DNA from: Blastococcus sp. TF02A-35
GTDB taxonomy: Bacteria > Actinomycetota > Actinomycetes > Mycobacteriales > Geodermatophilaceae
Reading direction: 5' to 3'
Length of the DNA stretch: 64,000 nucleotides
Assembly (NCBI RefSeq): GCF_004571075.1
Contig: NZ_SPQP01000005.1
Span: forward strand, 1-64,000
Shown piece after piece: positions 1 to 64,000 of the stretch. The notes beneath the pieces are model-generated. The model searched no databases, had not been told where the DNA came from, and saw nothing but the letters and a program-made list of their open reading frames with translations. Every line of letters starts with the position of its first letter. Position 1 is the first letter of the stretch. The position numbers were made by a program, and so were the translations under genes.

Positions 1-119
1 GCGACGTGGCGCTGCCGCTCGGGGTCGCGCAGGGCGACCCAGCCGGCATCAAAGGGAACGATCCGACCCAGCCGGTGCAGCACCTCCGCAGCGCGTTCCG
101 CCACCGCGTCTCGCGACAC
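1..119 (-). CDS. GAF/LuxR-type regulator, N-terminal fragment (cut by window edge)
   Basis: Read on the minus strand from a GTG at 119 (another GTG is at 125), this frame is open to the window edge and gives about 39 residues of ordinary globular composition. It includes the stretch RIVPFDAGWVALRDPE. That phrase is typical of GAF-domain LuxR-family regulators of actinobacteria, where a helix-pair leads into the first GAF strand. About six of its forty codons end in A or T, more than in the flagellar genes next door, so it may have a different history. It is divergent from fliK, with the two starts only about 20 bp apart. The flagellar genes that normally precede fliK (fliH, fliI, fliJ) are therefore not directly upstream. 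The family assignment rests on a short segment and is moderate. Confidence 0.5.
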   Translation of the reverse strand, partial: MSRDAVAERAAEVLHRLGRIVPFDAGWVALRDPERQRHV

Positions 120-138
120 GGCCACCGCGGCGACCGCT

Positions 139-990
139 GTGGCCCCGGCCGTCGTGCCGGCCGGGACCGCGCCCGACGCGGCCGGGCTCACCGTCCTCGC
201 GCAGGCGTCCGCCGTCCCCGGCGGGACCACGACGACCTCCGCCCCGGCGCCGGGCGCCCCGGCGGGCACCGCGGACGGCGCCGCGCCGGTCCTGCCCACG
301 ACCGTCCTCCCGCCGGCCCGGGCCGGCGCGGGTGACACCGGCGCCGGCCCGGGCGGTGAGGGCGCGAGCCGCGGTGAGACCGCCTCCGTGCCGTCCGCCG
401 GGACCGACCCCGCCGCCGGCGCGGACACGTTCGTGGCGCCCACCACCGGCAGCGCCCCGGCCGCCACCGTCGCCCCGGCCGCCTCGGTCGCCGCGACCGA
501 GGGCGCGACCGGCGCGGACGCGACCCTGCCCGTCTCGGGCCAGGTCGCCCGCCAGGTGGCCGTCCTCAGCGCCTCGGGCAACGGCGTGCACACGATGACC
601 CTGGTCCTGAACCCCGAGAACCTCGGGCCGGTCGAGGTCCAGGTGACCGTCGCCCAGGGCAGCCTCGACCTGCACCTGCGCGGCGCCCACGAGCAGGGCC
701 GCCTGGCCCTGCTCGACGCCCTGCCCGAGCTGCGCCGGGACCTGGAGTCGGCCGGGCTGAGCCCGTCCCGCGTCGAGGTCGACGCGGACGCGGGCGGCTC
801 CTGGCTGGCCAAGCACGCTGCCGAGCAGCAGGCCCACCAGCAGAGCCAGCAGCACGGCTCCGGCGGCCGCGGCGCCGAGAACCAGGCCGGCGAACGGTCA
901 CGGTCCTGGGGTCTGCCTGCCGATAGCGGAGAAGGACGTCCCCAGCCGTCCCAGCGATCCACGTCGTCCGGCGTGGACGTGCGCGTCTGA
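139..990 (+). CDS. fliK: Flagellar hook-length control protein FliK, possibly N-terminally shortened
   Basis: FliK is the secreted molecular ruler that stops hook growth and switches the export gate (FlhB) from rod/hook to filament substrates. Residues 1-130 are an Ala/Pro/Thr/Gly-rich disordered segment. Residues about 135-215 are the conserved C-terminal Flg_hook domain, recognisable by LVLNPENLGPVEV at 155-167. The tail is Gln/His-rich. Length is 283 aa from the GTG at 139, short for FliK because the N-terminal region is brief. The same frame is open back to base 1 but would overlap a better minus-strand coding frame, so I use the first start inside the low-complexity region. It is followed 18 bp later by flgD, whose ribosome binding site is strong. 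Product certain, start uncertain. Confidence 0.85.
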   Translation: MAPAVVPAGTAPDAAGLTVLAQASAVPGGTTTTSAPAPGAPAGTADGAAPVLPTTVLPPARAGAGDTGAGPGGEGASRGETASVPSAGTDPAAGADTFVAPTTGSAPAATVAPAASVAATEGATGADATLPVSGQVARQVAVLSASGNGVHTMTLVLNPENLGPVEVQVTVAQGSLDLHLRGAHEQGRLALLDALPELRRDLESAGLSPSRVEVDADAGGSWLAKHAAEQQAHQQSQQHGSGGRGAENQAGERSRSWGLPADSGEGRPQPSQRSTSSGVDVRV

Positions 991-1008
991 GAAGGAGGCC
1001 GACGACCG

Positions 1009-1440
1009 ATGCCGGACGCAGTGACCGGGACCGTCCCGAACGGTGCCACCTACACCGCGAAGAGCAGCGTGGACCGCGGCGACCAGATGGGGAAGGACAC
1101 CTTCCTCAAGCTGCTGGTCGCCCAGATGAAGTACCAGGACCCCAGCAACCCGGCCGACACGAACCAGATGATGTCGCAGACCGCGACCTTCACCCAGGTC
1201 GAGAAGCTGCAGGAGCTCGCCAAGCAGAACGCCTCGATGCTCGCGCTGCAGCGGTCCAGCACCGCCGGGGCGATGGTCGGCCAGACCGTCACCTACACCG
1301 ACGAGGCCGGCGCGGCGAAGACCGGCGTCGTCTCCTCGGTCCGCCTCGGGACCGACACGGCCGACAGCGTGGCCACCGTCGACGGGGTGAAGGTGCCCAT
1401 CGGCCGGATCACCGAGATCGGCAAGACGACCACCAGCTGA
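1009..1440 (+). CDS. flgD: Flagellar hook-capping protein FlgD, short form
   Basis: FlgD forms the cap that guides polymerisation of hook subunits (FlgE) at the tip of the growing hook. The conserved N-terminal FlgD motif is present: DTFLKLLVAQMKYQDP at residues 30-45, followed by NPADTNQMMSQTATFTQVEKL-like sequence. The protein is only 143 aa, against about 220 in Salmonella. After the coiled N-terminal part it keeps a small beta-rich segment (AMVGQTVTY through VPIGRITEI) but lacks the Ig-like insert. A clear AAGGAGG at 992-998 sets the ATG start. It lies between fliK and flgE in the usual order. Confidence 0.93.
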   Translation: MPDAVTGTVPNGATYTAKSSVDRGDQMGKDTFLKLLVAQMKYQDPSNPADTNQMMSQTATFTQVEKLQELAKQNASMLALQRSSTAGAMVGQTVTYTDEAGAAKTGVVSSVRLGTDTADSVATVDGVKVPIGRITEIGKTTTS

Positions 1441-1506
1441 CCACCCGCTGACCCCGCGCCGACCCGCGCCCCCGACCAGCGACCCCCATCCGGAGGGACT
1501 CCCCCC

Positions 1507-2745
1507 ATGCTCCGCTCGATGTTCTCCGCCATCTCCGGCCTGCGCGCCCACCAGACGAAGATGGACGTCACCAGCAACAACATCGCCAACGTCAACACCG
1601 TCGGCTTCAAGAGCAGCCAGACCGTCTTCCAGGACACGCTGTCCCAGGTGCTGCGCGGCGGCGGCCAGCCCGCCGCGGACCGTGGTGGCACGAACCCCGC
1701 CCAGGTCGGCCTCGGCGTCAAGCTCGCCGGCGTCACCACGAACTGGACCCAGGGCGCCACCCAGTCCACCGGCCGGTCGACGGACTTCATGATCGAGGGC
1801 GACGGCTTCTTCGTGGTCCAGGGCCCCGGCGGTGAGCAGCTGTTCACCCGCGCCGGCTCGTTCGACTTCGACGCCAACGGCAACCTGGTCACCCCGGACG
1901 GCTCCATCCTGCAGGGCTGGATGGCCGACGACGGCGTCGTCAACGCCAACGGCCCGGTCGGGCCGCTGCGCGTGCCCTACGGCCAGATGGTGAACCCCAC
2001 CTCCACCGCCGCGGGCTCGGTCATCGGCAACCTGCCCTCGAACGCCCCCGCCACGGCGGCCGGCGACCCGGCGTCGTTCCAGCTCGGCGCGGACATGTAC
2101 GACAGCCAGGGCGTCCTGCAGAAGGTCACCTACAACTTCGTCAAGACCGGCGACAACAGCTGGGACTTCAGCGTCGTCCACTCCGACGGCACCCCGCTGC
2201 TGGCCCCCACGCCGGTCACCTTCGACGACGCCGGCGAGATCACGCCGACCACCTCGGAGTTCACCTTCACCCCGCCGATCGGCACCTACCCCAGCTGGGG
2301 CAACGACGTCACCATCGACCTCTCGGGCATGACCCAGTACGGCGGCGCCAACACCCTCTCGGCCCCGAAGCCGAACGGCTACGCGCTGGGCTCGCTGCAG
2401 TCGTTCACCCTCGGCAACGACGGCACGATCATGGGCATCTACTCCAACGGCCTGCGCCAGCCGCTGGGCCAGCTGGCCCTCGCCTCCTTCAACAACCCCA
2501 GCGGCCTGGAGAAGGCCGGCAACTCGACCTTCCGCGTCGGGGACAACTCCGGCGTCGCGATGGTCGGCCTGGCTGGCCAGGGCGGGCGCGGTGTGCTGAA
2601 CGCCGGCGCGCTCGAGATGTCGAACGTGGACCTGAGCGAGGAGTTCACCGGCCTGATCGTCGCCCAGCGCGGCTTCCAGGCGAACAGCCGCGTGATCACC
2701 GCCTCCGACGAGATCCTCCAGGACCTGGTCAACCTCAAGCGGTAA
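1507..2745 (+). CDS. flgE: Flagellar hook protein FlgE
   Basis: FlgE is the hook subunit that connects the rod to the filament. The N-terminal rod/hook motif (residues about 5-35, including DVTSNNIANVNTVGFK) and the C-terminal helix (residues about 370-412, ending EILQDLVNLKR) are the discontinuous D0/D1 domains shared by rod, hook and hook-associated proteins. The middle carries the FlgE D2 domain. At 412 aa it has normal length. A GGAGGG ribosome binding site lies 9-14 nt before the ATG. A strong hairpin follows the gene, so flgE is probably the last gene of the fliK-flgD-flgE unit. Confidence 0.96.
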   Translation: MLRSMFSAISGLRAHQTKMDVTSNNIANVNTVGFKSSQTVFQDTLSQVLRGGGQPAADRGGTNPAQVGLGVKLAGVTTNWTQGATQSTGRSTDFMIEGDGFFVVQGPGGEQLFTRAGSFDFDANGNLVTPDGSILQGWMADDGVVNANGPVGPLRVPYGQMVNPTSTAAGSVIGNLPSNAPATAAGDPASFQLGADMYDSQGVLQKVTYNFVKTGDNSWDFSVVHSDGTPLLAPTPVTFDDAGEITPTTSEFTFTPPIGTYPSWGNDVTIDLSGMTQYGGANTLSAPKPNGYALGSLQSFTLGNDGTIMGIYSNGLRQPLGQLALASFNNPSGLEKAGNSTFRVGDNSGVAMVGLAGQGGRGVLNAGALEMSNVDLSEEFTGLIVAQRGFQANSRVITASDEILQDLVNLKR

Positions 2746-2761
2746 CGCACGGTCCCACCGG

Positions 2762-2796
2762 ACGGCCCGGCCACCCGTGAGGGGTGACCGGGCCGT
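2762..2796 (+). terminator. Hairpin terminator after flgE
   Basis: Two arms of about 15 nt (ACGGCCCGG-C-CACCC and its near-perfect complement) pair around a GTGA loop with one C-A mismatch. There is no U-tract, which is common for terminators of GC-rich actinobacteria. It separates flgE from the flbD-mot transcription unit and its own promoter. Confidence 0.6.
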
Positions 2797-2838
2797 TCGT
2801 CACACACCCCTCAGACGCCCCCGGCCAGGGCCTTTCGG

Positions 2839-2865
2839 CTCAAGGAAGCCCTGCCGCGGGCCGAT
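2839..2865 (+). promoter_or_regulatory. FliA/WhiG-type promoter upstream of flbD
   Basis: CTCA at 2839-2842 and GCCGAT at 2860-2865 are separated by 17 nt. This fits the CTCA-N15-17-GCCGA pattern known for actinobacterial FliA (sigma-28/WhiG family) promoters. The predicted start is near 2874, leaving a leader of about 50 nt before the flbD GTG. It would drive flbD-motA-motB-fliL as a late-class flagellar unit. The match is by eye only. Confidence 0.55.
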
Positions 2866-2922
2866 GACAACAGTGCCGTTCCTGCCCGTCCGCCGGGCCC
2901 CACCGAGCAAGAGGACCCACCC

Positions 2923-3204
2923 GTGATCCGAGTGACGCGCCTGAACGGCGACCAGTTCGCGCTCAACCCCGACCTCATCGAGAAGGTCGAGGGCCACCCC
3001 GACACGGTCGCGTTCCTCGTCGACGGCACGAAGTACCTGCTGCGGGAGAGCGTGGACGAGGTTCTCCAGGAGATCCGCGAGTACCGCGCCGGCATCCTCG
3101 CGATCTCCTACGAGATGGACCGCGGGACCTACCGCTCCGTCCTCGCCGAGCAGGGGTCCGCCGACTCCTCGGTGGTGCCCTTCCCGATCCGAGAGGAGCG
3201 CTGA
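2923..3204 (+). CDS. flbD: Flagellar protein FlbD/SwrD family
   Basis: This is a small (93 aa) cytoplasmic protein of the FlbD/SwrD family. In Bacillus the SwrD protein increases stator-dependent motor power, which fits its place directly before motA here. The family signature is at the N-terminus: IRVTRLNGDQFALNPDLIE, followed by the VDGTKYLLRESVDEVL segment. The protein is slightly longer than the usual 60-75 aa, with an extra polar C-terminal tail (ending IREER). The start is GTG with a weak purine-rich site (AAGAGGA). Its stop is 3 nt before motA. Confidence 0.9.
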   Translation: MIRVTRLNGDQFALNPDLIEKVEGHPDTVAFLVDGTKYLLRESVDEVLQEIREYRAGILAISYEMDRGTYRSVLAEQGSADSSVVPFPIREER

Positions 3205-3207
3205 CCC

Positions 3208-3978
3208 GTGGACCCCGCCACCCTGATCGGGTTCGCCATCTCGCTCATCGCCCTGGTCGTCTTCATGATCCTCGAGGGCGCGGACCCGACGTCGCTGATC
3301 TTCCTCCCGGCGATCGTCCTGGTGGTCATCGCCACCTTCGGCGCGGCGGCGGCGAGCCAGACCCTGGACGACCTGAAGAAGGTCGGCGGCTGGTTCAAGA
3401 TGGCCGTGATGCCGGCCAAGGTGCCGCCGCCGACCGACCAGATCCAGACGCTGGTGTCGCTGGCGGAGAAGGCCCGCAAGGAGGGCCTGCTCGCCCTCGA
3501 GGCCCAGGTCAAGAACATCGAGGACGAGTTCCTGCGCCGCGGCCTGCAGATGGGCATCGACGGCACCGACCCCGAGGAGCTGCGCGCCGTCCTCGAGAGC
3601 GAGATCGCGGCCAAGAAGGCCGAGGACAAGGTCGCCGCCAAGTTCATGAACAACATGGGCGGCTACGCGCCGACCATCGGCATCCTGGGCTGCATCGTCG
3701 GCCTGATGAACGTCATGGGGAACCTGTCCAACCCGGAGCTCCTCGGCCCGATGGTCTCCGCGGCCTTCATCGCCACCCTGTGGGGCGTCATGGCGGCCAA
3801 CTTCTGGTTCCTGCCCATGGGCGCGAAGATCCTGCGGGTCAGCGAGCTGCAGGCCGCGCAGATGGAGCTGCTCGTCGAGGGCATCACCGAGATCCAGGCC
3901 GGCACCAGCCCGCGTGCCGTCCGGCTCAAGCTGACCTCTCTCGTGCCGCCGGGCGCCATCGCCAAGGAGGCGGCGTGA
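3208..3978 (+). CDS. motA: Flagellar motor stator protein MotA
   Basis: MotA is the stator subunit that couples ion flow to rotation through FliG. It is 256 aa with four predicted membrane segments: two near residues 1-50 and two near 150-200, with the charged cytoplasmic loop between. The third segment contains GGYAPTIGILG, carrying the conserved proline equivalent to E. coli Pro173 beside the ion path. The cytoplasmic loop (RRGLQMGIDGTDPEELRAVLE) has the usual charged residues that contact FliG. The start is a GTG 3 nt after flbD, and motB follows after 16 nt. Confidence 0.95.
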   Translation: MDPATLIGFAISLIALVVFMILEGADPTSLIFLPAIVLVVIATFGAAAASQTLDDLKKVGGWFKMAVMPAKVPPPTDQIQTLVSLAEKARKEGLLALEAQVKNIEDEFLRRGLQMGIDGTDPEELRAVLESEIAAKKAEDKVAAKFMNNMGGYAPTIGILGCIVGLMNVMGNLSNPELLGPMVSAAFIATLWGVMAANFWFLPMGAKILRVSELQAAQMELLVEGITEIQAGTSPRAVRLKLTSLVPPGAIAKEAA

Positions 3979-3994
3979 CCGCCGGGGGCTCGGC

Positions 3995-4894
3995 GTGAGC
4001 AGCGGTCACGGCCGTCGCCGCAAGAAGCACGAGGAGCACGAGGAGCACGAGAACCACGAGCGGTGGCTGGTGTCGGGCTTCGACATGATGACGCTGCTCT
4101 TCGTGCTGTTCGTCGTCCTCTACGCGATGAGCAAGGTCGACGAGGACAAGTTCGCCGCCCTGGCCAAGGGCATGGCCGAGGCCTTCGGTGGGCCGGTCGT
4201 CGTGCAGCCGGGCCCCACCCCGGAGGGCTCGGTGCTCGACGGCCTCCCCGGCGTCATCGACATCGCCTCGGCGATCCCCCCGGACCCGACGGTGGAGCAG
4301 GCCGAGATCGACAAGGCCGCCGCCGCCGCGGCCGCCCAGCGGGCGGAGAACGTCGCCGCCGAGGCCCAGGAGGCCTACGACGAGCTCGCCGCCGCCCGCG
4401 AGAAGATCGAGGCCGCGCTCGCGGCAGCGGGGTACTCCGGCGCCGCGCAGTACGAGATCGACGAACGCGGCCTGGTGGTGCACATCGTGGCCGACCAGGT
4501 CCTCTTCGACGCCGAGGAGGCCGTGCTGCGGCCCGAGGGCCGCGAGATCCTCGCCGCCGTCGCCCCGGCGCTGGTCGAGCTGCCCAACGGCATCGGGGTG
4601 GAGGGCCACGCGAACCACCTGCCCGTCACCCGCGGCGGCCCCTGGCCCTCGAACTGGGAGCTGTCCGCCGTGCGTGCGACCACCGTCGTCCGCTACCTCG
4701 CCGGCGAAGGCGTGCCGCAGCCGCGGCTCACCGCCGTCGGCTACTCCTCGACGCGGCCACTGGTGCCCGAGTCGGCCCCCAACGCACTCACCGTCAACCG
4801 ACGGGTCGACGTCGTCGTCCTGTCCGACGCCTCCGCCGAGGCGAACGCGCTGCTGCCGGACCTCGCGGCCGCACACCAGGGAGGGACCCCATGA
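3995..4894 (+). CDS. motB: Flagellar motor stator protein MotB
   Basis: MotB is the peptidoglycan-anchored stator subunit. Residues 1-23 are cytoplasmic and contain a striking His/Glu repeat (KKHEEHEEHENHER). Residues 24-46 form the single membrane helix with Asp30, the ion-binding aspartate equivalent to E. coli Asp32, in SGFDMMTLLFVLFVV. A coiled-coil-like linker rich in Ala/Glu (about 105-145) leads to the OmpA-type peptidoglycan-binding domain (about 160-285) with VEGHANHLP and NRRVDVVVL. Length is 299 aa and the start is GTG. Its stop overlaps the fliL start (ATGA), indicating translational coupling. Confidence 0.95.
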   Translation: MSSGHGRRRKKHEEHEEHENHERWLVSGFDMMTLLFVLFVVLYAMSKVDEDKFAALAKGMAEAFGGPVVVQPGPTPEGSVLDGLPGVIDIASAIPPDPTVEQAEIDKAAAAAAAQRAENVAAEAQEAYDELAAAREKIEAALAAAGYSGAAQYEIDERGLVVHIVADQVLFDAEEAVLRPEGREILAAVAPALVELPNGIGVEGHANHLPVTRGGPWPSNWELSAVRATTVVRYLAGEGVPQPRLTAVGYSSTRPLVPESAPNALTVNRRVDVVVLSDASAEANALLPDLAAAHQGGTP

Positions 4895-5370
4895 GCAAGA
4901 AGGACAAGAACGCCCCGGCCGAGGGCGAGGAGACCGAGGCGAAGGGGGGGAAGAAGAAGCTCTTCATCATCCTGGCCGTCGTCCTGCTCGCCGGCGCCGG
5001 TGCCGCCTACTTTTTCCTCTTCGCCGGCTCCGGCGAGGCCGACGCCGCCCCGGCGCCGGAGCACGGCGGCTACACCGCCCTGGAGCCGGTCGCGGTCAAC
5101 CTGGCCGGTGGCGGCTACCTGAAGATCGGCGTCACCCTGGAGTACACCACCGCGGCCGCCGCAGGTGGGCACGGCGCCTCCGGTGTCGACGGTGCCAAGG
5201 CCTACGACAAGATCATCTCCACCTTCTCCCAGGCGCAGCCCGCCGACGTCATCGGCGCCCGCGAGGCCCTCAAGGAGGCCCTGGAGGAGAAGATCATCGA
5301 GGCCTACACCGACGAGGAGGGCGTCCAGATGGTGATGGGCATCTACTACACCGAGTACGTCACGCAGTAG
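4891..5370 (+). CDS. fliL: Flagellar basal body-associated protein FliL
   Basis: FliL is a single-pass membrane protein that surrounds and supports the stator. The ATG overlaps the motB stop (ATGA) and gives 159 aa. A Lys-rich cytoplasmic N-terminus (1-23) is followed by a membrane helix (24-44) and a periplasmic-side domain beginning near EPVAVNLAGGGYLKIGVTLEY. The C-terminus QMVMGIYYTEYVTQ corresponds to the conserved FliL end. The family length (about 150-180 aa) matches. A strong hairpin follows 20 bp after the stop. Confidence 0.92.
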   Translation: MSKKDKNAPAEGEETEAKGGKKKLFIILAVVLLAGAGAAYFFLFAGSGEADAAPAPEHGGYTALEPVAVNLAGGGYLKIGVTLEYTTAAAAGGHGASGVDGAKAYDKIISTFSQAQPADVIGAREALKEALEEKIIEAYTDEEGVQMVMGIYYTEYVTQ

Positions 5371-5389
5371 CTCAGCCGCACGACCACGC

Positions 5390-5421
5390 AGGGGTGCCCT
5401 CCGCTCACGGAGGGCACCCCT
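5390..5421 (+). terminator. Strong hairpin terminator after fliL
   Basis: A perfect 14-bp stem (AGGGGTGCCCTCCG with its exact complement) closes a CTCA loop. It lies 20 bp after the fliL stop and just before a new promoter-like element for fliM, so it probably closes the flbD-motA-motB-fliL unit. Confidence 0.75.
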
Positions 5422-5486
5422 GACGTGCATCAGGTGTCCCACCCGTCACCCGCTCCCCTGCCGGCACGGGGCTCCGGCGGCGCCCG

Positions 5487-5515
5487 GTCAGGGTGGCCCC
5501 GGGGCCCGCCGATGA
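5487..5515 (+). promoter_or_regulatory. FliA/WhiG-like promoter overlapping the 5' end of fliM
   Basis: GTCA at 5487-5490 and GCCGATGA at 5508-5515 have the same 17-nt spacing and the same extended -10 (GCCGATGA) as the element before flbD. A start 8-9 nt after the -10 falls at 5523-5524, exactly on a GTG codon in the fliM frame. The -35 is off by one base from CTCA, so confidence is lower than for flbD. Confidence 0.42.
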
Positions 5516-5523
5516 AGCGTTCT

Positions 5524-6588
5524 GTGACCACCCCCGAGACCGGACCGGCCCCGGCCGCCGCGCCGGCCCCGGACGCGGCTCCCGAGACCGCGCCGCCCGC
5601 GGCCCCCGAGGCCCAGCAGGCCGCGGCCCCGGCCGCTCCCCCGGCTTCCGCACCCCCGGCCGGCGCCGCCGGCGGCCGCAGCCGCCGTGGTGCGCCCCGC
5701 ACCTACGACTTCCGCCGCCCGACGAAGCTCTCCCGCGAGCACGTCCGGGTCATGCAGATCGCCCAGGAGTCGTTCGCCCGCCAGGCGACGACGATCCTGA
5801 CCACGTTCCTGCGCGCCGGCGCCCGGCTCGAGCTGGTCGGCATCGAGCAGTTCTCCTACGACGACTACATCGGGACGCTCGACAACCCCAGCTTCATCTC
5901 CACGTTCACGATGGAGCCGCTGGCCGGCAAGGGCCTGCTGGCCTTCCCGCTGGACATCGCCATGTCGATGGTCGACCACATGCTGGGCGGCTCGGGCAAC
6001 ACCGCGCAGCCCAACCGGCCGATGACGGCGATGGAGACCACCATCACCAACCACCTCCTCGAGCGGCTGTTCGAGGAGTTCGCCCGCTCGCTGAGCACCA
6101 TCACCGAGATCCAGCCGGTGCTCGTGGGCCGCGAGTACAACCCGCAGCTCGCCCAGGCCGCCGCCGGGTCCGACACCGTCATGGTCGCGCGGTTCGAGAT
6201 GGCGGTCGGCTCCCGCGAGGGCGAGTGCACGGTGGTGCTGCCGTTCTCCTCGTTCGCGCAGTCGCTCAACAACGCCGCGTCCCCGCAGCTGTCGGAGCAG
6301 GCGCTGCGCAAGCGCCAGCGGGCCCGTGAGGCCCTCACCGACCGGCTGAACCTCGTGCCGGTCGACGTGAGCGTGCGCTTCGCGCCGCTGACCGTCTCCT
6401 CGAACGACCTGCTCTCCCTCGCCGTCGACGACGTGCTGCTGCTCCGCCACCCGCGGGACAGCCCGCTGGAGGTCACCACCAACGACGTGACGTTCGCCTA
6501 CGCGATCGCCAGCAACCACCGGCGCCGACTGGCCGCCTCCATCGTCCCCACCCCGCACGCTCCGCACGCCGCGAAGGACTCAGCATGA
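5524..6588 (+). CDS. fliM: Flagellar motor switch protein FliM
   Basis: FliM is the middle ring protein of the switch complex and, in most bacteria, the CheY-P docking site. Residues from about 60 onward give the CheC-like middle domain (AQESFARQATTILTTFLRA, then the GKGLLAFPLDIA segment) and a C-terminal SPOA domain (RFAPLTVSSNDLLSLAVDDVLLL). The N-terminal 60 residues are almost only Ala and Pro and lack the usual EIDxLL CheY-binding motif. I chose GTG 5524 (354 aa), because the ATG at 5512 lies inside the putative -10 element; ATG 5512 would add four residues (358 aa). The end overlaps fliN (ATGA). Confidence 0.9.
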   Translation: MTTPETGPAPAAAPAPDAAPETAPPAAPEAQQAAAPAAPPASAPPAGAAGGRSRRGAPRTYDFRRPTKLSREHVRVMQIAQESFARQATTILTTFLRAGARLELVGIEQFSYDDYIGTLDNPSFISTFTMEPLAGKGLLAFPLDIAMSMVDHMLGGSGNTAQPNRPMTAMETTITNHLLERLFEEFARSLSTITEIQPVLVGREYNPQLAQAAAGSDTVMVARFEMAVGSREGECTVVLPFSSFAQSLNNAASPQLSEQALRKRQRAREALTDRLNLVPVDVSVRFAPLTVSSNDLLSLAVDDVLLLRHPRDSPLEVTTNDVTFAYAIASNHRRRLAASIVPTPHAPHAAKDSA

Positions 6589-7322
6589 CCGCGCCCCGCA
6601 CCGACTCGCAGGACTCCCAGACCGTCACGGCGGTCGTCGCCGCCGCAGCCCGGGCCGCGGCCGCACTGGTCCCCTCGACCTCCGCGCTCGTCCCCGGCAG
6701 CCCCGTGAACGACCCGGACGCCGTCCCGCTGCCGCCGACCGCCGCCATCGCGGTCACCGCCGGCCTGTCCGGTGAGGTCTCCGGCGACGTGGTGCTGGTG
6801 ATCTCCGGCGAGGTCGTCGACGCGCTGGAGAACTCCCCCGTCGGCCAGATGGACGTCTCCGCCGCGCTGCGCCCGGCCCTCGAGGCCGCCGCCGCGGCCC
6901 TCGGCCGGGTCCGGGTCGCCTCCGAGCGCACCGAGGAGCCGGTCGCGGCGCTCGACGGCCTCCGGGACAAGGGCATGTTCGTCGCCATCCCGCTCATGGG
7001 CGACGGCGAGCACCAGGCCACCTTTGCGCTGCAGGTCACCCTGCCGGCCACCCGCGAGCAGCGGGGCAGCCTCGAGCTCCTCCGCCACGTGGCCATGGAG
7101 GTCACCGTGGAGATCGGCCGCACCCGCATGACCGTGCAGGAGCTCCTCTCGCTGCACCCCGGCGAGGTCGTCGAGCTCGACCGTGCCGCCAGCGCGCCGG
7201 CCGACCTGCTGGTCAACGGCACGCTGATCGCCCGCGGCGAGGTCGTCGTCGTCGACGAGGACTTCGGCCTGCGGATCAGCGAGATCGTGACCGACGCCGC
7301 CGAGCTGGGCCAGGCGTCATGA
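6585..7322 (+). CDS. fliN: Flagellar motor switch protein FliN (FliY-like, long form)
   Basis: FliN forms the base of the C-ring with FliM. At 245 aa it is about twice the length of enterobacterial FliN. The SPOA domain is at residues 171-235 (MEVTVEIGRTRMTVQELLSL, then LLVNGTLIARGEVVVVDEDFG). Residues 1-165 form an extra N-terminal domain that looks like a CheC/FliY-type fold (AAIAVTAGLSGEVSGDVVLV) but without the E-N phosphatase signature. Such a domain could add a regulatory surface. The gene overlaps fliM and fliO by ATGA junctions. Confidence 0.9.
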   Translation: MTAPRTDSQDSQTVTAVVAAAARAAAALVPSTSALVPGSPVNDPDAVPLPPTAAIAVTAGLSGEVSGDVVLVISGEVVDALENSPVGQMDVSAALRPALEAAAAALGRVRVASERTEEPVAALDGLRDKGMFVAIPLMGDGEHQATFALQVTLPATREQRGSLELLRHVAMEVTVEIGRTRMTVQELLSLHPGEVVELDRAASAPADLLVNGTLIARGEVVVVDEDFGLRISEIVTDAAELGQAS

Positions 7323-7762
7323 CCTGGATGGTCATCCGGCTCGTCCTGACCCTGGCGCTGATCGCCGGTGTCCTCTGGTACGCCGCGAAGTATGCGAAGA
7401 AGCGCGGCATCGGCCAGGGCAACGGCCTGATCGAGGTCGTCGCGCGCCAGCGGATGGGGCGCACGAGCTCGGTCAACGTCGTGCGCATCGCCGACGTCGT
7501 GCTGGTCATCGGCGCGACCGAGGAGCAGGTCACCCTGCTCGCGGAGGTCGACGGCGACGCCGTGGACGCCGCGCTCGGCGAGCGCCGCCCGGCCCGCGTG
7601 CGCGACGAGGAGGAGCACGACGACGTCGAGGACACCCGGGCGCTCGCCCCGGCCCGCGTCGCCCGCTCCTCCGAGGGCGTGCTGGCCGGCTCGGTGCTCG
7701 ACCGCAACGGCTGGGGCTCGCTGGTCGACGACCTGCGCGAGCGGACGGTGCGCAGGTCATGA
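7319..7762 (+). CDS. fliO: Flagellar biosynthesis protein FliO
   Basis: FliO helps the FliP/Q/R export gate assemble. It is 147 aa: one membrane helix at residues 4-24 (WMVIRLVLTLALIAGVLWYA) and a small cytoplasmic domain with IEVVARQRMGRTSSVNVVRI and VLVIGATEEQVTLL, as expected for FliO. The C-terminal tail (about 90-147) is acidic and Arg-rich. Start and stop both overlap neighbours by 4 bp (ATGA), so it is part of the tightly coupled fliM-to-fliP unit. Confidence 0.9.
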   Translation: MTWMVIRLVLTLALIAGVLWYAAKYAKKRGIGQGNGLIEVVARQRMGRTSSVNVVRIADVVLVIGATEEQVTLLAEVDGDAVDAALGERRPARVRDEEEHDDVEDTRALAPARVARSSEGVLAGSVLDRNGWGSLVDDLRERTVRRS

Positions 7763-8598
7763 CGGCCTCCGTGCGCCCGCTGCCGCGCGGAGCCGGCACG
7801 CGGCGCCGCGCCGCCCTGGTCCTGCTCCTGGCGCTGCTGGCCACGCTGGCGACCGTCCTCCTGGCCGGCCCCGCGTCGGCCGCCCCGACCGCGCCCACGG
7901 CCCCGACGGCGCCCACCGCGCCCGCGGTGGACGGGAACGTCGACATCTCGATCGGCAACGGCTCGCCGTCGAGCTCCATCACGCTGATCCTGGCGATCAC
8001 GGTGCTGTCCGTGGCGCCCTCGGTGCTGCTGCTGGCCACCTCGTTCACCAAGATCATCGTGGTGCTGGGCCTCACCCGGAACGCGCTCGGCATGGCCACC
8101 TCGCCGCCGAACCAGGTGCTCACCGGCATCGCCCTGTTCCTCACGCTGTTCGTGATGGGCCCGGTCTTCTCCGACATCAACGACGTCGCGGTCCAGCCCT
8201 ACATGGAGGGCGGCATGACGGTGTCGCAGGCCTACGAGGCCGGCGTCGTCCCGCTGCGGGAGTTCCTCCTGGACAACACCCGCGAGGACGAGCTCAAGCT
8301 GATGATCGGGCTGTCCGGCGAGGAGGCCCCGGCCGACGCGACGCAGGTCAGCATGACCACGCTCATCCCGGCGTTCGTCCTCTCGGAGCTGAAGAGCGCC
8401 TTCATCATCGGGCTGGTCATCTTCATCCCGTTCCTGGTGCTCGACATGCTCGTCGGTGCCGCCCTGATGGCGCTGGGCATGATGATGGTCCCGCCGACCA
8501 TCGTGTCGCTGCCCTTCAAGCTGCTGCTCTTCGTCGTCGTCGACGGCTGGGCGCTGATCACCACCGCCTTGGTGGGTTCCTACGGGGGTGGGGGCTGA
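7759..8598 (+). CDS. fliP: Flagellar export gate protein FliP
   Basis: FliP is the main subunit of the FliPQR protein-export channel. Residues 1-41 form an Arg-containing cleavable signal peptide ending near ASA, followed by a Pro/Thr/Ala repeat (PTAP four times). The mature part carries LLLATSFTKIIVVLGLTRNA and the conserved C-terminal region with LLFVVVDGWALITTALVGSY. Length is 279 aa. ATGA overlap with fliO; fliQ starts 1 nt after its stop. Confidence 0.95.
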   Translation: MTASVRPLPRGAGTRRRAALVLLLALLATLATVLLAGPASAAPTAPTAPTAPTAPAVDGNVDISIGNGSPSSSITLILAITVLSVAPSVLLLATSFTKIIVVLGLTRNALGMATSPPNQVLTGIALFLTLFVMGPVFSDINDVAVQPYMEGGMTVSQAYEAGVVPLREFLLDNTREDELKLMIGLSGEEAPADATQVSMTTLIPAFVLSELKSAFIIGLVIFIPFLVLDMLVGAALMALGMMMVPPTIVSLPFKLLLFVVVDGWALITTALVGSYGGGG

Positions 8599-8599
8599 C

Positions 8600-8875
8600 A
8601 TGAGCGACGCCGACGTCACCGACATCGCGGCGCAGACCATGATGGTCGCCGCGAAGGTCGCCGCCCCCATCCTGGTCACCGCCCTGCTCGTGGGCTTCCT
8701 GATCTCGCTGTTCCAGGCGGCGACCCAGATCCAGGAGGCGACGCTCTCCTTCGTCCCCAAGATGATCGCCGTCGCGATCGCCCTGCTGGTGACCGGGAAC
8801 TGGGTCCTCGCGGAGCTGGTCAGCTTCACCCACGCCCTGTTCGAGCAGCTCCCGGCACTCCTCGACCGGACGTAG
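8600..8875 (+). CDS. fliQ: Flagellar export gate protein FliQ
   Basis: FliQ is a small two-helix export-gate subunit. From the ATG at 8600 it is 91 aa, the normal length, with membrane hairpins at about 16-37 (VAAPILVTALLVGFLISLFQ) and 48-72. The conserved FQAATQIQEATLSFVPK loop is present between them. A GGGGGTGGGGG purine run precedes the ATG. A GTG four codons earlier is less likely because it overlaps fliP. Confidence 0.94.
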   Translation: MSDADVTDIAAQTMMVAAKVAAPILVTALLVGFLISLFQAATQIQEATLSFVPKMIAVAIALLVTGNWVLAELVSFTHALFEQLPALLDRT

Positions 8876-8881
8876 CCCGCC

Positions 8882-9646
8882 ATGGACCTGTCGGTCCCGG
8901 CTGTCACGCTCGCGGCCCTCCTCCTCGGGACGGCGCGTGCCGCCGGATTCGTGCTGATGGCGCCGCCGTTCAACTCGCGGGTCATCCCCGCACCGGTCAA
9001 GGGCGCGCTCGCCCTGGCCCTGTCGGTGCTGCTGTCGACGCAGATCGCGACGACCCTCCCGGCTCCCACCGCCGGCTTCCTGCTGGTCACCGCGGTGACG
9101 GAGGTCGTGATCGGCGCGGCCCTGGGCTTCGTCGTCCAGGTGCTGTTCACCGCCGTGCAGATGGCCGGCGACGTGCTCGACCTCGCCGGCGGCTTCTCCA
9201 TGCAGCCGGGCTACGACCCGCTGTCCATGACCCAGAACAGCTCGCTGGGCAAGCTGCACTACCTGCTGGCCAGCACCCTGCTGTTCAGCAGCGGCGGGCA
9301 CCTGCTCATGGTCAAGGGGTTCGCCACGTCCTACGAGGGGCTCCCCCTGGGTGGCGACGTGCCCACCGAGGAGATCGCCTCGGTGCTCATCACCGCGTTC
9401 TCCATGATGTTCCTCGCCGCGGTCCAGATCGCCGGCCCGATGGTCGCCGTGCTGCTCCTGGCCGACGTCGCCCTCGCGCTGCTGAGCCGGGCCGCGCCCT
9501 CGCTCAACGTCTTCACCATGGGCCCGCCGGCCAAGATCCTGCTGACCCTGACGATGCTCGGGCTGACCTTCCCGCTGCTGCCCCCCGCGCTCGACGCGCT
9601 GCTCGAGCACGGTGCCCGCGCCATGGTCTCGCTGCGGAGCGGGTGA
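8882..9646 (+). CDS. fliR: Flagellar export gate protein FliR
   Basis: FliR caps the FliP/FliQ export channel. It is 254 aa with six predicted membrane segments. Family features include the N-terminal ARAAGFVLMAPPFNSRVIPA, the central QMAGDVLDLAGGFSMQPGYDP and the C-terminal GPPAKILLTLTMLGL. It starts 6 nt after fliQ and ends 3 nt before the flhB GTG, consistent with a single operon. Confidence 0.95.
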   Translation: MDLSVPAVTLAALLLGTARAAGFVLMAPPFNSRVIPAPVKGALALALSVLLSTQIATTLPAPTAGFLLVTAVTEVVIGAALGFVVQVLFTAVQMAGDVLDLAGGFSMQPGYDPLSMTQNSSLGKLHYLLASTLLFSSGGHLLMVKGFATSYEGLPLGGDVPTEEIASVLITAFSMMFLAAVQIAGPMVAVLLLADVALALLSRAAPSLNVFTMGPPAKILLTLTMLGLTFPLLPPALDALLEHGARAMVSLRSG

Positions 9647-9649
9647 GCC

Positions 9650-10798
9650 GTGGCCAAGGACGGACCGGGTGGTGAGAAGACAGAGAAGCCCACTCCCCAG
9701 CGCCTGAAGAAGGCGCGCAAGGACGGGCAGATCCCGCGGACCCAGGAGCTCGGCACCTGGCTGGGCGTCGCCGCGGCGAGCGCGCTGCTGCCGATGCTGG
9801 TGCAGAACGCGTTCGAGGCGGTCCAGCAGCTCTTCGTGCACGTCGGCACGGTGGTCAACCACCCCGAGATCGAGACCGTGACCGCACTGCTGGGCCAGGC
9901 GTTCATGACGTTCCTCTGGACGCTCATGCCCACCGCGCTCGTGCTGATGGTCGTCGGCGTGGCGTCCGCGGCCGCCCAGGGCGGTGTGCACCCGACCGGC
10001 AAGCCGATGAAGCCGACCCTGAAGAAGCTGAACCCCTTCCCGGGCATGAAGCGCATGTTCGGCACCCAGGGCCTGTGGGAGACCAGCAAGGCGCTCATCA
10101 AGACCGTCGCCCTCGGGGCCGTCGTCATCATCACCAGCGACCGGGCGCAGTCGCTGGTGTCCGCGTCCGGGGCGCTGCCGCTCTCGGCGGTGGCGGCCAC
10201 CTTCGCCGACTCCGCCATCCTGATGTTCCGCGTCGTCGCCGTCACCGGCCTGGTGCTGGCCGTCGCCGACTACATCGTCGTCCGCAAGAAGATGATGAAG
10301 CAGCTCAAGATGAGCAAGTACGAGATCACCCAGGAGCACAAGCAGGCCGAGGGCGACCCGTACATGAAGGCGCACCGACGCGGCGTGCAGATGCAGATGT
10401 CCCGCAACCGGATGATGGCCGAGGTCGCCGAGGCCGACGTGCTGCTGGTGAACCCGACCCACGTCGCCGTCGCCCTCAAGTACGAGGCCGCGAAGGGCGC
10501 CCCGCGCGTCGTCGCGAAGGGCGCCGGCGAGGTGGCGGCGAAGCTCCGCGAGCGGGCGGCCGAGGCGCGCGTCCCGCTGGTCCAGGACATCCCGCTCGCC
10601 CGTGCGCTGCACGCCTCCTGCGAGCTCGGCCAGGAGGTCCCGCCGCAGCTGTTCAACGCCGTCGCGCGGGTGCTCGCCTTCGTCATGCACCTCGGCGCGC
10701 GCGGGGTGAAGGGCGGCTTCCACCGCCCCGGGTTCGAGGCACCCGACACCGAGGGCCTGCCCAAGGCCGGACGACGCCGGACCCCGACCGCGGCCTGA
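9650..10798 (+). CDS. flhB: Flagellar export specificity switch protein FlhB
   Basis: FlhB is the export-gate component that changes substrate specificity when hook length is reached. It begins with the canonical GEKTEKPTPQRLKKARKDG, has four membrane helices (about 30-215), and carries the autocleavage site NPTH at residues 268-271, almost exactly where Salmonella FlhB has it (269-272). The C-terminal cytoplasmic domain follows to about residue 355. Length is 382 aa, with a GTG start 3 nt after fliR. Its partner FliK is encoded at the left end of the cluster. Confidence 0.96.
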   Translation: MAKDGPGGEKTEKPTPQRLKKARKDGQIPRTQELGTWLGVAAASALLPMLVQNAFEAVQQLFVHVGTVVNHPEIETVTALLGQAFMTFLWTLMPTALVLMVVGVASAAAQGGVHPTGKPMKPTLKKLNPFPGMKRMFGTQGLWETSKALIKTVALGAVVIITSDRAQSLVSASGALPLSAVAATFADSAILMFRVVAVTGLVLAVADYIVVRKKMMKQLKMSKYEITQEHKQAEGDPYMKAHRRGVQMQMSRNRMMAEVAEADVLLVNPTHVAVALKYEAAKGAPRVVAKGAGEVAAKLRERAAEARVPLVQDIPLARALHASCELGQEVPPQLFNAVARVLAFVMHLGARGVKGGFHRPGFEAPDTEGLPKAGRRRTPTAA

Positions 10799-10894
10799 GC
10801 GAGGACGCCGTCCCGCCGCGGTACCACCCCCTCCTCGGCCTGCCGATGAGGGAAGGGTGAGTCAGCGTCCGTCGTCAGCGCCCGGAGCGGGCCG

Positions 10895-12940
10895 GTGAAG
10901 GGGCTCGGCAAGGCCGCCGTCCCGATCGGCGTCGTCGCCATCGTCCTCATGCTGGTCGTGCCGATGCCGGCCGCCCTGATGGACATGCTGATCGGCCTGA
11001 ACCTGGCCATCGCGCTGCTGGTCCTGCTCGTCGCGATGCAGATCAAGCGGCCGCTGGACTTCGCGGTGTTCCCCTCGCTGCTGCTCATCGCCACGCTGTT
11101 CCGGCTGGCCCTGAACGTCTCCTCGACCCGGCTGGTGCTCACCGACGGCTACGCCGGCAAGGTGATCGAGGCCTTCGGGCACATCGTCATCGGCGGCTCG
11201 CTGATCGTCGGCATGGTCATCTTCCTGATCCTGACCATCGTGCAGTTCGTGGTCATCACCAACGGTGCGGGGCGCGTGGCCGAGGTCGGCGCCCGCTTCA
11301 CCCTCGACGCCATGCCCGGCAAGCAGATGGCGATCGACGCCGACCTGAACGCCGGCCTGATCAACGAGGCGCAGGCCCGCAAGCGCCGGCACGAGGTCAC
11401 CGCCGAGGCCGACTTCTACGGCTCGATGGACGGTGCGTCGAAGTTCGTGAAGGGCGACGCCATCGCCGGCATCGTCGTCACGCTGGTCAACCTCATCGGT
11501 GGCTTCGCGATCGGCGTCATGCAGCGCGGGATGGCTCCCGCCGAGGCGGTCTCGACCTTCTCGCTGCTGACCGTCGGCGACGGCCTGGTCTCGATGATCC
11601 CCGCCCTGCTGATGTCCACGGCGACCGGCATCATCGTGACCCGGTCGGCCACCGAGGGCGACATGGGCACCGACCTGCTCGACCAGCTGGGCCGGTTCAA
11701 GCAGCCGGTCCGCATCGCCGGCGGCGCCGCCCTCGCCCTGTGCCTGATCCCGGGCCTGCCGAAGCTGCCCTTCCTCGTCGTGGGCCTGCTGTTCCTCCTC
11801 ATGGCCTCCCGCATGAGCGACCCGGTGGAGGTCGACGAGGAGGCGGAGGCCGCGGCGGCCGCCCTGGACAACGAGCCGTCCCCGGACTCCCCGGAGGCCA
11901 TCGCCCAGAAGATGCGGGTCGACCCCCTGGAGCTCGAGGTCGCCTTCGACCTCGTCGAGCTCGTCGACGCCTCCCGCGGCGGCGACCTGCTGGACCGCGT
12001 CAAGGCGCTGCGCCGGAAGGTCGCCATGGAGACCGGCCTGGTGATCCCGCTGGTCCGGACCCGCGACAACCTCGACCTCCCGTCCTCCCAGTACGTCATC
12101 TGGCTCAACGGCGTCCCCGTGGCCAAGGGCAGCTCCCCGTCGGGCACCGTCCTGGCCATCGGCGACGCGCTCGACGGCCTGCCCGGCCGGCCGACCCGCG
12201 AGCCGGTGTTCGGCCTGGCGGCCAAGTGGGTGCCGGCCGAGCTCCAGCGGGCCGCGGAGATGGCCGGCGCGACCGTCGTCGACCGCTCCTCGGTGATCAC
12301 CACGCACCTGGCCGAGGTCGTCCGGCAGAACGCCGCGGACCTGCTCGGGCGGGAGGACGTGCGCCTCCTCGTGGAGATGGTGCGCCGCACCCACCCGGTC
12401 GTCGTGGAGGAGCTCACCCCGGCCCTGCTCACCCTGGGAGAGGTGCAACGCGTGTTGCACGCGTTGCTCGCCGAGGGTGTGTCGATCCGGGACCTGGTCC
12501 GCATCTTCGAGGCACTCTCTGTGCGTGCGAAGCAGTCGACCGAACTCGACGGTCTCGTCGAGGCGGCCCGGTCGGCGCTCGGCTCGGCGATCAGCCAGCC
12601 CTACGTCACCCCGGACGAGCGGCTGCACGTCTTCACCCTCGAGCCGGGCTTCGAGCAGCGGCTCCTGGAGGCCGTCCGCCAGACCGACATGGGTGCGGTC
12701 CTGGCCCTCGACGCCGGCGCCGTGGACGCCCTCGTCCACGGGTGCAGCGGCCTCCTCGAGGACGCCGAGCGCGCCGGGTTCTCACCGGTCCTCGTGTGCT
12801 CGCCGCAGGTCCGCGCGGCCCTGTCGCGCCTGATGCGCCAGATTCTTCCCCGGCTGCCCGTCATCTCCTACGCGGAGGTGTCCCGGACAGCGCAGATCGA
12901 GTCGCTGGGAGTGGTGAGCGGTGCCGTTGCGATCCGTTGA
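10895..12940 (+). CDS. flhA: Flagellar export gate protein FlhA
   Basis: FlhA forms the nonameric cytoplasmic ring of the export gate and receives chaperone-substrate complexes. Residues 1-315 hold eight membrane helices with the FHIPEP signature around 125-150 (GRVAEVGARFTLDAMPGKQM), and residues about 330-681 the cytoplasmic domain (VRLLVEMVRRTHPVVVEEL is characteristic). Length is 681 aa, as expected. The GTG at 10895 is chosen because the hydrophobic N-terminus starts directly after it. A GCCGATGA at 10842-10849 in the 96-bp gap after flhB may be a -10 element, but I found no matching -35. The end overlaps the next gene by 20 bp. Confidence 0.95.
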   Translation: MKGLGKAAVPIGVVAIVLMLVVPMPAALMDMLIGLNLAIALLVLLVAMQIKRPLDFAVFPSLLLIATLFRLALNVSSTRLVLTDGYAGKVIEAFGHIVIGGSLIVGMVIFLILTIVQFVVITNGAGRVAEVGARFTLDAMPGKQMAIDADLNAGLINEAQARKRRHEVTAEADFYGSMDGASKFVKGDAIAGIVVTLVNLIGGFAIGVMQRGMAPAEAVSTFSLLTVGDGLVSMIPALLMSTATGIIVTRSATEGDMGTDLLDQLGRFKQPVRIAGGAALALCLIPGLPKLPFLVVGLLFLLMASRMSDPVEVDEEAEAAAAALDNEPSPDSPEAIAQKMRVDPLELEVAFDLVELVDASRGGDLLDRVKALRRKVAMETGLVIPLVRTRDNLDLPSSQYVIWLNGVPVAKGSSPSGTVLAIGDALDGLPGRPTREPVFGLAAKWVPAELQRAAEMAGATVVDRSSVITTHLAEVVRQNAADLLGREDVRLLVEMVRRTHPVVVEELTPALLTLGEVQRVLHALLAEGVSIRDLVRIFEALSVRAKQSTELDGLVEAARSALGSAISQPYVTPDERLHVFTLEPGFEQRLLEAVRQTDMGAVLALDAGAVDALVHGCSGLLEDAERAGFSPVLVCSPQVRAALSRLMRQILPRLPVISYAEVSRTAQIESLGVVSGAVAIR

Positions 12941-15900
12941 GGCCGCCACGCGCGACGACGCGATCGCCGCGGCGCGGGAGCAGTTCGGTCCCCACGCGCG
13001 CGTGGTGGGCGTCCGCCGCGTGCGCTCCGGCGGCGTGCTCGGCTTCTTCGCCACCGAGCGGTACGTGGCCGAGGTCGCCGACCAGTTCGCCCGCCCGGGC
13101 GTGCCCACGCCCTCCGCCGGGCCGGCCCCCGCCGCCCCGGTGAGCTCCTTCGAGTCCCCGCTCGCGTCCGCCGCGCCGGCGCGCGCGCGTGCCACCGCCC
13201 CGGCCCGCAACGGTGCCGCGGCCTGGGCCGCCGAGGCCGCCCGCTCCGGCGACGCACACCGGGGACCGGTGACCGGCGCCCGCGCCGCGGCACCCGCGCC
13301 GTCCACCCCGGCCGGCCCCACCCCGGCGTCCTCCACCCCGGCGTCCTCCACCACGGCAGGCTCCGCCTCACTGGCGGAGGACGAGCGGCTCGACGAGCTC
13401 GCCGGCCTGCTCGGCGGCCTGCCGTCGGCCACGCCGCGGTCGACGGCTGCGCCGCGCGCCGCGTTCACCCCCGCACCGTCGGCGCCCTCCTCGCCCGCCC
13501 GGCCGGCCGGCTCCTCGGCCGCGCCCAAGGCCTCCTTCTCCTCCTCCCGTCCGGCGCCCGCCGCGGCGTTCCCGGACGTCGCGGCACCTGCCGGGACCGC
13601 CCGTGCGACGTTCCCGCGCGCGACCGCGACCAAGGCGACCCGGCCGGCCGCGACGCCTGCGCCGAGCGAGGAGGAGACCCCGGTCCTCCTCTCCCCCTTC
13701 GCCGCGGCCCTCGAGGCCTCCGGTGCGCCGTCGCCGTTCACCGCCGCGCTGGCCCGCATGGTGGCCGGGGACCGCGACGTCGAGCAGGCGGTCGCCCAGG
13801 CCATGGAGGAGCCGGCCCTCCCGGACCTCGCGCCGCCGGTCGGGAAGCCGGCCCGCGCCGCGAAGGAGCCGGCCGCACCGGCCCGGCAGCAGGACCCGGT
13901 CCAGGTCCCGGACACCCCGGCGCCCCGGCCCTCCCTGGCCGCGGCCATCCGTTCAGCAGACTCGTCGAAGCGGTCCAAGGCCGTGCACCAGGAGGAGACC
14001 ACCGTGGGAGAACAGGTCGTCACGGCGCCCTCCACCAGCACCCCCGCCACCGCCCCCGTCCGGGCGGCCGAGGACGAGGCACCGGCCCCGGCCGTGTCCA
14101 CCCGCGAGGAGGAGATCGCCGAGGCCCTCCGCGCCGCCCTGGCCCAGGGGCACTCGGACGAGGCCCTCGCCGGGATCCTGCGCAAGATGCTCGCGGGCGA
14201 CTCCCCGAAGGAGGCGCTGGCCGAGCCCACCGCGGCTCCCGCTGTGCCCGCCCCCGCGGTCGCGGAGCCCGTCGTCGAGCCGGTCCCCGCCGTCATGGAG
14301 GCCACCGTCGTGGAGGCCGCCGTCGAGCCGGTCCCCGCCGTCGCGGGGCCCGTGGCCGAGCCGGTCGCCGAGGCCGTCGCCGAGCCGGTCGTCGAGGCCG
14401 CCGTGGAGCCGGCCGCGGAGACCGCGCAGACCGCGCAGACCGTCGAGGCCCCCCGTCCCACCGTCGAGCCCGCCCTCACCTGGGACCTCGGGACGTCGGC
14501 GAACTACTCGCTGTTCGGCCTGCCCGCCCCGACCTCGGGCAGCAGCGGCCTGGGCTGGGACGTCCCCGCCCCGGCTGCGACCTGCACGCCGCTGTGGGGC
14601 GAGCCGGTCCCCGAGCCGTCGCCGGCCCCGGCCGTCAGCGACGCCCCCATCTGGGCCGAGGTCGTCCGCCGGGACCCCGCGCCGTCGACCGGCGCCGGCA
14701 CCGAGCCGGCCGCCGTCGAGGAGCCGGCCGCCGCCGAGGCGGAGGACCTCTTCCAGGAGCCGGCCGCCGCCGAGGAGACCACCCCGGCCACCGTCGAGGC
14801 CACCGCCACCGAGGAGGTCGCCACCGAGGACGCCGCCGTCGAGGCGGAGGCGGCCGAGGCTGCCGCGCCGGCCGACGGGGCCGAGCTCACCGGTGCCGAC
14901 GAGCTCGCCCCGCTCCTCGCGCGCACGGCCAGCGACCCGGCACCGATGACGATGTCGATGGACGCCACGACCGTCATGCCCCGGGTCTCCCTGCTCCCCG
15001 GCCTCGCCGGGTCGCGTGGCCGCGGGCTGCCGCCGGTCCCGCCGTCCTCCAGCCGCCCCGCCGTGCCCCCGGCCCGGCCCCGGCCCGAGCGGCCGGCGGC
15101 CCCGAGCCAGGACGAGGCGACCGACCGCGACGCCGACCGCGCGCCGGCGAGGACCCGCGAGACCGCTGCTCCCCGGGCCCTGGCGACGGTCACCCGCCTG
15201 CCGGTGGCCCCGCTCATGGCCGGCCCGGACCTGCCCGACATGCCCGAGCTGGACGAGCCCGAGGACGCTGCGGAGACGACCCGCGCGGTGTCCGGGACCG
15301 TCTCCCGGCTGACCGCCCTCGGCGTGCCCGAGGCCCTGCTCGGCGAGGACTTCGACGACGCGGTCGCCGCCGACGGGACCTACGCCGCCCTCACCCGCGC
15401 CCTGGCCCGGAACCTGCCCCAGCTGCCGCAGGTGCCCTCCGGCGCCGGCGAGGTCCTGTTCGTGGTCGGCCCCGGCATGGAGACGCTGCGCGCCGCGCAG
15501 TCGCTCGCCGCGACCCTGCGCCTGGACCCCGACCGCGTGCAGTGGGCCACCCGCGGTGACCTGGCCGGTCTCGCCCCGCGGTCCAGCCGGGTGACGACGA
15601 CCGACACCGCGGTCGAGCGGCACCAGGAGGCCACCGCGAGCGGCAGCCTGACCATCGTGGCCGTCGACGCCCCGCTGCGCAGCGACCCGTACTGGATGGC
15701 GCAGATGCTGGGGATCTGGTCCCCGGCCGCGGTCTGGGCGGTCGTCGAGGCCACCCGCAAGCCCGAGGACGTCGAGGTGTGGCTCGACGGCCTGGCCCGC
15801 GTGGACGCGCTCGTCGTGCAGGACACCGACCTCAGCGCCGACCCGGCGGCCGTGCTGCGGCGGCTGACCACGCCCGTGGCCCTCCTCGACGGCGTCCGCG

Positions 15901-15959
15901 CCACCCCGCACCGCTGGGCCTCCCTGCTGTGCGAGCGCCTGGAGAGCCCGCAGGCATGA
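12921..15959 (+). CDS. FlhF-like protein with very long disordered linker and degenerate GTPase domain
   Basis: This 1012-aa protein sits where flhF normally follows flhA. Residues 1-55 match the FlhF N-terminal B domain (AAAREQFGPHARVVGVRRV, then GGVLGFFATE). Residues about 60-790 are Ala/Pro/Glu-rich and probably disordered, with short tandem repeats. Residues about 840-1010 follow the order of an SRP-type GTPase (LFVVGPGMETLRAAQSLAA, then VAVDAPL, then VVQDTDL). However, the P-loop GxxGxGKT, the DTAG and the TKLD motifs are all lost, so GTP binding is unlikely. FlhF normally sets flagellar position and number. I infer a FlhF-derived pseudo-GTPase. It overlaps flhA by 20 bp and the next gene by ATGA. 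Confidence 0.75.
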   Translation: MPLRSVEAATRDDAIAAAREQFGPHARVVGVRRVRSGGVLGFFATERYVAEVADQFARPGVPTPSAGPAPAAPVSSFESPLASAAPARARATAPARNGAAAWAAEAARSGDAHRGPVTGARAAAPAPSTPAGPTPASSTPASSTTAGSASLAEDERLDELAGLLGGLPSATPRSTAAPRAAFTPAPSAPSSPARPAGSSAAPKASFSSSRPAPAAAFPDVAAPAGTARATFPRATATKATRPAATPAPSEEETPVLLSPFAAALEASGAPSPFTAALARMVAGDRDVEQAVAQAMEEPALPDLAPPVGKPARAAKEPAAPARQQDPVQVPDTPAPRPSLAAAIRSADSSKRSKAVHQEETTVGEQVVTAPSTSTPATAPVRAAEDEAPAPAVSTREEEIAEALRAALAQGHSDEALAGILRKMLAGDSPKEALAEPTAAPAVPAPAVAEPVVEPVPAVMEATVVEAAVEPVPAVAGPVAEPVAEAVAEPVVEAAVEPAAETAQTAQTVEAPRPTVEPALTWDLGTSANYSLFGLPAPTSGSSGLGWDVPAPAATCTPLWGEPVPEPSPAPAVSDAPIWAEVVRRDPAPSTGAGTEPAAVEEPAAAEAEDLFQEPAAAEETTPATVEATATEEVATEDAAVEAEAAEAAAPADGAELTGADELAPLLARTASDPAPMTMSMDATTVMPRVSLLPGLAGSRGRGLPPVPPSSSRPAVPPARPRPERPAAPSQDEATDRDADRAPARTRETAAPRALATVTRLPVAPLMAGPDLPDMPELDEPEDAAETTRAVSGTVSRLTALGVPEALLGEDFDDAVAADGTYAALTRALARNLPQLPQVPSGAGEVLFVVGPGMETLRAAQSLAATLRLDPDRVQWATRGDLAGLAPRSSRVTTTDTAVERHQEATASGSLTIVAVDAPLRSDPYWMAQMLGIWSPAAVWAVVEATRKPEDVEVWLDGLARVDALVVQDTDLSADPAAVLRRLTTPVALLDGVRATPHRWASLLCERLESPQA

Positions 15960-16210
15960 GCCCCTTCCGCTGGGACGTCCTCCTCGTCGGGTTCGTGCTG
16001 GCGCTGCCGGTGCTCGCGCTCGGCATGCGGGGGGACTTCACGACCGAGGAGATGGTGAGCCGGCTGCCGTGGTGCCTGCTCGCCGGCTGGGGCGCCGTCG
16101 CCCTGGTGCGGGCGGTGTTCACCCCGCCGAAGCCGGTGCCGCAGCCCAAGCGCCGTCCGGCTGCGCGCCCGGTCGACGTCGACGAGGACGAGGAGCGGGA
16201 CGCCGCGTGA
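15956..16210 (+). CDS. Small membrane protein, last gene of the flagellar cluster
   Basis: The ATG overlaps the stop of the FlhF-like gene (ATGA) and gives 84 aa. Two hydrophobic segments lie at about 8-24 (VLLVGFVLALPVLALG) and 39-54, with a conserved-looking RGDFTTEEMVSRLPW between them. A Pro/Lys/Arg then Asp/Glu-rich cytoplasmic tail ends it. I do not recognise a family. Tight coupling suggests a role linked to the FlhF-like protein. A strong hairpin follows. Confidence 0.7.
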   Translation: MSPFRWDVLLVGFVLALPVLALGMRGDFTTEEMVSRLPWCLLAGWGAVALVRAVFTPPKPVPQPKRRPAARPVDVDEDEERDAA

Positions 16211-16225
16211 ACGGGGCGTCCCGCT

Positions 16226-16252
16226 CCGGGGGCGCGCAGGACGCGCCCCCGG
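16226..16252. terminator. Bidirectional hairpin between the flagellar cluster and phoH
   Basis: A perfect 11-bp stem (CCGGGGGCGCG and its complement) with a CAGGA loop lies between two convergent genes, 16 bp after one stop and 16 bp after the other. It probably terminates both transcripts. Confidence 0.7.
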
Positions 16253-16267
16253 GGCAGGGCGTCGGCC

Positions 16268-17566
16268 TCAGAGCGGGAGGTCCTCCAGCATCTCGGTGAC
16301 CAGCGCCGCGATCGGCGAGCGCTCGGACCGGGTGAGGGTCGTGTGCGCGAACAGCACGTGCCCCTTCAGCTTCTCGATGACGGCGGTGACGCCGTCGTGC
16401 CGGCCGACCCGGAGGTTGTCCCGCTGGGCGACGTCGTGGGTGAGGACGACCCGGGAGTTCGTCCCGAGCCGGGAGAGCACGGTCAGCAGCACGCCGCGCT
16501 CCAGGGACTGCGCCTCGTCGACGATCACGAACGAGTCGTGCAGCGACCGGCCGCGGATGTGGGTGAGCGGCAGCACCTCGATGAGGTCCCGCGCGGCGAT
16601 CTCCTCCAGGACCTCCTTGGAGACCAGCGCCCCCAGGGTGTCGTAGACCGCCTGCGCCCAGGGCGACATCTTCTCGCCCTCGCCGCCGGGCAGGTACCCG
16701 AGCTCCTGCCCGCCGACGGCGTACAGCGGCCGGAAGATCACGACCTTCTTGTGCGCCCGGCGCTCCAGCACCGACTCCAGCCCCGCGCACAGCGCCAGCG
16801 CCGACTTGCCCGTGCCCGCGCGGCCGCCGAGGGAGACGATCCCGATCTCCGGGTCCAGCAGCAGGTCCAGGGCCACCCGCTGCTCCGCCGAGCGGCCGTG
16901 CAGCCCGAAGGCCTCCCGGTCGCCCCGGATCAGCCGCACCTGCTTGTCCGGGGTCACCCGGCCCAGCCCGGACCCACGGGAGGAGAGCAGCACCAGGCCG
17001 GTGTGCGTGGGCAGCTCCGCCGCGGCGGGCAGGAACACCTCACCGGCCTCGTAGAGGGCGTCGAGGTCGGCGTCGTCCACCGACAGCTCCGCCATGCCGG
17101 TCCAGCCGGCGTCGACGACGTCGTGCGCCCGGTACTCGTCGGTGTCCAGCCCCACCGCGGCCGCCTTGACCCGCAGCGGGACGTCCTTGGTGATCAGGCA
17201 GACGTCGCGCCCCTCGGCCCGCAGGTTGAGCGCGACGACCATGATCCGCGAGTCGTTGCTGTCGTTGCGGAAGCCGGCCGGGAGCACCGACGGGTCGCTG
17301 TGGTTGAGCTCGACGTGCAGCGTGCCGCCGGACTCGCCGACCGGGACCGGGGCGTCGAGCCGGCCGTGCGTGACGCGCAGGTCGTCGAGCATCCGCAGCG
17401 TCTGCCGGGCGAACCAGCCGAGCTCGGGGTGGTGGCGCTTGTCCTCCAGCTCACCGATGACGACGAGCGGCAGGACCACGTCGGCGTCGCCGAAGCGCAG
17501 CAGCGCCCGGGGGTCGGAGAGCAGGACCGAGGTGTCGAGGACGAACGTGCGGCGGGCAGTGGTCAC
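16268..17566 (-). CDS. phoH2: PIN-PhoH fusion ATPase (PhoH2-type)
   Basis: Residues 1-140 are a PIN-type nuclease domain ([13 protein letters not shown] with the first acidic residue at 11; [12 protein letters not shown]). Residues about 225-432 are a PhoH ATPase with Walker A GRAGTGKS at 248-255, the Q-site [10 protein letters not shown] and Walker B IVDEAQ. In mycobacteria this architecture (PhoH2) is an RNA helicase and ribonuclease. The GTG at 17566 is preceded by GGGAG and gives 432 aa, the family length; an in-frame start at 17686 would add 40 low-complexity residues. A PafBC-like promoter lies about 165 nt upstream. Gene order around it resembles Mycobacterium tuberculosis Rv1080c-Rv1095. 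Confidence 0.9.
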
Positions 17567-17731
17567 GAGTCGGCTCCCGTGGGACGCGGCCTCGCGGCAG
17601 AGGCGCGCCCCGGTTCGAAGGTGGCCGGGCCCCGGCGCAGAGGCCGGGTACCGGCCCCCCCTGGTCGACGAACTCGTCAGCACCAACCGGGCCTCCCGTG
17701 GACGGCGAGGACAGCTCGTCGTCCACCGCGG

Positions 17732-17754
17732 ACGTTAGGCCCGACCACCGACAA
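17732..17754 (-). promoter_or_regulatory. PafBC/RecA-NDp-type DNA-damage promoter upstream of phoH2
   Basis: On the minus strand, TTGTCGGTG, 8 nt and TAACGT match the mycobacterial consensus TTGTCRGTG-N8-TANNNT exactly. It is 26 of 28 bases identical to the element at 31633-31660. The predicted transcript start near 17725 leaves a leader of about 160 nt before the phoH2 GTG. Mycobacterial PafBC activates such promoters after DNA damage. Confidence 0.65.
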
Positions 17755-17842
17755 CGGCGCCCCCACCGACCCGGTCGGAACCTGAAGTTCACCCAACGGG
17801 GTAACGGCCGTCACATCCGTCCCACGGGTGCTCGCCCGTCGC

Positions 17843-18597
17843 TCAGCTGGACTCGCGCCGGAAACGCCGGACGCCGAAGAACCAGCCGAGCACCGCCAGG
17901 AGCAGCGTCATCGCCACGCCCCACCAGGCGGTCGAGGTGCCGTAGCCGCCCTCGAAGAAGGCCCGCGCGCCCTCGACGACGTGCTTGAGCGGGTTGACGT
18001 CGCTCACCGCCTGGAGCCAGCCGGGGGCCAGCGACATCGGCAGCAGGATGCCCGAGAGCAGCAGCACCGGGAGGACGAAGGCGTTGAGCAGCGGCGCGAA
18101 CGCATCCTCGCTCTTCAACGTGAGGGCCAGCGCGTAGGAGACCGACGCGAACGCCGCGCCGAGCAGCGCGATCACCACGAGGGTGAGCAGCACCCCGAGC
18201 ACCGGCGCGCGCAGCCCCAGCGGGATGGACACCAGCACCAGGAGCGTGCCCTGCACGAGCAGGACGACGACGTCGCGCAGCACCCGGCCCAGCAGCAGGG
18301 CGGTCCGGCTGGCCGGGGTGACCCGCTGGCTCTCGATGACGCCCGCCCGGTACTCCGCGATCAGGCCGAACCCCACGAACAGCGCCCCGAAGATGCCCAG
18401 CTGCACGAGAATGCCGGGCACGAAGGTCTGGTAGGCGTTCCCCGACCCCAGCTGGCCGGACAACGGCTCGAGCAGCGGCCCGAACAGCAGGATGTAGAGG
18501 ATCGGCTGCATCAGGCTGATGACCAGCCAGGCGGGGTTGCGCAGCGACAGGCGCATGGCGCGGGCGAAGACGATGCCGGTGTCGCGCAGCAGGGTGC

Positions 18598-18601
<4 letters not shown>
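17843..18601 (-). CDS. ABC-2 type exporter permease (DrrB family)
   Basis: This is a membrane component of a drug or lipid exporter of the daunorubicin-resistance (DrrB) family. It is 252 aa with six predicted membrane segments, the N-terminal LRNPAWLVISLMQPILYILL and the ABC-2 signature region AGVIESQRVTPASRTALLLG. The end includes LKHVVEGARAFFEGGY, typical of the family. Its ATG overlaps the stop of the ATPase gene (ATGA), so the two are translated together. The substrate cannot be told from sequence. Confidence 0.9.
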
Positions 18602-19599
<998 letters not shown>

Positions 19600-19656
19600 C
19601 GTGCAGCCCACCGACGACCCGCCAGCGGTTTCCCGGGGCGCGTCAGGACGCGCCGC

Positions 19657-20067
19657 TCACCACCGGCCGTCGTCCTCGTACGGGTCCTGCCGGCGGCGCA
19701 GCGCCGGGCGCTCCACGGTATCGGTGCGCATGCCGGGCGGGAGCGCCGGCGGGTCGTCGTCGTACCCGTCGTACCGCTCGTCGTACCGGTCGTCGTAGCG
19801 CTCGTCGGCGGGGTGCCGGTCGTCCTCGGCCCAGCCGTCGTCCACCGGCCGCTGCCGTCGGGGCGGGCGCTCGCGCTCGACGACCGCCATCCGCGAGCGG
19901 CGGCGCGGGCGCAGGGCGACCAGCGCCCAGACCGCGGGCACGAGCAGCACCGGCCACTGCACGGCCGGGTCGCCGAACCGGAGCATCCCGAGCACCAGCA
20001 GGACCGCCAGCCAGGCGGCGCTCCACAGACCGAGGAACCGCGCCTGGGCGGGTGACCGGCGGGACAC
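19657..20067 (-). CDS. Hypothetical membrane protein with Tyr/Asp-rich tail
   Basis: The protein is 136 aa. Two hydrophobic segments near residues 10-30 and 36-52 are followed by an Arg-rich stretch and a tail of repeating Tyr-Asp-Arg units (about 90-106: YDDRYDERYDGYDDD). No family is recognised. It starts with a GTG 3 nt after the upstream peptidase-like gene, so the two are probably co-transcribed. Coding potential is supported by the strong GC bias at third positions and the overlap-free fit between its neighbours. Confidence 0.65.
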   Translation of the reverse strand: MSRRSPAQARFLGLWSAAWLAVLLVLGMLRFGDPAVQWPVLLVPAVWALVALRPRRRSRMAVVERERPPRRQRPVDDGWAEDDRHPADERYDDRYDERYDGYDDDPPALPPGMRTDTVERPALRRRQDPYEDDGRW

Positions 20068-20070
20068 GGC

Positions 20071-21288
20071 TCAGGCGGCCCGGAGCTCGGCGGCGACGCG
20101 GCCGGGCGTGAGCGGCTCGTCGAGCAGCCGGAGGAACCGGTCGGCCACCGGCTGCTCGGCCGGCCGCGCGTCGAGCCAGCGCGAGAGCAGGGCGAAGCCC
20201 TCCACGTAGGTGGAGGTGTAGGCCCGCCACAGCGGGTCGGTCAGGAACCGGATCTGCTGGCGGGCGCGCTCGGGGCTGACCAGCGACCAGCGCTGCAGGA
20301 AGGCGCTGACCTCGTCGGCGTCCGCGCCGCGGTCGTGCAGCAGCACGGCGGCGTCCTGGCGGACCCGGTTCAGCGGGCCCGCGGCGGCCGCGATGCGCTC
20401 GGCGAGGTGGCCGTCGAAGCGCAGCCCCAGGTCGCCGAGGATCTCCGCCGCCCACGGTCCCCAGCCCGGGCCGACGGCGGCCTGCACGCCGAGGTCGGCC
20501 AGCCCTTCGGCCATGAGGCACTCGGGGGTGTTGACGAGGAAGACCGTGTGCTCGAGGCGCCCGGTGCGCTCGACCAGCCCGCGCTCCTTGCGGCAGTGCT
20601 CGGTGTGGTGGCCGGGGTAGGACTCGTGGGCGACCAGGTGCGCCAGCTGGGAGAGGCGGTGCGGCAGGTCGGCGTTGATCGCCACGCGCGAGCGGAACCC
20701 GCCCTCGTAGTAGTTGAAGCCCGACCAGGGCTTGTCGGTGACCACCTCGTACCGGACGGTCTCGACCTCGGGCAGCCCGTACTGGCCGCGGACCCGGTCG
20801 CGCAGCGCGCTGGAGAGGGCGTGCACCGCCGTCTCCAGCCGGTCCGGCGGGCACTCCTCGCGACGGCGGTGCGCGGCGTACCGCTCGGCGAGGGTGCCGT
20901 CGCCCGGCAGCAGCGCGTCCAGCTCCGCGTGCGCCGCGGCGTAGGCGGACTCGTCGCCCAGCTCGACGTCGACCTGGAAGTAGCTGCGGACCTCCTCGAC
21001 GAACCCGACCGGCTCGCCGCTCATCTTCCGGGCGCTGCACTCCAGGCCGGTCAGCTGGCCGCGCAGGAAGTCCGCCCGGTCCTCCGGCAGCCCCGCTGCG
21101 CCGAGCTCGCCGAGCAGCTCCCGGGCCCGGTCGCGCAGCTGCTGCGGGGTGGGCGCGGGCTCGTCCCGCACCTGCGCGCGGATGCGCGGGTCACCGGTGT
21201 AGGCGTCGACGAAGCCGGGCTCCAGCCGGTCGAAACGCAGCCCCAGGCGCACGTACTCGAGGGCGATGTCGAGGGCTCCGGCGGTCAT
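20071..21288 (-). CDS. DUF885-like putative zinc peptidase
   Basis: This is a 405-aa soluble protein with HESYPGHHTEH near the middle, resembling the HExxPGH motif of DUF885 putative metallopeptidases. An LMAEGLADLG segment about 35 residues later could supply the third metal ligand. It is mostly helical, as in this family, and shorter than many DUF885 proteins (500-600 aa). There is no signal peptide, so it is cytoplasmic. Family membership is likely; substrate and activity are unknown. It lies between the isoprenyl synthase and a small membrane protein on the same strand. Confidence 0.7.
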   Translation of the reverse strand: MTAGALDIALEYVRLGLRFDRLEPGFVDAYTGDPRIRAQVRDEPAPTPQQLRDRARELLGELGAAGLPEDRADFLRGQLTGLECSARKMSGEPVGFVEEVRSYFQVDVELGDESAYAAAHAELDALLPGDGTLAERYAAHRRREECPPDRLETAVHALSSALRDRVRGQYGLPEVETVRYEVVTDKPWSGFNYYEGGFRSRVAINADLPHRLSQLAHLVAHESYPGHHTEHCRKERGLVERTGRLEHTVFLVNTPECLMAEGLADLGVQAAVGPGWGPWAAEILGDLGLRFDGHLAERIAAAAGPLNRVRQDAAVLLHDRGADADEVSAFLQRWSLVSPERARQQIRFLTDPLWRAYTSTYVEGFALLSRWLDARPAEQPVADRFLRLLDEPLTPGRVAAELRAA

Positions 21289-21310
21289 GGACGCAGTTTC
21301 GCAGCCGCGC

Positions 21311-22090
21311 CTACTCGCCGAACCGGCGGTGCCGGGCGGCGTAGTCGCGCAGCGCGCGCAGGAAGTCGACGCGGCGGAAGTCCGGCCAGTAGACGTCGGT
21401 GAAGTAGAACTCCGCGTGCGCGGTCTGCCACAGCAGGAAGCCCGACAGCCGCTGCTCCCCGCTGGTCCGGATGATCAGGTCGGGGTCGGGCTGGCCCTTG
21501 GTGTAGAGGTGCTCGGCGATGTGGTCGACGTCGAGGACCTCGACCAGCTCGTCGAGCGTCGTCCCGCGCTCGGCGTGCTCGGCCAGCAGCGACCGCACGG
21601 CGTCGGCGATCTCCCGGCGCCCGCCGTAGCCCACGGCCAGGTTGACGGTGGCGCCCGGACGGTCGCGGGTGACGTCCTCGGCCCGCTTGAGGACGGCGAC
21701 GGTCTCGGCCGGCAGCAGCTCCAGGGCGCCGACGGCGCGCAGCCGCCACCGGCGGCCGGCCCCGGAGAGGTCGGCGACGACGCCCTCGATGATGCGCAGC
21801 AGCGGCACCAGCTCCGGCTGGGGGCGGGACAGGTTGTCGGTGGACAGCATGAAGATCGTGACCACCTCGACCCCGGCCTCGTCGCACCAGTCGAGGAAGT
21901 CGGCGATCATGCCGGCGCCGCGGCGATGGCCCTCGCTGACGTCCTCCAGGCCCATGTCCCGGGCCCACCGCCTGTTGCCGTCGATGATCACGCCGACGTG
22001 CCGCGGGACCTGCGCGCCCACGAGCGCCCGGGCCAGCCGCCGCTCGTACACCTGGATCAGCGCGTCCCGTACCCGCTGACGCACCCCCAC
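21311..22090 (-). CDS. Short-chain Z-isoprenyl diphosphate synthase (UppS family)
   Basis: This is a cis-prenyltransferase, making isoprenoid diphosphates that lead to the decaprenyl/undecaprenyl lipid carrier of cell-wall synthesis. The catalytic IIDGNRRWA contains Asp37. GHRRGAGMIADFLDWC, LSTDNLSRP and DLIIRTSGEQRLSGFLLW are family motifs. The TDN variant (instead of TEN) and the order next to TrhA resemble M. tuberculosis Rv1086, a short-chain Z-farnesyl diphosphate synthase, rather than Rv2361c. Length is 259 aa. A TAGGGT lies 6 nt before the GTG, suggesting a leaderless transcript. Confidence 0.9.
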   Translation of the reverse strand: MGVRQRVRDALIQVYERRLARALVGAQVPRHVGVIIDGNRRWARDMGLEDVSEGHRRGAGMIADFLDWCDEAGVEVVTIFMLSTDNLSRPQPELVPLLRIIEGVVADLSGAGRRWRLRAVGALELLPAETVAVLKRAEDVTRDRPGATVNLAVGYGGRREIADAVRSLLAEHAERGTTLDELVEVLDVDHIAEHLYTKGQPDPDLIIRTSGEQRLSGFLLWQTAHAEFYFTDVYWPDFRRVDFLRALRDYAARHRRFGE

Positions 22091-22096
22091 GGGCCC

Positions 22097-22102
22097 ACCC
22101 TA
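22097..22102 (-). promoter_or_regulatory. -10 element for the isoprenyl synthase (leaderless)
   Basis: TAGGGT on the minus strand sits 6 nt before the GTG start. No clear -35 is visible. It faces the trhA promoter across a 130-bp divergent intergenic region. Confidence 0.35.
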
Positions 22103-22185
22103 GTGACCCGCGGCGGTCCCGCTCGCCACGCGCGGGCCGGCGGCGAGCCTCGTGGCGGGGCCGTGCAGGTCACAGCCGCTTCCGG

Positions 22186-22214
22186 GTGACGGCGAACCTA
22201 CGCCTCCGTAACCT
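22186..22214 (+). promoter_or_regulatory. Promoter for trhA, predicted leaderless transcript
   Basis: A -35-like GTGACG (22186-22191), a 17-nt spacer and a -10 TAACCT (22209-22214) are followed after 6 nt by the trhA ATG. Transcription would begin at or next to the start codon. Confidence 0.5.
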
Positions 22215-22220
22215 CGCCTC

Positions 22221-23033
22221 ATGAGCGTCTCCCCGAACGATCGCGACACGGTCCGGGTGGAGGCTGACGGTTCCGAGCTCGAGGCTCCCGCGCAGGAGGC
22301 GGTCGAGACCGTCGTCGCCGAGGGCGAGCAGGTCGAGCGGGCCTGGGACGCCTCGGACTTCGCTGACAAGGACTGGACCCATCCCGACACCCGTCCCCGG
22401 GCCCGCGGCTGGATCCACCTGGTCTCGTTCTTCGGCGCCATCGTCGCCGGCGCGGTGCTGATCCCGCTGGCCGCGGTCCAGGGCGCCCGGGCCGGCTGGT
22501 CGGTGTCGGTCTACTGCCTGACGATCTGCGGCCTCTTCGGCATCAGCGCGCTGTACCACCGGCGGCGCTGGTCACCCCGCGGCTGGCGGATCATGAAGCG
22601 CCTCGACCACTCGATGATCTTCCTCTTCATCGCCGGCACCTACACGCCGTTCGCGCTGCTGGCGGTCGACCAGCCCACCGGCTTCATCGTGCTGGCCGCC
22701 GTCTGGGCCGGCGCCCTGGCCGGCGTGACGCTGAAGATGACCTGGCCGACGGCGCCGCGGTGGGTCGGCGTCCCGCTCTACATCGGCCTGGGCTGGGTGG
22801 CGGTGTTCGTCCTCACCGACATCCTGCACATCGCGGGCGTGACCTCGATGGTGCTGCTCGCCGTCGGTGGCGTGCTCTACACCCTCGGCGGCATCGCCTA
22901 CGGCCTCAAGCGGCCCAACCCGTGGCCGGGCACCTTCGGCTACCACGAGGTGTTCCACGCGATGACGGTCGTGGCGGCGATCTGCCACTACATCGCCGTC
23001 TACTTCGCCGTCTTCAACTCGCCGTTCGTCTAG
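22221..23033 (+). CDS. trhA: Hemolysin III family membrane protein TrhA
   Basis: This is a member of the PAQR/hemolysin III family, seven-helix membrane proteins with a bound metal that take part in membrane lipid or energy homeostasis. It is 270 aa. A polar acidic N-terminus of about 65 residues precedes seven hydrophobic segments. The metal-site motifs are SALYH, LDHSMIFLFIAGTYTP and HEVFHAM. The C-terminal stop overlaps the convergent reductase gene by 4 bp. The equivalent in M. tuberculosis (Rv1085c) also lies beside the Z-prenyl synthase gene. Confidence 0.92.
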   Translation: MSVSPNDRDTVRVEADGSELEAPAQEAVETVVAEGEQVERAWDASDFADKDWTHPDTRPRARGWIHLVSFFGAIVAGAVLIPLAAVQGARAGWSVSVYCLTICGLFGISALYHRRRWSPRGWRIMKRLDHSMIFLFIAGTYTPFALLAVDQPTGFIVLAAVWAGALAGVTLKMTWPTAPRWVGVPLYIGLGWVAVFVLTDILHIAGVTSMVLLAVGGVLYTLGGIAYGLKRPNPWPGTFGYHEVFHAMTVVAAICHYIAVYFAVFNSPFV

Positions 23034-24280
23034 CCGAACGGGGGCCGGTCGTCCAGCCTCACCGAGGCCCTGCCGGCCAGCCGCCAGAGCCGGCCGGTGA
23101 GGTCGCGGTCCTCGTCGGTGACCAGGTTCCCCATCACCCGCAGGGCCACGGTCATCAGCGGGCGCGAGCGCATGCCGACCGGCCCGGCCGCCGGCAGGAA
23201 GCGCGGGACGGTGAGCAGACCGGCCAGCCGGCGGGCGATCGAGAACGCCTCGCCGTAGTGCCGGCGCAGGGTGGCCGGCCACGCCGCCGTCCAGTCGTCC
23301 TCGCCGAGCATCCCGGCCAGCGTGCGGCCGGTCTCCATGCCGTAGTCGATGCCCTCGCCGTTGAGCGGGTTCACGCAGCCGGCGGCGTCCCCGACCAGGG
23401 CCCAGTTGCGCCCGGCGACGCCGGAGACCGCACCTCCCATGGGCAGCAGCGCCGAGGCGACGTCGCGCACCTTCCCGTCCAGCTGCCACTCCTCGCGGCG
23501 GCTCTCCGCGTAGAACTCCAGCAGCGACTTCAGCTGCACGCCCGCCGGCCGGCGGGAGGTCGCCAGCGTGCCGACGCCAAGGTTCACCTCGCCGGCCTCG
23601 CGGCCCAGCGGGAACACCCAGCCGTAGCCGGACAGCAGCTCGCCCTCGGTGCCGCGCAGCTCCAGGTGCGAGCTGATCCACTCGTCGTCGCTGCGCCCCG
23701 AGCGCACGTAGCTCCGGGCGGCGACCCCGTACGCGGTGTCCCGGTGCCAGGTCCGCCCGAGCACCCGCCCCAGCGGCGAGCGGACGCCGTCGGCGACGAC
23801 GAGACGGCGGCACGCGACGGTCACCCGGCTGTCGTCCTCGAGCTCGAAGACGACGCCGGTGACCCGGTCGCCGTCCCGCTCCACGTCGACCGCCCGCGCA
23901 CCCTCCCAGGGGAGGGCGCCGGCCTCGACGGCCACCTGGCGGATGCGGGCGTCGAGCTCGGTGCGCGGCACGGCGCTGCCGTGGTCGGGGAACTCGCCAC
24001 CCGGCCAGGGCAGCTCCCACTGCCGGCCGAACCCGGCGGCCCGCAGGCCCCGGTTGCGCGCCTTCGACCGCGCCCAGTCGCCCAGCCCGAGCAGGTCCAG
24101 CTCGGCGATGGCGCGCGGGGTCAGGCCGTCGCCGCAGGTCTTGTCCCGCGGGAACACCGCCGCGTCGGCGAGGACGACGTCGTGCCCGGCACGGGCAGCC
24201 CACGCGGCGGCCGAGGACCCGGCCGGCCCGGCACCGACCACGAGGACGTCGGTCGAGCTCGGCACGGCTGCGGCGGTCAC
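23030..24280 (-). CDS. Geranylgeranyl reductase family FAD oxidoreductase
   Basis: This is a flavoprotein of the geranylgeranyl reductase family, which saturates isoprenoid chains (in mycobacteria MenJ reduces one double bond of menaquinone). It is 416 aa. The Rossmann FAD motif DVLVVGAGPAGSSAA is at the N-terminus, the family motif FPRDKTCGDGLTPRA near residue 43, and the second FAD motif NWALVGDAAGCVNPLNGEGI near 290. The neighbouring prenyl synthase supports an isoprenoid role. The GTG start is 6 nt after GACACT, suggesting leaderless transcription. Confidence 0.88.
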   Translation of the reverse strand: MTAAAVPSSTDVLVVGAGPAGSSAAAWAARAGHDVVLADAAVFPRDKTCGDGLTPRAIAELDLLGLGDWARSKARNRGLRAAGFGRQWELPWPGGEFPDHGSAVPRTELDARIRQVAVEAGALPWEGARAVDVERDGDRVTGVVFELEDDSRVTVACRRLVVADGVRSPLGRVLGRTWHRDTAYGVAARSYVRSGRSDDEWISSHLELRGTEGELLSGYGWVFPLGREAGEVNLGVGTLATSRRPAGVQLKSLLEFYAESRREEWQLDGKVRDVASALLPMGGAVSGVAGRNWALVGDAAGCVNPLNGEGIDYGMETGRTLAGMLGEDDWTAAWPATLRRHYGEAFSIARRLAGLLTVPRFLPAAGPVGMRSRPLMTVALRVMGNLVTDEDRDLTGRLWRLAGRASVRLDDRPPFG

Positions 24281-24322
24281 CGTCCCAGTGTCCCTGGTGG
24301 CGACGACGGACCGAGCACCTGA

Positions 24323-25006
24323 TCAGCCGAACAGGGGGAAGGCGCCGGCCCGCTCCCCCAGCTCGGCGCGGTCGGCCCCGGTGAGCGTCTCCCGGCCGGT
24401 GCCGCGGCGGGCGGCCGTGGCGTCGTCCCAGGTGGCGGGGAGCGGCCCCCCGGCCAGCCCTTCCAGCACGCGGCGGACCTCCGCCAGCGGCCCGGCCGAC
24501 GGGCCCGGCCGGTCGAGGTGGGCGACCAGGTCCAGGTGGTGGACGGCGGCCTCGACGGTGAGCGTGGAGAGCAGCGCGTCCACCGTCATCGCCAGGTCCT
24601 GCGTGCGCACCAGCTCACCGGCCGGCACCCGGGAGGCCGCCACGAGCACCGCGGCGGTGGTCCCGGCGTACTCCTCGACCAGGTCGGCGAAGGCGATCCC
24701 GACGGCAGCCACCGCACGGGTCCGGACCAGCGCCTCGTCGTCGCCGGGCCCCGGCGGGCTCCACCCGCGCCAGTACGTGACGGCGTCCCGGTCGGCCGGC
24801 CCACGGGCAGGGGTGTTCAGGCCGACGACGGCGCGGCGGGCGTCACCGAGCAGGTGGAACGCGAGGTCGTGGACGGCCCACCCGCGGCAGCCGGTCGGCG
24901 CCCACGGGTCGCCGGACGCGGCGCTCCCGTACAGGGCCGCGGACAGGTCGCCGTAGGCGGTGCGGAGCAGTTCCAGCGGCGCGGCCACCGGGGCAGCCTG
25001 GCACAC
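24323..25006 (-). CDS. Mycothiol-dependent maleylpyruvate isomerase-like protein (DinB fold)
   Basis: The protein is 227 aa. The N-terminal four-helix DinB/MDMPI domain is recognised by GCRGWAVHDLAFHLLGDARRA, with candidate metal ligand histidines, and by VEAAVHHLDLVAHL further on. Such proteins use mycothiol as a thiol cofactor for isomerase or transferase reactions. The substrate here is unknown. It lies next to mca, another mycothiol gene. The start may be GTG 25006 or GTG 24988. Confidence 0.75.
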   Translation of the reverse strand: MCQAAPVAAPLELLRTAYGDLSAALYGSAASGDPWAPTGCRGWAVHDLAFHLLGDARRAVVGLNTPARGPADRDAVTYWRGWSPPGPGDDEALVRTRAVAAVGIAFADLVEEYAGTTAAVLVAASRVPAGELVRTQDLAMTVDALLSTLTVEAAVHHLDLVAHLDRPGPSAGPLAEVRRVLEGLAGGPLPATWDDATAARRGTGRETLTGADRAELGERAGAFPLFG

Positions 25007-25018
25007 CGGCGCCCCGGC

Positions 25019-25357
25019 TCAGCCCCGCGCGGTGGTGCCCTGCCCGCCCTCGTCGTCGCGGTCCCGCGGCGCCTCGATCGCCAGCGGCGCCCGCCGCAGC
25101 GTGTCGAGCAGCTCCTGGCCCGGCTCCGGCCGCGGCCGGTCCAGCTCGGAGATGTCGTCGGGGACCTCGATCCGCGGCTCCTGGTCGGCCGGGTCGAAGC
25201 TCCGCGGCAGCTTCTTGAGGTGGCCGCTCATCGACCGCACCAGCAGGGCGGAGGCGATGAGCAGCAGCACGAGCAGCAGGAGCCCGAACGGCCCGGCCTT
25301 GCCGACGTCCTCGGGCGCCTGCTCGGCCGCCGCCAGGACCAGGACGGCGGTGCTCAT
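25019..25357 (-). CDS. Small single-pass membrane protein downstream of mca
   Basis: The ATG at 25357 overlaps the mca stop (ATGA) and gives 112 aa. One membrane helix lies at about 25-43 (GLLLLVLLLIASALLVRSM), followed by a basic HLKKLPRSFDP segment and an acidic, proline-rich cytoplasmic tail. A similar small membrane protein gene (Rv1083) follows mca in M. tuberculosis, so the pair is conserved. Function is unknown. Confidence 0.75.
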   Translation of the reverse strand: MSTAVLVLAAAEQAPEDVGKAGPFGLLLLVLLLIASALLVRSMSGHLKKLPRSFDPADQEPRIEVPDDISELDRPRPEPGQELLDTLRRAPLAIEAPRDRDDEGGQGTTARG

Positions 25358-26241
25358 CGGACGGTCACCTCGCTGCGGATGCCGGCGAACAGGTCGTCTT
25401 CGGGGAGGGTCGTGTCCACCAGGGAGCGGGCCAGCTCGTAGTCCTCGGTCGGCCAGACCTCCTGCTGGGTCTCCACCGGGCAGGCGAACCAGCGGCCGAG
25501 GGGGTCGATCTGCGTGGCGTGCGCGATGAGCGCCGCGTCGCGCACCGGGAAGTACTCGGCGCACGGGACCCGGGTGGTCACGCGGTGGGAGATGTCGTGG
25601 GCCGGGTCCCAGTTGGCCAGCCACTCGGCGTAGGGCGACTCGGCACCGGTCGCCAGGATCGCCTCGTGCAGCGCCTTCGTCCGGGGCAGCGTGAAGCTCA
25701 TGTGGTAGTAGAGCTTGCTCGGCTGCCAGGGCTCGCCGAGCTCCGGGTAGCGGTCGGGGTCACCGGCGGCCTCGAAGGCGTGCACCGAGATGTCGTGGGT
25801 CTTGATGTGGTCCGGGTGCGGGTAGCCCCCGCGCTCGTCGTAGGTGGTGATCACCTGGGGCTTGAAGCGCCGGATCAGGGCGACCAGCGGCGCGGCGGCC
25901 TCCTCGACCGGCACCAGGGCGAAGCACCCCTCCGGGAGCGGGGGCAGCGGGTCGCCCTCGGGCAGGCCGGAGTCGACGAAGCCCAGGAACTCCTGCTCGA
26001 TCCCGAGGATCTCGCGGGCCCGGTCCATCTCCTCCACGCGGATCTGGGGCAGCCGCTCCCAGACCTCGGGGCGGTCCATGGCCGGGTTCAGCACCGAGCC
26101 CCGCTCGCCGCCGGTGGCCGTCGCCACCATGACGCGAACGCCCTCGGCCACGTACTTCGCCATCGTGGCGGCGCCCTTGCTCGACTCGTCGTCCGGGTGT
26201 GCGTGCACGGCGAGCAGGCGCAGCTGGTCGGGTTGGGTCAC
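25354..26241 (-). CDS. mca: Mycothiol conjugate amidase Mca
   Basis: Mca cleaves mycothiol S-conjugates of toxins and antibiotics, releasing a mercapturic acid for export and GlcN-inositol for recycling. It is 295 aa from the GTG at 26241. The zinc-binding motif AHPDDESSKG is at residues 14-23 and the third ligand region at YPHPDHIKTHD. Mca differs from the deacetylase MshB by the conserved SSKG after the metal motif and by the Tyr/Lys-rich LYYHMSF segment. GACACT 6 nt before the GTG suggests leaderless transcription. The upstream frame to 26400 is non-coding in composition. Confidence 0.94.
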   Translation of the reverse strand: MTQPDQLRLLAVHAHPDDESSKGAATMAKYVAEGVRVMVATATGGERGSVLNPAMDRPEVWERLPQIRVEEMDRAREILGIEQEFLGFVDSGLPEGDPLPPLPEGCFALVPVEEAAAPLVALIRRFKPQVITTYDERGGYPHPDHIKTHDISVHAFEAAGDPDRYPELGEPWQPSKLYYHMSFTLPRTKALHEAILATGAESPYAEWLANWDPAHDISHRVTTRVPCAEYFPVRDAALIAHATQIDPLGRWFACPVETQQEVWPTEDYELARSLVDTTLPEDDLFAGIRSEVTVR

Positions 26242-26488
26242 CGCAACAGTGTCCCTCGCCCGGCGGCAGGGATGACGGAAGGCCGGCCAGGTGTGGCCCA
26301 CACCTCGCCCGAGGTCCACCCGGACGGGCGGCTCGTGGGCCCGGTCACGTCCCGGTACGTTACGGTTCCGGTTCGCTCGCAGCGCGTCGCACCGGTGCAC
26401 GGCCCCGATCCGCAGTGTTAGCTTGGCCGGATTGACCTACGGCCTCCGCACCCGGGGGGCCACCCACGAGTTCCAGGAGTTCTCCCGC

Positions 26489-26992
26489 GTGTCCACCCCC
26501 ACTGACGAGCAGGACCAGGGCATCTGGCTGACCCAGGAGGCCCACGACCGGCTGAAGGCCGAGCTCGACCAGCTGGTGGCGAACCGACCGGCCATGGCCG
26601 CCGAGATCAACGCCCGCCGCGAGGAGGGCGACCTCAAGGAGAACGGCGGCTACCACGCCGCCAAGGAGGAGCAGGGCAAGCAGGAGGGCCGCATCCGCCA
26701 GCTCACCGACCTGCTCCGCAAGGCCCACGTGGGCGAGCCGCCGACCAAGGTCACCCACGCGGCGACCGGGACCGTGATCACCATCCGGTTCGACGGCGAC
26801 GACGACACCGAGAAGTTCCTGCTCGGCTCCCGCGAGATCGCCGGCACCACCGACCTCACCGTCTACTCCCCCGAGTCGGCGCTGGGCGCGGCGATCATGG
26901 GCGCGAAGCCCGGCCAGAAGGTCACCTACCAGACGCCGAACGGCCGGGACATCACCGTCGAGGTCGTCGGCATCGAGCCGTTCGTCCCCTGA
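26489..26992 (+). CDS. greA: Transcription elongation factor GreA
   Basis: GreA rescues backtracked RNA polymerase by stimulating transcript cleavage. It is 167 aa from a GTG with an AGGAG site 10-14 nt upstream. The N-terminal coiled coil (about 15-80) includes the acidic tip NARREEGDLKENGGY, and the C-terminal FKBP-like domain ends VTYQTPNGRDITVEVVGIEP. The open frame extends 66 codons further upstream, but that part is Arg-rich and overlaps the region upstream of mca. Divergent from mca, as in M. tuberculosis. Confidence 0.95.
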   Translation: MSTPTDEQDQGIWLTQEAHDRLKAELDQLVANRPAMAAEINARREEGDLKENGGYHAAKEEQGKQEGRIRQLTDLLRKAHVGEPPTKVTHAATGTVITIRFDGDDDTEKFLLGSREIAGTTDLTVYSPESALGAAIMGAKPGQKVTYQTPNGRDITVEVVGIEPFVP

Positions 26993-26999
26993 CCGCTCG

Positions 27000-27332
27000 G
27001 TGAGCGCACCGCGCGCCCGCTCCCGGCGGGCGGAGAACACCGGCTTCCCGTGCGTGCACTGCGCCGCACCGGTGCCGGCGAACACCGACGGGCACTACCG
27101 CAACCACTGCCCGTACTGCCTGTGGTCGCTGCACGTGGACGAGCTGCCCGGGGACCGGGCCAGCGGGTGCCGGCAGCCCATGGAGCCGGTCGGCCTGGTG
27201 GAGAAGTCGGGCAAGGGCTGGCAGGTGGTCCACCGCTGCACGGCCTGCGGCCACCGCCAGCCCAACCGGCTGGTCCGCGACGGGGCGGCCCCCGACGACC
27301 TGGACCTGGTGCTCTCGCTCCCCTGGCTCTGA
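27000..27332 (+). CDS. RNHCP domain protein (zinc-ribbon type)
   Basis: The protein is 110 aa. It contains the name-giving motif YRNHCPYCLWSLHVD (about 35-49), an upstream CVHC pair (residues about 18-21) and a later CTACGHRQ, so two CxxC-type knuckles could bind zinc. Proteins of this family are small, cytoplasmic and of unknown function, often near translation or transcription genes. It begins 7 nt after greA with a GTG and is probably co-transcribed with it. Confidence 0.85.
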   Translation: MSAPRARSRRAENTGFPCVHCAAPVPANTDGHYRNHCPYCLWSLHVDELPGDRASGCRQPMEPVGLVEKSGKGWQVVHRCTACGHRQPNRLVRDGAAPDDLDLVLSLPWL

Positions 27333-27336
27333 GGGG

Positions 27337-27660
27337 TCAGGCCCGGGTGGCGGGCGCCGGCGGGGAACGGCGCAGCGAGGCGACGACGGAGCCGGCGGCC
27401 GCCGCGAGGGCCGGGACGAGCCAGCCGCTGCCGGCGAAGGCGCTGCCCTGCCCGCCCGTGCGGTCGGCCCACTCCATGTGGTCGACAGCGGCGACGACCC
27501 ACGCGGCCACGAACGTCAGCGCGGCGACGTAGGACGCGGCGGCCAGCAGCGGACGGCGGCGTCCCACCGCCAGCACGACCGGCGGCAGGAGCACCACCGC
27601 GATCGCGCTCGCCGGCACGAGCACCGCCACGAGGCCGAGCAGGACGTCCATGCCCGGCAT
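27337..27660 (-). CDS. Hypothetical three-helix membrane protein
   Basis: The protein is 107 aa, with hydrophobic segments at about 5-30, 38-58 and 80-95 (VPALAAAAGSVVASL) and a short polar tail. No family is recognised. It converges with the RNHCP gene, leaving only 4 bp. It could be co-transcribed with the downstream peptidase gene, 56 bp away. Confidence 0.6.
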   Translation of the reverse strand: MPGMDVLLGLVAVLVPASAIAVVLLPPVVLAVGRRRPLLAAASYVAALTFVAAWVVAAVDHMEWADRTGGQGSAFAGSGWLVPALAAAAGSVVASLRRSPPAPATRA

Positions 27661-27716
27661 CGTGGCGGACCGCAGCCCTTCCCGGCATCACCCGGTACGG
27701 GGTGTCCCCCGGCGGG

Positions 27717-29780
27717 TCACGCGGCCGGCGCCAGCCCGCGGCGGCGGAGCAGCGGGCCCGGGTCGGCGTCGCGTCCCCGGACGGCCCGGAAGGCGGCCAG
27801 CGGGTCGACCGAGCCACCGACGGCGAGCAGCCGTTCCCGGAAGGCGTCCCCGTTCTCCCGGCGCAGGCCGCCGTTCTCGCGGAACCACTCGACGGTGTCG
27901 GCGTCGAGCACCTCCGACCAGATGTAGGAGTAGTAGCCGGCCGAGTAGCCCCCGGCGAAGATGTGCTGGAAGTACGTCGTCCGGTAGCGCGGCGGCACCA
28001 GCTCCGAGGACACCCCCGCACGGCGCAGCGCCTCGGCCTCGAACTCCACCGGGTCACCGACCTCGGTGTCCGGCGTGATGCGGTGCCAGGCCTGGTCCAG
28101 CAGGGTCGCGGCCAGGTACTCCAGCGTCCCGAAGCCCTCACCCCACAGCTGCGCGGCGTCGATGGCCTCGACCACCGACTGCGGCAGCGGCTCGCCGGTC
28201 TCCACGTGCCGGGCGTAGTGCGTGAGCACCTCAGGCCACAGCGCCCACATCTCGTTGACCTGGCTGGGGAACTCGACGAAGTCCCGCGGCACGCTGGTCC
28301 CGGAGAACCGCGGGTAGGTGACCGCGGAGCTGAGGCCGTGCAGCGCGTGCCCGAACTCGTGGAACAGCGTGTTGACCTCGTCGAGGGTGAGCAGCGTCGG
28401 ACGGCCCTCGGGGGCCCGCGTGACGTTCAGGTTGTTCACGACGACCGGCGCGGTGCCCAGCAGCCCCGACTGGCGGACGAAGGAGCTCATCCACGCCCCG
28501 CCGCGCTTGCCCTCGCGGGCGAAGAAGTCGCCCAGGTAGAGACCCACCTGCGCGCCGTCGGCGTCGGTGACCTCCCAGACCCGGACGTCGGGGTGGTAGC
28601 CGGCCAGGTCCGGTCGGGGCGTGAAGCGGAGGCCGTAGAGCAGCTCGGCGGCGTGGAAGACGCCGTCGACCAGCACGCGGTCCAGCTCGAAGTACGGGCG
28701 CAGCGCCGTGGTGTCGACGGCGTACCGCTCGGCCCGCACCCGCTCGCTGTAGTACGCCCAGTCCCAGGCGGCGAGCTCGACGCCGTCGCGCGCGGCCGCC
28801 TCGCGCAGCACCGCGGCCTCGGCCTCCGCGTTGGCCACCGAGGCCGGGACCATCGAGCCGAGCATGCGGTCGACCGCCTCGGTGGTGGCCGCCGTCTGGT
28901 CGGCGAGCACGAGGTCGGCGTGGGTGCCGAAGCCCAGCAGCCGCGCGCGCTCGGCGCGGGCCCGGGCGATCCGCTCGGCCACCGGCCGGTTGTCGTGCTC
29001 GCCGGCCGAGGCCCGGCCCACCGACGCCTCGAACACCCGGCGGCGCAGCTCCCGGTCGCGCAGCTTCGCCAGCAGCGGCTGCCCGGTGGGCAGGACGAGG
29101 GTGAGCAGGAAGCCCTCGAGACCGCGGTCGGCGGCGGCGCGCTGCGCGGCGGCCACCTCCTCCTCGCTCAGCCCGTCCAGCTCCGCTGCGTCCGTGACGC
29201 GGACGGCGGCGGCCTCGGTGGCCAGCTGCAGGTTCTGCCCGAAGGTCGTCGAGAGCTCCGACAGCTCCTGGTTCAGCTCGCTGAGCCGGGCGCGGCCCGC
29301 GTCGTCCAGCCGGGCGCCGGCCAGGACGAAGTCCAGGTGGTAGCGCTCGACCAGCCGGAGCTGCTCGGCGTCGAGGCCCGCGGTGCCGCGGGCGGCGTGC
29401 ACGGCGTCGACGCGCGCGAACAGCTCCGGGTCCAGCCGCAGCGCGTCGTCGTGGGCGGCGGCGAGCGGGGCGATCTCCCGCTCGATCTCGCGCAGCCTCG
29501 GCGTGGCCACCGACGAGGACAGGTTCCCGAACACCGACCAGGCCCGGTCGAGCAGGGCCCCGGACCGCTCCAGCGCCACGATGGTGTTCTCGAAGCCGGG
29601 CGGCTCCGCCGACCCCACGATCCCGGCGACCTCCCGGCGCTGCTCGGCCATACCGGCCAGCAGCGCCTCACGGCAGTGCTCGAGGGTGATGCCGGCGAAC
29701 GGCGGGAGCCGGAACGGCAGCTCCGAGACCCGGGCCAGGGGGTTGTCGGCGGAGAGGGCGGGAGTGGGGTCGGCGCTCAT
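27717..29780 (-). CDS. dcp: M3 family peptidyl-dipeptidase (Dcp-type)
   Basis: This is a soluble zinc metallopeptidase of the oligopeptidase A/Dcp family, cleaving short peptides in the cytosol. It is 687 aa, the standard length. The zinc motif HEFGHALHGL is at 474-483, and the downstream helix with the third ligand is FPSQVNEMWALWPEVL. C-terminal substrate-binding tyrosines lie in FAGGYSAGYYSYIWSEVLDAD. There is no signal peptide. It is followed by a second DrrAB exporter pair on the same strand. Confidence 0.93.
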   Translation of the reverse strand: MSADPTPALSADNPLARVSELPFRLPPFAGITLEHCREALLAGMAEQRREVAGIVGSAEPPGFENTIVALERSGALLDRAWSVFGNLSSSVATPRLREIEREIAPLAAAHDDALRLDPELFARVDAVHAARGTAGLDAEQLRLVERYHLDFVLAGARLDDAGRARLSELNQELSELSTTFGQNLQLATEAAAVRVTDAAELDGLSEEEVAAAQRAAADRGLEGFLLTLVLPTGQPLLAKLRDRELRRRVFEASVGRASAGEHDNRPVAERIARARAERARLLGFGTHADLVLADQTAATTEAVDRMLGSMVPASVANAEAEAAVLREAAARDGVELAAWDWAYYSERVRAERYAVDTTALRPYFELDRVLVDGVFHAAELLYGLRFTPRPDLAGYHPDVRVWEVTDADGAQVGLYLGDFFAREGKRGGAWMSSFVRQSGLLGTAPVVVNNLNVTRAPEGRPTLLTLDEVNTLFHEFGHALHGLSSAVTYPRFSGTSVPRDFVEFPSQVNEMWALWPEVLTHYARHVETGEPLPQSVVEAIDAAQLWGEGFGTLEYLAATLLDQAWHRITPDTEVGDPVEFEAEALRRAGVSSELVPPRYRTTYFQHIFAGGYSAGYYSYIWSEVLDADTVEWFRENGGLRRENGDAFRERLLAVGGSVDPLAAFRAVRGRDADPGPLLRRRGLAPAA

Positions 29781-29829
29781 CGAACGCCAGTCTCCACCCC
29801 GCCCCCTCCGCTGCGCAGCGGTGCCGGTG

Positions 29830-30639
29830 TCAGCGGCTCGCGGCGCTGCCGAAGCGGCGGACCGACAGGGGCACGAACACCGCCAGGATGACCCCGACCC
29901 AGATGAGCGTGTAGAGCACCGGGTTCTGCAGCGACCACACCTCGGGGGTCGGCGCGAGCGGCGAGGTGTTGCCGAACACGTCCCGGGCCGCCTGCACCAC
30001 GGCCGAGACCGGGTTCCACTCCGCGAACGTGCGCAGCACCGACGGGAGGGACTCCAGCGGGACGAACGTGTTGGCCAGGAACGTCAGCGGGAAGATCACC
30101 ATGAAGCTGGCGTTGTTCACCACCTCCGGGACGCGGACCAGCAGGCCCACCAGCGCCATGAACCAGGAGATGGCGTAGGCGAACAGCAGCAGCACCGCGA
30201 AGCCGGCGATCGCCTCGGGCACCGAGGAGTGGATCCGCCAGCCGACGACCAGGCCGGTCAGCGCCATCACCGCGATGGAGATGGCGTTGAGCCCGAGGTC
30301 GGCAACGGTGCGCCCCACCAGGACCGCCGAGCGGGCCATGGGGAGGGACCGGAAACGGTCGATGAGGCCCTTCTGCAGGTCCTCGGCGATGCTGGCGCCG
30401 GTCGTCGTCGAGCCGAGGACGATCGTCTGGGCGAAGATCCCGGGCAGCAGGAACTCCGCGTAGGAGACGCCCGGTGGCAGGCCACCGATCGCGCCGCCGA
30501 ACACGTAGCGGAACAGCAGCACGAACATGATCGGCGACAGCGTGGCGAACACGATCAGGTCCGGCACCCGCTTGACCTTGATCAGGTTCCGCTTGGTGAT
30601 GACGACGCTGTCGGACAACGTCGCGGCCAGGCTGCTCAT
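29830..30639 (-). CDS. ABC-2 type exporter permease (DrrB family), second copy
   Basis: The protein is 269 aa with six membrane segments. The N-terminus ITKRNLIKVKRVPDLIVFAT and the central GLIDRFRSLPMARSAVLVGR are typical for DrrB-type permeases of daunorubicin-like resistance exporters. The ATG overlaps the ATPase stop (ATGA). It belongs to the same family as, but is clearly divergent from, the permease at 17843-18601. The pair is transcribed from a promoter resembling a DNA-damage promoter. Confidence 0.9.
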   Translation of the reverse strand: MSSLAATLSDSVVITKRNLIKVKRVPDLIVFATLSPIMFVLLFRYVFGGAIGGLPPGVSYAEFLLPGIFAQTIVLGSTTTGASIAEDLQKGLIDRFRSLPMARSAVLVGRTVADLGLNAISIAVMALTGLVVGWRIHSSVPEAIAGFAVLLLFAYAISWFMALVGLLVRVPEVVNNASFMVIFPLTFLANTFVPLESLPSVLRTFAEWNPVSAVVQAARDVFGNTSPLAPTPEVWSLQNPVLYTLIWVGVILAVFVPLSVRRFGSAASR

Positions 30640-31631
30640 CGGGCACCTCCGGTCGTGGCCGGCTCGGCCGTCGGGTCGTCGGCGGCGACCTCCTCGGCCG
30701 CACGGCCGGTGAGGGCGAGGAACACGTCGTCCAGGTCGGGCCGGCGCAGCCCGACGTCGACGATCTGCGCGGTGCCGCCGTCCAGCCGGCGCAGCGCCTC
30801 GACCAGCACCTCGGCACCGCCGCTGACCGGGAGCGAGAGCCGCCGGCCCTGGTCGCCGACGTTCGGCTCGTCCACCGCGAGGGGCCGCAGGCGCTCCACC
30901 ATGCCGGGCAGGACCGCGGCGTCGGTGACGGTGAGCTCCAGCCGCTGCCCGCCGACCTGCGCCTTGAGCTCGTCGGCGGTGCCCCGGGCGATCACCCGGC
31001 CGCGGTCGATGACGACCATGCGGTCGGCGAGCCGGTCGGCCTCCTCCAGGTACTGCGTGGTCAGCAGGATCGTCGTCCCGCCGTCGGCCAGCTCGGCGAT
31101 GAACTCCCACATGGCCAGCCGGCTGCGCGGGTCCAGGCCGGTCGTCGGCTCGTCGAGGAAGAGCACCCGCGGCCGGTTGATCAGCGATGCGGCGATGTCC
31201 AGCCGGCGGCGCATGCCGCCGGAGTAGGTCTTGGCCGGCCGGTTCGCGGCATCGGTGAGGTCGAACCGCTCCAGCAGCTCGCCGGCCCGCCGCCGGGACT
31301 CGGCCTTCCCGAGCCGGTACAGCCGCCCGACCATCTCCAGGTTCTCGTAGCCGGTGAGGTACTCGTCGACGGCGGCGTACTGGCCGGTGAGCCCGATGGC
31401 CGCCCGCACCTGGTCCGCGCCCCGGCCCACGTCCAGGCCGAGCACCTCCACCCGGCCGGCGTCCGGCGCCAGCAGCGTCGCCAGCGTGCGCACCACCGTC
31501 GTCTTGCCCGCGCCGTTCGGCCCGAGGAGCCCGAGCACCGAGCCCTCGGCCACCGTCAGGTCCACCCCGTCGAGAGCGGTGGTGGCGCCGTAGCGCTTGA
31601 CCAGCCCCTCGACCACGATCGCGTCGGTCAT
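30636..31631 (-). CDS. ABC exporter ATPase (DrrA family), second copy
   Basis: The protein is 331 aa from the ATG at 31631. Walker A GPNGAGKT is at 37-44, the signature at YSGGMRRRLDIAAS, Walker B at LFLDEPTTGLD, and the switch His-loop is replaced by Gln (LLTTQYLEEA), a variant common in DrrA proteins. The C-terminal DrrA motif RRPDLDDVFLALTG is present. The ATG lies 7 nt after the -10 TAGCGT of a PafBC-like promoter, so the mRNA is probably leaderless. DrrAB-type pumps export DNA-intercalating drugs in producers, which fits damage-inducible control. Confidence 0.92.
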   Translation of the reverse strand: MTDAIVVEGLVKRYGATTALDGVDLTVAEGSVLGLLGPNGAGKTTVVRTLATLLAPDAGRVEVLGLDVGRGADQVRAAIGLTGQYAAVDEYLTGYENLEMVGRLYRLGKAESRRRAGELLERFDLTDAANRPAKTYSGGMRRRLDIAASLINRPRVLFLDEPTTGLDPRSRLAMWEFIAELADGGTTILLTTQYLEEADRLADRMVVIDRGRVIARGTADELKAQVGGQRLELTVTDAAVLPGMVERLRPLAVDEPNVGDQGRRLSLPVSGGAEVLVEALRRLDGGTAQIVDVGLRRPDLDDVFLALTGRAAEEVAADDPTAEPATTGGAR

Positions 31632-31638
31632 GCCGCGG

Positions 31639-31660
31639 ACGCTAGGCCCGCCCACCGACA
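31639..31660 (-). promoter_or_regulatory. PafBC/RecA-NDp-type promoter of the second DrrAB exporter
   Basis: On the minus strand TGTCGGTG, 8 nt, TAGCGT, then 7 nt to the ATG. The match to TGTCRGTG-N8-TANNNT is exact, and the placement directly before a start codon supports a real, leaderless promoter. The 28-bp block is repeated almost unchanged upstream of phoH2 (26/28 identical). Confidence 0.7.
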
Positions 31661-31772
31661 GTTCCCCAGCCGATTTCCCAGTCGCGTGCACGCGCACGTC
31701 CTCCGTCCCTTCCCGCGAGCGCGGGACACGGACTCAGACCGCGGGCGGCCCGGGGACTCATCGGTGCGGCGG

Positions 31773-32999
31773 CTACTCCGGGGTGACGGCGTAGCCCGCG
31801 CTGCGCAGCGCGCCGATGACCTCGCCGGCGTGCGCCGGCCCGCGGGTCTCCACGACGACGAAGACCTCGACCTCGCCGATGCCCAGCCGCGTCGCCGTCC
31901 GCTCGTGCTCGACCTCCAGCACGTTGGCCCCGGCCGTGGCGAGCTCGGCCAGGACGGCGGCCAGCGACCCGGGCCGGTCGGGCACCCGCAGGCGCAGCGA
32001 CAGGTAGCGGCCCGCCGCGGCCATGCCGTGCTGGACGACCTTGAGCAGCAGCACCGGGTCGATGTTGCCGCCGGAGACGACCGCGACCACCGGCGCGCGG
32101 AAGGCCGTCGGGTCGGCGAGCACCGCGGCGACCGCGGCCACCCCCGCCGGCTCCACGACGAGCTTGGCCCGCTCCAGGCAGTACAGCAGCGCCCGGGACA
32201 GGTCCTCCTCGCTGACCGTGCGCACCTCGTCGACCAGGCCCTGCACGTGCGCGAAGGTGAGGTCGGTGGGCTTCGGGACGGCGATCCCGTCGGCCATGGT
32301 GCTCATGGCCGGCAGCGCCACCGGCCGGCCGGCGGCCAGCGAGCCGGGGAACGCGGCGGCCGCCTCCGCCTGCACCGCCACCACCCGGACGTCGGGACGG
32401 CGCTCCTTGACCACCGCGGCGACCCCGGACACCAGCCCTCCCCCGCCCGCGCAGACCACCACGGTGGCCACCTCGGGGCACTGCTCGAGGACCTCGAGAC
32501 CCACCGTCCCCTGCCCGGCGATGACGTCGGCGTGGTCGAACGGGTGGATGAAGACCGCGCCGGTCCGCTCGGCGTGCTCGGCGGCGGCCAGCAGCGGCTC
32601 GGCGAGCGACTGGCCGAACATCTCGATCTGCGCCCCGTAGGACTCCGTCGCCGCGACCTTGGGCAGCGGCGCGCTCTCGGGCATGTAGACGGTCGCCCGC
32701 GCTCCCAGCAGGCGGGCGGCCAGCGCCACCCCCTGCGCGTGGTTGCCGGCGCTGGCCGCGACGACGCCCCGGGCCCGCTCCTCGTCGGTCAGCCGGGCGA
32801 TGCGGGTGTAGGCACCGCGGATCTTGAACGACCCGGTGCGCTGGAGGTTCTCGCACTTGAGCCAGACCGGTCCGCCGACGCGGTCGGCCAGCGCGCCGGA
32901 GTACTCGAGCGGGGTGCGGCGGACGACGCCGGCCAGCAGGTCCGCCGCCGCCTCGACGTCCGCCCCGCTGACCAGGGGCAGTCCACCAGGAGCGAGCAC
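31773..32999 (-). CDS. ilvA: Threonine ammonia-lyase with C-terminal ACT domain
   Basis: This PLP enzyme converts threonine to 2-oxobutyrate and ammonia, the first step of isoleucine synthesis or threonine breakdown. It is 408 aa from the GTG at 32999 (GCGAGGA upstream). PLP lysine Lys59 is in TGSFKIRGAY, the phosphate-binding loop is CAGGGGLVSG, and SGGNIDP is near the end of the catalytic domain. A single ACT-like domain (about 330-408, LSLRLRVPDRPGSLAAVLAE) makes it the shorter form. It may be feedback-regulated, but the effector cannot be read from sequence. Confidence 0.92.
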   Translation of the reverse strand: MLAPGGLPLVSGADVEAAADLLAGVVRRTPLEYSGALADRVGGPVWLKCENLQRTGSFKIRGAYTRIARLTDEERARGVVAASAGNHAQGVALAARLLGARATVYMPESAPLPKVAATESYGAQIEMFGQSLAEPLLAAAEHAERTGAVFIHPFDHADVIAGQGTVGLEVLEQCPEVATVVVCAGGGGLVSGVAAVVKERRPDVRVVAVQAEAAAAFPGSLAAGRPVALPAMSTMADGIAVPKPTDLTFAHVQGLVDEVRTVSEEDLSRALLYCLERAKLVVEPAGVAAVAAVLADPTAFRAPVVAVVSGGNIDPVLLLKVVQHGMAAAGRYLSLRLRVPDRPGSLAAVLAELATAGANVLEVEHERTATRLGIGEVEVFVVVETRGPAHAGEVIGALRSAGYAVTPE

Positions 33000-33146
33000 G
33001 TGGCGATCCTCGCAGCAACTCCCGACCGCGTGGACCAGGCGCGTCGCTCGCGCAGGTCGCCCCTGCCGAGGACCACCGGCCCGGCCGGGACGGAGGCGGT
33101 GCCGAGGACCGACCAGGACGCGCGCGACCGTCGTACCGTGGCGGGG

Positions 33147-34619
33147 GTGACGGAGACCCCCGCACCCGCTCCCGCTTCCCCCGAACCCACGACCCTCGGC
33201 GAGCTGCGCGCCACCGGGGCCGCCTTCCGGCCGGTCAAGGCCGAGATCCGCGCCAACCTGCTGGCCCGGCTGCGTGCCGGCGAGCCGAGCCTGCCCGGCA
33301 TGGTCGGGTTCGAGGACACCGTCCTCCCCGAGGTCGAGCGGGCCCTGATCGCCGGCCACGACCTGGTGCTGCTCGGCGAGCGCGGGCAGGGCAAGACCCG
33401 GCTGATCCGCACCCTCGTGGGCCTGCTCGACGAGTGGACCCCGGTCCTCGTCGGCAGCGAGCTCAACGAGCACCCGCTGCACCCGGTCAGCGTCTGGGCG
33501 CACCGGCAGATCGCCGAGCACGGCGACGCCACGCCCGTGGGCTGGCTGCACCGCAGCGACCGCTTCGGCGAGAAGCTGGCGACGCCGGACACCAGCGTCG
33601 GCGACCTGATCGGCGACGTCGACCCGATCAAGGTGGCCGAGGGCCGCACGCTGGGCGACCCGGAGACCGTCCACTACGGCCTGGTGCCCCGCACCAACCG
33701 CGGGATCTTCAGCGTCAACGAGCTGCCCGACCTCGCCGAGCGCATCCAGGTCGCCCTGCTCAACGTGCTCGAGGAGCGCGACATCCAGATCCGCGGCTAC
33801 CGGGTGCGCCTGCCGCTGGACCTGCTCCTGGTGGCCAGCGCCAACCCGGAGGACTACACCAACCGCGGCCGGATCATCACCCCGCTCAAGGACCGGTTCG
33901 GCACCGAGGTCCGCACGCACTACCCGGTGGAGCTCGCCGACGAGATCCGGCTGCTGCACCAGGAGGCGCAGACCACCTGGCGCGACGGCGCCGTGCGGGC
34001 CGGCGACGCGGTGTACGCCACCCCGCTGGTCCCCGAGCACCTCGTGGAGATCGTCGCCCGCTTCACCCGGCTCGTGCGCGAGTCCAGCCACGTCGACCAG
34101 CGCTCCGGGGTCAGCGCCCGGTTCGCCGTCGCCGCCCTCGAGACGGTCGCCGCCTCCGCGGTCCGCCGCGCCGCGGTCGCCGGCGAGACCCGCCCGGTGG
34201 CGCGGGTGGTCGACCTGCCGTCGGTCGTCCCCGCCAGCCGCGGCAAGGTGGAGTTCGCCGACGCCGGGTCCGACCCGGACGACGACCGCGAGCTGGAGGT
34301 CCTCGACCACCTGCTGCGCCAGGCGACGGCCCAGACGTTCCGCGCCCGGTGCGCCGGCCTGGACCTGACCGGCCTGCAGGAGCACTTCAGCGGCGGGGAG
34401 ACCGTCGAGTCGGGCGACCTGGTCCCCGCGCCCGCGCTGCTCGGCCAGCTGGGCACCATCCCCAGGCTCGCCGAGCTGCTCGGCCGCCTGGGTGTGCCCG
34501 AGGGCGAGCAGTCCGCCGAGCAGGCCGCGGCCGCGGTCGAGTTCGCGCTCGAGGGCCTCTACCTCACCCGCCGGCTGGCCAAGGACACCGACGGCGGCCG
34601 CACCGTGTACGGGGCCTGA
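33147..34619 (+). CDS. MoxR/ChlI-like AAA+ ATPase
   Basis: This is an AAA+ ATPase related to magnesium-chelatase subunit I and sigma-54 activator ATPases. It is 490 aa. Walker A GERGQGKT is at 77-84, the Walker B-like region is IFSVNELPDL, and sensor 1 is VASANPED. A C-terminal helical lid follows. With the VWA protein encoded 2 nt downstream it forms a pair like M. tuberculosis Rv0958-Rv0959, in which an AAA+ ring and a VWA partner probably remodel or chelate metal into a target. Start is GTG 33147, or GTG 33138. Confidence 0.88.
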   Translation: MTETPAPAPASPEPTTLGELRATGAAFRPVKAEIRANLLARLRAGEPSLPGMVGFEDTVLPEVERALIAGHDLVLLGERGQGKTRLIRTLVGLLDEWTPVLVGSELNEHPLHPVSVWAHRQIAEHGDATPVGWLHRSDRFGEKLATPDTSVGDLIGDVDPIKVAEGRTLGDPETVHYGLVPRTNRGIFSVNELPDLAERIQVALLNVLEERDIQIRGYRVRLPLDLLLVASANPEDYTNRGRIITPLKDRFGTEVRTHYPVELADEIRLLHQEAQTTWRDGAVRAGDAVYATPLVPEHLVEIVARFTRLVRESSHVDQRSGVSARFAVAALETVAASAVRRAAVAGETRPVARVVDLPSVVPASRGKVEFADAGSDPDDDRELEVLDHLLRQATAQTFRARCAGLDLTGLQEHFSGGETVESGDLVPAPALLGQLGTIPRLAELLGRLGVPEGEQSAEQAAAAVEFALEGLYLTRRLAKDTDGGRTVYGA

Positions 34620-34621
34620 CG

Positions 34622-36616
34622 GTGGCCGGGCGAGGGCGCAGCTCCCCGAAGGGGTACCGGTACGGGCGGTGGGCCGGTGGCCCCGACCCGCTCGCCCCGC
34701 CCTACGACCTCGGCAACGCCGTCGACGAGATCGGGGACTCCGTCCTCGGCGGCAGCGGGGTGCGCGAGGCCCTGCGCGAGCTGCTGCGCCGCGGCGCCGA
34801 GGGCCGCCGCGGCCTGGACGAGCTGCGCCGGGCCGTGCGCGACCGGCTGCGCCAGGCCCGCACCGCCGGGCGGATGGACGGCACCCTGCAGGAGGTGCGG
34901 GAGCTGCTCGACCGGGCCGTCGAGTCCGAGCGGCGCGAGCTGTTCCCCGACCCCGACGACATGGCGCGGCTCAAGGAGGCCGAGCTCGACGCCCTGCCCG
35001 AGGACACCGCGGGCGCCGTCCGGGCGCTCAAGGAGTACGAGTGGCGGTCGGCCGAGGCGCGGCAGGCCTACGACCGCATCCAGGACCTGCTGCGCCGGGA
35101 GGTGCTCGACAGCTCCTTCGCCTCGATGAAGCAGTCGCTGGAGAACGCGACCCCGGAGGACATGCAGGCGGTCAAGGACATGGTCGCCGACCTGTCCCGG
35201 CTGGTCGACGCGCACAACCGCGGCGAGGACACCGACCAGCAGTTCGTCGACTTCATGGAGAGGCACGGGCAGTTCTTCCCCGACCAGCCCGGGTCGGTCG
35301 AGGAGCTCATCGACTCCCTCGCCCGCCGGGCGGCCGCCCAGGAACGCATGATGGCCGGCCTCTCCCCCGAGCAGCGCGCGGAGCTCGGCGAGCTCATGGC
35401 CCAGACGATGGAGGACATGGGGCTGGCCAGCGAGATGGCCCACCTCTCCGACGCGCTGCGCCAGGCCCGGCCCGACCTGCCGTGGGGGCAGCGCGGCCAG
35501 GTGCCCGACGGCGAGCCCTCGCTCGGCCTGGGGGACGCCACCAGCGCCGTCGCGGAGCTGGCCGACCTGGAGGCGCTGTCCAACCAGCTGTCCCAGGGCT
35601 ACGCCGGCGCCTCGCTCTCCGACGTCGACGAGGAGCTGCTGGAGCGGGCGCTGGGCCGCTCGGCCGCCGACGACCTGGCAGCGCTCCGCCGGCTGGAGCG
35701 GGAGCTGGAGCGCCAGGGCTACCTGGACCGGACCGACGGCAGGCTCGAGCTCTCCCCCAAGGCGGTCCGCCGGCTCGGCGCCACGGCGCTGCGCCGGGTG
35801 TTCGCGAAGCTGGACGCCACCGGCCGCGGCGAGCACGACGTCGCCGACGCCGGCGCCGCCGGGGAGCTGACCGGCAGCTCGCGGGAGTGGCGGTTCGGCG
35901 ACGAGCAGCCGCTGGACGTCGTCCGCACCGTCAAGAACGCCGTCCTGCGCACGGCGCACGAGCCGCGGCTGGACGGCCGGCGGCGGGTGCGCATCGCCGT
36001 CGACGACTTCGAGGTGGTGGAGACCGAGCGGCGCACCGGCGCCGCCGTCGCGCTCCTGGTCGACCTCTCCTACTCGATGGCGCTGCGCGGCACCTGGGGC
36101 GCGGCCAAGTCCACGGCCATGGCGCTGCACTCGCTGGTGACGACGAAGTTCCCGCAGGACGCCATCGAGATCATCGGCTTCTCCTCGACCGCGCAGGTGC
36201 TGCGGCCCGAGACCCTCGCCGAGCTCAGCGTCGACACGCTGCAGGGCACCAACCTGCAGCACGGCCTGATGCTGGCGCGCCGGTTTCTCGCCCGGCACCG
36301 CGACGCCGAGCCGGTGGTCCTGGTGGTCACCGACGGCGAGCCGACGGCGCACCTGGAGGACGACGGGACGCCGTTCTTCTGCTGGCCGCCGATGCCCGAG
36401 ACGATCGCGCGCACCGTGGCCGAGGTGGAGCGGGTGGCCCGGTCCGGGGCGACGGTGAACGTCTTCGCCCTGGACCCCGACCCGGGCCTGGTCCACTTCG
36501 TGCACGACCTCACCCAGCGGGCGGGTGGCCGGGTGTTCGAGCCCGACGCCGACCGGCTGGGCGAGTACGTCGTCGCCGACTACCTGCGGGCCCGGAGGGG
36601 CCGGCGGGCCCGCTAG
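34622..36616 (+). CDS. VWA domain protein, partner of the AAA+ ATPase
   Basis: The protein is 664 aa from a GTG 2 nt after the ATPase stop. The N-terminal two thirds are helical and highly charged (for example FVDFMERHGQFFPDQPGSVE). The C-terminal von Willebrand factor A domain (about 470-650) carries the metal-ion site DLSYS at 481-485 with the later TNLQHGL and VTDGEPT elements. No membrane segment or signal peptide is visible, so it is cytoplasmic. The stop overlaps the convergent DUF2252 gene by 4 bp. Confidence 0.88.
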   Translation: MAGRGRSSPKGYRYGRWAGGPDPLAPPYDLGNAVDEIGDSVLGGSGVREALRELLRRGAEGRRGLDELRRAVRDRLRQARTAGRMDGTLQEVRELLDRAVESERRELFPDPDDMARLKEAELDALPEDTAGAVRALKEYEWRSAEARQAYDRIQDLLRREVLDSSFASMKQSLENATPEDMQAVKDMVADLSRLVDAHNRGEDTDQQFVDFMERHGQFFPDQPGSVEELIDSLARRAAAQERMMAGLSPEQRAELGELMAQTMEDMGLASEMAHLSDALRQARPDLPWGQRGQVPDGEPSLGLGDATSAVAELADLEALSNQLSQGYAGASLSDVDEELLERALGRSAADDLAALRRLERELERQGYLDRTDGRLELSPKAVRRLGATALRRVFAKLDATGRGEHDVADAGAAGELTGSSREWRFGDEQPLDVVRTVKNAVLRTAHEPRLDGRRRVRIAVDDFEVVETERRTGAAVALLVDLSYSMALRGTWGAAKSTAMALHSLVTTKFPQDAIEIIGFSSTAQVLRPETLAELSVDTLQGTNLQHGLMLARRFLARHRDAEPVVLVVTDGEPTAHLEDDGTPFFCWPPMPETIARTVAEVERVARSGATVNVFALDPDPGLVHFVHDLTQRAGGRVFEPDADRLGEYVVADYLRARRGRRAR

Positions 36617-37989
36617 TCGCCGGGCAGCGGGTGCGAGCCGCTGGAGCTGATCCCGGGGATCTGGCCGGCGCGGAACGCGTTCACGAACAGGCGGTGGTCC
36701 TCCTGCGTGCGCAGTGCGTAGGACCGCGCGAACTCGACCATGTCCGAGACGAACTCCTCGCGGCGGTCGGCGAGCAGCCCGGTGATCGCCTCCTCGGTCT
36801 GGAACGGCACCAGCGTGTGGTCGCTGTCGGCGTCGCCCACGCAGTGCAGCTTCGCCGTCGCGCGGCCCAGCTGCGCCATCACCGGCTCGATCTCCTCGGG
36901 CTCGGTGAGGTCCTCCCAGTCCAGGTCCAGCTCGTAGGGCGAGAGCTCGGCGACGACGAAGCCTCGCCCGTCGATCTCGGTGTAGCCGAGGAACTGGGAG
37001 GTGTTGGCCTGCAGGGCCCGCTGGCTCAGCGCCGTCCGGTGCCCCTCGTTCTCGAAGTAGGAGCGGATCTCCGGGTCGGTGACCACCCGGCTGGGCGCCG
37101 GCACGTTGCCCTGCTTCAGCGAGAGGACGACGTCGTTCTCCAGCGCCTGGTCGTACCCCTCCAGCAGCACGTTGTAGGCGGGCAGCCCGGCGCTGCCGAT
37201 GCCGAAGCCGCCGGTGCCGATGACGTCCTTGACGTCGTAGGTGACCTCGCGCCGCCGCTGCCCCTTCGGCACCGTCTCCCGGTAGCGCTCCAGGGCGGCG
37301 AGCACCCGGTCGCGCTCGGCGTCGTCGAGCCGGCGGTTGCGCGGCCGGTCGGCGAACCGCCGCCGGAAGCCCTCGACCACGGTCATGCGCTCGAGCAGGC
37401 CCAGCCGGGTGCGCGCGGTCGTCTCCAGGATCACGTCGCGGACCGCTCCCTCGGTGGTGGCGGCGGTCAGGGCGAAGGAGCGGTCCTCGTCGGAGTGCGT
37501 GAACGCCTCCACCTGGTCGAGGTAGGCGGTCAGGTAGGTCCCCAGCAGGTCGCCGATGACGTCGTCCCCGAGCGCCTTGCGCCAGGCCAGGAGCGCGAAG
37601 CTGGCGGCGAACCGGCGCAGGTCCCAGCTGACGTGCCCGAGGTAGGCCTCGTCGAAGTCGTTGACGTCGAAGACGATCCGGCCGGCGCTGTCCATGTAGG
37701 TGCCGAAGTTCTCCGCGTGCAGGTCACCCTGGATCCACACGCGCGACGTCCGCTCGTCGCTCCAGCGGTCCTCGAACGTCGCCATGTCCGCGTAGAACAG
37801 GGGCGCGCTCCCCCGGTAGAAGGCGAAGGGGTCGGCCGCCATCTTGCGGAACTTCGTGCGGAAGGCGTCGGCGTCGGCGTCCATGAGCTCGCCGAAGGCC
37901 TCGACGAGGACCTCGACGATCTGCCGGGTGCGCTGGTCGTCATCGCCCGAACGGGTCAGGCCGGGGAGGGAAGGTGCCACAGGTCGCAC
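36613..37989 (-). CDS. DUF2252 family protein (kinase-like fold)
   Basis: The protein is 458 aa. RVWIQGDLHAENFG (about 83-96) and IVFDVNDFDEAYLGHV resemble the catalytic loop and metal-binding Asp of aminoglycoside-phosphotransferase-like kinases, as noted for DUF2252. No substrate is known. Two starts are possible: GTG 37989, or GTG 37980 which lies 7 nt after a TACGGT and would suit a leaderless transcript. It is convergent with the VWA gene and divergent from the SGNH hydrolase. Confidence 0.85.
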   Translation of the reverse strand: MRPVAPSLPGLTRSGDDDQRTRQIVEVLVEAFGELMDADADAFRTKFRKMAADPFAFYRGSAPLFYADMATFEDRWSDERTSRVWIQGDLHAENFGTYMDSAGRIVFDVNDFDEAYLGHVSWDLRRFAASFALLAWRKALGDDVIGDLLGTYLTAYLDQVEAFTHSDEDRSFALTAATTEGAVRDVILETTARTRLGLLERMTVVEGFRRRFADRPRNRRLDDAERDRVLAALERYRETVPKGQRRREVTYDVKDVIGTGGFGIGSAGLPAYNVLLEGYDQALENDVVLSLKQGNVPAPSRVVTDPEIRSYFENEGHRTALSQRALQANTSQFLGYTEIDGRGFVVAELSPYELDLDWEDLTEPEEIEPVMAQLGRATAKLHCVGDADSDHTLVPFQTEEAITGLLADRREEFVSDMVEFARSYALRTQEDHRLFVNAFRAGQIPGISSSGSHPLPGD

Positions 37990-38066
37990 CGTAGGGGGCC
38001 GATAACGTCAGTGGTGCCACCGGGACGACGAGCGACCGGGCGCCGACGAGCAGGGACGGAGGCACG

Positions 38067-39098
38067 ATGACGCGTACCGACACCGCCCGACGACTCGCGA
38101 CCAGCGCCGCCTACGGCGGTGGCAGCGTGACGATCGCCGGCGCAGCCCTGTTCGCCCTCCTCCGCGAGGAGGCCCGCTCGGCCCGCCGCAAGGTCGAGGC
38201 CCGCACCGACAAGCAGGACCCGCCCTCGGGCGACGGCGTCTACGGGCGCGGCCGCGCCAAGCCGATCGTCCTCGCCGTGCTGGGCGACTCCAGCGCCGTG
38301 GGCCTCGGCGTCACCCGCGCCTCCCAGACCCCCGGGGTGCTCGTCGCCGCCGGCCTGGCCGAGCTGGCGGAGCGTCCCGTGCGGCTGGTGCGGCTGGCCG
38401 TCTCCGGGGCCCGCGCCCGCGACCTCGAGGCGCAGGTGGACCGCGCCCTGGCGGAGAAGCCGGCCGTCGCGCTGATCATGATCGGTGCCAACGACGTGAC
38501 CAGCCGGACGCCCACCGCCGTCTCGGTCGGGCACCTCACCGACGCCGTCCGCCGGCTGACCGCCGCCGGCTGCGAGGTCGTCGTCGGCACCTGCCCGGAT
38601 CTCGGCACCATCCGCCCGATCGCCCAGCCGCTGCGCACCCTGGCCCGGCGGTGGAGCCGGCAGATGGCCGCCGCGCAGACGATCGCCGTCGTCGAGGCCG
38701 GCGGGCGCACCGTCTCGCTGGGCTCCCTGCTGGGCCCCGCGTTCGCCTCCGACCACGGGATGTTCAGCAACGACGAGTTCCACCCGAGCGCCGCGGGCTA
38801 CGCCGCGGCGGCCGCGGTGCTGCTGCCCGCGGTGGCCGACGCGGTGGGCGTGTGGCCGACCGGCGCCGACCGCGGCCTGCGCTCGCTGCGCCGCGACTCC
38901 GTCCGGCCGGTGGCCCGGGCCGCCGCCCGCGCCGCGAACCGGCCGGGCACCGAGGTGCAGGCCACCGAGGTCGCCGGCTCCGACACCGGGCCGCGCGGCC
39001 CGTGGGCGCTGCTCCGCCGTCCCCGGCCGACCGACGTGCCCACCCCCGAGGAGGCCGAGCGCGCCGAGACCGAGGCCGAGCCCACCTCCGCCTCCTGA
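38067..39098 (+). CDS. SGNH/GDSL hydrolase family protein
   Basis: This is a serine esterase/lipase-type hydrolase, 343 aa. Block I GDSSAVGLGV places the nucleophile Ser75. Block III is IGANDVTSRT. Block V DEFHPS has Asp236 and His239. The N-terminal 35 residues contain a hydrophobic segment (VTIAGAALFALL) that could be an anchor, so the enzyme may face the cell surface. The C-terminal 90 residues are Ala/Arg/Pro-rich and probably disordered. GCCGATAA occurs at 37998-38005 upstream, but no -35 fits. Confidence 0.85.
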   Translation: MTRTDTARRLATSAAYGGGSVTIAGAALFALLREEARSARRKVEARTDKQDPPSGDGVYGRGRAKPIVLAVLGDSSAVGLGVTRASQTPGVLVAAGLAELAERPVRLVRLAVSGARARDLEAQVDRALAEKPAVALIMIGANDVTSRTPTAVSVGHLTDAVRRLTAAGCEVVVGTCPDLGTIRPIAQPLRTLARRWSRQMAAAQTIAVVEAGGRTVSLGSLLGPAFASDHGMFSNDEFHPSAAGYAAAAAVLLPAVADAVGVWPTGADRGLRSLRRDSVRPVARAAARAANRPGTEVQATEVAGSDTGPRGPWALLRRPRPTDVPTPEEAERAETEAEPTSAS

Positions 39099-39228
39099 GG
39101 ACGTGACGCGGAGCACACCTCCGCTCCGGCCGCTCCACAGCGCGATGCGCCCCCGGGACTCCGGGGTACGTTCCGAGATGACCGATGTCCGGCGACCCGT
39201 GTCGGACCCCCTCATCGTGGAGGACCCC

Positions 39229-40449
39229 ATGCCCGAAGCCGTCATCGTCTCGACCGCACGCTCGCCCATCGGCCGAGCGTTCAAGGGGTCGCTCAAGGAC
39301 ATGCGGCCCGACGACCTGGCCGCCGCCGTCGTCCGTGCCGCCCTCGACAAGGTGCCCGCCCTCGACCCCCGCGACATCGACGACCTGATGCTCGGCTGCG
39401 GCCTCCCTGGCGGCGAGCAGGGCCACAACATGGGCCGCGTCGTCAGCGTGCTGCTCGGGATGGACCACCTGCCCGGCACCACCATCACCCGGTACTGCTC
39501 CTCGTCGCTGCAGACCACCCGCATGGCCCTGCACGCCATCAAGGCCGGCGAGGGCGACGTCTTCATCTCCGCCGGTGTGGAGACGGTGTCGCGGTTCGTG
39601 AAGGGCAACAGCGACTCGCTGCCCGACACGCAGAACCCGTTCTTCGCCGACGCCCAGGCCCGCGGCGCCAAGGTCGCCGAGAGCGGCGCCGACTCGTGGA
39701 CCGACCCGCGCGAGGACGGCCAGGTCCCCGACATCTACATCGCCATGGGCCAGACCGCCGAGAACCTGGCGCTGCTCAAGGGCGTCTCCCGCCAGGAGAT
39801 GGACGAGTTCGCCGTCCGCAGCCAGAACCTCGCCGAGGAGTCCATCAACAACGGCTTCTGGGAGCGGGAGATCACCCCGATCACCCTCCCGGACGGCACC
39901 GTCGTCTCCAAGGACGACGGCCCGCGCCCCGGCACCACCCTCGAGGGCATCTCCGGCCTCAAGCCGGTCTTCCGCCCCGACGGCCGCGTCACCGCCGGCA
40001 ACGCCTGCCCGCTGAACGACGGCGCCTCCGCGGTGGTCATCATGAGCGACACCAAGGCCGCCGAGCTGGGCCTCACCCCGCTGGCCCGCGTCGTCTCCAC
40101 CGCGGTCACCGGCCTCTCGCCGGAGATCATGGGCTACGGGCCGGTCGACGCCTCCCGCCTGGCTCTCCAGCGGGCCGGCATGACCATCGACGACATCGAC
40201 CTCGTGGAGATCAACGAGGCCTTCGCCGCGCAGGTCATCCCCAGCTACCGCGACCTGGGCATCGACATCGACAAGCTGAACGTGCACGGTGGCGCCATCG
40301 CCGTCGGGCACCCCTTCGGCAGCACCGGCGCCCGCATCACCGGCACGCTGATCAACGGCCTGCAGACCAAGGACAAGACCTTCGGCCTGGAGACCATGTG
40401 CGTCGGTGGCGGCATGGGCATGGCGATGGTGCTCGAGCGCCTCAGCTGA
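39229..40449 (+). CDS. Acetyl-CoA C-acyltransferase (thiolase)
   Basis: This enzyme makes or cleaves 3-ketoacyl-CoA with coenzyme A in fatty-acid beta-oxidation or acetoacetyl-CoA metabolism. It is 406 aa, standard for thiolases. The acyl-accepting Cys90 is in TRYCSSSLQ, His361 in VGHPFGSTGAR and Cys391 in MCVGGGMG. The ATG has a strong GGAGG site, and a -10-like TACGTT lies at 39167-39172, giving a short leader. A strong hairpin follows. No multifunctional partner (fadB) is adjacent. Confidence 0.94.
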   Translation: MPEAVIVSTARSPIGRAFKGSLKDMRPDDLAAAVVRAALDKVPALDPRDIDDLMLGCGLPGGEQGHNMGRVVSVLLGMDHLPGTTITRYCSSSLQTTRMALHAIKAGEGDVFISAGVETVSRFVKGNSDSLPDTQNPFFADAQARGAKVAESGADSWTDPREDGQVPDIYIAMGQTAENLALLKGVSRQEMDEFAVRSQNLAEESINNGFWEREITPITLPDGTVVSKDDGPRPGTTLEGISGLKPVFRPDGRVTAGNACPLNDGASAVVIMSDTKAAELGLTPLARVVSTAVTGLSPEIMGYGPVDASRLALQRAGMTIDDIDLVEINEAFAAQVIPSYRDLGIDIDKLNVHGGAIAVGHPFGSTGARITGTLINGLQTKDKTFGLETMCVGGGMGMAMVLERLS

Positions 40450-40466
40450 CCAACCCCGGACATGAC

Positions 40467-40500
40467 AGTGGCCCGGTCCCCGCGAGGGGGCCGGGCCACT
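40467..40500 (+). terminator. Terminator after the thiolase gene
   Basis: A 15-bp stem (AGTGGCCCGGTCCCC with its complement, one G-U pair) closes a GCGA tetraloop of the stable GNRA type, 17 bp after the thiolase stop. Confidence 0.75.
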
Positions 40501-40525
40501 GCGTGTTCTACGGCCCCGTCCCGGG

Positions 40526-40553
40526 CCCCACCCTGAGCGTGCGAAGGGTGGGG
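40526..40553 (-). terminator. Terminator for the Bax-inhibitor gene
   Basis: CCCCACCCT and its perfect complement pair around a 10-nt loop, with an outer CCCCGTC/GACGGGG pairing that could extend it. It lies 18 bp past the stop of the minus-strand gene, back-to-back with the thiolase terminator. Confidence 0.6.
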
Positions 40554-40570
40554 AGGACGGGGTCCTTCAA

Positions 40571-41413
40571 TCAGTCGTCCTGGAGGTAGGACAGCAGGCG
40601 CAGGATCTCCAGGTACAGCCAGACGACGGTGACCAGCAGGCCGAAGGCGATGTACCAGGCGAACTTCGCCGGGGCGCCGCGGCGGATGGCCTCGTCGGCC
40701 ATGTCGAAGTCGAGCAGCAGCGAGAACGCCGCCACACCGATCACGACGAGGCTGAAGACGATGGCCAGCGGGCTGCCGTCACGCAGGCCCAGGTTCACGC
40801 CGAACAGCGAGGCGATCAGGTTGGCGCCCATGAGGACCAGGACGCCGATCATCGCGCCGAGCATCCAGCGGGTGAACTTCGGGGTCACCCGGACGGCGCC
40901 GGTCTTGTAGACCACCAGCATGCCGGCGAAGACACCGAAGGTGCCGATGACGGCCTGCATCACGATGCCGTCGTAGATCGAGTTGAAGGCCTCGCTGATC
41001 GCGCCGAGGGCCACGCCGTAGAGCGCGCCGTAGGCCAGCGTGGCTGCCGGGTTGGCGATCTGCTTGAAGCTGATGACCAGGCCGAGGACGAAGGCGACCA
41101 GCACCGCGGGGAGCGCGAGGCCCCATGCGGCGTTGCCCGGCATCGCCCAGACGGCGGCGGCGGCGAGGACGGTCACCAGGAACGAGATGCCGGTCTTGGT
41201 GACGACGTCGTCCATCGTCATGTAGCGCGTCGCCGGCGTCGTGCCGTAGGGCGACGGCGCGGCGTACTGGTCCTGCGGGGCCGGGGCGCCGTACTGCGGG
41301 GCCCCGTACTGCGGCGCGCCGTACTGGGGCTGGTTGCCCCAACCGGCGTACTGCTGGCCGGGGCCGGCGTTGTTCCCGAACCCTCGGCTGAACGCCGGGT
41401 TCTTACTGGGCAT
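40571..41413 (-). CDS. Bax inhibitor-1/YccA family membrane protein
   Basis: The protein is 280 aa from the ATG at 41413 (GAGGAG site, 6-nt spacing). The N-terminal 60 residues are Tyr/Gln/Pro-rich with three QYGAP repeats, then seven membrane segments. The family's C-terminal acidic pair region is seen at LLDFDMADEAIRRGAP. Bacterial members (YetJ-like) are pH-sensitive calcium channels or leak proteins. Whether this long-N-terminus actinobacterial form transports calcium is unknown. Confidence 0.9.
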   Translation of the reverse strand: MPSKNPAFSRGFGNNAGPGQQYAGWGNQPQYGAPQYGAPQYGAPAPQDQYAAPSPYGTTPATRYMTMDDVVTKTGISFLVTVLAAAAVWAMPGNAAWGLALPAVLVAFVLGLVISFKQIANPAATLAYGALYGVALGAISEAFNSIYDGIVMQAVIGTFGVFAGMLVVYKTGAVRVTPKFTRWMLGAMIGVLVLMGANLIASLFGVNLGLRDGSPLAIVFSLVVIGVAAFSLLLDFDMADEAIRRGAPAKFAWYIAFGLLVTVVWLYLEILRLLSYLQDD

Positions 41414-41451
41414 CGTCATCTCCTCGAGAGGACTCGTCGGTCGTGGAGCCA

Positions 41452-41481
41452 ACTTCGTGCACTCCACTCGGTCTGGTCAAC
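41452..41481 (-). promoter_or_regulatory. Candidate promoter of the Bax-inhibitor gene
   Basis: On the minus strand TTGACC (41481-41476), an 18-nt spacer and GAAGTT (41457-41452) precede the ATG by about 40 nt. The -35 is good, the -10 weak. Confidence 0.35.
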
Positions 41482-41564
41482 GCCTGACACGCCCGAAGAG
41501 TTCCGCGGGGCCACGGAGTCCCTCGCGAGGGGTGCGTCCCGGCGGCACCGCTCACCTGCGGTGG

Positions 41565-41858
41565 TCACGGCCGGGGGTTGGTGCGCTGCCACCCGCGGTC
41601 GTCGCGGCGGGCGCCCTGCCCGGCCCGGCACCGCCGGCAGACCACCTGGACCTCCTCGGCGTGCCGCCCGGACTCCGGCTGGACGTCGGCCCACGGGACG
41701 TGCGGGAAGCGGGCCAGCCGCGACCTGCTGAGCGCCAGGCCGCAGACCGTCTCGTTGCGGCCGCGCTCCCACGCGTGCACCTCCCCGGCCGGGTACCGGA
41801 TCCCGTCGTCCGGGTCGGTCCACTGCCCCGTCGCGGCCACCGCCGCGTTGCGCGCCAT
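41565..41858 (-). CDS. Hypothetical small Cys/His protein
   Basis: The protein is 97 aa. It contains VHAWERGRNETVCGLALSR and a later VVCRRCRAG, so one His and three Cys could form a small metal site. Similar short proteins occur in actinobacteria without assigned function. It has no membrane segment or signal peptide. It lies alone between the Bax-inhibitor gene and the MMPL exporter. Confidence 0.65.
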   Translation of the reverse strand: MARNAAVAATGQWTDPDDGIRYPAGEVHAWERGRNETVCGLALSRSRLARFPHVPWADVQPESGRHAEEVQVVCRRCRAGQGARRDDRGWQRTNPRP

Positions 41859-41906
41859 GGGGACGGGCGTACCCGCGCGGAGGCGGCTACGCCCGTCCCC
41901 GGCCGG

Positions 41907-44087
41907 TCAGCTGTCGGAGGAGACCAGCTCCGGCGCGGCGTGCCGGCCGGTCGGGCCCTTCTCCAGCGCGGCGCCCTCGACGTCGAGCACCGGCAGCCAG
42001 CGCAGCCAGCGGGGCAGCCACCAGGCCTTGTCCCCCAGCAGCGCCAGCGCGGCGGGGACCAGGACCATCCGGACGACGAAGGCGTCGAAGAGGATGCCCG
42101 CGGCGAGGGCGAAGGCGATCGACTTGATCGTCGCCTCGCCCGCCGGCACGAAGCCGGCGAACACCGAGAACATGATCAGCGCGGCGGCGACGACCACGGG
42201 CGCCGCCTGGCGGAAGCCGGTGCGGATCGCGTCCAACGGCGAGGCGCCGTGGCTGTGCGCCTCGTGCATCCGGGACACCAGGAAGATCTGGTAGTCCATC
42301 GCCAGGCCGAAGAGGATGCCGATCACCAGGATCGGCGTGAGGCTGATCAGCGGCCCCGTGCCGTCGAGGTTGACCACGTCGGCGAGCCAGCCCCACTGGA
42401 ACACCGCGACCGTGGCGCCCAGCGAGGCGCCGACGGTGAGCACGAAGCCGAGGACCCCGACCAGCGGCACCAGGAGGGACCGGAAGACCAGCACCAGCAG
42501 GACCAGCGCCAGGCCCACGACCAGGCCGAGGTAGACCGGCAGCGCCTCGTCCAGGCTCTGCGCGACGTCCACGCTGACCGCCGTCGCACCGGTGACCGAG
42601 GCCTCGACGCCGCCGTCGAGGTCGGCCAGCTCGGCGCGCAGGTCGGCCACCAGCTGCTCCGTGGCCGGGTCCGTCGGGCCCGACTCGGGGATGACGTTGA
42701 CCAGGGCGGCCGTGCCGTCGGCGTTGGGGGTCGGCGGGGTGACGGTGACGACGTCGTCGACCTCGCCGATCGCACCGGTCACCCCGGCGGCCACCTCCGC
42801 GGCGCCCTCGCCCTCGAACAGGATGGCCAGCGGGCCGTTGAAGCCCGGGCCGAAGCCGTCGGCGAGGAGCTGCTCGGCGCGCGCCTGGGTGCTGTCGGCC
42901 GCCGGCATCTGGACCAGCGTCGTCTGCATCGAGAAGAACGGGACGGCCAGCACCCCGAGGGCGACGACGGTCAGGAGCAGGCTCGCCAGGCGGAACCGGG
43001 TGACCGCGGCGACCCAGCCGGCGAGGAAGCCCCGCCCGACCGGCGCACCGCCGGGGGCGGCCGCGCGCTGCTTCTTCGGCAGCGCCCGGCGGCCGAAGAG
43101 GCCCAGCGCCGCCGGCACCAGGGTCAGCGCGACCAGGACGGCGACGACGATGGTCGCGGCGGCCGCGACACCCATCTGCGTGAGGAACGGGATGCCGACG
43201 ACGAACAGGCCGGCCAGCGCGATGACCACGGTCAGGCCGGCGGTGACGACCGCGGACCCGGCGGTGCCCACGGCGGTGGAGATCGCGGTGCCGACGTCGG
43301 CGCCCTGGCGGAGCTCCTGCCGGTAGCGCGTGATGATGAACAGCGCGTAGTCGATGCCCACGGCCAGGCCGAGCATCGCGGCCAGCGTCGGGGTGGTCGA
43401 GGACAGGTCGGTGAAGCCGGTCGCGATGGTGACGCCGAGGACGCCGATCCCGACGCCGACCAGCGCCGTCAGCAGGTTCATGCCCGCGACGGCCAGGGCG
43501 CCGTAGGTGACGGCGAGGACGAGCAGCGCGATGACGACGCCCACCGCCTCGGCCGGGCCACCGACGTGCGGCGCCTCCTGGGTCGCCTCGCCGGCGGCCT
43601 CGACGGTGAAGCCGCCGTCCCGGGCGCCGTCGACCGCCTCGAGCAGCGCCTCCTGCTGGGCGGGGGTGACCTCGCCGGGCGCGGCGTCGTAGGTCACCGT
43701 GCTGTAGGCGGTGGTCTGCTCCCGGTTGACCGAGGGAGCAGCCGGGTCGAGCGGGTTGGTCGCGGAGACCACGCCCGGCAGCTGCCCCAGCTCGGCGACC
43801 AGCTCCCCGATCGCGGTGGCCCCCTCCGGCGTGGTGAGGGTCTGGCCCTCCGGGGCGACGACGACCACGCGCGCGGTGGCCCCCTCGCCGCCGGCGCCGA
43901 ACTCGTCGCCGATCCGGTCGAGGGCGACGGTGGACTCCTGGCCGGGGATCGAGAAGCTGCTCGACGTCTCACCGGCCAGGGTGACCGCGCCGACGCCGCC
44001 ACCGACGAGCACCGCCAGCCAGACGAGGACGACGGAGATTCGGTGCCGGTGCGAGAACGCACCGAGTCGGGACAACAGAAGAGCCAT
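41907..44087 (-). CDS. MMPL/RND family membrane exporter
   Basis: This is a proton-driven transporter of the MMPL family, which exports lipids or drugs in actinobacteria. It is 726 aa with twelve predicted membrane helices in two halves, each preceded by a large external domain. The first half includes YALFIITRYRQELRQG with the family's YxxFxxxR-type signature, repeated in the second half as DYQIFLVSRMHEA. Transcribed directly after its TetR regulator (5-bp gap). Expression is probably controlled by that repressor through the palindrome at 44707-44727. Confidence 0.92.
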   Translation of the reverse strand: MALLLSRLGAFSHRHRISVVLVWLAVLVGGGVGAVTLAGETSSSFSIPGQESTVALDRIGDEFGAGGEGATARVVVVAPEGQTLTTPEGATAIGELVAELGQLPGVVSATNPLDPAAPSVNREQTTAYSTVTYDAAPGEVTPAQQEALLEAVDGARDGGFTVEAAGEATQEAPHVGGPAEAVGVVIALLVLAVTYGALAVAGMNLLTALVGVGIGVLGVTIATGFTDLSSTTPTLAAMLGLAVGIDYALFIITRYRQELRQGADVGTAISTAVGTAGSAVVTAGLTVVIALAGLFVVGIPFLTQMGVAAAATIVVAVLVALTLVPAALGLFGRRALPKKQRAAAPGGAPVGRGFLAGWVAAVTRFRLASLLLTVVALGVLAVPFFSMQTTLVQMPAADSTQARAEQLLADGFGPGFNGPLAILFEGEGAAEVAAGVTGAIGEVDDVVTVTPPTPNADGTAALVNVIPESGPTDPATEQLVADLRAELADLDGGVEASVTGATAVSVDVAQSLDEALPVYLGLVVGLALVLLVLVFRSLLVPLVGVLGFVLTVGASLGATVAVFQWGWLADVVNLDGTGPLISLTPILVIGILFGLAMDYQIFLVSRMHEAHSHGASPLDAIRTGFRQAAPVVVAAALIMFSVFAGFVPAGEATIKSIAFALAAGILFDAFVVRMVLVPAALALLGDKAWWLPRWLRWLPVLDVEGAALEKGPTGRHAAPELVSSDS

Positions 44088-44092
44088 GCTGG

Positions 44093-44689
44093 TCAGGCCT
44101 CCACCTGGTCGGGGCGGGCAGGAGTGGCGCCCGGTCGGCGGTGGCCGAGCGCGTCGAAGCAGGTGGCGGCGACGTGCGCCCGCCACGCGGTGGTCTGGTC
44201 CTCCGGCTGGGCCGCGAGGGTCAGGACGGCGAGGGCGCCCAGGGCACCGATCACCCGGACGACCCGCTCCGGCGCGGTGGTCGCCGGGTCGACGCCGAAG
44301 GCCTCGAGGACGGCGGCCTCCGGGGACGCGTCCTCGGCCAGCCCCTCGCCGTCGGCCCGGGTCACCGGGGCGATCAGCAGGGCCACGAGTCCAGGGTGCG
44401 CCAGGGCGGCGTCCAGCACGACCTCGATGGCGAAGCGGTCGCGGTCGGCGCCGACGGGCAGCTGCCGGACGGCGTCGAGCACCCGGCGCGCGACGGTGGC
44501 GACCTGCGCCACGACGCCGTCGCGGAGCGCGTCCTTGGTCGGGAAGTGGTGCAGCAGGCCGGCCTTGGAGAGGCCCACGGCGTCGGCGACGTCCTGGATC
44601 GAGGTCTTGGCGAACCCGCGCCGGGCGAACAGCGCGGCGGCCCGATCGAGGATGCCCTCGTCGATCTGCTGCCGGAACGGTCGCGCCAC
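44093..44689 (-). CDS. TetR family repressor of the MMPL exporter
   Basis: The protein is 198 aa. The N-terminal helix-turn-helix spans about residues 27-50 (TSIQDVADAVGLSKAGLLHHF), and the rest is the variable ligand-binding helical domain. It starts with GTG. A perfect 21-bp inverted repeat 18-38 bp upstream of the start is almost certainly its operator, giving autoregulation of tetR-mmpl. The ligand is unknown. Confidence 0.92.
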   Translation of the reverse strand: MARPFRQQIDEGILDRAAALFARRGFAKTSIQDVADAVGLSKAGLLHHFPTKDALRDGVVAQVATVARRVLDAVRQLPVGADRDRFAIEVVLDAALAHPGLVALLIAPVTRADGEGLAEDASPEAAVLEAFGVDPATTAPERVVRVIGALGALAVLTLAAQPEDQTTAWRAHVAATCFDALGHRRPGATPARPDQVEA

Positions 44690-44706
44690 CAGGACAGGTT
44701 ATGCGC

Positions 44707-44727
44707 AACCGACCGGATCGGTCGGTT
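44707..44727. promoter_or_regulatory. TetR operator palindrome
   Basis: AACCGACCG-GAT-CGGTCGGTT is a perfect inverted repeat with 9-bp arms, located 18 bp upstream of the tetR start. CATAAC just downstream on the minus strand (44704-44699) could be the -10, so a bound repressor would block RNA polymerase. Confidence 0.8.
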
Positions 44728-44769
44728 TTCCGGACGAAGAGGTCGGTGCCGTTGGTCATAGCGCCGCGG

Positions 44770-44843
44770 TGCCCCCGGTCGGGGTCGAACCGACACTCGG
44801 ACCCTTTTAAGGGGCCTGCCTCTGCCGATTGGGCTACGGGGGC
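44770..44843 (-). tRNA. tRNA with anticodon UAA and short variable loop
   Basis: The minus strand folds into a full cloverleaf of 74 nt including discriminator A73. The acceptor stem GCCCCCG/CGGGGGC has 7 perfect pairs. The D arm has a three-pair GCC/GGC stem with an 11-nt loop CAATCGGCAGA. The anticodon stem GGCCC/GGGTC (one G-U) closes the loop CTTAAAA, so the anticodon is UAA (codon UUA, leucine). The T arm is GTCGG-TTCGACC-CCGAC. The variable region is only about 5 nt, whereas bacterial tRNA-Leu normally has a long extra arm; the D loop is nevertheless Leu-like. CCA is not encoded. TAGCGT at 44858-44853 could be its -10. Confidence 0.75.
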
Positions 44844-44913
44844 GCTCTGCGCACGCTAGCGCTCGCGGCCCGTACGGTGACCCCGCTGCCCCGTTCCCGC
44901 ACCGGAGGACCCG

Positions 44914-45825
44914 TTGGCCACCAGGAGACCGCCCCAGCTGCCGGCCGCCGTCATGCGCACCGTCGTCCGCACCCTCGTGCGACCGGTGCTGGGCCCCCGC
45001 GTGCCGGTGTCTGCGCAGCGGCGCTGGCTGGACGCGGTCAGCGCGACCACCCCGCCCGCCCGGGACGTCGACATCCGGGCCGGCGAGCTGGGCGGCCGGC
45101 CGACGGAGGTCATGGTCCCCGCCACGACGCCGACGACCGGTGAGGTGCTCTACCTCCACGGCGGCGGCTTCACCACCGGCTCGGCGGCCACCCACCGGAC
45201 GCTGGCCTCCCACCTCGCGTCCGCCTCCGGCGCCGTCGTGCACCTGCTCGACTACCGGCTCGCGCCCGAGCACCCGTTCCCCGCCGCGCTCGACGACGTG
45301 CTGGCCGCCTACCGCGAGCTCCGGGAGCGGGTGGACCGCCCGGAGCGCACCGTGCTGGCCGGGGACTCCGCCGGCGGGTGGCTCGCCTTGACCGCGGCCC
45401 TGCGGCTGCGCGACGAGGGCAGCCCGCTGCCCGCGGCGCTGGCGCTGGTCTCCCCCTGGCTGGACCTCTCCGGCGCCGACCGCCGGGACGACCGCACCGA
45501 CCCGATGCTGCAGCCGGCCTGGATGGCCCGGTGCGCCGGGCAGTTCGCCCCCGGCCGGGACCTGCGCTCACCGGAGCTGGCCCCGCTGGCCGCCGACCTC
45601 GCCGGGCTGCCGCCGCTGGTGGTGCAGGTCGGCAGCGAGGAGATCCTGCTCGACGAGTCGGTCCGCCTGGCCCAGCGGGCCCGCGCCGCGGGCGTGCCGG
45701 TGGACCTGCGCCGGTTCGACGGCATGTGGCACGTCTTCCAGGTCTCGGCGGGCTCGGTCCGGGAGTCGACCACCGCCGTCGCCGCCCTCGGCGAGGCGGT
45801 GGCCGCGCACCTGTCGGCGCGCTGA
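44914..45825 (+). CDS. Alpha/beta hydrolase, hormone-sensitive lipase family
   Basis: This is a carboxylesterase of the HSL family, 303 aa. The oxyanion-hole motif HGGGF is at 82-86, the nucleophile elbow GDSAGG has Ser152, the acid lies in EILLDES and the catalytic base is His273 in GMWHVFQ. The start is TTG, supported by a strong GGAGGA site 7-12 nt upstream. No signal peptide. The stop abuts the convergent glycosylase gene. Confidence 0.9.
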   Translation: MATRRPPQLPAAVMRTVVRTLVRPVLGPRVPVSAQRRWLDAVSATTPPARDVDIRAGELGGRPTEVMVPATTPTTGEVLYLHGGGFTTGSAATHRTLASHLASASGAVVHLLDYRLAPEHPFPAALDDVLAAYRELRERVDRPERTVLAGDSAGGWLALTAALRLRDEGSPLPAALALVSPWLDLSGADRRDDRTDPMLQPAWMARCAGQFAPGRDLRSPELAPLAADLAGLPPLVVQVGSEEILLDESVRLAQRARAAGVPVDLRRFDGMWHVFQVSAGSVRESTTAVAALGEAVAAHLSAR

Positions 45826-46593
45826 TCAGCCGGCGGTCGCCGCCAGCTCCGTCGCCCGGGTGAGGACCGCGTCCAGCATCGGCTCGGTCAGCTTTCCGGT
45901 GAAGGTGTTCTGCTGGCTGACGTGGTAGCTGCCCAGCAGGGTCAGCAGACCGCGCGGGCCCTCCAGAGCGACCTCCACCCCGTGGCCGAACGCGGGTCGC
46001 GGGCGGGGCAGCGCGTACCCCGCGGCGGCGAGCACCGGCCACAGCGCGGTCCAGCCGAAGCCGCCGAGGACCACGACGACCCGCAGCCGGGGCAGCAGCT
46101 CCAGCTCGCGGGCCAGCCACGGCGAGCAGGTGTCCCGCTCCTCCGGGGTCGGGGCGTTGGCCGGCGGGGCACAGCGCACCGCCGCCGCGACCCGCACGTC
46201 GGTGAGCTCCAGCCCGTCGCCGATGTGGGTCGAGGTGGGCTGGCTGGCCAGCCCGGCCCGCCACAGGGCGGCGAAGATCCAGTCGCCACTGCGGTCCCCG
46301 GTGAAGACCCGCCCGGTGCGGTTGCCGCCGTGCGCGGCCGGGGCGAGCCCGACGACGGCGATCCGCGCGTCGGCGGGGCCGAGACCGGGCACCGGCCGGC
46401 CCCAGTAGTCCTCCTCGCGGAACGAGGCCCGCTTGACCCGCGCGACCTCCTCGCGCCAGGCGACCAGCCGGGGGCAGGCGTAGCAGCCGGAGACCCGCGC
46501 GTCGAGGACCGCGAGGTCCGGGGTGCTCCGGGCCGAGCGGACCACCCCCGCGGGGGTGCGGGTGACGGGGAAGCCGCCTGCGTCGAGTGCCAC
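45826..46593 (-). CDS. Uracil-DNA glycosylase family 5 (UdgB)
   Basis: This DNA-repair enzyme removes uracil and other deaminated bases, important in GC-rich genomes. It is 255 aa. The iron-sulfur cluster cysteines begin with CYACPRL and continue with Cys in AAVRCAPP and DTCSPWL. Motif A is GLAPAAHGGNRTGRVFTGD, where the Ala-rich form without the usual catalytic Asp/Asn marks family 5. The C-terminal motif is LLGSYHVSQQNTFTG. GTG start. Confidence 0.9.
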   Translation of the reverse strand: MALDAGGFPVTRTPAGVVRSARSTPDLAVLDARVSGCYACPRLVAWREEVARVKRASFREEDYWGRPVPGLGPADARIAVVGLAPAAHGGNRTGRVFTGDRSGDWIFAALWRAGLASQPTSTHIGDGLELTDVRVAAAVRCAPPANAPTPEERDTCSPWLARELELLPRLRVVVVLGGFGWTALWPVLAAAGYALPRPRPAFGHGVEVALEGPRGLLTLLGSYHVSQQNTFTGKLTEPMLDAVLTRATELAATAG

Positions 46594-46606
46594 CGGGGTC
46601 CTCCGG

Positions 46607-47557
46607 TCAGCCGCGGGCCAGCCGCAGCGCGATGCCGTCGAGGATGTCGTGCTCGCTGACCGTCACCTCGGCCAGCGAGAACTCGTCCATGAGCACCCGC
46701 AGGACCAGCGCGCCGGCACCGATGACGTCGACCCGGCCGGGGTGCATGACCGGCTCGGCGGCGCGGCGCTCGCGGGTGGCGGCCAGGAGCCCGGACGAGA
46801 CCCGGCGGACGTCGTCGACCGCGATGCGCGAGCCGTGGATGGCCTCGGAGTCGTAGGCCGGGAGGCCGAGCGCGAGCGCGGCGACGGTGGTGACCGACCC
46901 GGCCAGCCCGACCAGGCTCGCCGCCCGGCCGACCGGCACCTCCGCGGCCACCTCGACCAGCGCGGCCCGGATGTCGCGCTCGGTCGCCGCCACCTGCTCG
47001 ACCGTGGGCGGGTCGTCGTGCAGGTGCCGCTCGGTCAGCCGCACGCAGCCGATGTCCACCGAGCGGGCAGCCGCCACGCCCCTGCCGTCGCCCAGCACGA
47101 ACTCCGTCGAGCCGCCGCCGATGTCCACGACCAGCCAGGGCGCCGCCGCCGGCTCCAGCCCGTGGGCGGCGGCCGCGGCGGCCAGCGACCCGGTGGCGCC
47201 GAGGAAGGACAGCTCGGCCTCCTCGCGCCCGGTCACGACGTCCGGGGCGCGCCCCAGGGTCGTGCGCACCATCTCCTCGAAGTCGGCGCGGTTGGCGGCG
47301 TCCCGGGTCGCGCTCGTGGCCACCATGCGGACGTCCTCGGCACCGAGGTCCCGGGCGGCCGCGGCGTACTCGGCCAGCACCAGCCGGGTGCGCTCGACCG
47401 CCTCCGGCGCGAGGCGGCCGGTGGCGTCGACCCCCTGGCCCAGCCGCACGACCTCCATCCGGCGCAGCAGGTCGGTGTGCCCGCCCTCGGCCGGGACGTC
47501 GGCCACCAGCAGGCGGATCGAGTTGGTGCCGCAGTCGATGGCCGCGACCCGGGTCAC
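46607..47557 (-). CDS. ppx: Ppx/GppA family exopolyphosphatase
   Basis: The enzyme hydrolyses polyphosphate or pppGpp. It is 316 aa from the GTG at 47557, the short actinobacterial form with the two ASKHA ATPase-like lobes only (no C-terminal HD domain). The phosphate-1 motif is AAIDCGTNSIRLL and the second VVDIGGGSTEF. It overlaps the DUF501 gene by 4 bp (GTGA). In M. tuberculosis the order eno-ftsB-DUF501-ppx (Rv1023-Rv1026) is the same. Confidence 0.92.
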   Translation of the reverse strand: MTRVAAIDCGTNSIRLLVADVPAEGGHTDLLRRMEVVRLGQGVDATGRLAPEAVERTRLVLAEYAAAARDLGAEDVRMVATSATRDAANRADFEEMVRTTLGRAPDVVTGREEAELSFLGATGSLAAAAAAHGLEPAAAPWLVVDIGGGSTEFVLGDGRGVAAARSVDIGCVRLTERHLHDDPPTVEQVAATERDIRAALVEVAAEVPVGRAASLVGLAGSVTTVAALALGLPAYDSEAIHGSRIAVDDVRRVSSGLLAATRERRAAEPVMHPGRVDVIGAGALVLRVLMDEFSLAEVTVSEHDILDGIALRLARG

Positions 47558-48078
47558 GCGTCCGCCTCGCCCTCGGGGAGGGCGCACGGCCCCTTCGCCC
47601 ACCACTCCCCCATCTCCTCGACCGCGCGGTCGCCGATGGGGTTCACGCCGGGCCCCGCGGCCAGGGCGTGCCCGGCCAGCGCGTGCAGGCACTTCACCCG
47701 GTCCGGCATGCCGCCGGCGGTGTTGCGGGTCTCCAGCACCGGCTCGCCCGGCCGGGCCGCGGCGTCGCGCGCGGCCAGGTAGGCCTCGTGCGCGGCGCGG
47801 TAGCCGGCGGCCAGCTCTGGGTCGGTGCCCAGCTCGTCCTGCCACTCGCGCATCCGGCCACCCGACTCCAGCCGGCTCGCCGCGGCGGACGCCCGGGGGC
47901 AGGTCAGGTAGTACAGCGTGGGAAACGGGGTGCCGTCCTCCAGCCGCGGGGAGGTCTCGACGACGTCCGGCTGGCCGCACGGGCACCGGTGCGCCACGGC
48001 GGTCAGCGCCCGCGGGGTGCGGCCGAGCTGGCGGGCGATGATCTCCCGCTCCTCGGCGGTGACAGGGGAAGAGCTCAC
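47554..48078 (-). CDS. DUF501 family protein
   Basis: The protein is 174 aa. RCPCGQPDVVETSPRLEDGT and FPTLYYLTCPRASAAASRLE are DUF501 signatures, with cysteines that may bind metal; the centre and C-terminus include CLHALAGHALAAG and NPIGD. Function is unknown although the gene is conserved with ppx and ftsB. CAGACT lies 6 nt before the GTG start, suggesting its own leaderless promoter. Confidence 0.9.
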   Translation of the reverse strand: MSSSPVTAEEREIIARQLGRTPRALTAVAHRCPCGQPDVVETSPRLEDGTPFPTLYYLTCPRASAAASRLESGGRMREWQDELGTDPELAAGYRAAHEAYLAARDAAARPGEPVLETRNTAGGMPDRVKCLHALAGHALAAGPGVNPIGDRAVEEMGEWWAKGPCALPEGEADA

Positions 48079-48140
48079 CCGTCGAGTCTGCGGCAGACCG
48101 TCACCGGCCCGCGCACGGCCCCCCGGAACCGGCGGGCAGC

Positions 48141-48719
48141 TCAGCGGTCGGCGTCGGCCACGGACTCCATCAGGCCCTCGTACCAGGACAGCGGCTCCGG
48201 CTCCTCGGTCGCCTCGGCCAGCGTGCCGGCGTCGCCCTCCACGGCCTCGCCGTCGACGACGATGACCAGCCGGTCACCGGGGAGCACGTAGGCCAGCCGC
48301 TCCCGCGCCTGCCGCTCGGTGTAGGCGGGGTCGGACTGCCGGTCCAGCTCCGCCTGCAGGTCGGCGGCGCGCTGGTCGAGCTCCTCGCCCTCGGCGGCCA
48401 GCCGGGCCAGCTCGGCCTGGCCGGCCAGGTACTGGCGCACCGGGCCGGCCAGGGTGAGCGCGAGCAGGAGGACGAGGCCGACCAGGACGACACCGCGGCC
48501 GGTGAACAGCGGCCGGCGTCGCGGCGCGGCGGCGGGACGGCGCTCGGGACGGCGGTCGGTGCGCCGCTGCCCGGGCCGGCTGGAGGCACCCGACCGCAGG
48601 CCGGTGCGCACCGGCCGGGTCGAGTGCACCCGGGGCACCCGGCCGGTGGCACGGGACACGCGGCCGCTGCCGCGAGGCCCGTCGGCCGGGCCGCCCCTCG
48701 GCCGCCGAACGCTGCTCAT
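48141..48719 (-). CDS. ftsB: Septum formation initiator, FtsB/DivIC family
   Basis: This is a divisome membrane protein bridging FtsL and FtsQ. It is 192 aa. A long Arg/Pro-rich cytoplasmic N-terminus (1-75) precedes one membrane helix (about 76-94, VVLVGLVLLLALTLAGPV) and a periplasmic coiled coil (about 98-128), then ARERLAYVLPGDRLVIVVDG, the conserved FtsB/DivIC box. Located directly downstream of eno as in other actinobacteria. Confidence 0.9.
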   Translation of the reverse strand: MSSVRRPRGGPADGPRGSGRVSRATGRVPRVHSTRPVRTGLRSGASSRPGQRRTDRRPERRPAAAPRRRPLFTGRGVVLVGLVLLLALTLAGPVRQYLAGQAELARLAAEGEELDQRAADLQAELDRQSDPAYTERQARERLAYVLPGDRLVIVVDGEAVEGDAGTLAEATEEPEPLSWYEGLMESVADADR

Positions 48720-48729
48720 CCCCGCCCGG

Positions 48730-50016
<1,287 letters not shown>

Positions 50017-50931
50017 CTAGCCAGCCGCGGCCCCGGCTTCCGCGTCTAGTTCCCCGGCGTATCGCCGCACGGCCTCGCGCAGCGCGTCCTCGACGTCCCA
50101 GCCCCGCCCCTCGGCAGCCGCGACGACGGCCAGCAGCCGCTCCCCCAGCGCCTCCGGGCTGTCCACGGTGAGCTCCGCCGGCTCGGGTGTCGACAGCCCC
50201 GCCCGGCCGGCCCGGCGCACCAGCGCGGCTCCCCAGGAGGCGGCCGGCTGCGACCGGGACACGCCCTCGGTGGGCGACGTCCGCTGCTTCTCGGCCTTCT
50301 TGATCTCCTCCCACCCGGCCTCCACCTGCTCGACATCGCGCGGGCCGGCGTCGGAGAACACGTGGGGGTGCCGGCGGACCAGCTTGTCGACCAGGTCCCC
50401 GGCGACGTCGTCCACGTCGAAGCGCCGTTCGGCCGCGGCCTCGGCGGCGACCCGCGCGTGGAAGACGACCTGCAGGAGCACGTCGCCGAGCTCCTCGCGC
50501 ATGCCGGCCGGGTCGTCGTCGACGATCGCGTCGTAGGCCTCGTGCGCCTCCTCCAGCAGGTAGCCGCGCAGCGAGGCGTGCGTCTGCTCGGCGTCCCAGG
50601 GGCAGCCCCCGGGCGACCGGAGCCGGTCCATCACGGCGACGACCTCCAGCAGCCGGGACCCGGCCGGCTGCGGCGAGCCCACCACGACGGTGGCACCCGG
50701 CAGCTCGACCGCTTCCGGCGGCGAGGCCAGGCACACGACGTCGTCGGCCCGCGCGCCGGCCGCGGCGGCGTCGGGCACGTCGGTGACCTCGACGTCGGCC
50801 GCCCGCAGGTCGGCGGACAGCGCCGCCGCACCCGGCAGCGACAGCACCGGCAGGCCGCCGGTGACGGCCCGCCAGCCGGCGGCGGTGAGGCCCAGCGCGG
50901 GACGGACCACGACGACCGAGACGACCGGCAC
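50017..50931 (-). CDS. mazG: Nucleoside triphosphate pyrophosphohydrolase MazG
   Basis: MazG hydrolyses non-canonical nucleoside triphosphates to monophosphates. It is 304 aa. Residues 1-95 are an actinobacterial N-terminal extension. The MazG domain begins with RLRSPGGCPWDAEQTHASL and carries the metal-binding LLEEAHE and REELGDVLLQVVFHA. WEEIKKAEK lies near the C-terminal half-domain. As in M. tuberculosis (Rv1021) it lies between mfd and eno, but here mfd is about 6.6 kb away because of an accessory insert. Confidence 0.93.
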   Translation of the reverse strand: MPVVSVVVVRPALGLTAAGWRAVTGGLPVLSLPGAAALSADLRAADVEVTDVPDAAAAGARADDVVCLASPPEAVELPGATVVVGSPQPAGSRLLEVVAVMDRLRSPGGCPWDAEQTHASLRGYLLEEAHEAYDAIVDDDPAGMREELGDVLLQVVFHARVAAEAAAERRFDVDDVAGDLVDKLVRRHPHVFSDAGPRDVEQVEAGWEEIKKAEKQRTSPTEGVSRSQPAASWGAALVRRAGRAGLSTPEPAELTVDSPEALGERLLAVVAAAEGRGWDVEDALREAVRRYAGELDAEAGAAAG

Positions 50932-50993
50932 GACGTCAGCCCGAGCCGACGGGAGAGGTGCGGGGATGAGCGTTGCTCATGACGGTCGACCAC

Positions 50994-51111
50994 CGATCCG
51001 ATCCGGGTCAGTATCCCCCGCGGGAGGGGGGAGGAGGCAGGGCCAAGCCTGCCAGCAACCCCGTCTCGCGCGACGCCTCACCTGCCATCACCAGCTCACG
51101 AGGAGACCCCT
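50994..51111 (+). other. Structured 5' leader of the phospholipase A2-like gene
   Basis: The 180-bp gap between divergent mazG and the next gene contains two clear hairpins on the plus strand. One is CCCCC-GCGGGA-GGGGG (51015-51030); the other is a perfect six-pair GGCAGG-GCCAAG-CCTGCC (51036-51053) followed by AGCAACCCC. The arrangement of GGAGGAGG, a hairpin and GCAACC recalls SAM-type riboswitch cores, but required elements are missing. I therefore call it only a structured leader. A GAGGAG ribosome binding site precedes the GTG. Confidence 0.35.
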
Positions 51112-51903
51112 GTGCCGAGATCCGCTGTGAGAACGGGGGCGCACCTGCGCCCGATCCTGCTCCTGACGCTCCTGTTCGTGGTCCTCGCGACCGCCCTGGC
51201 CGCCCCCGCGAAGGCCGAGGACCCCGCCCCCGCCGTCGACCCCGCCGGCGTCACGATCGACCAGGGCGTCGGGACCCAGACGTACCGGTTCCCCGTGCTC
51301 CTGCCGGCGGGTGCATCGCTGCAGCCCGCGGACCCCGCCGAGCCGGCCGACGCCGTCACCGGGGAGGTGCTGGTCGTCGACGCCGCCGACGCGGTCGTGG
51401 GCGCCTACGACTCGCCGGTCGCCGTCGACGCCTCCGGCGCGCTGCTGCAGACCTCCTACGCCATCGAGGGCAGCGTCCTCGTGCAGAGCGTGACGTTCAC
51501 CGACACGACCGTCTTCCCCGTCGTCGTCGACCCGGCCTACACCAAGGCCGGCCTGGTGGCCACGACGCCGCCCCCGCCGTCGGAGGGCATCGCCACGTCC
51601 GCCTACGTCGGGGTCCCGTCGAACTACGTCTACAACCCGCGCCGCGGCTCGCTGCACGACTACTGCACCAGGTCGCCCGACGAGTTCCCCGGCATCGGCA
51701 AGAACGCCAGCTTCAAGGGCCCCTGCGCTCGCCACGACCTCTGCTACGGCGGTGGGCGGACGAGCAAGTTCACCTGCGACAACCGGCTCCGCACCGACAT
51801 GCGCAGCAACTGCGCGTACACGTACGGCGTCTGGAACCCGCAGCGCGCTGCCTGCTACCGCACGGCCGACATCTACTGGGCGGCCGTGGTCATCCACAAC
51901 TGA
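51112..51903 (+). CDS. Secreted phospholipase A2-like protein
   Basis: The protein is 263 aa from a GTG with GAGGAG upstream. A signal peptide covers residues 1-35 (LLLTLLFVVLATALAAPAKA). Residues about 36-150 form a beta-rich propeptide-like region. The C-terminal part holds the prokaryotic phospholipase A2 signature CARHDLCYGG with His208 and Asp209, preceded by FKGPC and followed by CDNRLRTDM, plus further cysteines for disulfides. Such enzymes cleave the sn-2 ester of phospholipids outside the cell. A strong hairpin follows. It is the first gene of an accessory insert. Confidence 0.82.
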   Translation: MPRSAVRTGAHLRPILLLTLLFVVLATALAAPAKAEDPAPAVDPAGVTIDQGVGTQTYRFPVLLPAGASLQPADPAEPADAVTGEVLVVDAADAVVGAYDSPVAVDASGALLQTSYAIEGSVLVQSVTFTDTTVFPVVVDPAYTKAGLVATTPPPPSEGIATSAYVGVPSNYVYNPRRGSLHDYCTRSPDEFPGIGKNASFKGPCARHDLCYGGGRTSKFTCDNRLRTDMRSNCAYTYGVWNPQRAACYRTADIYWAAVVIHN

Positions 51904-51916
51904 CCGAGCAGCCGGT

Positions 51917-51944
51917 CCGGGGGTGCGCGGGTGCGCACCCCCGG
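51917..51944 (+). terminator. Strong hairpin after the phospholipase gene
   Basis: A perfect 12-bp stem (CCGGGGGTGCGC and complement) with a GGGT loop lies 14 bp after the stop codon. Confidence 0.75.
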
Positions 51945-52010
51945 CCCGGCCGCGTCGCACGTCCCCCCTGCACGCACGCCCCCTGCCCCACGCCACCGAA
52001 GGGTGTCCCT

Positions 52011-52376
52011 GTGCGCTCGAGACGTACCCCGTTGACCCTGCTCGTGCTCTTCGCGGCCCTCACGGTGGCGGCGGTCGTCGTCGACGGGACCCGCCCGGCG
52101 GCCGACCCCGGCGCGCTCGCGACGGCCTTCCGCGGAGCCGGGTACGCGTGCGTCCTCGCCGCCGCGGTGCTGCTGGTGCGGGAGCCGTCGCCGGGACGGC
52201 GGCTCGGCGGCGTCCTGGTGGCCGCCGTCGCGCTGCTGGTGGGCATCGAGGTCACCGGTCCCACGTCCGACCCGGCCGGCGCGGACATCGGTCTCGGGCT
52301 GGTCCGGCTCCTGGCCCTGGGCGCCGTCGTGGTCTCGGCGTGCGTGCTCGCCAGCAGGGCCGGTCGGTCGTCGTGA
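52011..52376 (+). CDS. Hypothetical membrane protein
   Basis: The protein is 121 aa from a GTG at 52011. Four hydrophobic stretches (about 7-23 LTLLVLFAALTVAAVVV, 43-56, 68-80 and 95-114) with short loops suggest an integral membrane protein; the first could also be a signal. No family is recognised. It lies between the phospholipase and the LysR-like gene on the same strand, after a terminator, so it has its own expression signal or relies on read-through. Confidence 0.55.
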   Translation: MRSRRTPLTLLVLFAALTVAAVVVDGTRPAADPGALATAFRGAGYACVLAAAVLLVREPSPGRRLGGVLVAAVALLVGIEVTGPTSDPAGADIGLGLVRLLALGAVVVSACVLASRAGRSS

Positions 52377-52492
52377 TCACCGCTCGTCACCGTCCGGCCA
52401 CGCGGCGCATGAAGTCATTGACACCCTCGTCGGCCGCTCGCTTGACTGCGCCGCCCTCCGACCCCAGCCGAGACGTGAGGTTCCCGAGCGAA

Positions 52493-52882
52493 GTGTTGAA
52501 CGTCGTCTTCCTCCGCCAGTCACAGCTCTCGCTCGTCCACCTCAGCTCCTTCCTCCGGGTCGCGGAGCTGGCCTCGGTCACCAAGGCCGCCGCCGAGAGC
52601 GGGTACACCCAGTCCGCCGTCTCCCTGCACCTCAAGGCCCTCGAGCGGAGCCTGGGGACGCCCCTCTTCCACCGGGACCGGGCCGGCATGCCGCTGACCG
52701 TGGCCGGGCAGCAGATCCTCGACGAGGTCCGGGCGCTGATGCAGGCCGTGGACGCCCTCCGCCGGCGGTCGCAGCTCCTCCGCCAGCAGCTGCCCGCCAC
52801 CGGCCCCGTGACCTGCCTCGGGGCCTGCCCCGCCATCCCGGCGCCCCGCCTCGCCGGTGCCGTCTCGGTGGACGAGCCGTGA
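52493..52882 (+). CDS. LysR-type DNA-binding domain protein without effector domain
   Basis: Residues about 12-75 are a LysR winged helix-turn-helix (LVHLSSFLRVAELASVTKAA, TQSAVSLHLKALERSLGTPL) and its linker helix (LTVAGQQILDEVRALMQAVD). The roughly 200-residue inducer domain is absent; the tail is short and Pro/Ala-rich. The gene is 129 aa from GTG 52493 (ATG 52409 and GTG 52475 are alternatives). Its stop overlaps the protease start (GTGA), so the two proteins are translationally coupled. That argues against a simple dead fragment and for a dedicated small regulator. Confidence 0.7.
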   Translation: MLNVVFLRQSQLSLVHLSSFLRVAELASVTKAAAESGYTQSAVSLHLKALERSLGTPLFHRDRAGMPLTVAGQQILDEVRALMQAVDALRRRSQLLRQQLPATGPVTCLGACPAIPAPRLAGAVSVDEP

Positions 52883-55611
52883 CCGCCCGACGCGGCACCG
52901 CGGCCTGCGTGCTCGTGACCGCGGCGCTCGCCGCCGCCATGTCGCTCGCGGCCGTCCCCGCAGCCGCCGCCGACGAGCCCGAGCGCTACGTCGTCGTGCT
53001 CGACGCGTCCGTGGAGGACGCCGGGGCGGTCGCGGCCACCCACGAGCAGCGCCTGGGCGTCGACGAGCAGGGCGTGTTCGACGCCTCCGTCGAGGGCTAC
53101 GTCGCGGAGATGACGACCTCCGAGGTCACCGCCGTCACGGCCGACCCGCGCGTCGACTTCGTCGTCCCCGACTTCCGGTTCACCGCCTTCGGTGCGGATG
53201 CCGCAGCGCCGTGCGAGGTCGGCCCCGCCGCCCCGGCCTGCCACCCGCTGTGGGCCCAGCGCATCGGAGCGGGCGGTCCCGCCCCCGTCTCCGGCCCCGT
53301 CGCGCCGGGCGCGGTCACCGTCGCGGTGCTGGACACCGGCATCTCGCAGTCCCACCCCGACCTCGACGTCCGGGGCGGCACCGACTGCGGCAGCGGCAGC
53401 GCCGTGCCGGTGGGCGGGCCCGTCGTCGACGACTTCGGCCACGGGACCGCCGTGGCCGGTCTCGTGGCCGCCAAGGACGACGGCGCCGGCATCGCCGGCG
53501 CCGCCCCGGGCCAGCCGCTGCACTCCGTCGACGTGGTCGACCCCCTCGGCAGCGCCTGGCTCTCGACCGTCATCTGCGGCGTGGACTGGGTCGCCTCGAC
53601 CCGGCTCGACGCCGACACCACGAACGACGTCTCGGTCGCCAACATGAGCCTCACGGCGTACGGGGAGGACGACGGCGACTGCGGCCGGACGAGCCAGGAC
53701 GCGCTGCACGCCGCGATCTGCCAGGCCACGGCCGCGGGCGTCACCTTCGTGGCCGCGGCCGGGAACGACGCCGTCGACCTCGGCACCTCCATCCCCGCCG
53801 CCTACGACGAGGTCCTGGCCGTCACCGCCATGACCGACCTCGACGGCCGCCCGGGCGGCGAGCAGCCGGTGGACTGCACCGGCGTCGACGTCACCGTCTT
53901 CGGCGACGCGGACGACTCCGCCGCCACGTTCAGCAACTACGCCTCGTCGGACGCCGACCTCGCCCACACGGTGAGCGCGCCCGGCGTGTGCATGGACACC
54001 ACCGTCCTGGACGACACCGGTGGCCCGTCCTACGGGACCATGAGCGGGACCAGCTTCGCCGCGCCGGTGGTGGCCGGGGTGCTGGCCTCGTGCATCCAGC
54101 AGGGCGCGTGCCGCGCCGGCGCCGGGCTGGAGAACGTCGCCACGCTCACCGGCCTGGTGGCGGGCTACAACGCGGCGAACCCGTCGCACGGCTTCGCGGG
54201 TGACCCGGCACGCCCCTTCGACGACGGCCGGCGCTTCGGCCACCTGGTGCACGCCGCCGCCGTCCCGCCGGCGGCCACCGCCCCGGTGACCCCGCCGATC
54301 GCGAAGATGGCGGTCTGGGCGACCCAGACGCCCGTCCTCCACGGCAAGGCGACCGCTGCCGAGACCGGCCCGCAGAGCATCCGCTTCTACGCGCGGACGG
54401 TCGGCGCGACCACCTGGAACCTCCTCGACGGCGTGAGCGTCGACGGGCCGGAGGCACGCCAGGCGGTCCCCGCGGGCCGGCTGGCCATCGCGCAGCGCTT
54501 CGAGTACCAGATCGCCCACTGCAACGACGTCGGCTGCACGCCCGGCGAGGTCCGCTCGGCCTCGGTGTCGTCGGCCCTGGGCGCGGGCCGTCGCGAGGGT
54601 GCGACCCGGCTGCCGTTCACGATCGGCGGACGGATCCCGACCGACGTCGACGTGGGCTCGGGCAACGTCATGGTGAGCGTCCCCGCCTTCTCGGTCCCCC
54701 GCCGCAACGGGACGTCGCTGGACGTCTCCGTGGTCTACAACAGCGTCACCCGGGAGGGCTGGGCGCACTTCAACGGGTCGATCGGCTCGGCAGCGTCGGG
54801 CTGGCGGCTCTCGACCGGGGCGGACGTGCGGCTGGCCCGCGAGCCGGGGACGGGGCAGGTCGTCTACCACGGCGACTCCGGCCTCACCGGAACGTTCGTG
54901 CCCGACTCCTACGCCCCCGGTGGCTACCGGCCGCCGCCCGGCATCCCGCTGCAGCTCTCGGGCAGCCCGAGCAAGGGGTGGGTCCTCCTCGACGCCCGCA
55001 GCGGCGACGAGCGGCACTTCAGCGGCTCCGGCCGGCTGCTGCGACTCGAGGACAAGCTCGACAACGCCGTGACGTTCCAGTACGGCGCCGGGGGTGTGCT
55101 CACCCGGATCACCAGCGACCTCGGGACGGCCGGCACCCACACCGTCGACGTCGTCTCCGGCGCCTCGGGTGAGATCACCAGGATCTCGCGCACCGTGACC
55201 GTCAAGGACCCGACGACCGGCTACCCGAGCGCCCGGACGGAGAGCGTCGCCCTGACCTACGACGCCCAGCTCTACCTGACCGGCATGACCGACCCCGCCG
55301 GCCGCCGGACGGGCTTCGTCCACTCGCCCTCCAGCGGCAACCTGAACCAGGTCCTGCCGCCGGACTCGAGCGTGACCACCCTCCGGTACGACGACAAGGG
55401 CCGGGTGGAGTCCCTGGCGCAGACCCCGGCGGGCTCGCAGACGGCGGCGACGACCCGCTTCCAGTACAGCCCGACCTCCACGCGGGTCGCGGGTCCGGCG
55501 ACCAACCAGTCGGTGCCGCTGCTGGAGACCGCGCACACCCGGTACCAGCTCACCACCGACGGACGGCTGCTCATCGCCAACGTGATGCAGATGGCCGCCA
55601 CCCCTCGCTGA
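52879..55611 (+). CDS. Secreted subtilisin fused to YD/RHS-like repeat region
   Basis: The protein is 910 aa. A signal peptide (1-31) and an inhibitor I9-type propeptide (about 34-102, ERYVVVLDASVED) precede an S8 protease domain with the full triad: Asp152 in AVLDTGIS, His188 in GHGTAVAG and Ser392 in GTSFAAPV, with oxyanion Asn296. Residues about 560-910 resemble the start of RHS/YD-repeat proteins (DVSVVYNSVTREGW, HFSGSGRLLRLEDKLDN, TLRYDDKGRVESLAQT). The chain ends after a few repeats with no RHS core motif or toxin domain. It could be a truncated polymorphic-toxin-like protein or a protease with a binding region. Ten or more cysteines fit an extracellular location. Confidence 0.8.
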   Translation: MTARRGTAACVLVTAALAAAMSLAAVPAAAADEPERYVVVLDASVEDAGAVAATHEQRLGVDEQGVFDASVEGYVAEMTTSEVTAVTADPRVDFVVPDFRFTAFGADAAAPCEVGPAAPACHPLWAQRIGAGGPAPVSGPVAPGAVTVAVLDTGISQSHPDLDVRGGTDCGSGSAVPVGGPVVDDFGHGTAVAGLVAAKDDGAGIAGAAPGQPLHSVDVVDPLGSAWLSTVICGVDWVASTRLDADTTNDVSVANMSLTAYGEDDGDCGRTSQDALHAAICQATAAGVTFVAAAGNDAVDLGTSIPAAYDEVLAVTAMTDLDGRPGGEQPVDCTGVDVTVFGDADDSAATFSNYASSDADLAHTVSAPGVCMDTTVLDDTGGPSYGTMSGTSFAAPVVAGVLASCIQQGACRAGAGLENVATLTGLVAGYNAANPSHGFAGDPARPFDDGRRFGHLVHAAAVPPAATAPVTPPIAKMAVWATQTPVLHGKATAAETGPQSIRFYARTVGATTWNLLDGVSVDGPEARQAVPAGRLAIAQRFEYQIAHCNDVGCTPGEVRSASVSSALGAGRREGATRLPFTIGGRIPTDVDVGSGNVMVSVPAFSVPRRNGTSLDVSVVYNSVTREGWAHFNGSIGSAASGWRLSTGADVRLAREPGTGQVVYHGDSGLTGTFVPDSYAPGGYRPPPGIPLQLSGSPSKGWVLLDARSGDERHFSGSGRLLRLEDKLDNAVTFQYGAGGVLTRITSDLGTAGTHTVDVVSGASGEITRISRTVTVKDPTTGYPSARTESVALTYDAQLYLTGMTDPAGRRTGFVHSPSSGNLNQVLPPDSSVTTLRYDDKGRVESLAQTPAGSQTAATTRFQYSPTSTRVAGPATNQSVPLLETAHTRYQLTTDGRLLIANVMQMAATPR

Positions 55612-55619
55612 GGGCCGCA

Positions 55620-55659
55620 CCTCGTCCTCGTCCCCGTCACCCTGGGGGCGAGGACGAGG
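55620..55659. terminator. Bidirectional terminator between protease-RHS gene and PPIase-like gene
   Basis: A 16-bp stem (CCTCGTCCTCGTCCCC with its complement, one G-U pair) encloses an 8-nt loop, 8 bp after one stop and 29 bp before the other. It closes the accessory insert on the right. Confidence 0.75.
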
Positions 55660-55688
55660 CGGCGCCGGCGGCCGTGCCGCCGGCCGGC

Positions 55689-56669
55689 CTACTCGTCGGC
55701 GGAGGCGCCCGCCTCCTCGAGGAGGTCGACCACGCCGCCCTCACCGGGCTCCACGCGGTTCTCCTCCAGGACGCCGTAGCGCGGGTTGACGGTGACGTCC
55801 AGGTCGGCGCGCACCTCGTCGACCAGCTCCGCGCCCGCGGCGTCGACCTGGCCGCCGGCCTCCTCCTCCAGCCGCGGCCGGACCTCCTCGAAGGTCGGGT
55901 ACACGGTGCCGGCGAGGAAGGCCACGACCACGCCGCCGGTCTCCTCGACGGCCACGGTGAAGCCGGTGCCCGGGGCGGCAGCCTGCAGCTGCTCGGCCAG
56001 CGAGGGCGGGACGTCCTCGGCCGGGCGGGCCTCCAGCTCCGGCAGCGTGTACGCCCCCTGGAACGGCGCGACCAGCTCGGCGTAGCGGCCGGGGTCGGCG
56101 GTGATGGCGGCGAGCAGCGCGTCGGCGCCCGCCTGGTCCGGCACGGTCGCGTAGCCGAACTCGACCTGCGCGAGGCCCGGCCGCACCTCGTCGTAGCGGG
56201 CGCGGAGCGCGGACTCCTCCAGCGCGCCGGCCTCGCCCTCGCGGCCGGCCAGCTCGCGCCGCAGCAGCTGCTGGCGGATGGTCTCGCGCACGTCGGCGCG
56301 GGCGATGCCCTGCTGCGCGAGCTGCTGGTAGACCGCGTCCGGGTCGTCGCGCACCAGGAGCTGGTCGATCCGCCGGGAGACCTCGTCGTCGGTGACGCGC
56401 AGGTCGGCGCGCTCCGCCGCCGCGGCGTGGACCTCCTGCTCGACCAGTCCGGTCAGCACCCGCCGGGTGAGCTCGTCCTCGCGCCCCTCGGCCCAGGCGG
56501 CGACGTCCTCGTCGGCGAGCCGTTCCCGGACCGCGGCCTCGAGCTCGGCCACGGTGATCCGCTCGTCACCGACGTAGGCGGCGACGTCGGGCGCCGACCG
56601 GCAGCCCGCGAGCGCGGCGACGGACAGGAGCGCGACTGTGCCCGTGCGGGCGACCCGGTGGATCAGCAC
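55689..56669 (-). CDS. SurA N-terminal domain lipoprotein
   Basis: The protein is 326 aa. The N-terminus is a lipoprotein signal with lipobox LAGC (SVAALAGCRSAP), so the mature protein is anchored outside the membrane. Residues about 28-150 are the helical SurA-type chaperone domain (YVGDERITVAELEAAVRERL). The rest is a helical/parvulin-like region without clear catalytic residues. It probably helps secreted proteins fold. In related genomes such a gene sits near mazG and mfd; here it flanks the accessory insert. GTG start with GGAG upstream. Confidence 0.82.
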   Translation of the reverse strand: MLIHRVARTGTVALLSVAALAGCRSAPDVAAYVGDERITVAELEAAVRERLADEDVAAWAEGREDELTRRVLTGLVEQEVHAAAAERADLRVTDDEVSRRIDQLLVRDDPDAVYQQLAQQGIARADVRETIRQQLLRRELAGREGEAGALEESALRARYDEVRPGLAQVEFGYATVPDQAGADALLAAITADPGRYAELVAPFQGAYTLPELEARPAEDVPPSLAEQLQAAAPGTGFTVAVEETGGVVVAFLAGTVYPTFEEVRPRLEEEAGGQVDAAGAELVDEVRADLDVTVNPRYGVLEENRVEPGEGGVVDLLEEAGASADE

Positions 56670-56740
56670 GCCGGGAGACTCCCACACCGGGGGCCGCGCC
56701 GTGGCCCGAAACCGTCGGGACGGTCGCGGGGAGCCGCCGG

Positions 56741-57424
56741 TCAGGTGGAGAGCGGCTTGCGGCCCTCGACCAGCAGCTGCGTCGCCTGCTCGGCCGGGTG
56801 CATCCGCGCCTCCAGCCCGCAGAGCTCGGGGTGCTCGCTGCGGCCGGCCGGGACCCGCTCGACGACGAAGCCGGCGGCCTCCATCTCGGCGCTGATGGAC
56901 GCGAGGTCGTAGCAGAAGCCCAGGTAGTGCTTGGCGCCGACGAAGGTCTCGCGGATCAGCTGCACCGGGTGGACGAAGTCGCGGCCCCGCTCGCGGTTGC
57001 GGGCCATGCCGGCCTGCGCGAGCTCGCCGTTCTCCAGGTACTGGCGGGCGACGGCCTCCACGTCGGGCGTCGCGAGCCGGAACACCCCACCCGGCGCGAG
57101 CGCGTCGAAGGCGTGCTGGAAGACCAGCCGGCCCTGCTCCAGGGTCACGTGCTCGATCACGTTGTCGGCGTAGACGAAGTCGACCGACCCGGCCGGCACC
57201 GGCCACGCGCGGGTCGCGTCGAGGTAGGCGTCGGCGCGCCACTGGACGTCGGTGTTGATCCACCCGGGCACGGGGGTGCGCCCGCAGCCGAGGTTCACCT
57301 TCACCGGCCCCCCGGCGCGGCGTGCCGCCTCCACGTGGGTGGCGAGGGCGCGCTCCTTCACCGGGCGGAGGGCCGTGGTGAGGACCGAGTGGACGTGCGG
57401 CGCCAGCTTCGACTTGACCGACAT
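56741..57424 (-). CDS. Class I SAM-dependent methyltransferase
   Basis: The protein is 227 aa. Motif I is VKVNLGCGRTPVPGWINTD, where the LGCG loop binds S-adenosylmethionine. Motif II/III regions are VDFVYADNVIEHV and LAPGGVFRLATPD. This form, with GWINTD, is frequent in polysaccharide and sugar-modifying methyltransferases, which fits the polysaccharide genes to the right of mfd. Target not known. Confidence 0.85.
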   Translation of the reverse strand: MSVKSKLAPHVHSVLTTALRPVKERALATHVEAARRAGGPVKVNLGCGRTPVPGWINTDVQWRADAYLDATRAWPVPAGSVDFVYADNVIEHVTLEQGRLVFQHAFDALAPGGVFRLATPDVEAVARQYLENGELAQAGMARNRERGRDFVHPVQLIRETFVGAKHYLGFCYDLASISAEMEAAGFVVERVPAGRSEHPELCGLEARMHPAEQATQLLVEGRKPLST

Positions 57425-57498
57425 GCTTGGACCGAACCAGGGCGACGAGGCCCTGGCCAGGCCTCCGGCGGTCCCCTGACCCGCGGGGGTGAGGCCGG

Positions 57499-60400
57499 TC
57501 AGGACGCGGCGGCGACCGGCTGGTCGAGCACCGCGGTGAGCGTGGCGTGCAGGTTCTCCAGCAGGGCGACGTCGCGCAGCGGCGTGCGGCGGTCGGGGCC
57601 CACCGGCATCTTCAGCACGATCGTCTCCACGGCCGCCTTGTAGGAGGCGCCCTCGGCGAGGCGGGCCAGCCGCATCTGCTTGGACTCCGGCAGCGACACC
57701 GGGCCCACCCGGATGGCCCGGCCCTGCAGCGACACCTCGGTGATGCCCAGCGCCCGCATGGCCGACCGGAACCGGGCGACGGCGAGCAGGCTGAGCACCG
57801 GCGCGGGCGGGGCGCCGTACCGGTCGGTGAGCTCGTCGAGCACGGCCTGCGCCTGCGCCTCGTCCTGGATGGCGGCGACCTTGCGGTAGGCCTCCATGCG
57901 CAGCCGCTCGCCGGGCACGTAGTCGTGCGGCAGGTGCGCGTCGACCGGCAGGTCCACCCGGACCTCGACCGGCTCCGCGGGGGCGTCCTCGCCGGTGACC
58001 TGTGCCCGGTAGTCGGCCACCGCCTCGCCGACCAGCCGGACGTAGAGGTCGAAGCCGACCCCGGCGATGTGCCCCGACTGCTCGCCGCCGAGCAGGTTGC
58101 CCGACCCGCGGATCTCCAGGTCCTTCATGGCCACGGCCATGCCGGCGCCGAGGTCGGTGTTGTTGGCGATCGTGGTGAGCCGGTCGACCGAGGTCTCGGT
58201 GAGCGTGCGCGTCGGGTCGTAGGTGAAGTAGGCGTAGGCCCGCTCGCGGCCGCGGCCGACGCGGCCGCGGATCTGGTGCAGCTGGGAGAGGCCGAAGGTG
58301 TCGGCCCGGTCGACGATCAGGGTGTTGGCGTTCGGGATGTCCAGGCCGGACTCGACGATCGTCGTCGCGACCAGGACGTCGTACTCCTTCTCCCAGAAGC
58401 CGACCATGACCCGCTCGAGCTCGGCCTCGCTCATCTGGCCGTGACCGACCGCCACCCGCGCCTCGGGCACGAGGTGGCGGATCTTCGCCGCGGCCTTGTC
58501 GATCGACTGGACCCGGTTGTGGATGACGAAGACCTGGCCGTCGCGCAGCAGCTCGCGGCGGACCGCCGCGGCCATCTGCTTGTCGTTCCAGGCGCCCACG
58601 TAGGTGAGCACCGGGTGCCGCTCCTCGGGCGGGGTCAGGATCGTCGACATCTCGCGGATGCCGGTGAGGCTCATCTCCAGCGTGCGCGGGATGGGGGTGG
58701 CCGACATCGAGAGGACGTCGACCGCCGTCCGCATCGTCTTCAGGTACTCCTTGTGCTCGACGCCGAAGCGCTGCTCCTCGTCGACGATGACCAGGCCGAG
58801 GTCCTTCCACCGGGTCGTCGGCTGCAGCAGCCGGTGGGTGCCGACGAGGATGTCGACCTCGCCGGCGGCGAGCTGGCGGAGGATCTCGGTCGTCTCCTTG
58901 TCCGACTGGAACCGCGACAGCACCTTGACCGTCACCGGGAACTGCGCGACCCGCTCGGAGAAGGTCTTGAAGTGCTGGTTGGCCAGCAGCGTCGTCGGCA
59001 CCAGGACGGCGACCTGCTTGCCGTCCTGCACCGCCTTGAACGCGGCGCGGATCGCGATCTCGGTCTTCCCGTAGCCGACGTCGCCGCAGATGATCCGGTC
59101 CATCGGCACCGGGTTCTGCATGTCGGCCTTGACCTCGTCGATGGCCGCCAGCTGGTCGGGCGTCTCCTGGAACGGGAAGGCGTCCTCCAGCTCGCGCTGC
59201 CAGACGGTGTCCGGGCCGAAGGCGTGGCCCTTGCTCGCCATGCGCGCCGAGTACAGCCGGATCAGCTCGCCGGCGATCTGCTTGACCGCCTTGCGGGCCT
59301 TGGCCTTGGTGTTCTTCCAGTCCGCGCCGCCGAGCTTCGACAGCGCCGGCGCCTCACCGCCGACGTAGCGGGTGAGCTGGTCGAGGGAGTCGGTCGGGAC
59401 GAACAGGCGGTCCGGCGGCTGGTTCCGCCGGGACGCCGCGTACTCGACGATCAGGTAGTCGCGCTGTCCCCCGTTGACCGTGCGGCTGACCATCTCGATG
59501 TACCGGCCGATGCCGTGCTGCTCGTGGACGACGAGGTCGCCGGGCTGCAGCTGCACCAGGTCGACGGCGTTGCGCCGGCGGGCGGGCATCTTCGTCGCGT
59601 CGCGCATCGAGGTGCCGCGCTGGCCGGTGAGGTCGTGCTCGGTGAGCAGCGCCAGGCCGATGCCGGGGAAGGCGAAGCCGGCCTCGATGCTGCCCTGCGT
59701 GACGTGGGTCAGCCCCGCGTCGGGCGCGCTCTCGATCCCCGGCACCAGGCGGACACCCAGCTCGGCCTCGCCGAACTGGTCGGCGGCGCGCTGCGCCGGG
59801 CCGGGGCCGGCGAAGGTGACGACGACCCGCCAGCCGTCGCGGTGCCAGGAGCGCTGCTGCTCGATCGCCTTGCCGACGTCGCCGGCGAACCGCTCGACGA
59901 CGGTGGCGTCCAGGGTGACGTGGGTGTCGTCGTCGTCGGCGGCCAGGGTGAACGGGCCGGTCGTCCACCACGGCAGCCCGCGGCTGCGGGCCGCGGACTC
60001 GACGTCGGCCAGGTCGCGGAAGGACGAGGCACCGAGGTCCAGCGGGGCCTCCCCCGCCTCGGCCGCGGTCGCCCAGGACGCCGCGAGGAACTCGTCGGCC
60101 GTGCGCACCAGGTCGGCGGCGCGGCTGCGCACCCGCTCGGGGTCGGCGACCAGCACGTGGGTGCCGGCGGGCACGAGGTCGGTGAGGAGCTGCATCTCCG
60201 CCCCGCCGTCACCCTCCCTCCCGCCGGTGCCGATCAGCGCAGGCGTCAGCGACTCCATGCCCTCCACGGCGATGCCCTCGGCGAGCTTGCCGAGGATCTC
60301 GACCAGGCCCGGGTGCTCGACGGCGAGCGCGGCAGCGCGGGCGCGGACCTCCTCGGTGAGCAGCAGCTCGCGGCACGGCGGGGCCCACAGCCGCTCCGGG

Positions 60401-61068
60401 CGCTCGTCGAGCGAGCGCTGGTCGGCGGCGGAGAAGTAGCGCAGCTCGTCGACCTCGTCGCCCCAGAACTCCACGCGCACCGGGTGCGGCTCGGTCGGCG
60501 GGAAGACGTCGAGCAGGCCACCGCGGACGGCGAACTCACCGCGCTTCTCCACCAGCTCGACGCGGGTGTAGGCGGCGTCGGACAGCGCCCGGGCGACGTC
60601 CTCGAGGTCGGCGGAGTCCCCGGGCCGCAGCTCGACCGGCACGAGGTCGCCCAGGCCGGGGGCCAGCGGCTGGAGCACGCTGCGCACCGGCGCGACCAGG
60701 ACGTCGACGGTCCCGTTGGCCCCGGGGTGGGTCAGGTCGCGCAGCACGGCCAGCCGGCGGCCCACCGTGTCCGCGCGCGGGCTGAGCCGCTCGTGCGGGA
60801 GCGTCTCCCAGGCGGGGAAGGTCTCGACCCGCCGCTGCGGGAGGAAGCAGCGCAGCAGGTCCGCGGCCGCGTCGGCGTCCCGCTCCCCGGCCGTGACCAG
60901 CAGGACCGGCACCCCGCCGCCGCCACCCGCGGCGGCCAGGGCCGCGGCCACCAGCGGCTGGACCGTCGGAGGCGCGGTGACGGCGAGCTCGGCGCTCCCC
61001 GCCGCGGCGACCACCCGGGCCACGGCGGGGTCGGTGAGGACGACGTCGAGCACGCCGCGCAGGGTCAC
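57499..61068 (-). CDS. mfd: Transcription-repair coupling factor Mfd
   Basis: Mfd removes stalled RNA polymerase from damaged DNA and recruits UvrA. It is 1189 aa, full length. It has an N-terminal UvrB-like region (about 1-350), then the RNA-polymerase-interacting domain (LQPGDLVVHEQHGIGRYIEM). The RecA-like translocase follows with Walker A CGDVGYGKTEIA, box II VDEEQRFGVEHKEYLKT and motif VI QIRGRVGRGRERAYAY, and a C-terminal TRCF domain. GTG start preceded by CAGGAG. In M. tuberculosis it is adjacent to mazG. Confidence 0.97.
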   Translation of the reverse strand: MTLRGVLDVVLTDPAVARVVAAAGSAELAVTAPPTVQPLVAAALAAAGGGGGVPVLLVTAGERDADAAADLLRCFLPQRRVETFPAWETLPHERLSPRADTVGRRLAVLRDLTHPGANGTVDVLVAPVRSVLQPLAPGLGDLVPVELRPGDSADLEDVARALSDAAYTRVELVEKRGEFAVRGGLLDVFPPTEPHPVRVEFWGDEVDELRYFSAADQRSLDERPERLWAPPCRELLLTEEVRARAAALAVEHPGLVEILGKLAEGIAVEGMESLTPALIGTGGREGDGGAEMQLLTDLVPAGTHVLVADPERVRSRAADLVRTADEFLAASWATAAEAGEAPLDLGASSFRDLADVESAARSRGLPWWTTGPFTLAADDDDTHVTLDATVVERFAGDVGKAIEQQRSWHRDGWRVVVTFAGPGPAQRAADQFGEAELGVRLVPGIESAPDAGLTHVTQGSIEAGFAFPGIGLALLTEHDLTGQRGTSMRDATKMPARRRNAVDLVQLQPGDLVVHEQHGIGRYIEMVSRTVNGGQRDYLIVEYAASRRNQPPDRLFVPTDSLDQLTRYVGGEAPALSKLGGADWKNTKAKARKAVKQIAGELIRLYSARMASKGHAFGPDTVWQRELEDAFPFQETPDQLAAIDEVKADMQNPVPMDRIICGDVGYGKTEIAIRAAFKAVQDGKQVAVLVPTTLLANQHFKTFSERVAQFPVTVKVLSRFQSDKETTEILRQLAAGEVDILVGTHRLLQPTTRWKDLGLVIVDEEQRFGVEHKEYLKTMRTAVDVLSMSATPIPRTLEMSLTGIREMSTILTPPEERHPVLTYVGAWNDKQMAAAVRRELLRDGQVFVIHNRVQSIDKAAAKIRHLVPEARVAVGHGQMSEAELERVMVGFWEKEYDVLVATTIVESGLDIPNANTLIVDRADTFGLSQLHQIRGRVGRGRERAYAYFTYDPTRTLTETSVDRLTTIANNTDLGAGMAVAMKDLEIRGSGNLLGGEQSGHIAGVGFDLYVRLVGEAVADYRAQVTGEDAPAEPVEVRVDLPVDAHLPHDYVPGERLRMEAYRKVAAIQDEAQAQAVLDELTDRYGAPPAPVLSLLAVARFRSAMRALGITEVSLQGRAIRVGPVSLPESKQMRLARLAEGASYKAAVETIVLKMPVGPDRRTPLRDVALLENLHATLTAVLDQPVAAAS

Positions 61069-61165
61069 GCTTCTCTACTCCTGAGGTCGGGGTCGGCCTC
61101 GCACGCCGGGTGCGGCCAGGGCCTGTTCCCAGGCTAGACGGCGGGTGGGACAGCCGCCGTGGCGC

Positions 61166-61624
61166 TCAGGAGGTGAGGGCGCGGGCGACGCGGCCCACGG
61201 GCTCCTCGGCGTCGATGGCCGCCAGCGCCTTGCGCAGCACCGTGCTCGAGGTGTGCATCGTGTACGGGAAGTAGTGCACCCGGACGCCGACCTCGGCGAA
61301 GTCGCGCTCGAGCTTCAGCCCCTTGGGGGTGCCGCGCCAGTCGTCGCCCTTGAAGATCACGTCGAACCCGACCTCGCGCCAGGTATCGATCTTGTCGGGG
61401 ACGACCTCGGCGTGCACGTCGTCGACGAACCGGAGGCTGCGCACGATCTCCATGCGCTCGGCCAGCGGGATGACGGGGGCGCGCCCCTTGGTGAGCTCCA
61501 GCATCTCGTCGGAGACCACGCCGGCGACCAGGCGGTCGCAGTGCTCGGAGGCGTGCTTGAGGATGTTCAGGTGCCCGATGTGGAACAGGTCGTACGCGCC
61601 GGGCGCGTACCCGATCACCGGCAT
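61166..61624 (-). CDS. Cytidylyltransferase-like nucleotidyltransferase
   Basis: The protein is 152 aa. The HIGH motif is at 15-18 (AYDLFHIGHLNILK), with the second signature at LAERMEIVRSL and a GDDWRGTPKG loop. The size and motifs match glycerol-3-phosphate cytidylyltransferase (TagD-like) enzymes that make CDP-activated precursors for cell-surface polymers. The substrate is not proven. A GGGGGGA site precedes the ATG. It opens the polysaccharide-related group at the right end. Confidence 0.85.
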   Translation of the reverse strand: MPVIGYAPGAYDLFHIGHLNILKHASEHCDRLVAGVVSDEMLELTKGRAPVIPLAERMEIVRSLRFVDDVHAEVVPDKIDTWREVGFDVIFKGDDWRGTPKGLKLERDFAEVGVRVHYFPYTMHTSSTVLRKALAAIDAEEPVGRVARALTS

Positions 61625-61757
61625 GTGAGTCCCCCCGTGGATGTCCAGTCGCGGAGACGCTAGCCGCAGATCATCACGCTGTGTCACGGAAAGCGCTCCG
61701 GTCACCCTAAGGGGCGAGGTCGGGCGCGGACGGGTGCGCGGAGCAGCCGCTCGACGG

Positions 61758-62360
61758 CTACCCAGCGTGAGCGGACGAGGCGGCTCGGTCGCGGAGCAGG
61801 CCACCGAGGACCGCGACGGCGCGGCGGATCTCGGCACCGGCGCGCTCGTGCTCGGCCGGGCCGAGGCCGTGCGGGTCGGGGATGTCGTCGTGCGCCCCGG
61901 CGACCCTGCCGGCACGGGCCCGCGGCGCCGCAACGACGAGGTCGGCCAGCCGCCGTCCGGGCGACCCCGCGGCGGGCAGGTCCGTCCCCCCGGCGGCGAG
62001 CACGGCCAGGTCGGCGAACTCCCGCAGCGTGAAGGTCCGCCGCAGCGCGGCGGGGGCGAGGTCGACCGCGGCGGCCCGGTGGGTCCGGGTCATCGTGAGG
62101 ACCAGGTCGGCCTGCTGCAGCAGCCGCGGGTCCACCTGACGGGCCGGGGAGCCGCTGGGCGCCACCCCGGCCACCTCCGCCATGGTGGCGCAGGCGAGGT
62201 CGCCGGGCCGGGCGCGCACCCCGGCGCTGGAGACGTCGACGTCGGTGCCGGGGCCGAGCTCGGCCCGCAGCAGGACCTCGGCGAGCGGGGACCGGCAGAC
62301 GTTGGCCGTGCAGAGGAGCAGCACCCGGACGCCCCCGCCGGTGCGGAGGGCCCCGGTCAC
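61758..62360 (-). CDS. Low-molecular-weight protein tyrosine phosphatase
   Basis: The protein is 200 aa from the GTG at 62360. The P-loop CTANVCRS has Cys17 and Arg23, and the general acid lies in DDIPDPHG. The C-terminal part is helical. Encoded next to a BY-kinase, it is the expected partner that dephosphorylates tyrosine residues of the kinase in capsule or exopolysaccharide control. The start overlaps the kinase stop by 4 bp (GTGA). Confidence 0.9.
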   Translation of the reverse strand: MTGALRTGGGVRVLLLCTANVCRSPLAEVLLRAELGPGTDVDVSSAGVRARPGDLACATMAEVAGVAPSGSPARQVDPRLLQQADLVLTMTRTHRAAAVDLAPAALRRTFTLREFADLAVLAAGGTDLPAAGSPGRRLADLVVAAPRARAGRVAGAHDDIPDPHGLGPAEHERAGAEIRRAVAVLGGLLRDRAASSAHAG

Positions 62361-63799
62361 TTCTTCCGGGCGCCCACGCCCACCGGGCCGACGGGCTCGG
62401 CGGCCGGAGCGGGGACCCGCGCCGCCGGCAGCGGTCGCCGGGCCTCGGCCGCGGCGTCGGCCGCGTAGCCGTAGACGTCGGCCTCGCGGTGCACCTGGTT
62501 GAGCACGACGCCCTGGACCCCGGCCTCCACCTGCGCCAGCGAGCGCAGCGCCTCGGTCAGCTGCGCCCGGCGGACCCGGGTCACGTTCGCCAGGAGGAGC
62601 ACCCCGTCGACCGAGCGGGACAGGATCGCGGCGTCCGCCACGGGCAGCACGGGGGCGGTGTCCACGACCACGTGGTCGTACTCCTCGCGCGCGGCCTCCA
62701 GCAGCCGGCGCATCGCCGGCGACCCCAGCAGCTCGCTCGGGTTGGGCGGGACCGGCCCGGCCGTGAGCACGTGCAGCCCGCTGGTGCCCCACTCCTGCAC
62801 GAGGTCGGGAAGCCCGGCCCGGCCGAGCAGGACCGTCGTGAGACCGGCAGCCCCCTCGAGCCCCAGCCGCTCGGCGATCGCCGGGCGGCGCAGGTCGGCG
62901 TCGACCAGGAGCACGCGGGCACCGGTCTCGGCCAGCGCGGCGGCCAGGTCCACGGCGACCGTGGACTTCCCCTCCCCCGGTCGCGACGAGGTGATCGCGG
63001 TGACCCGGCCACCCTCGCGGTCCCCGTCACCGACGCCGACGAACTGCAGGTTGGTGCGCAGCTGCCGGAAGGCCTCGGCGACCACACCGCTGGGGTCGGC
63101 GTCCACGACCGCTCCCGGGGTGGAGCCCGCCGGGCGGGTGGGGATGCTGCCGACGACGGGGAGGCTGGTCAGCTCGGCGACGACCCCGGTGTCACGCACG
63201 CGGTTGTCGAGGCGGTCGCGCAGGAGGGCCGCGACGCAGCCGGCGAGCAGGCCGGCCAGCTGGCCGACGGCCAGGTTCAGCGAGGTCCGCGGGGACACGG
63301 GGGCGGACGGCACGCTCGCCGGCGCCACCGTGTCGGCGCGCACCGAGGGCGAGCCGTCCTCGCCCACCGGCGAGAGGTCCAGGACCGCCCGCTCCAGCTG
63401 GGTCGCCACCGCGTTGGCGATCGCCGCGGCCCGGTCGGCCGAGGGGTCCGTCGCGGTGATCGCGACGATCACCGTGTCCGGGACGACGGTCGCGGTCACC
63501 TGGCCGGCCAGCGAGCCGGTGGCGGCCACGTCCGGGGCCTCGCCGGCCGGGCCGAGCACCGTCGGCGTCTCGGCCAGGAGGGCGAAGGAGGTGACCTGGC
63601 CCTGCAGGTAGTTGGAGCCCTGCGCGAGGTCCCCCGCGGAGTTCCCGGACTCGAGCGCGAAGAACAGGCGCGACTCGGCGGTGTAGAGCCGCTCGGCCGT
63701 CAGCGAGCCGATCCCGGCCACCGTCAGCCCGACGAGCACACCGGCGAGCAGGAGGGACCACCTGCGCCGGAGCGTCCCGAGGAAGACGGACAGGCTCAT
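62357..63799 (-). CDS. Polysaccharide co-polymerase / BY-kinase (Wzz-Wzc type)
   Basis: The protein is 480 aa. The N-terminal Wzz domain has two membrane helices (about 15-34 and 170-190) around an external loop. The cytoplasmic kinase domain carries Walker A SSRPGEGKST, Walker A' VLLVDADLRRP and Walker B VVVDTAPV. It controls chain length and export of a surface polysaccharide by autophosphorylation. Only two tyrosines (VYGYAADA) lie near the C-terminus instead of the usual Tyr cluster. GAGGAG site before the ATG. A -10-like TAGCGT lies about 60 bp upstream. Confidence 0.92.
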   Translation of the reverse strand: MSLSVFLGTLRRRWSLLLAGVLVGLTVAGIGSLTAERLYTAESRLFFALESGNSAGDLAQGSNYLQGQVTSFALLAETPTVLGPAGEAPDVAATGSLAGQVTATVVPDTVIVAITATDPSADRAAAIANAVATQLERAVLDLSPVGEDGSPSVRADTVAPASVPSAPVSPRTSLNLAVGQLAGLLAGCVAALLRDRLDNRVRDTGVVAELTSLPVVGSIPTRPAGSTPGAVVDADPSGVVAEAFRQLRTNLQFVGVGDGDREGGRVTAITSSRPGEGKSTVAVDLAAALAETGARVLLVDADLRRPAIAERLGLEGAAGLTTVLLGRAGLPDLVQEWGTSGLHVLTAGPVPPNPSELLGSPAMRRLLEAAREEYDHVVVDTAPVLPVADAAILSRSVDGVLLLANVTRVRRAQLTEALRSLAQVEAGVQGVVLNQVHREADVYGYAADAAAEARRPLPAARVPAPAAEPVGPVGVGARKK

Positions 63800-63956
63800 G
63801 GTTCTCCTCGGGGCGCGGGCGGTGACCGACGGTGACGGACGACCGTCGCGGCGACGCTACCCAGGCGCCGAACGCTCACCCAGCGCTCTCACCCGGAGGG
63901 ATGAGTCGTGCGCGGAGGCCTCCGGGGACACCTCCGGCGCCCCGCACACTGGACCG

Positions 63957-64000
63957 GTGACGACGCCGGGCGCCCTGCTCGCCGACCGGCCCGACGCCCG
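63957..64000 (+). CDS. Start of a plus-strand gene cut by the window edge
   Basis: A GTG opens an uninterrupted frame to the edge (about 14 residues, beginning with Thr-Thr-Pro-Gly-Ala-Leu-Leu-Ala). It is preceded at 6 nt by CACACT, the same layout (ACACT, 6 nt, GTGAC) seen before the mca and reductase genes. It is divergent from the BY-kinase gene, so a polysaccharide gene such as a glycosyltransferase is plausible, but the fragment is too short to name. Confidence 0.35.
   Translation, partial: MTTPGALLADRPDA

Follow-up and report, generated by a model that had tools for sequence, protein, structure and literature searches.

According to a 2023 review, tRNA-Leu carries a long variable arm everywhere except in animal mitochondria, and an earlier note on the DNA studied here, made from the letters alone, likewise started from the rule that all standard bacterial tRNA-Leu species are long-armed. 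What, then, is the cloverleaf with a UAA anticodon that lies on the minus strand at positions 44843-44770 of a 64,000-nucleotide stretch of the Blastococcus sp. TF02A-35 genome (the whole stretch analyzed, hereafter the window), and whose variable loop has five nucleotides? To the note it looked like a tRNA-Leu that had lost its arm, and it proposed that it may be charged with another amino acid, serve as a dedicated UUA decoder, or act outside translation.

Anatomy, conservation, and neighborhood of the gene

The only tRNA that ARAGORN identifies in the window is tRNA-Leu(taa), on the minus strand at 44768-44843, and the Rfam tRNA model RF00005 matches 44843-44770 over 71/71 model positions with 53.9 bits, above the gathering threshold of 29 (E 8.3e-9). 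The gene (44770..44843, minus strand) begins with G1 at 44843 and ends with the discriminator A73 at 44770; at the 3′ end the DNA encodes CC, an incomplete CCA. Its stems are 7/3/5/5, with 7 bp in the acceptor, 3 bp in the D, 5 bp in the anticodon, and 5 bp in the T stem. The anticodon UAA (34-36; 44807..44809; ARAGORN anticodon position 35) sits in a CUUAAAA loop that includes A36-A37-A38, and the long arm is replaced by a five-nucleotide variable loop, CGAGU (44-48; CGAGT in the DNA, 44795..44799), which fits the class I consensus NNAGU. The D arm (44818..44834) consists of a 3-bp stem GCC/GGC, containing C12-G23, and an 11-nt loop, CAAUCGGCAGA (C13, A15, G18G19, A22), where the in-loop numbering, like the assignment of A20a, is our own. 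The fold, anticodon, loop length, and Leu-like D arm described in the earlier note are thus all confirmed. A73, A14, A15-U48, G18G19, and a Leu-type D loop (GGCAGA) are present together. Judged by these identity elements the molecule is a tRNA-Leu, and the five-nucleotide loop, C12-G23, and C13 separate it from class II tRNA-Leu. When the single RNA is folded, the minimum free energy structure is partly non-cloverleaf (z -2.1) and the centroid lies closer to the cloverleaf; such an outcome is frequent when a tRNA sequence is folded by itself.

A DNA search of 40 relatives returned a match in 33, including 22/22 genomes of the same genus and 1/1 of the same family. The best matches in these 23 genomes are 88-97% identical, and ARAGORN types every one as Leu(taa) with a short loop, so that the tRNA is not a chance occurrence and the conservation proposed by the note as a check is found. 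The flanks of the tRNA diverge among relatives, while a -10-like element upstream is kept. In the window this putative element, TAGCGT, lies 9 nt upstream of G1 (44853..44858, minus strand). The motif TA[GC]C[GC]T, which was picked post hoc from the upstream alignment already inspected, occurs within 40 nt upstream (<=40 nt) in 24/24 genomes (its own, 22 of the same genus, and one of the same family) and in 41/4,800 control 40-mers from the same loci; its distance to the tRNA is 8-10 nt in 20 genomes and 21-24 nt in four. Across 87 unique short-loop UUR tRNA-Leu sequences (five more were set aside because they were off-register, fell between the classes, or could not be parsed), 1,733/1,740 stem cells are paired, and 77 of the class I UUR sequences contain more than one pair type at 18/20 stem positions; class II sequences pair at 597/600 cells (30 sequences). 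A score above the curated RF00005 threshold is therefore joined by compensatory stem variation, and neither the broken pairing nor the loss among relatives that would mark a tRNA pseudogene is seen.

Directly behind the tRNA, between it and a tetR gene (44093-44689, minus strand) and just upstream of the latter, is an inverted repeat, AACCGACCG/CGGTCGGTT (44707..44727), which is probably the operator of the TetR regulator and not part of the tRNA. Similar repeats lie downstream of the tRNA at loci L032, L037, L048, and L049. The twelve closest of 68 tetR relatives come from Blastococcus or Geodermatophilus; the tRNA is found in the 3-kb flanks of 5/68 tetR loci, all in Blastococcus, and we rejected tetR as a functional partner. 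A mobile-element origin of the gene is not supported by its phage matches, at 77-80% identity (13 records). Seven records of the plasmid collection match the window tRNA, three of them longer than 1 Mb.

Leucine tRNAs and leucine codons of the genome

The genome, 99.99% complete at 3.93 Mb in 87 contigs, contains 47 tRNA matches, every one of which was typed by ARAGORN at the fetched loci. Five are tRNA-Leu genes: those with UAA and CAA anticodons are class I, and those with UAG, CAG, and GAG are class II. The window gene is the only UAA tRNA among the 47; the note's whole-genome check for a normal tRNA-Leu(UAA) therefore finds none beside the class I gene, which is the only UUA decoder found there. 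Ranked by bit score, the UAA gene is 39th (53.9) and the CAA gene last (46.6), which indicates that both class I leucine tRNAs are atypical for the general tRNA model. Elsewhere in the class I tRNA set of this genome, C12-G23, C13·A22, and A15-U48 occur together in tRNA-Leu(CAA) alone. The latter gene (G000:C33:34374-34447, L140) has an unusual CCC/GGG D stem. Its acceptor stem is identical to that of the window gene, and this shared stem suggests that the class I pair arose by duplication. One leucyl-tRNA synthetase (LeuRS) was found above the cut-off, as two pieces of one 992-aa frame.

The codon that this tRNA would read is exceptionally rare. In the window, TTA accounts for 1/17,194 codons of the open reading frame (ORF) set and 0/12,680 homologue-supported codons; the lone example reads as lying in the over-extended 5′ end of an ORF that we named greA-like by eye. 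The earlier note's remark that no TTA was noticed in the genes of the window is essentially right, holding for the homologue-supported codons and failing by one in the ORF set. Among 234,211 homologue-supported codons from four genomes (G000, G007, G017, G021) there is again a single TTA, aligned to a CTA leucine codon and located in a doubtful ORF extension. The same set holds 11 ATA and 70 AGA codons, so that TTA is the rarest of the three. The raw ORF sets, which come from a simple GC3 heuristic that over-extends 5′ ends, hold 6, 4, and 4 TTA codons in three same-genus genomes (~100,000 codons each) and 1 in a fourth set; most lie near ORF starts and are probably such over-extensions. From the 475 TTG, 58 CTA, and 15,103 CTG codons of the four genomes, ~1.8 TTA would be expected against 1 observed, so that the rarity of UUA is explained without extra avoidance. 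This rarity implies a tiny workload for the tRNA. It might serve chiefly for UUG, or in some unforeseen way, and the gene may be retained for a few UUA-containing genes, for UUG wobble, or for both.

Distribution of short-arm leucine tRNAs

We surveyed 296 Actinobacteriota genomes with patterns based in part on the general tRNA-Leu consensus. Either loop class could be matched, with class assigned from match length (UAA tallied by script, CAA by eye), and the pattern requires GCAGA in the D loop, so class fractions are valid for detected genes only. A UAA tRNA-Leu was detected in 115/296 genomes, as class I in 48 and as class II in 67. Class I forms occur in 14/42 families with a detection, and three families (f23, f32, f61) contain both classes. 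The CAA pattern matched 140/296 genomes, with a few clearly chance matches; by eye, 13 genomes carry class I CAA, in families f1, f30, f43, f45, and f83. For NAG anticodons, the fixed class I pattern, which detects 5-nt loops only, matched 7/296 genomes: five matches in f43 are tRNA-Leu(UAG) by ARAGORN, one in f61 is tRNA-Leu-like in the survey match, and one in genome G242 was dropped as chance-looking. Family f43 has mosaic leucine sets, with class II UAA in 7/7 detected genomes, class I CAA in six, and class I UAG in five.

Of 20 named genomes, 15 matched, and 12 of these have a class I UAA tRNA: Geodermatophilus amargosae, Umezawaea tangerina, two Pseudonocardia, Amycolatopsis suaedae, Agromyces cerinus, Microbacterium testaceum, Nocardia niwae, Rhodococcus sp., Mycolicibacterium sp., Tessaracoccus bendigoensis, and an uncultured Pseudokineococcus. 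Five of the 12 have class I CAA as well. Class II UAA was matched in the Streptomyces genome and in a Phycisphaerae genome, and the Nitrospira genome yielded class II CAA only. Mycolicibacterium, Nocardia, Rhodococcus, and Microbacterium are genera that use the standard code. Outside the Actinobacteriota, the fixed pattern for 5-nt loops detected class I UUR tRNA-Leu in 0/200 genomes from the phylum of Bradyrhizobium, 0/96 from that of a Verrucomicrobiia genome, and 15/119 from that of the Phycisphaerae genome.

Viruses carry the short form too. Rhodococcus phage Trina has a class I UAA tRNA-Leu beside a long-arm CAA, Streptomyces phage Yaboi a class I CAA, and cyanophage P-RSM6 and one gut phage a class I UAA; the tRNA-Leu of Sinorhizobium phage Phosso, with a 7-nt loop, falls between the two classes. 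At locus L323, from the same phylum as the Phycisphaerae locus L121, 21 tRNA genes lie within 3,044 bases, including class I forms of tRNA-Leu(UAA) and tRNA-Leu(UAG), an arrangement that resembles a phage or island array. On Bifidobacterium longum plasmid p1 (L308), ARAGORN calls a tRNA-Leu(taa) of the short-loop kind whose anticodon loop is odd, near a tRNA with a CUA anticodon; the gene table of this plasmid, which holds no RNA genes, has no feature at the tRNA site.

The rule from which the earlier note started is consequently wrong for bacteria, given class I UAA in 48/115 Actinobacteriota genomes with a detection, and the gene is no singular oddity. It is ordinary within its phylum; the surprise is the phylum's habit.

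Alternation of the two forms at one locus

In 14 genomes of family f32 one set of conserved genes stands upstream of the UAA gene, with similar spacing and an unchanged orientation, in class I and class II carriers alike (13 comparisons against G264, a class II genome; the short contig L312 has two matching ORFs). Both forms occur within genera: among detected genomes, g133 includes three class I members and a single class II member, and g126 has each form once. The two forms do not differ in their acceptor or T stems, and the arms of the four class II genes are nearly identical. When the class labels are placed on a phylogeny built from four upstream proteins (13/14 f32 genomes), 4 changes are needed, 3 of them forced by well-supported branches, and the AU test rejects a single class II clade (p 7e-47; L315, a class II row, sits on a long branch). 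The two forms thus replace each other at one locus in this actinobacterial family. Class I would accordingly be read as an alternative to class II tRNA-Leu(UAA), and the shared locus is the strongest argument that a class I gene of the window type is still a tRNA-Leu.

Core features that go with the short loop

We compared 123 unique parsed tRNA-Leu sequences, 83 of class I, 39 of class II, and one in between, drawn from the fetched loci with 60 long relative stretches omitted; a single genus supplies many of the 83, which are not independent of one another. The pair 12-23 is C-G in 83/83 class I and G-C in 38/39 class II sequences, and the exceptional class II sequence (L316) reads C-C because its ARAGORN start is one base early. 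The association of this pair with loop class has a Fisher p of 8e-33, a value that overstates independence among related sequences. Similarly, 13-22 is C·A in 83/83 class I sequences and G·A or A·A in 38/39 of class II. Class I loops of five nucleotides follow NNAGU, with A46 in 74/79, G47 in 76/79, and U48 in 77/79. Elements associated with leucine are retained across both classes: A15-U48 occurs in 81/83 class I and 39/39 class II sequences, and the class I UUR set has A73 in 82/83 and U8 and A14 in 81/83 each, the misses of the last two being L305 and L312, again sequences with an ARAGORN start one base early. Departures from the leucine set are C48 in 2/83 class I sequences and G73 in 1/83.

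This rewiring is a sequence association, from which we infer a three-dimensional meaning: once the arm is gone, the D stem and the 44-48 loop would be re-matched to each other in a way that preserves the elbow read by LeuRS. C12-G23, C13·A22, and NNAGU at 44-48 would then compensate for the missing arm, the counterpart core of the long-arm form being G12-C23 with G13·A22 or A13·A22.

Discussion

Taken on these sequence grounds, the window gene very probably encodes a functional class I tRNA-Leu(UAA), a leucine acceptor and neither a pseudogene nor a tRNA of other identity. Its conserved -10-like element suggests transcription from its own promoter, and since only CC is encoded, the CCA end would be finished post-transcriptionally. 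The identity review PMC9976931 reports that E. coli LeuRS needs A73, A15-U48, G18G19, and A20a and can dispense with the long arm, that armless tRNA-Leu variants remain active, that the human mitochondrial tRNA-Leu(UUR), which has no arm, is charged, and that TrmL recognises A35 and A36A37A38 of UUR tRNAs. All of these bases are present in the window tRNA, so that leucine charging is expected; from the conserved determinants and this published E. coli work, the single LeuRS of the genome would read A73 and the D-loop/T-loop elbow rather than a long arm. The anticodon predicts decoding of UUA and, by U34 wobble alongside tRNA-Leu(CAA), of UUG. In substance, the earlier note's idea of a tRNA-Leu minus its arm is upheld.

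A tRNA of other amino-acid identity, by which UUA would be read as something other than leucine, could be argued from the missing arm held to be typical of tRNA-Leu and from an overall frame like that of other class I tRNAs, but A73, A15-U48, GGCAGA, and AAA at 36-38 are all retained, in f32 the class I gene sits at the locus where other members have class II tRNA-Leu(UAA), and in 12 named genomes of standard-code genera the pattern detects no UAA tRNA besides such a gene; we regard this as highly improbable. Slightly less probable still is a tRNA pseudogene or a non-translational tRNA-like RNA. Loss of a gene whose codon is almost unused might be tolerated, and its bit score is below that of most tRNAs in the genome, yet the score exceeds the RF00005 threshold with stems intact (a covariance check that the earlier note had proposed for this reading), pairing is maintained with compensatory variation across the homologues, the upstream region bears a -10-like footprint, and every congener examined (22/22) keeps the gene. 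The note's proposals of charging with another amino acid and of a role outside translation both lack support, given the retained leucine determinants and the f32 locus shared with class II. A dedicated UUA gatekeeper like Streptomyces bldA, in which a late-made or late-matured tRNA gates a few UUA genes by developmental stage, deserves more weight and is still unlikely. Extreme rarity of UUA speaks for it, as does the finding of no other UAA tRNA in the genome; against this, the TTA count fits the expectation from codon use, the TTA codons lie mostly near ORF starts and are probably over-extensions, and class I UAA tRNAs also occur in genera where we know of no bldA-type switch among the named genomes.

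With the gene read as a class I tRNA-Leu(UAA), the alternation in f32 might reflect repeated independent loss or gain of the arm or two old alleles exchanged from genome to genome by homologous recombination at the tRNA site. The nearly identical class II arms, in carriers that form no clade, make exchange at least as likely as repeated conversion; the D-stem changes arrive as a package, and phages carry both forms, as Trina does. Identical acceptor and T stems within f32 would also be expected from independent local conversion, and we lean only slightly toward exchange. A broader proposal, on which our judgment is evenly balanced, is that the long arm is an optional module for each isoacceptor (UAA, CAA, even UAG) that flips at a fixed locus between close relatives, with each flip needing the core package to change (12-23, 13-22, and the 44-48 loop) and LeuRS indifferent to the outcome; phages would move both forms, and the short form may escape nucleases, toxins, or modification enzymes that grip the arm.

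Among known systems, canonical class II tRNA-Leu(UAA), including Streptomyces bldA, shares with the window tRNA the UAA anticodon, A73, a 3-bp D stem, a GGCAGA-type loop, A15-U48, and, in f32, the very locus, but differs in a variable region of 13-18 nt (5 nt in the window tRNA), in G12-C23 (C12-G23), and in G/A13 (C13). According to PMC9976931, metazoan mitochondrial tRNA-Leu(UUR) is also charged by LeuRS without a long arm, with identity set by A73 and A14; it is mitochondrial and has a floppy anticodon branch, whereas the window tRNA belongs to a GC-rich bacterium whose genome keeps class II forms for the CUN codons. Allo-tRNAs (8/4, 9/3) are, according to PMC7609411, likewise non-canonical bacterial tRNAs, many with sense anticodons, but their acceptor/T-stem lengths are altered and the window tRNA is 7/5.

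tRNA annotation databases can be expected to contain these class I sequences already. In the literature as far as it was accessible in our searches, short-arm leucine tRNAs surface several times: PMC6582537 has one short-variable-loop tRNA-Leu(TAG) in a mycobacterial tRNA cluster, and it and PMC11541572 (also mycobacterial) touch on short-arm tRNA-Leu with no general conclusion drawn in the portions seen, while two global tree studies of 2008 (PMC2265525, PMC2474678), note tRNAs for Leu, Ser, and Tyr with short arms in a set of 571 molecules, cases that they describe as takeovers by class I structures. Within those portions we found no statement that a chromosomal tRNA-Leu(UAA) is class I in Actinobacteria, and no phylum-wide class I UUA reader, core rewiring, or locus switching.

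The long-arm rule is thus broken, for the tRNA that reads UUA, by many actinobacterial groups, some planctomycetes, and several phages. The presence of both forms at one locus in close relatives is a natural experiment on the function of the arm, and it bears equally on how LeuRS and SerRS discriminate their tRNAs and on how a tRNA core is rebuilt after the arm is lost, with relevance to tRNA-targeting toxins and to the design of orthogonal tRNAs.
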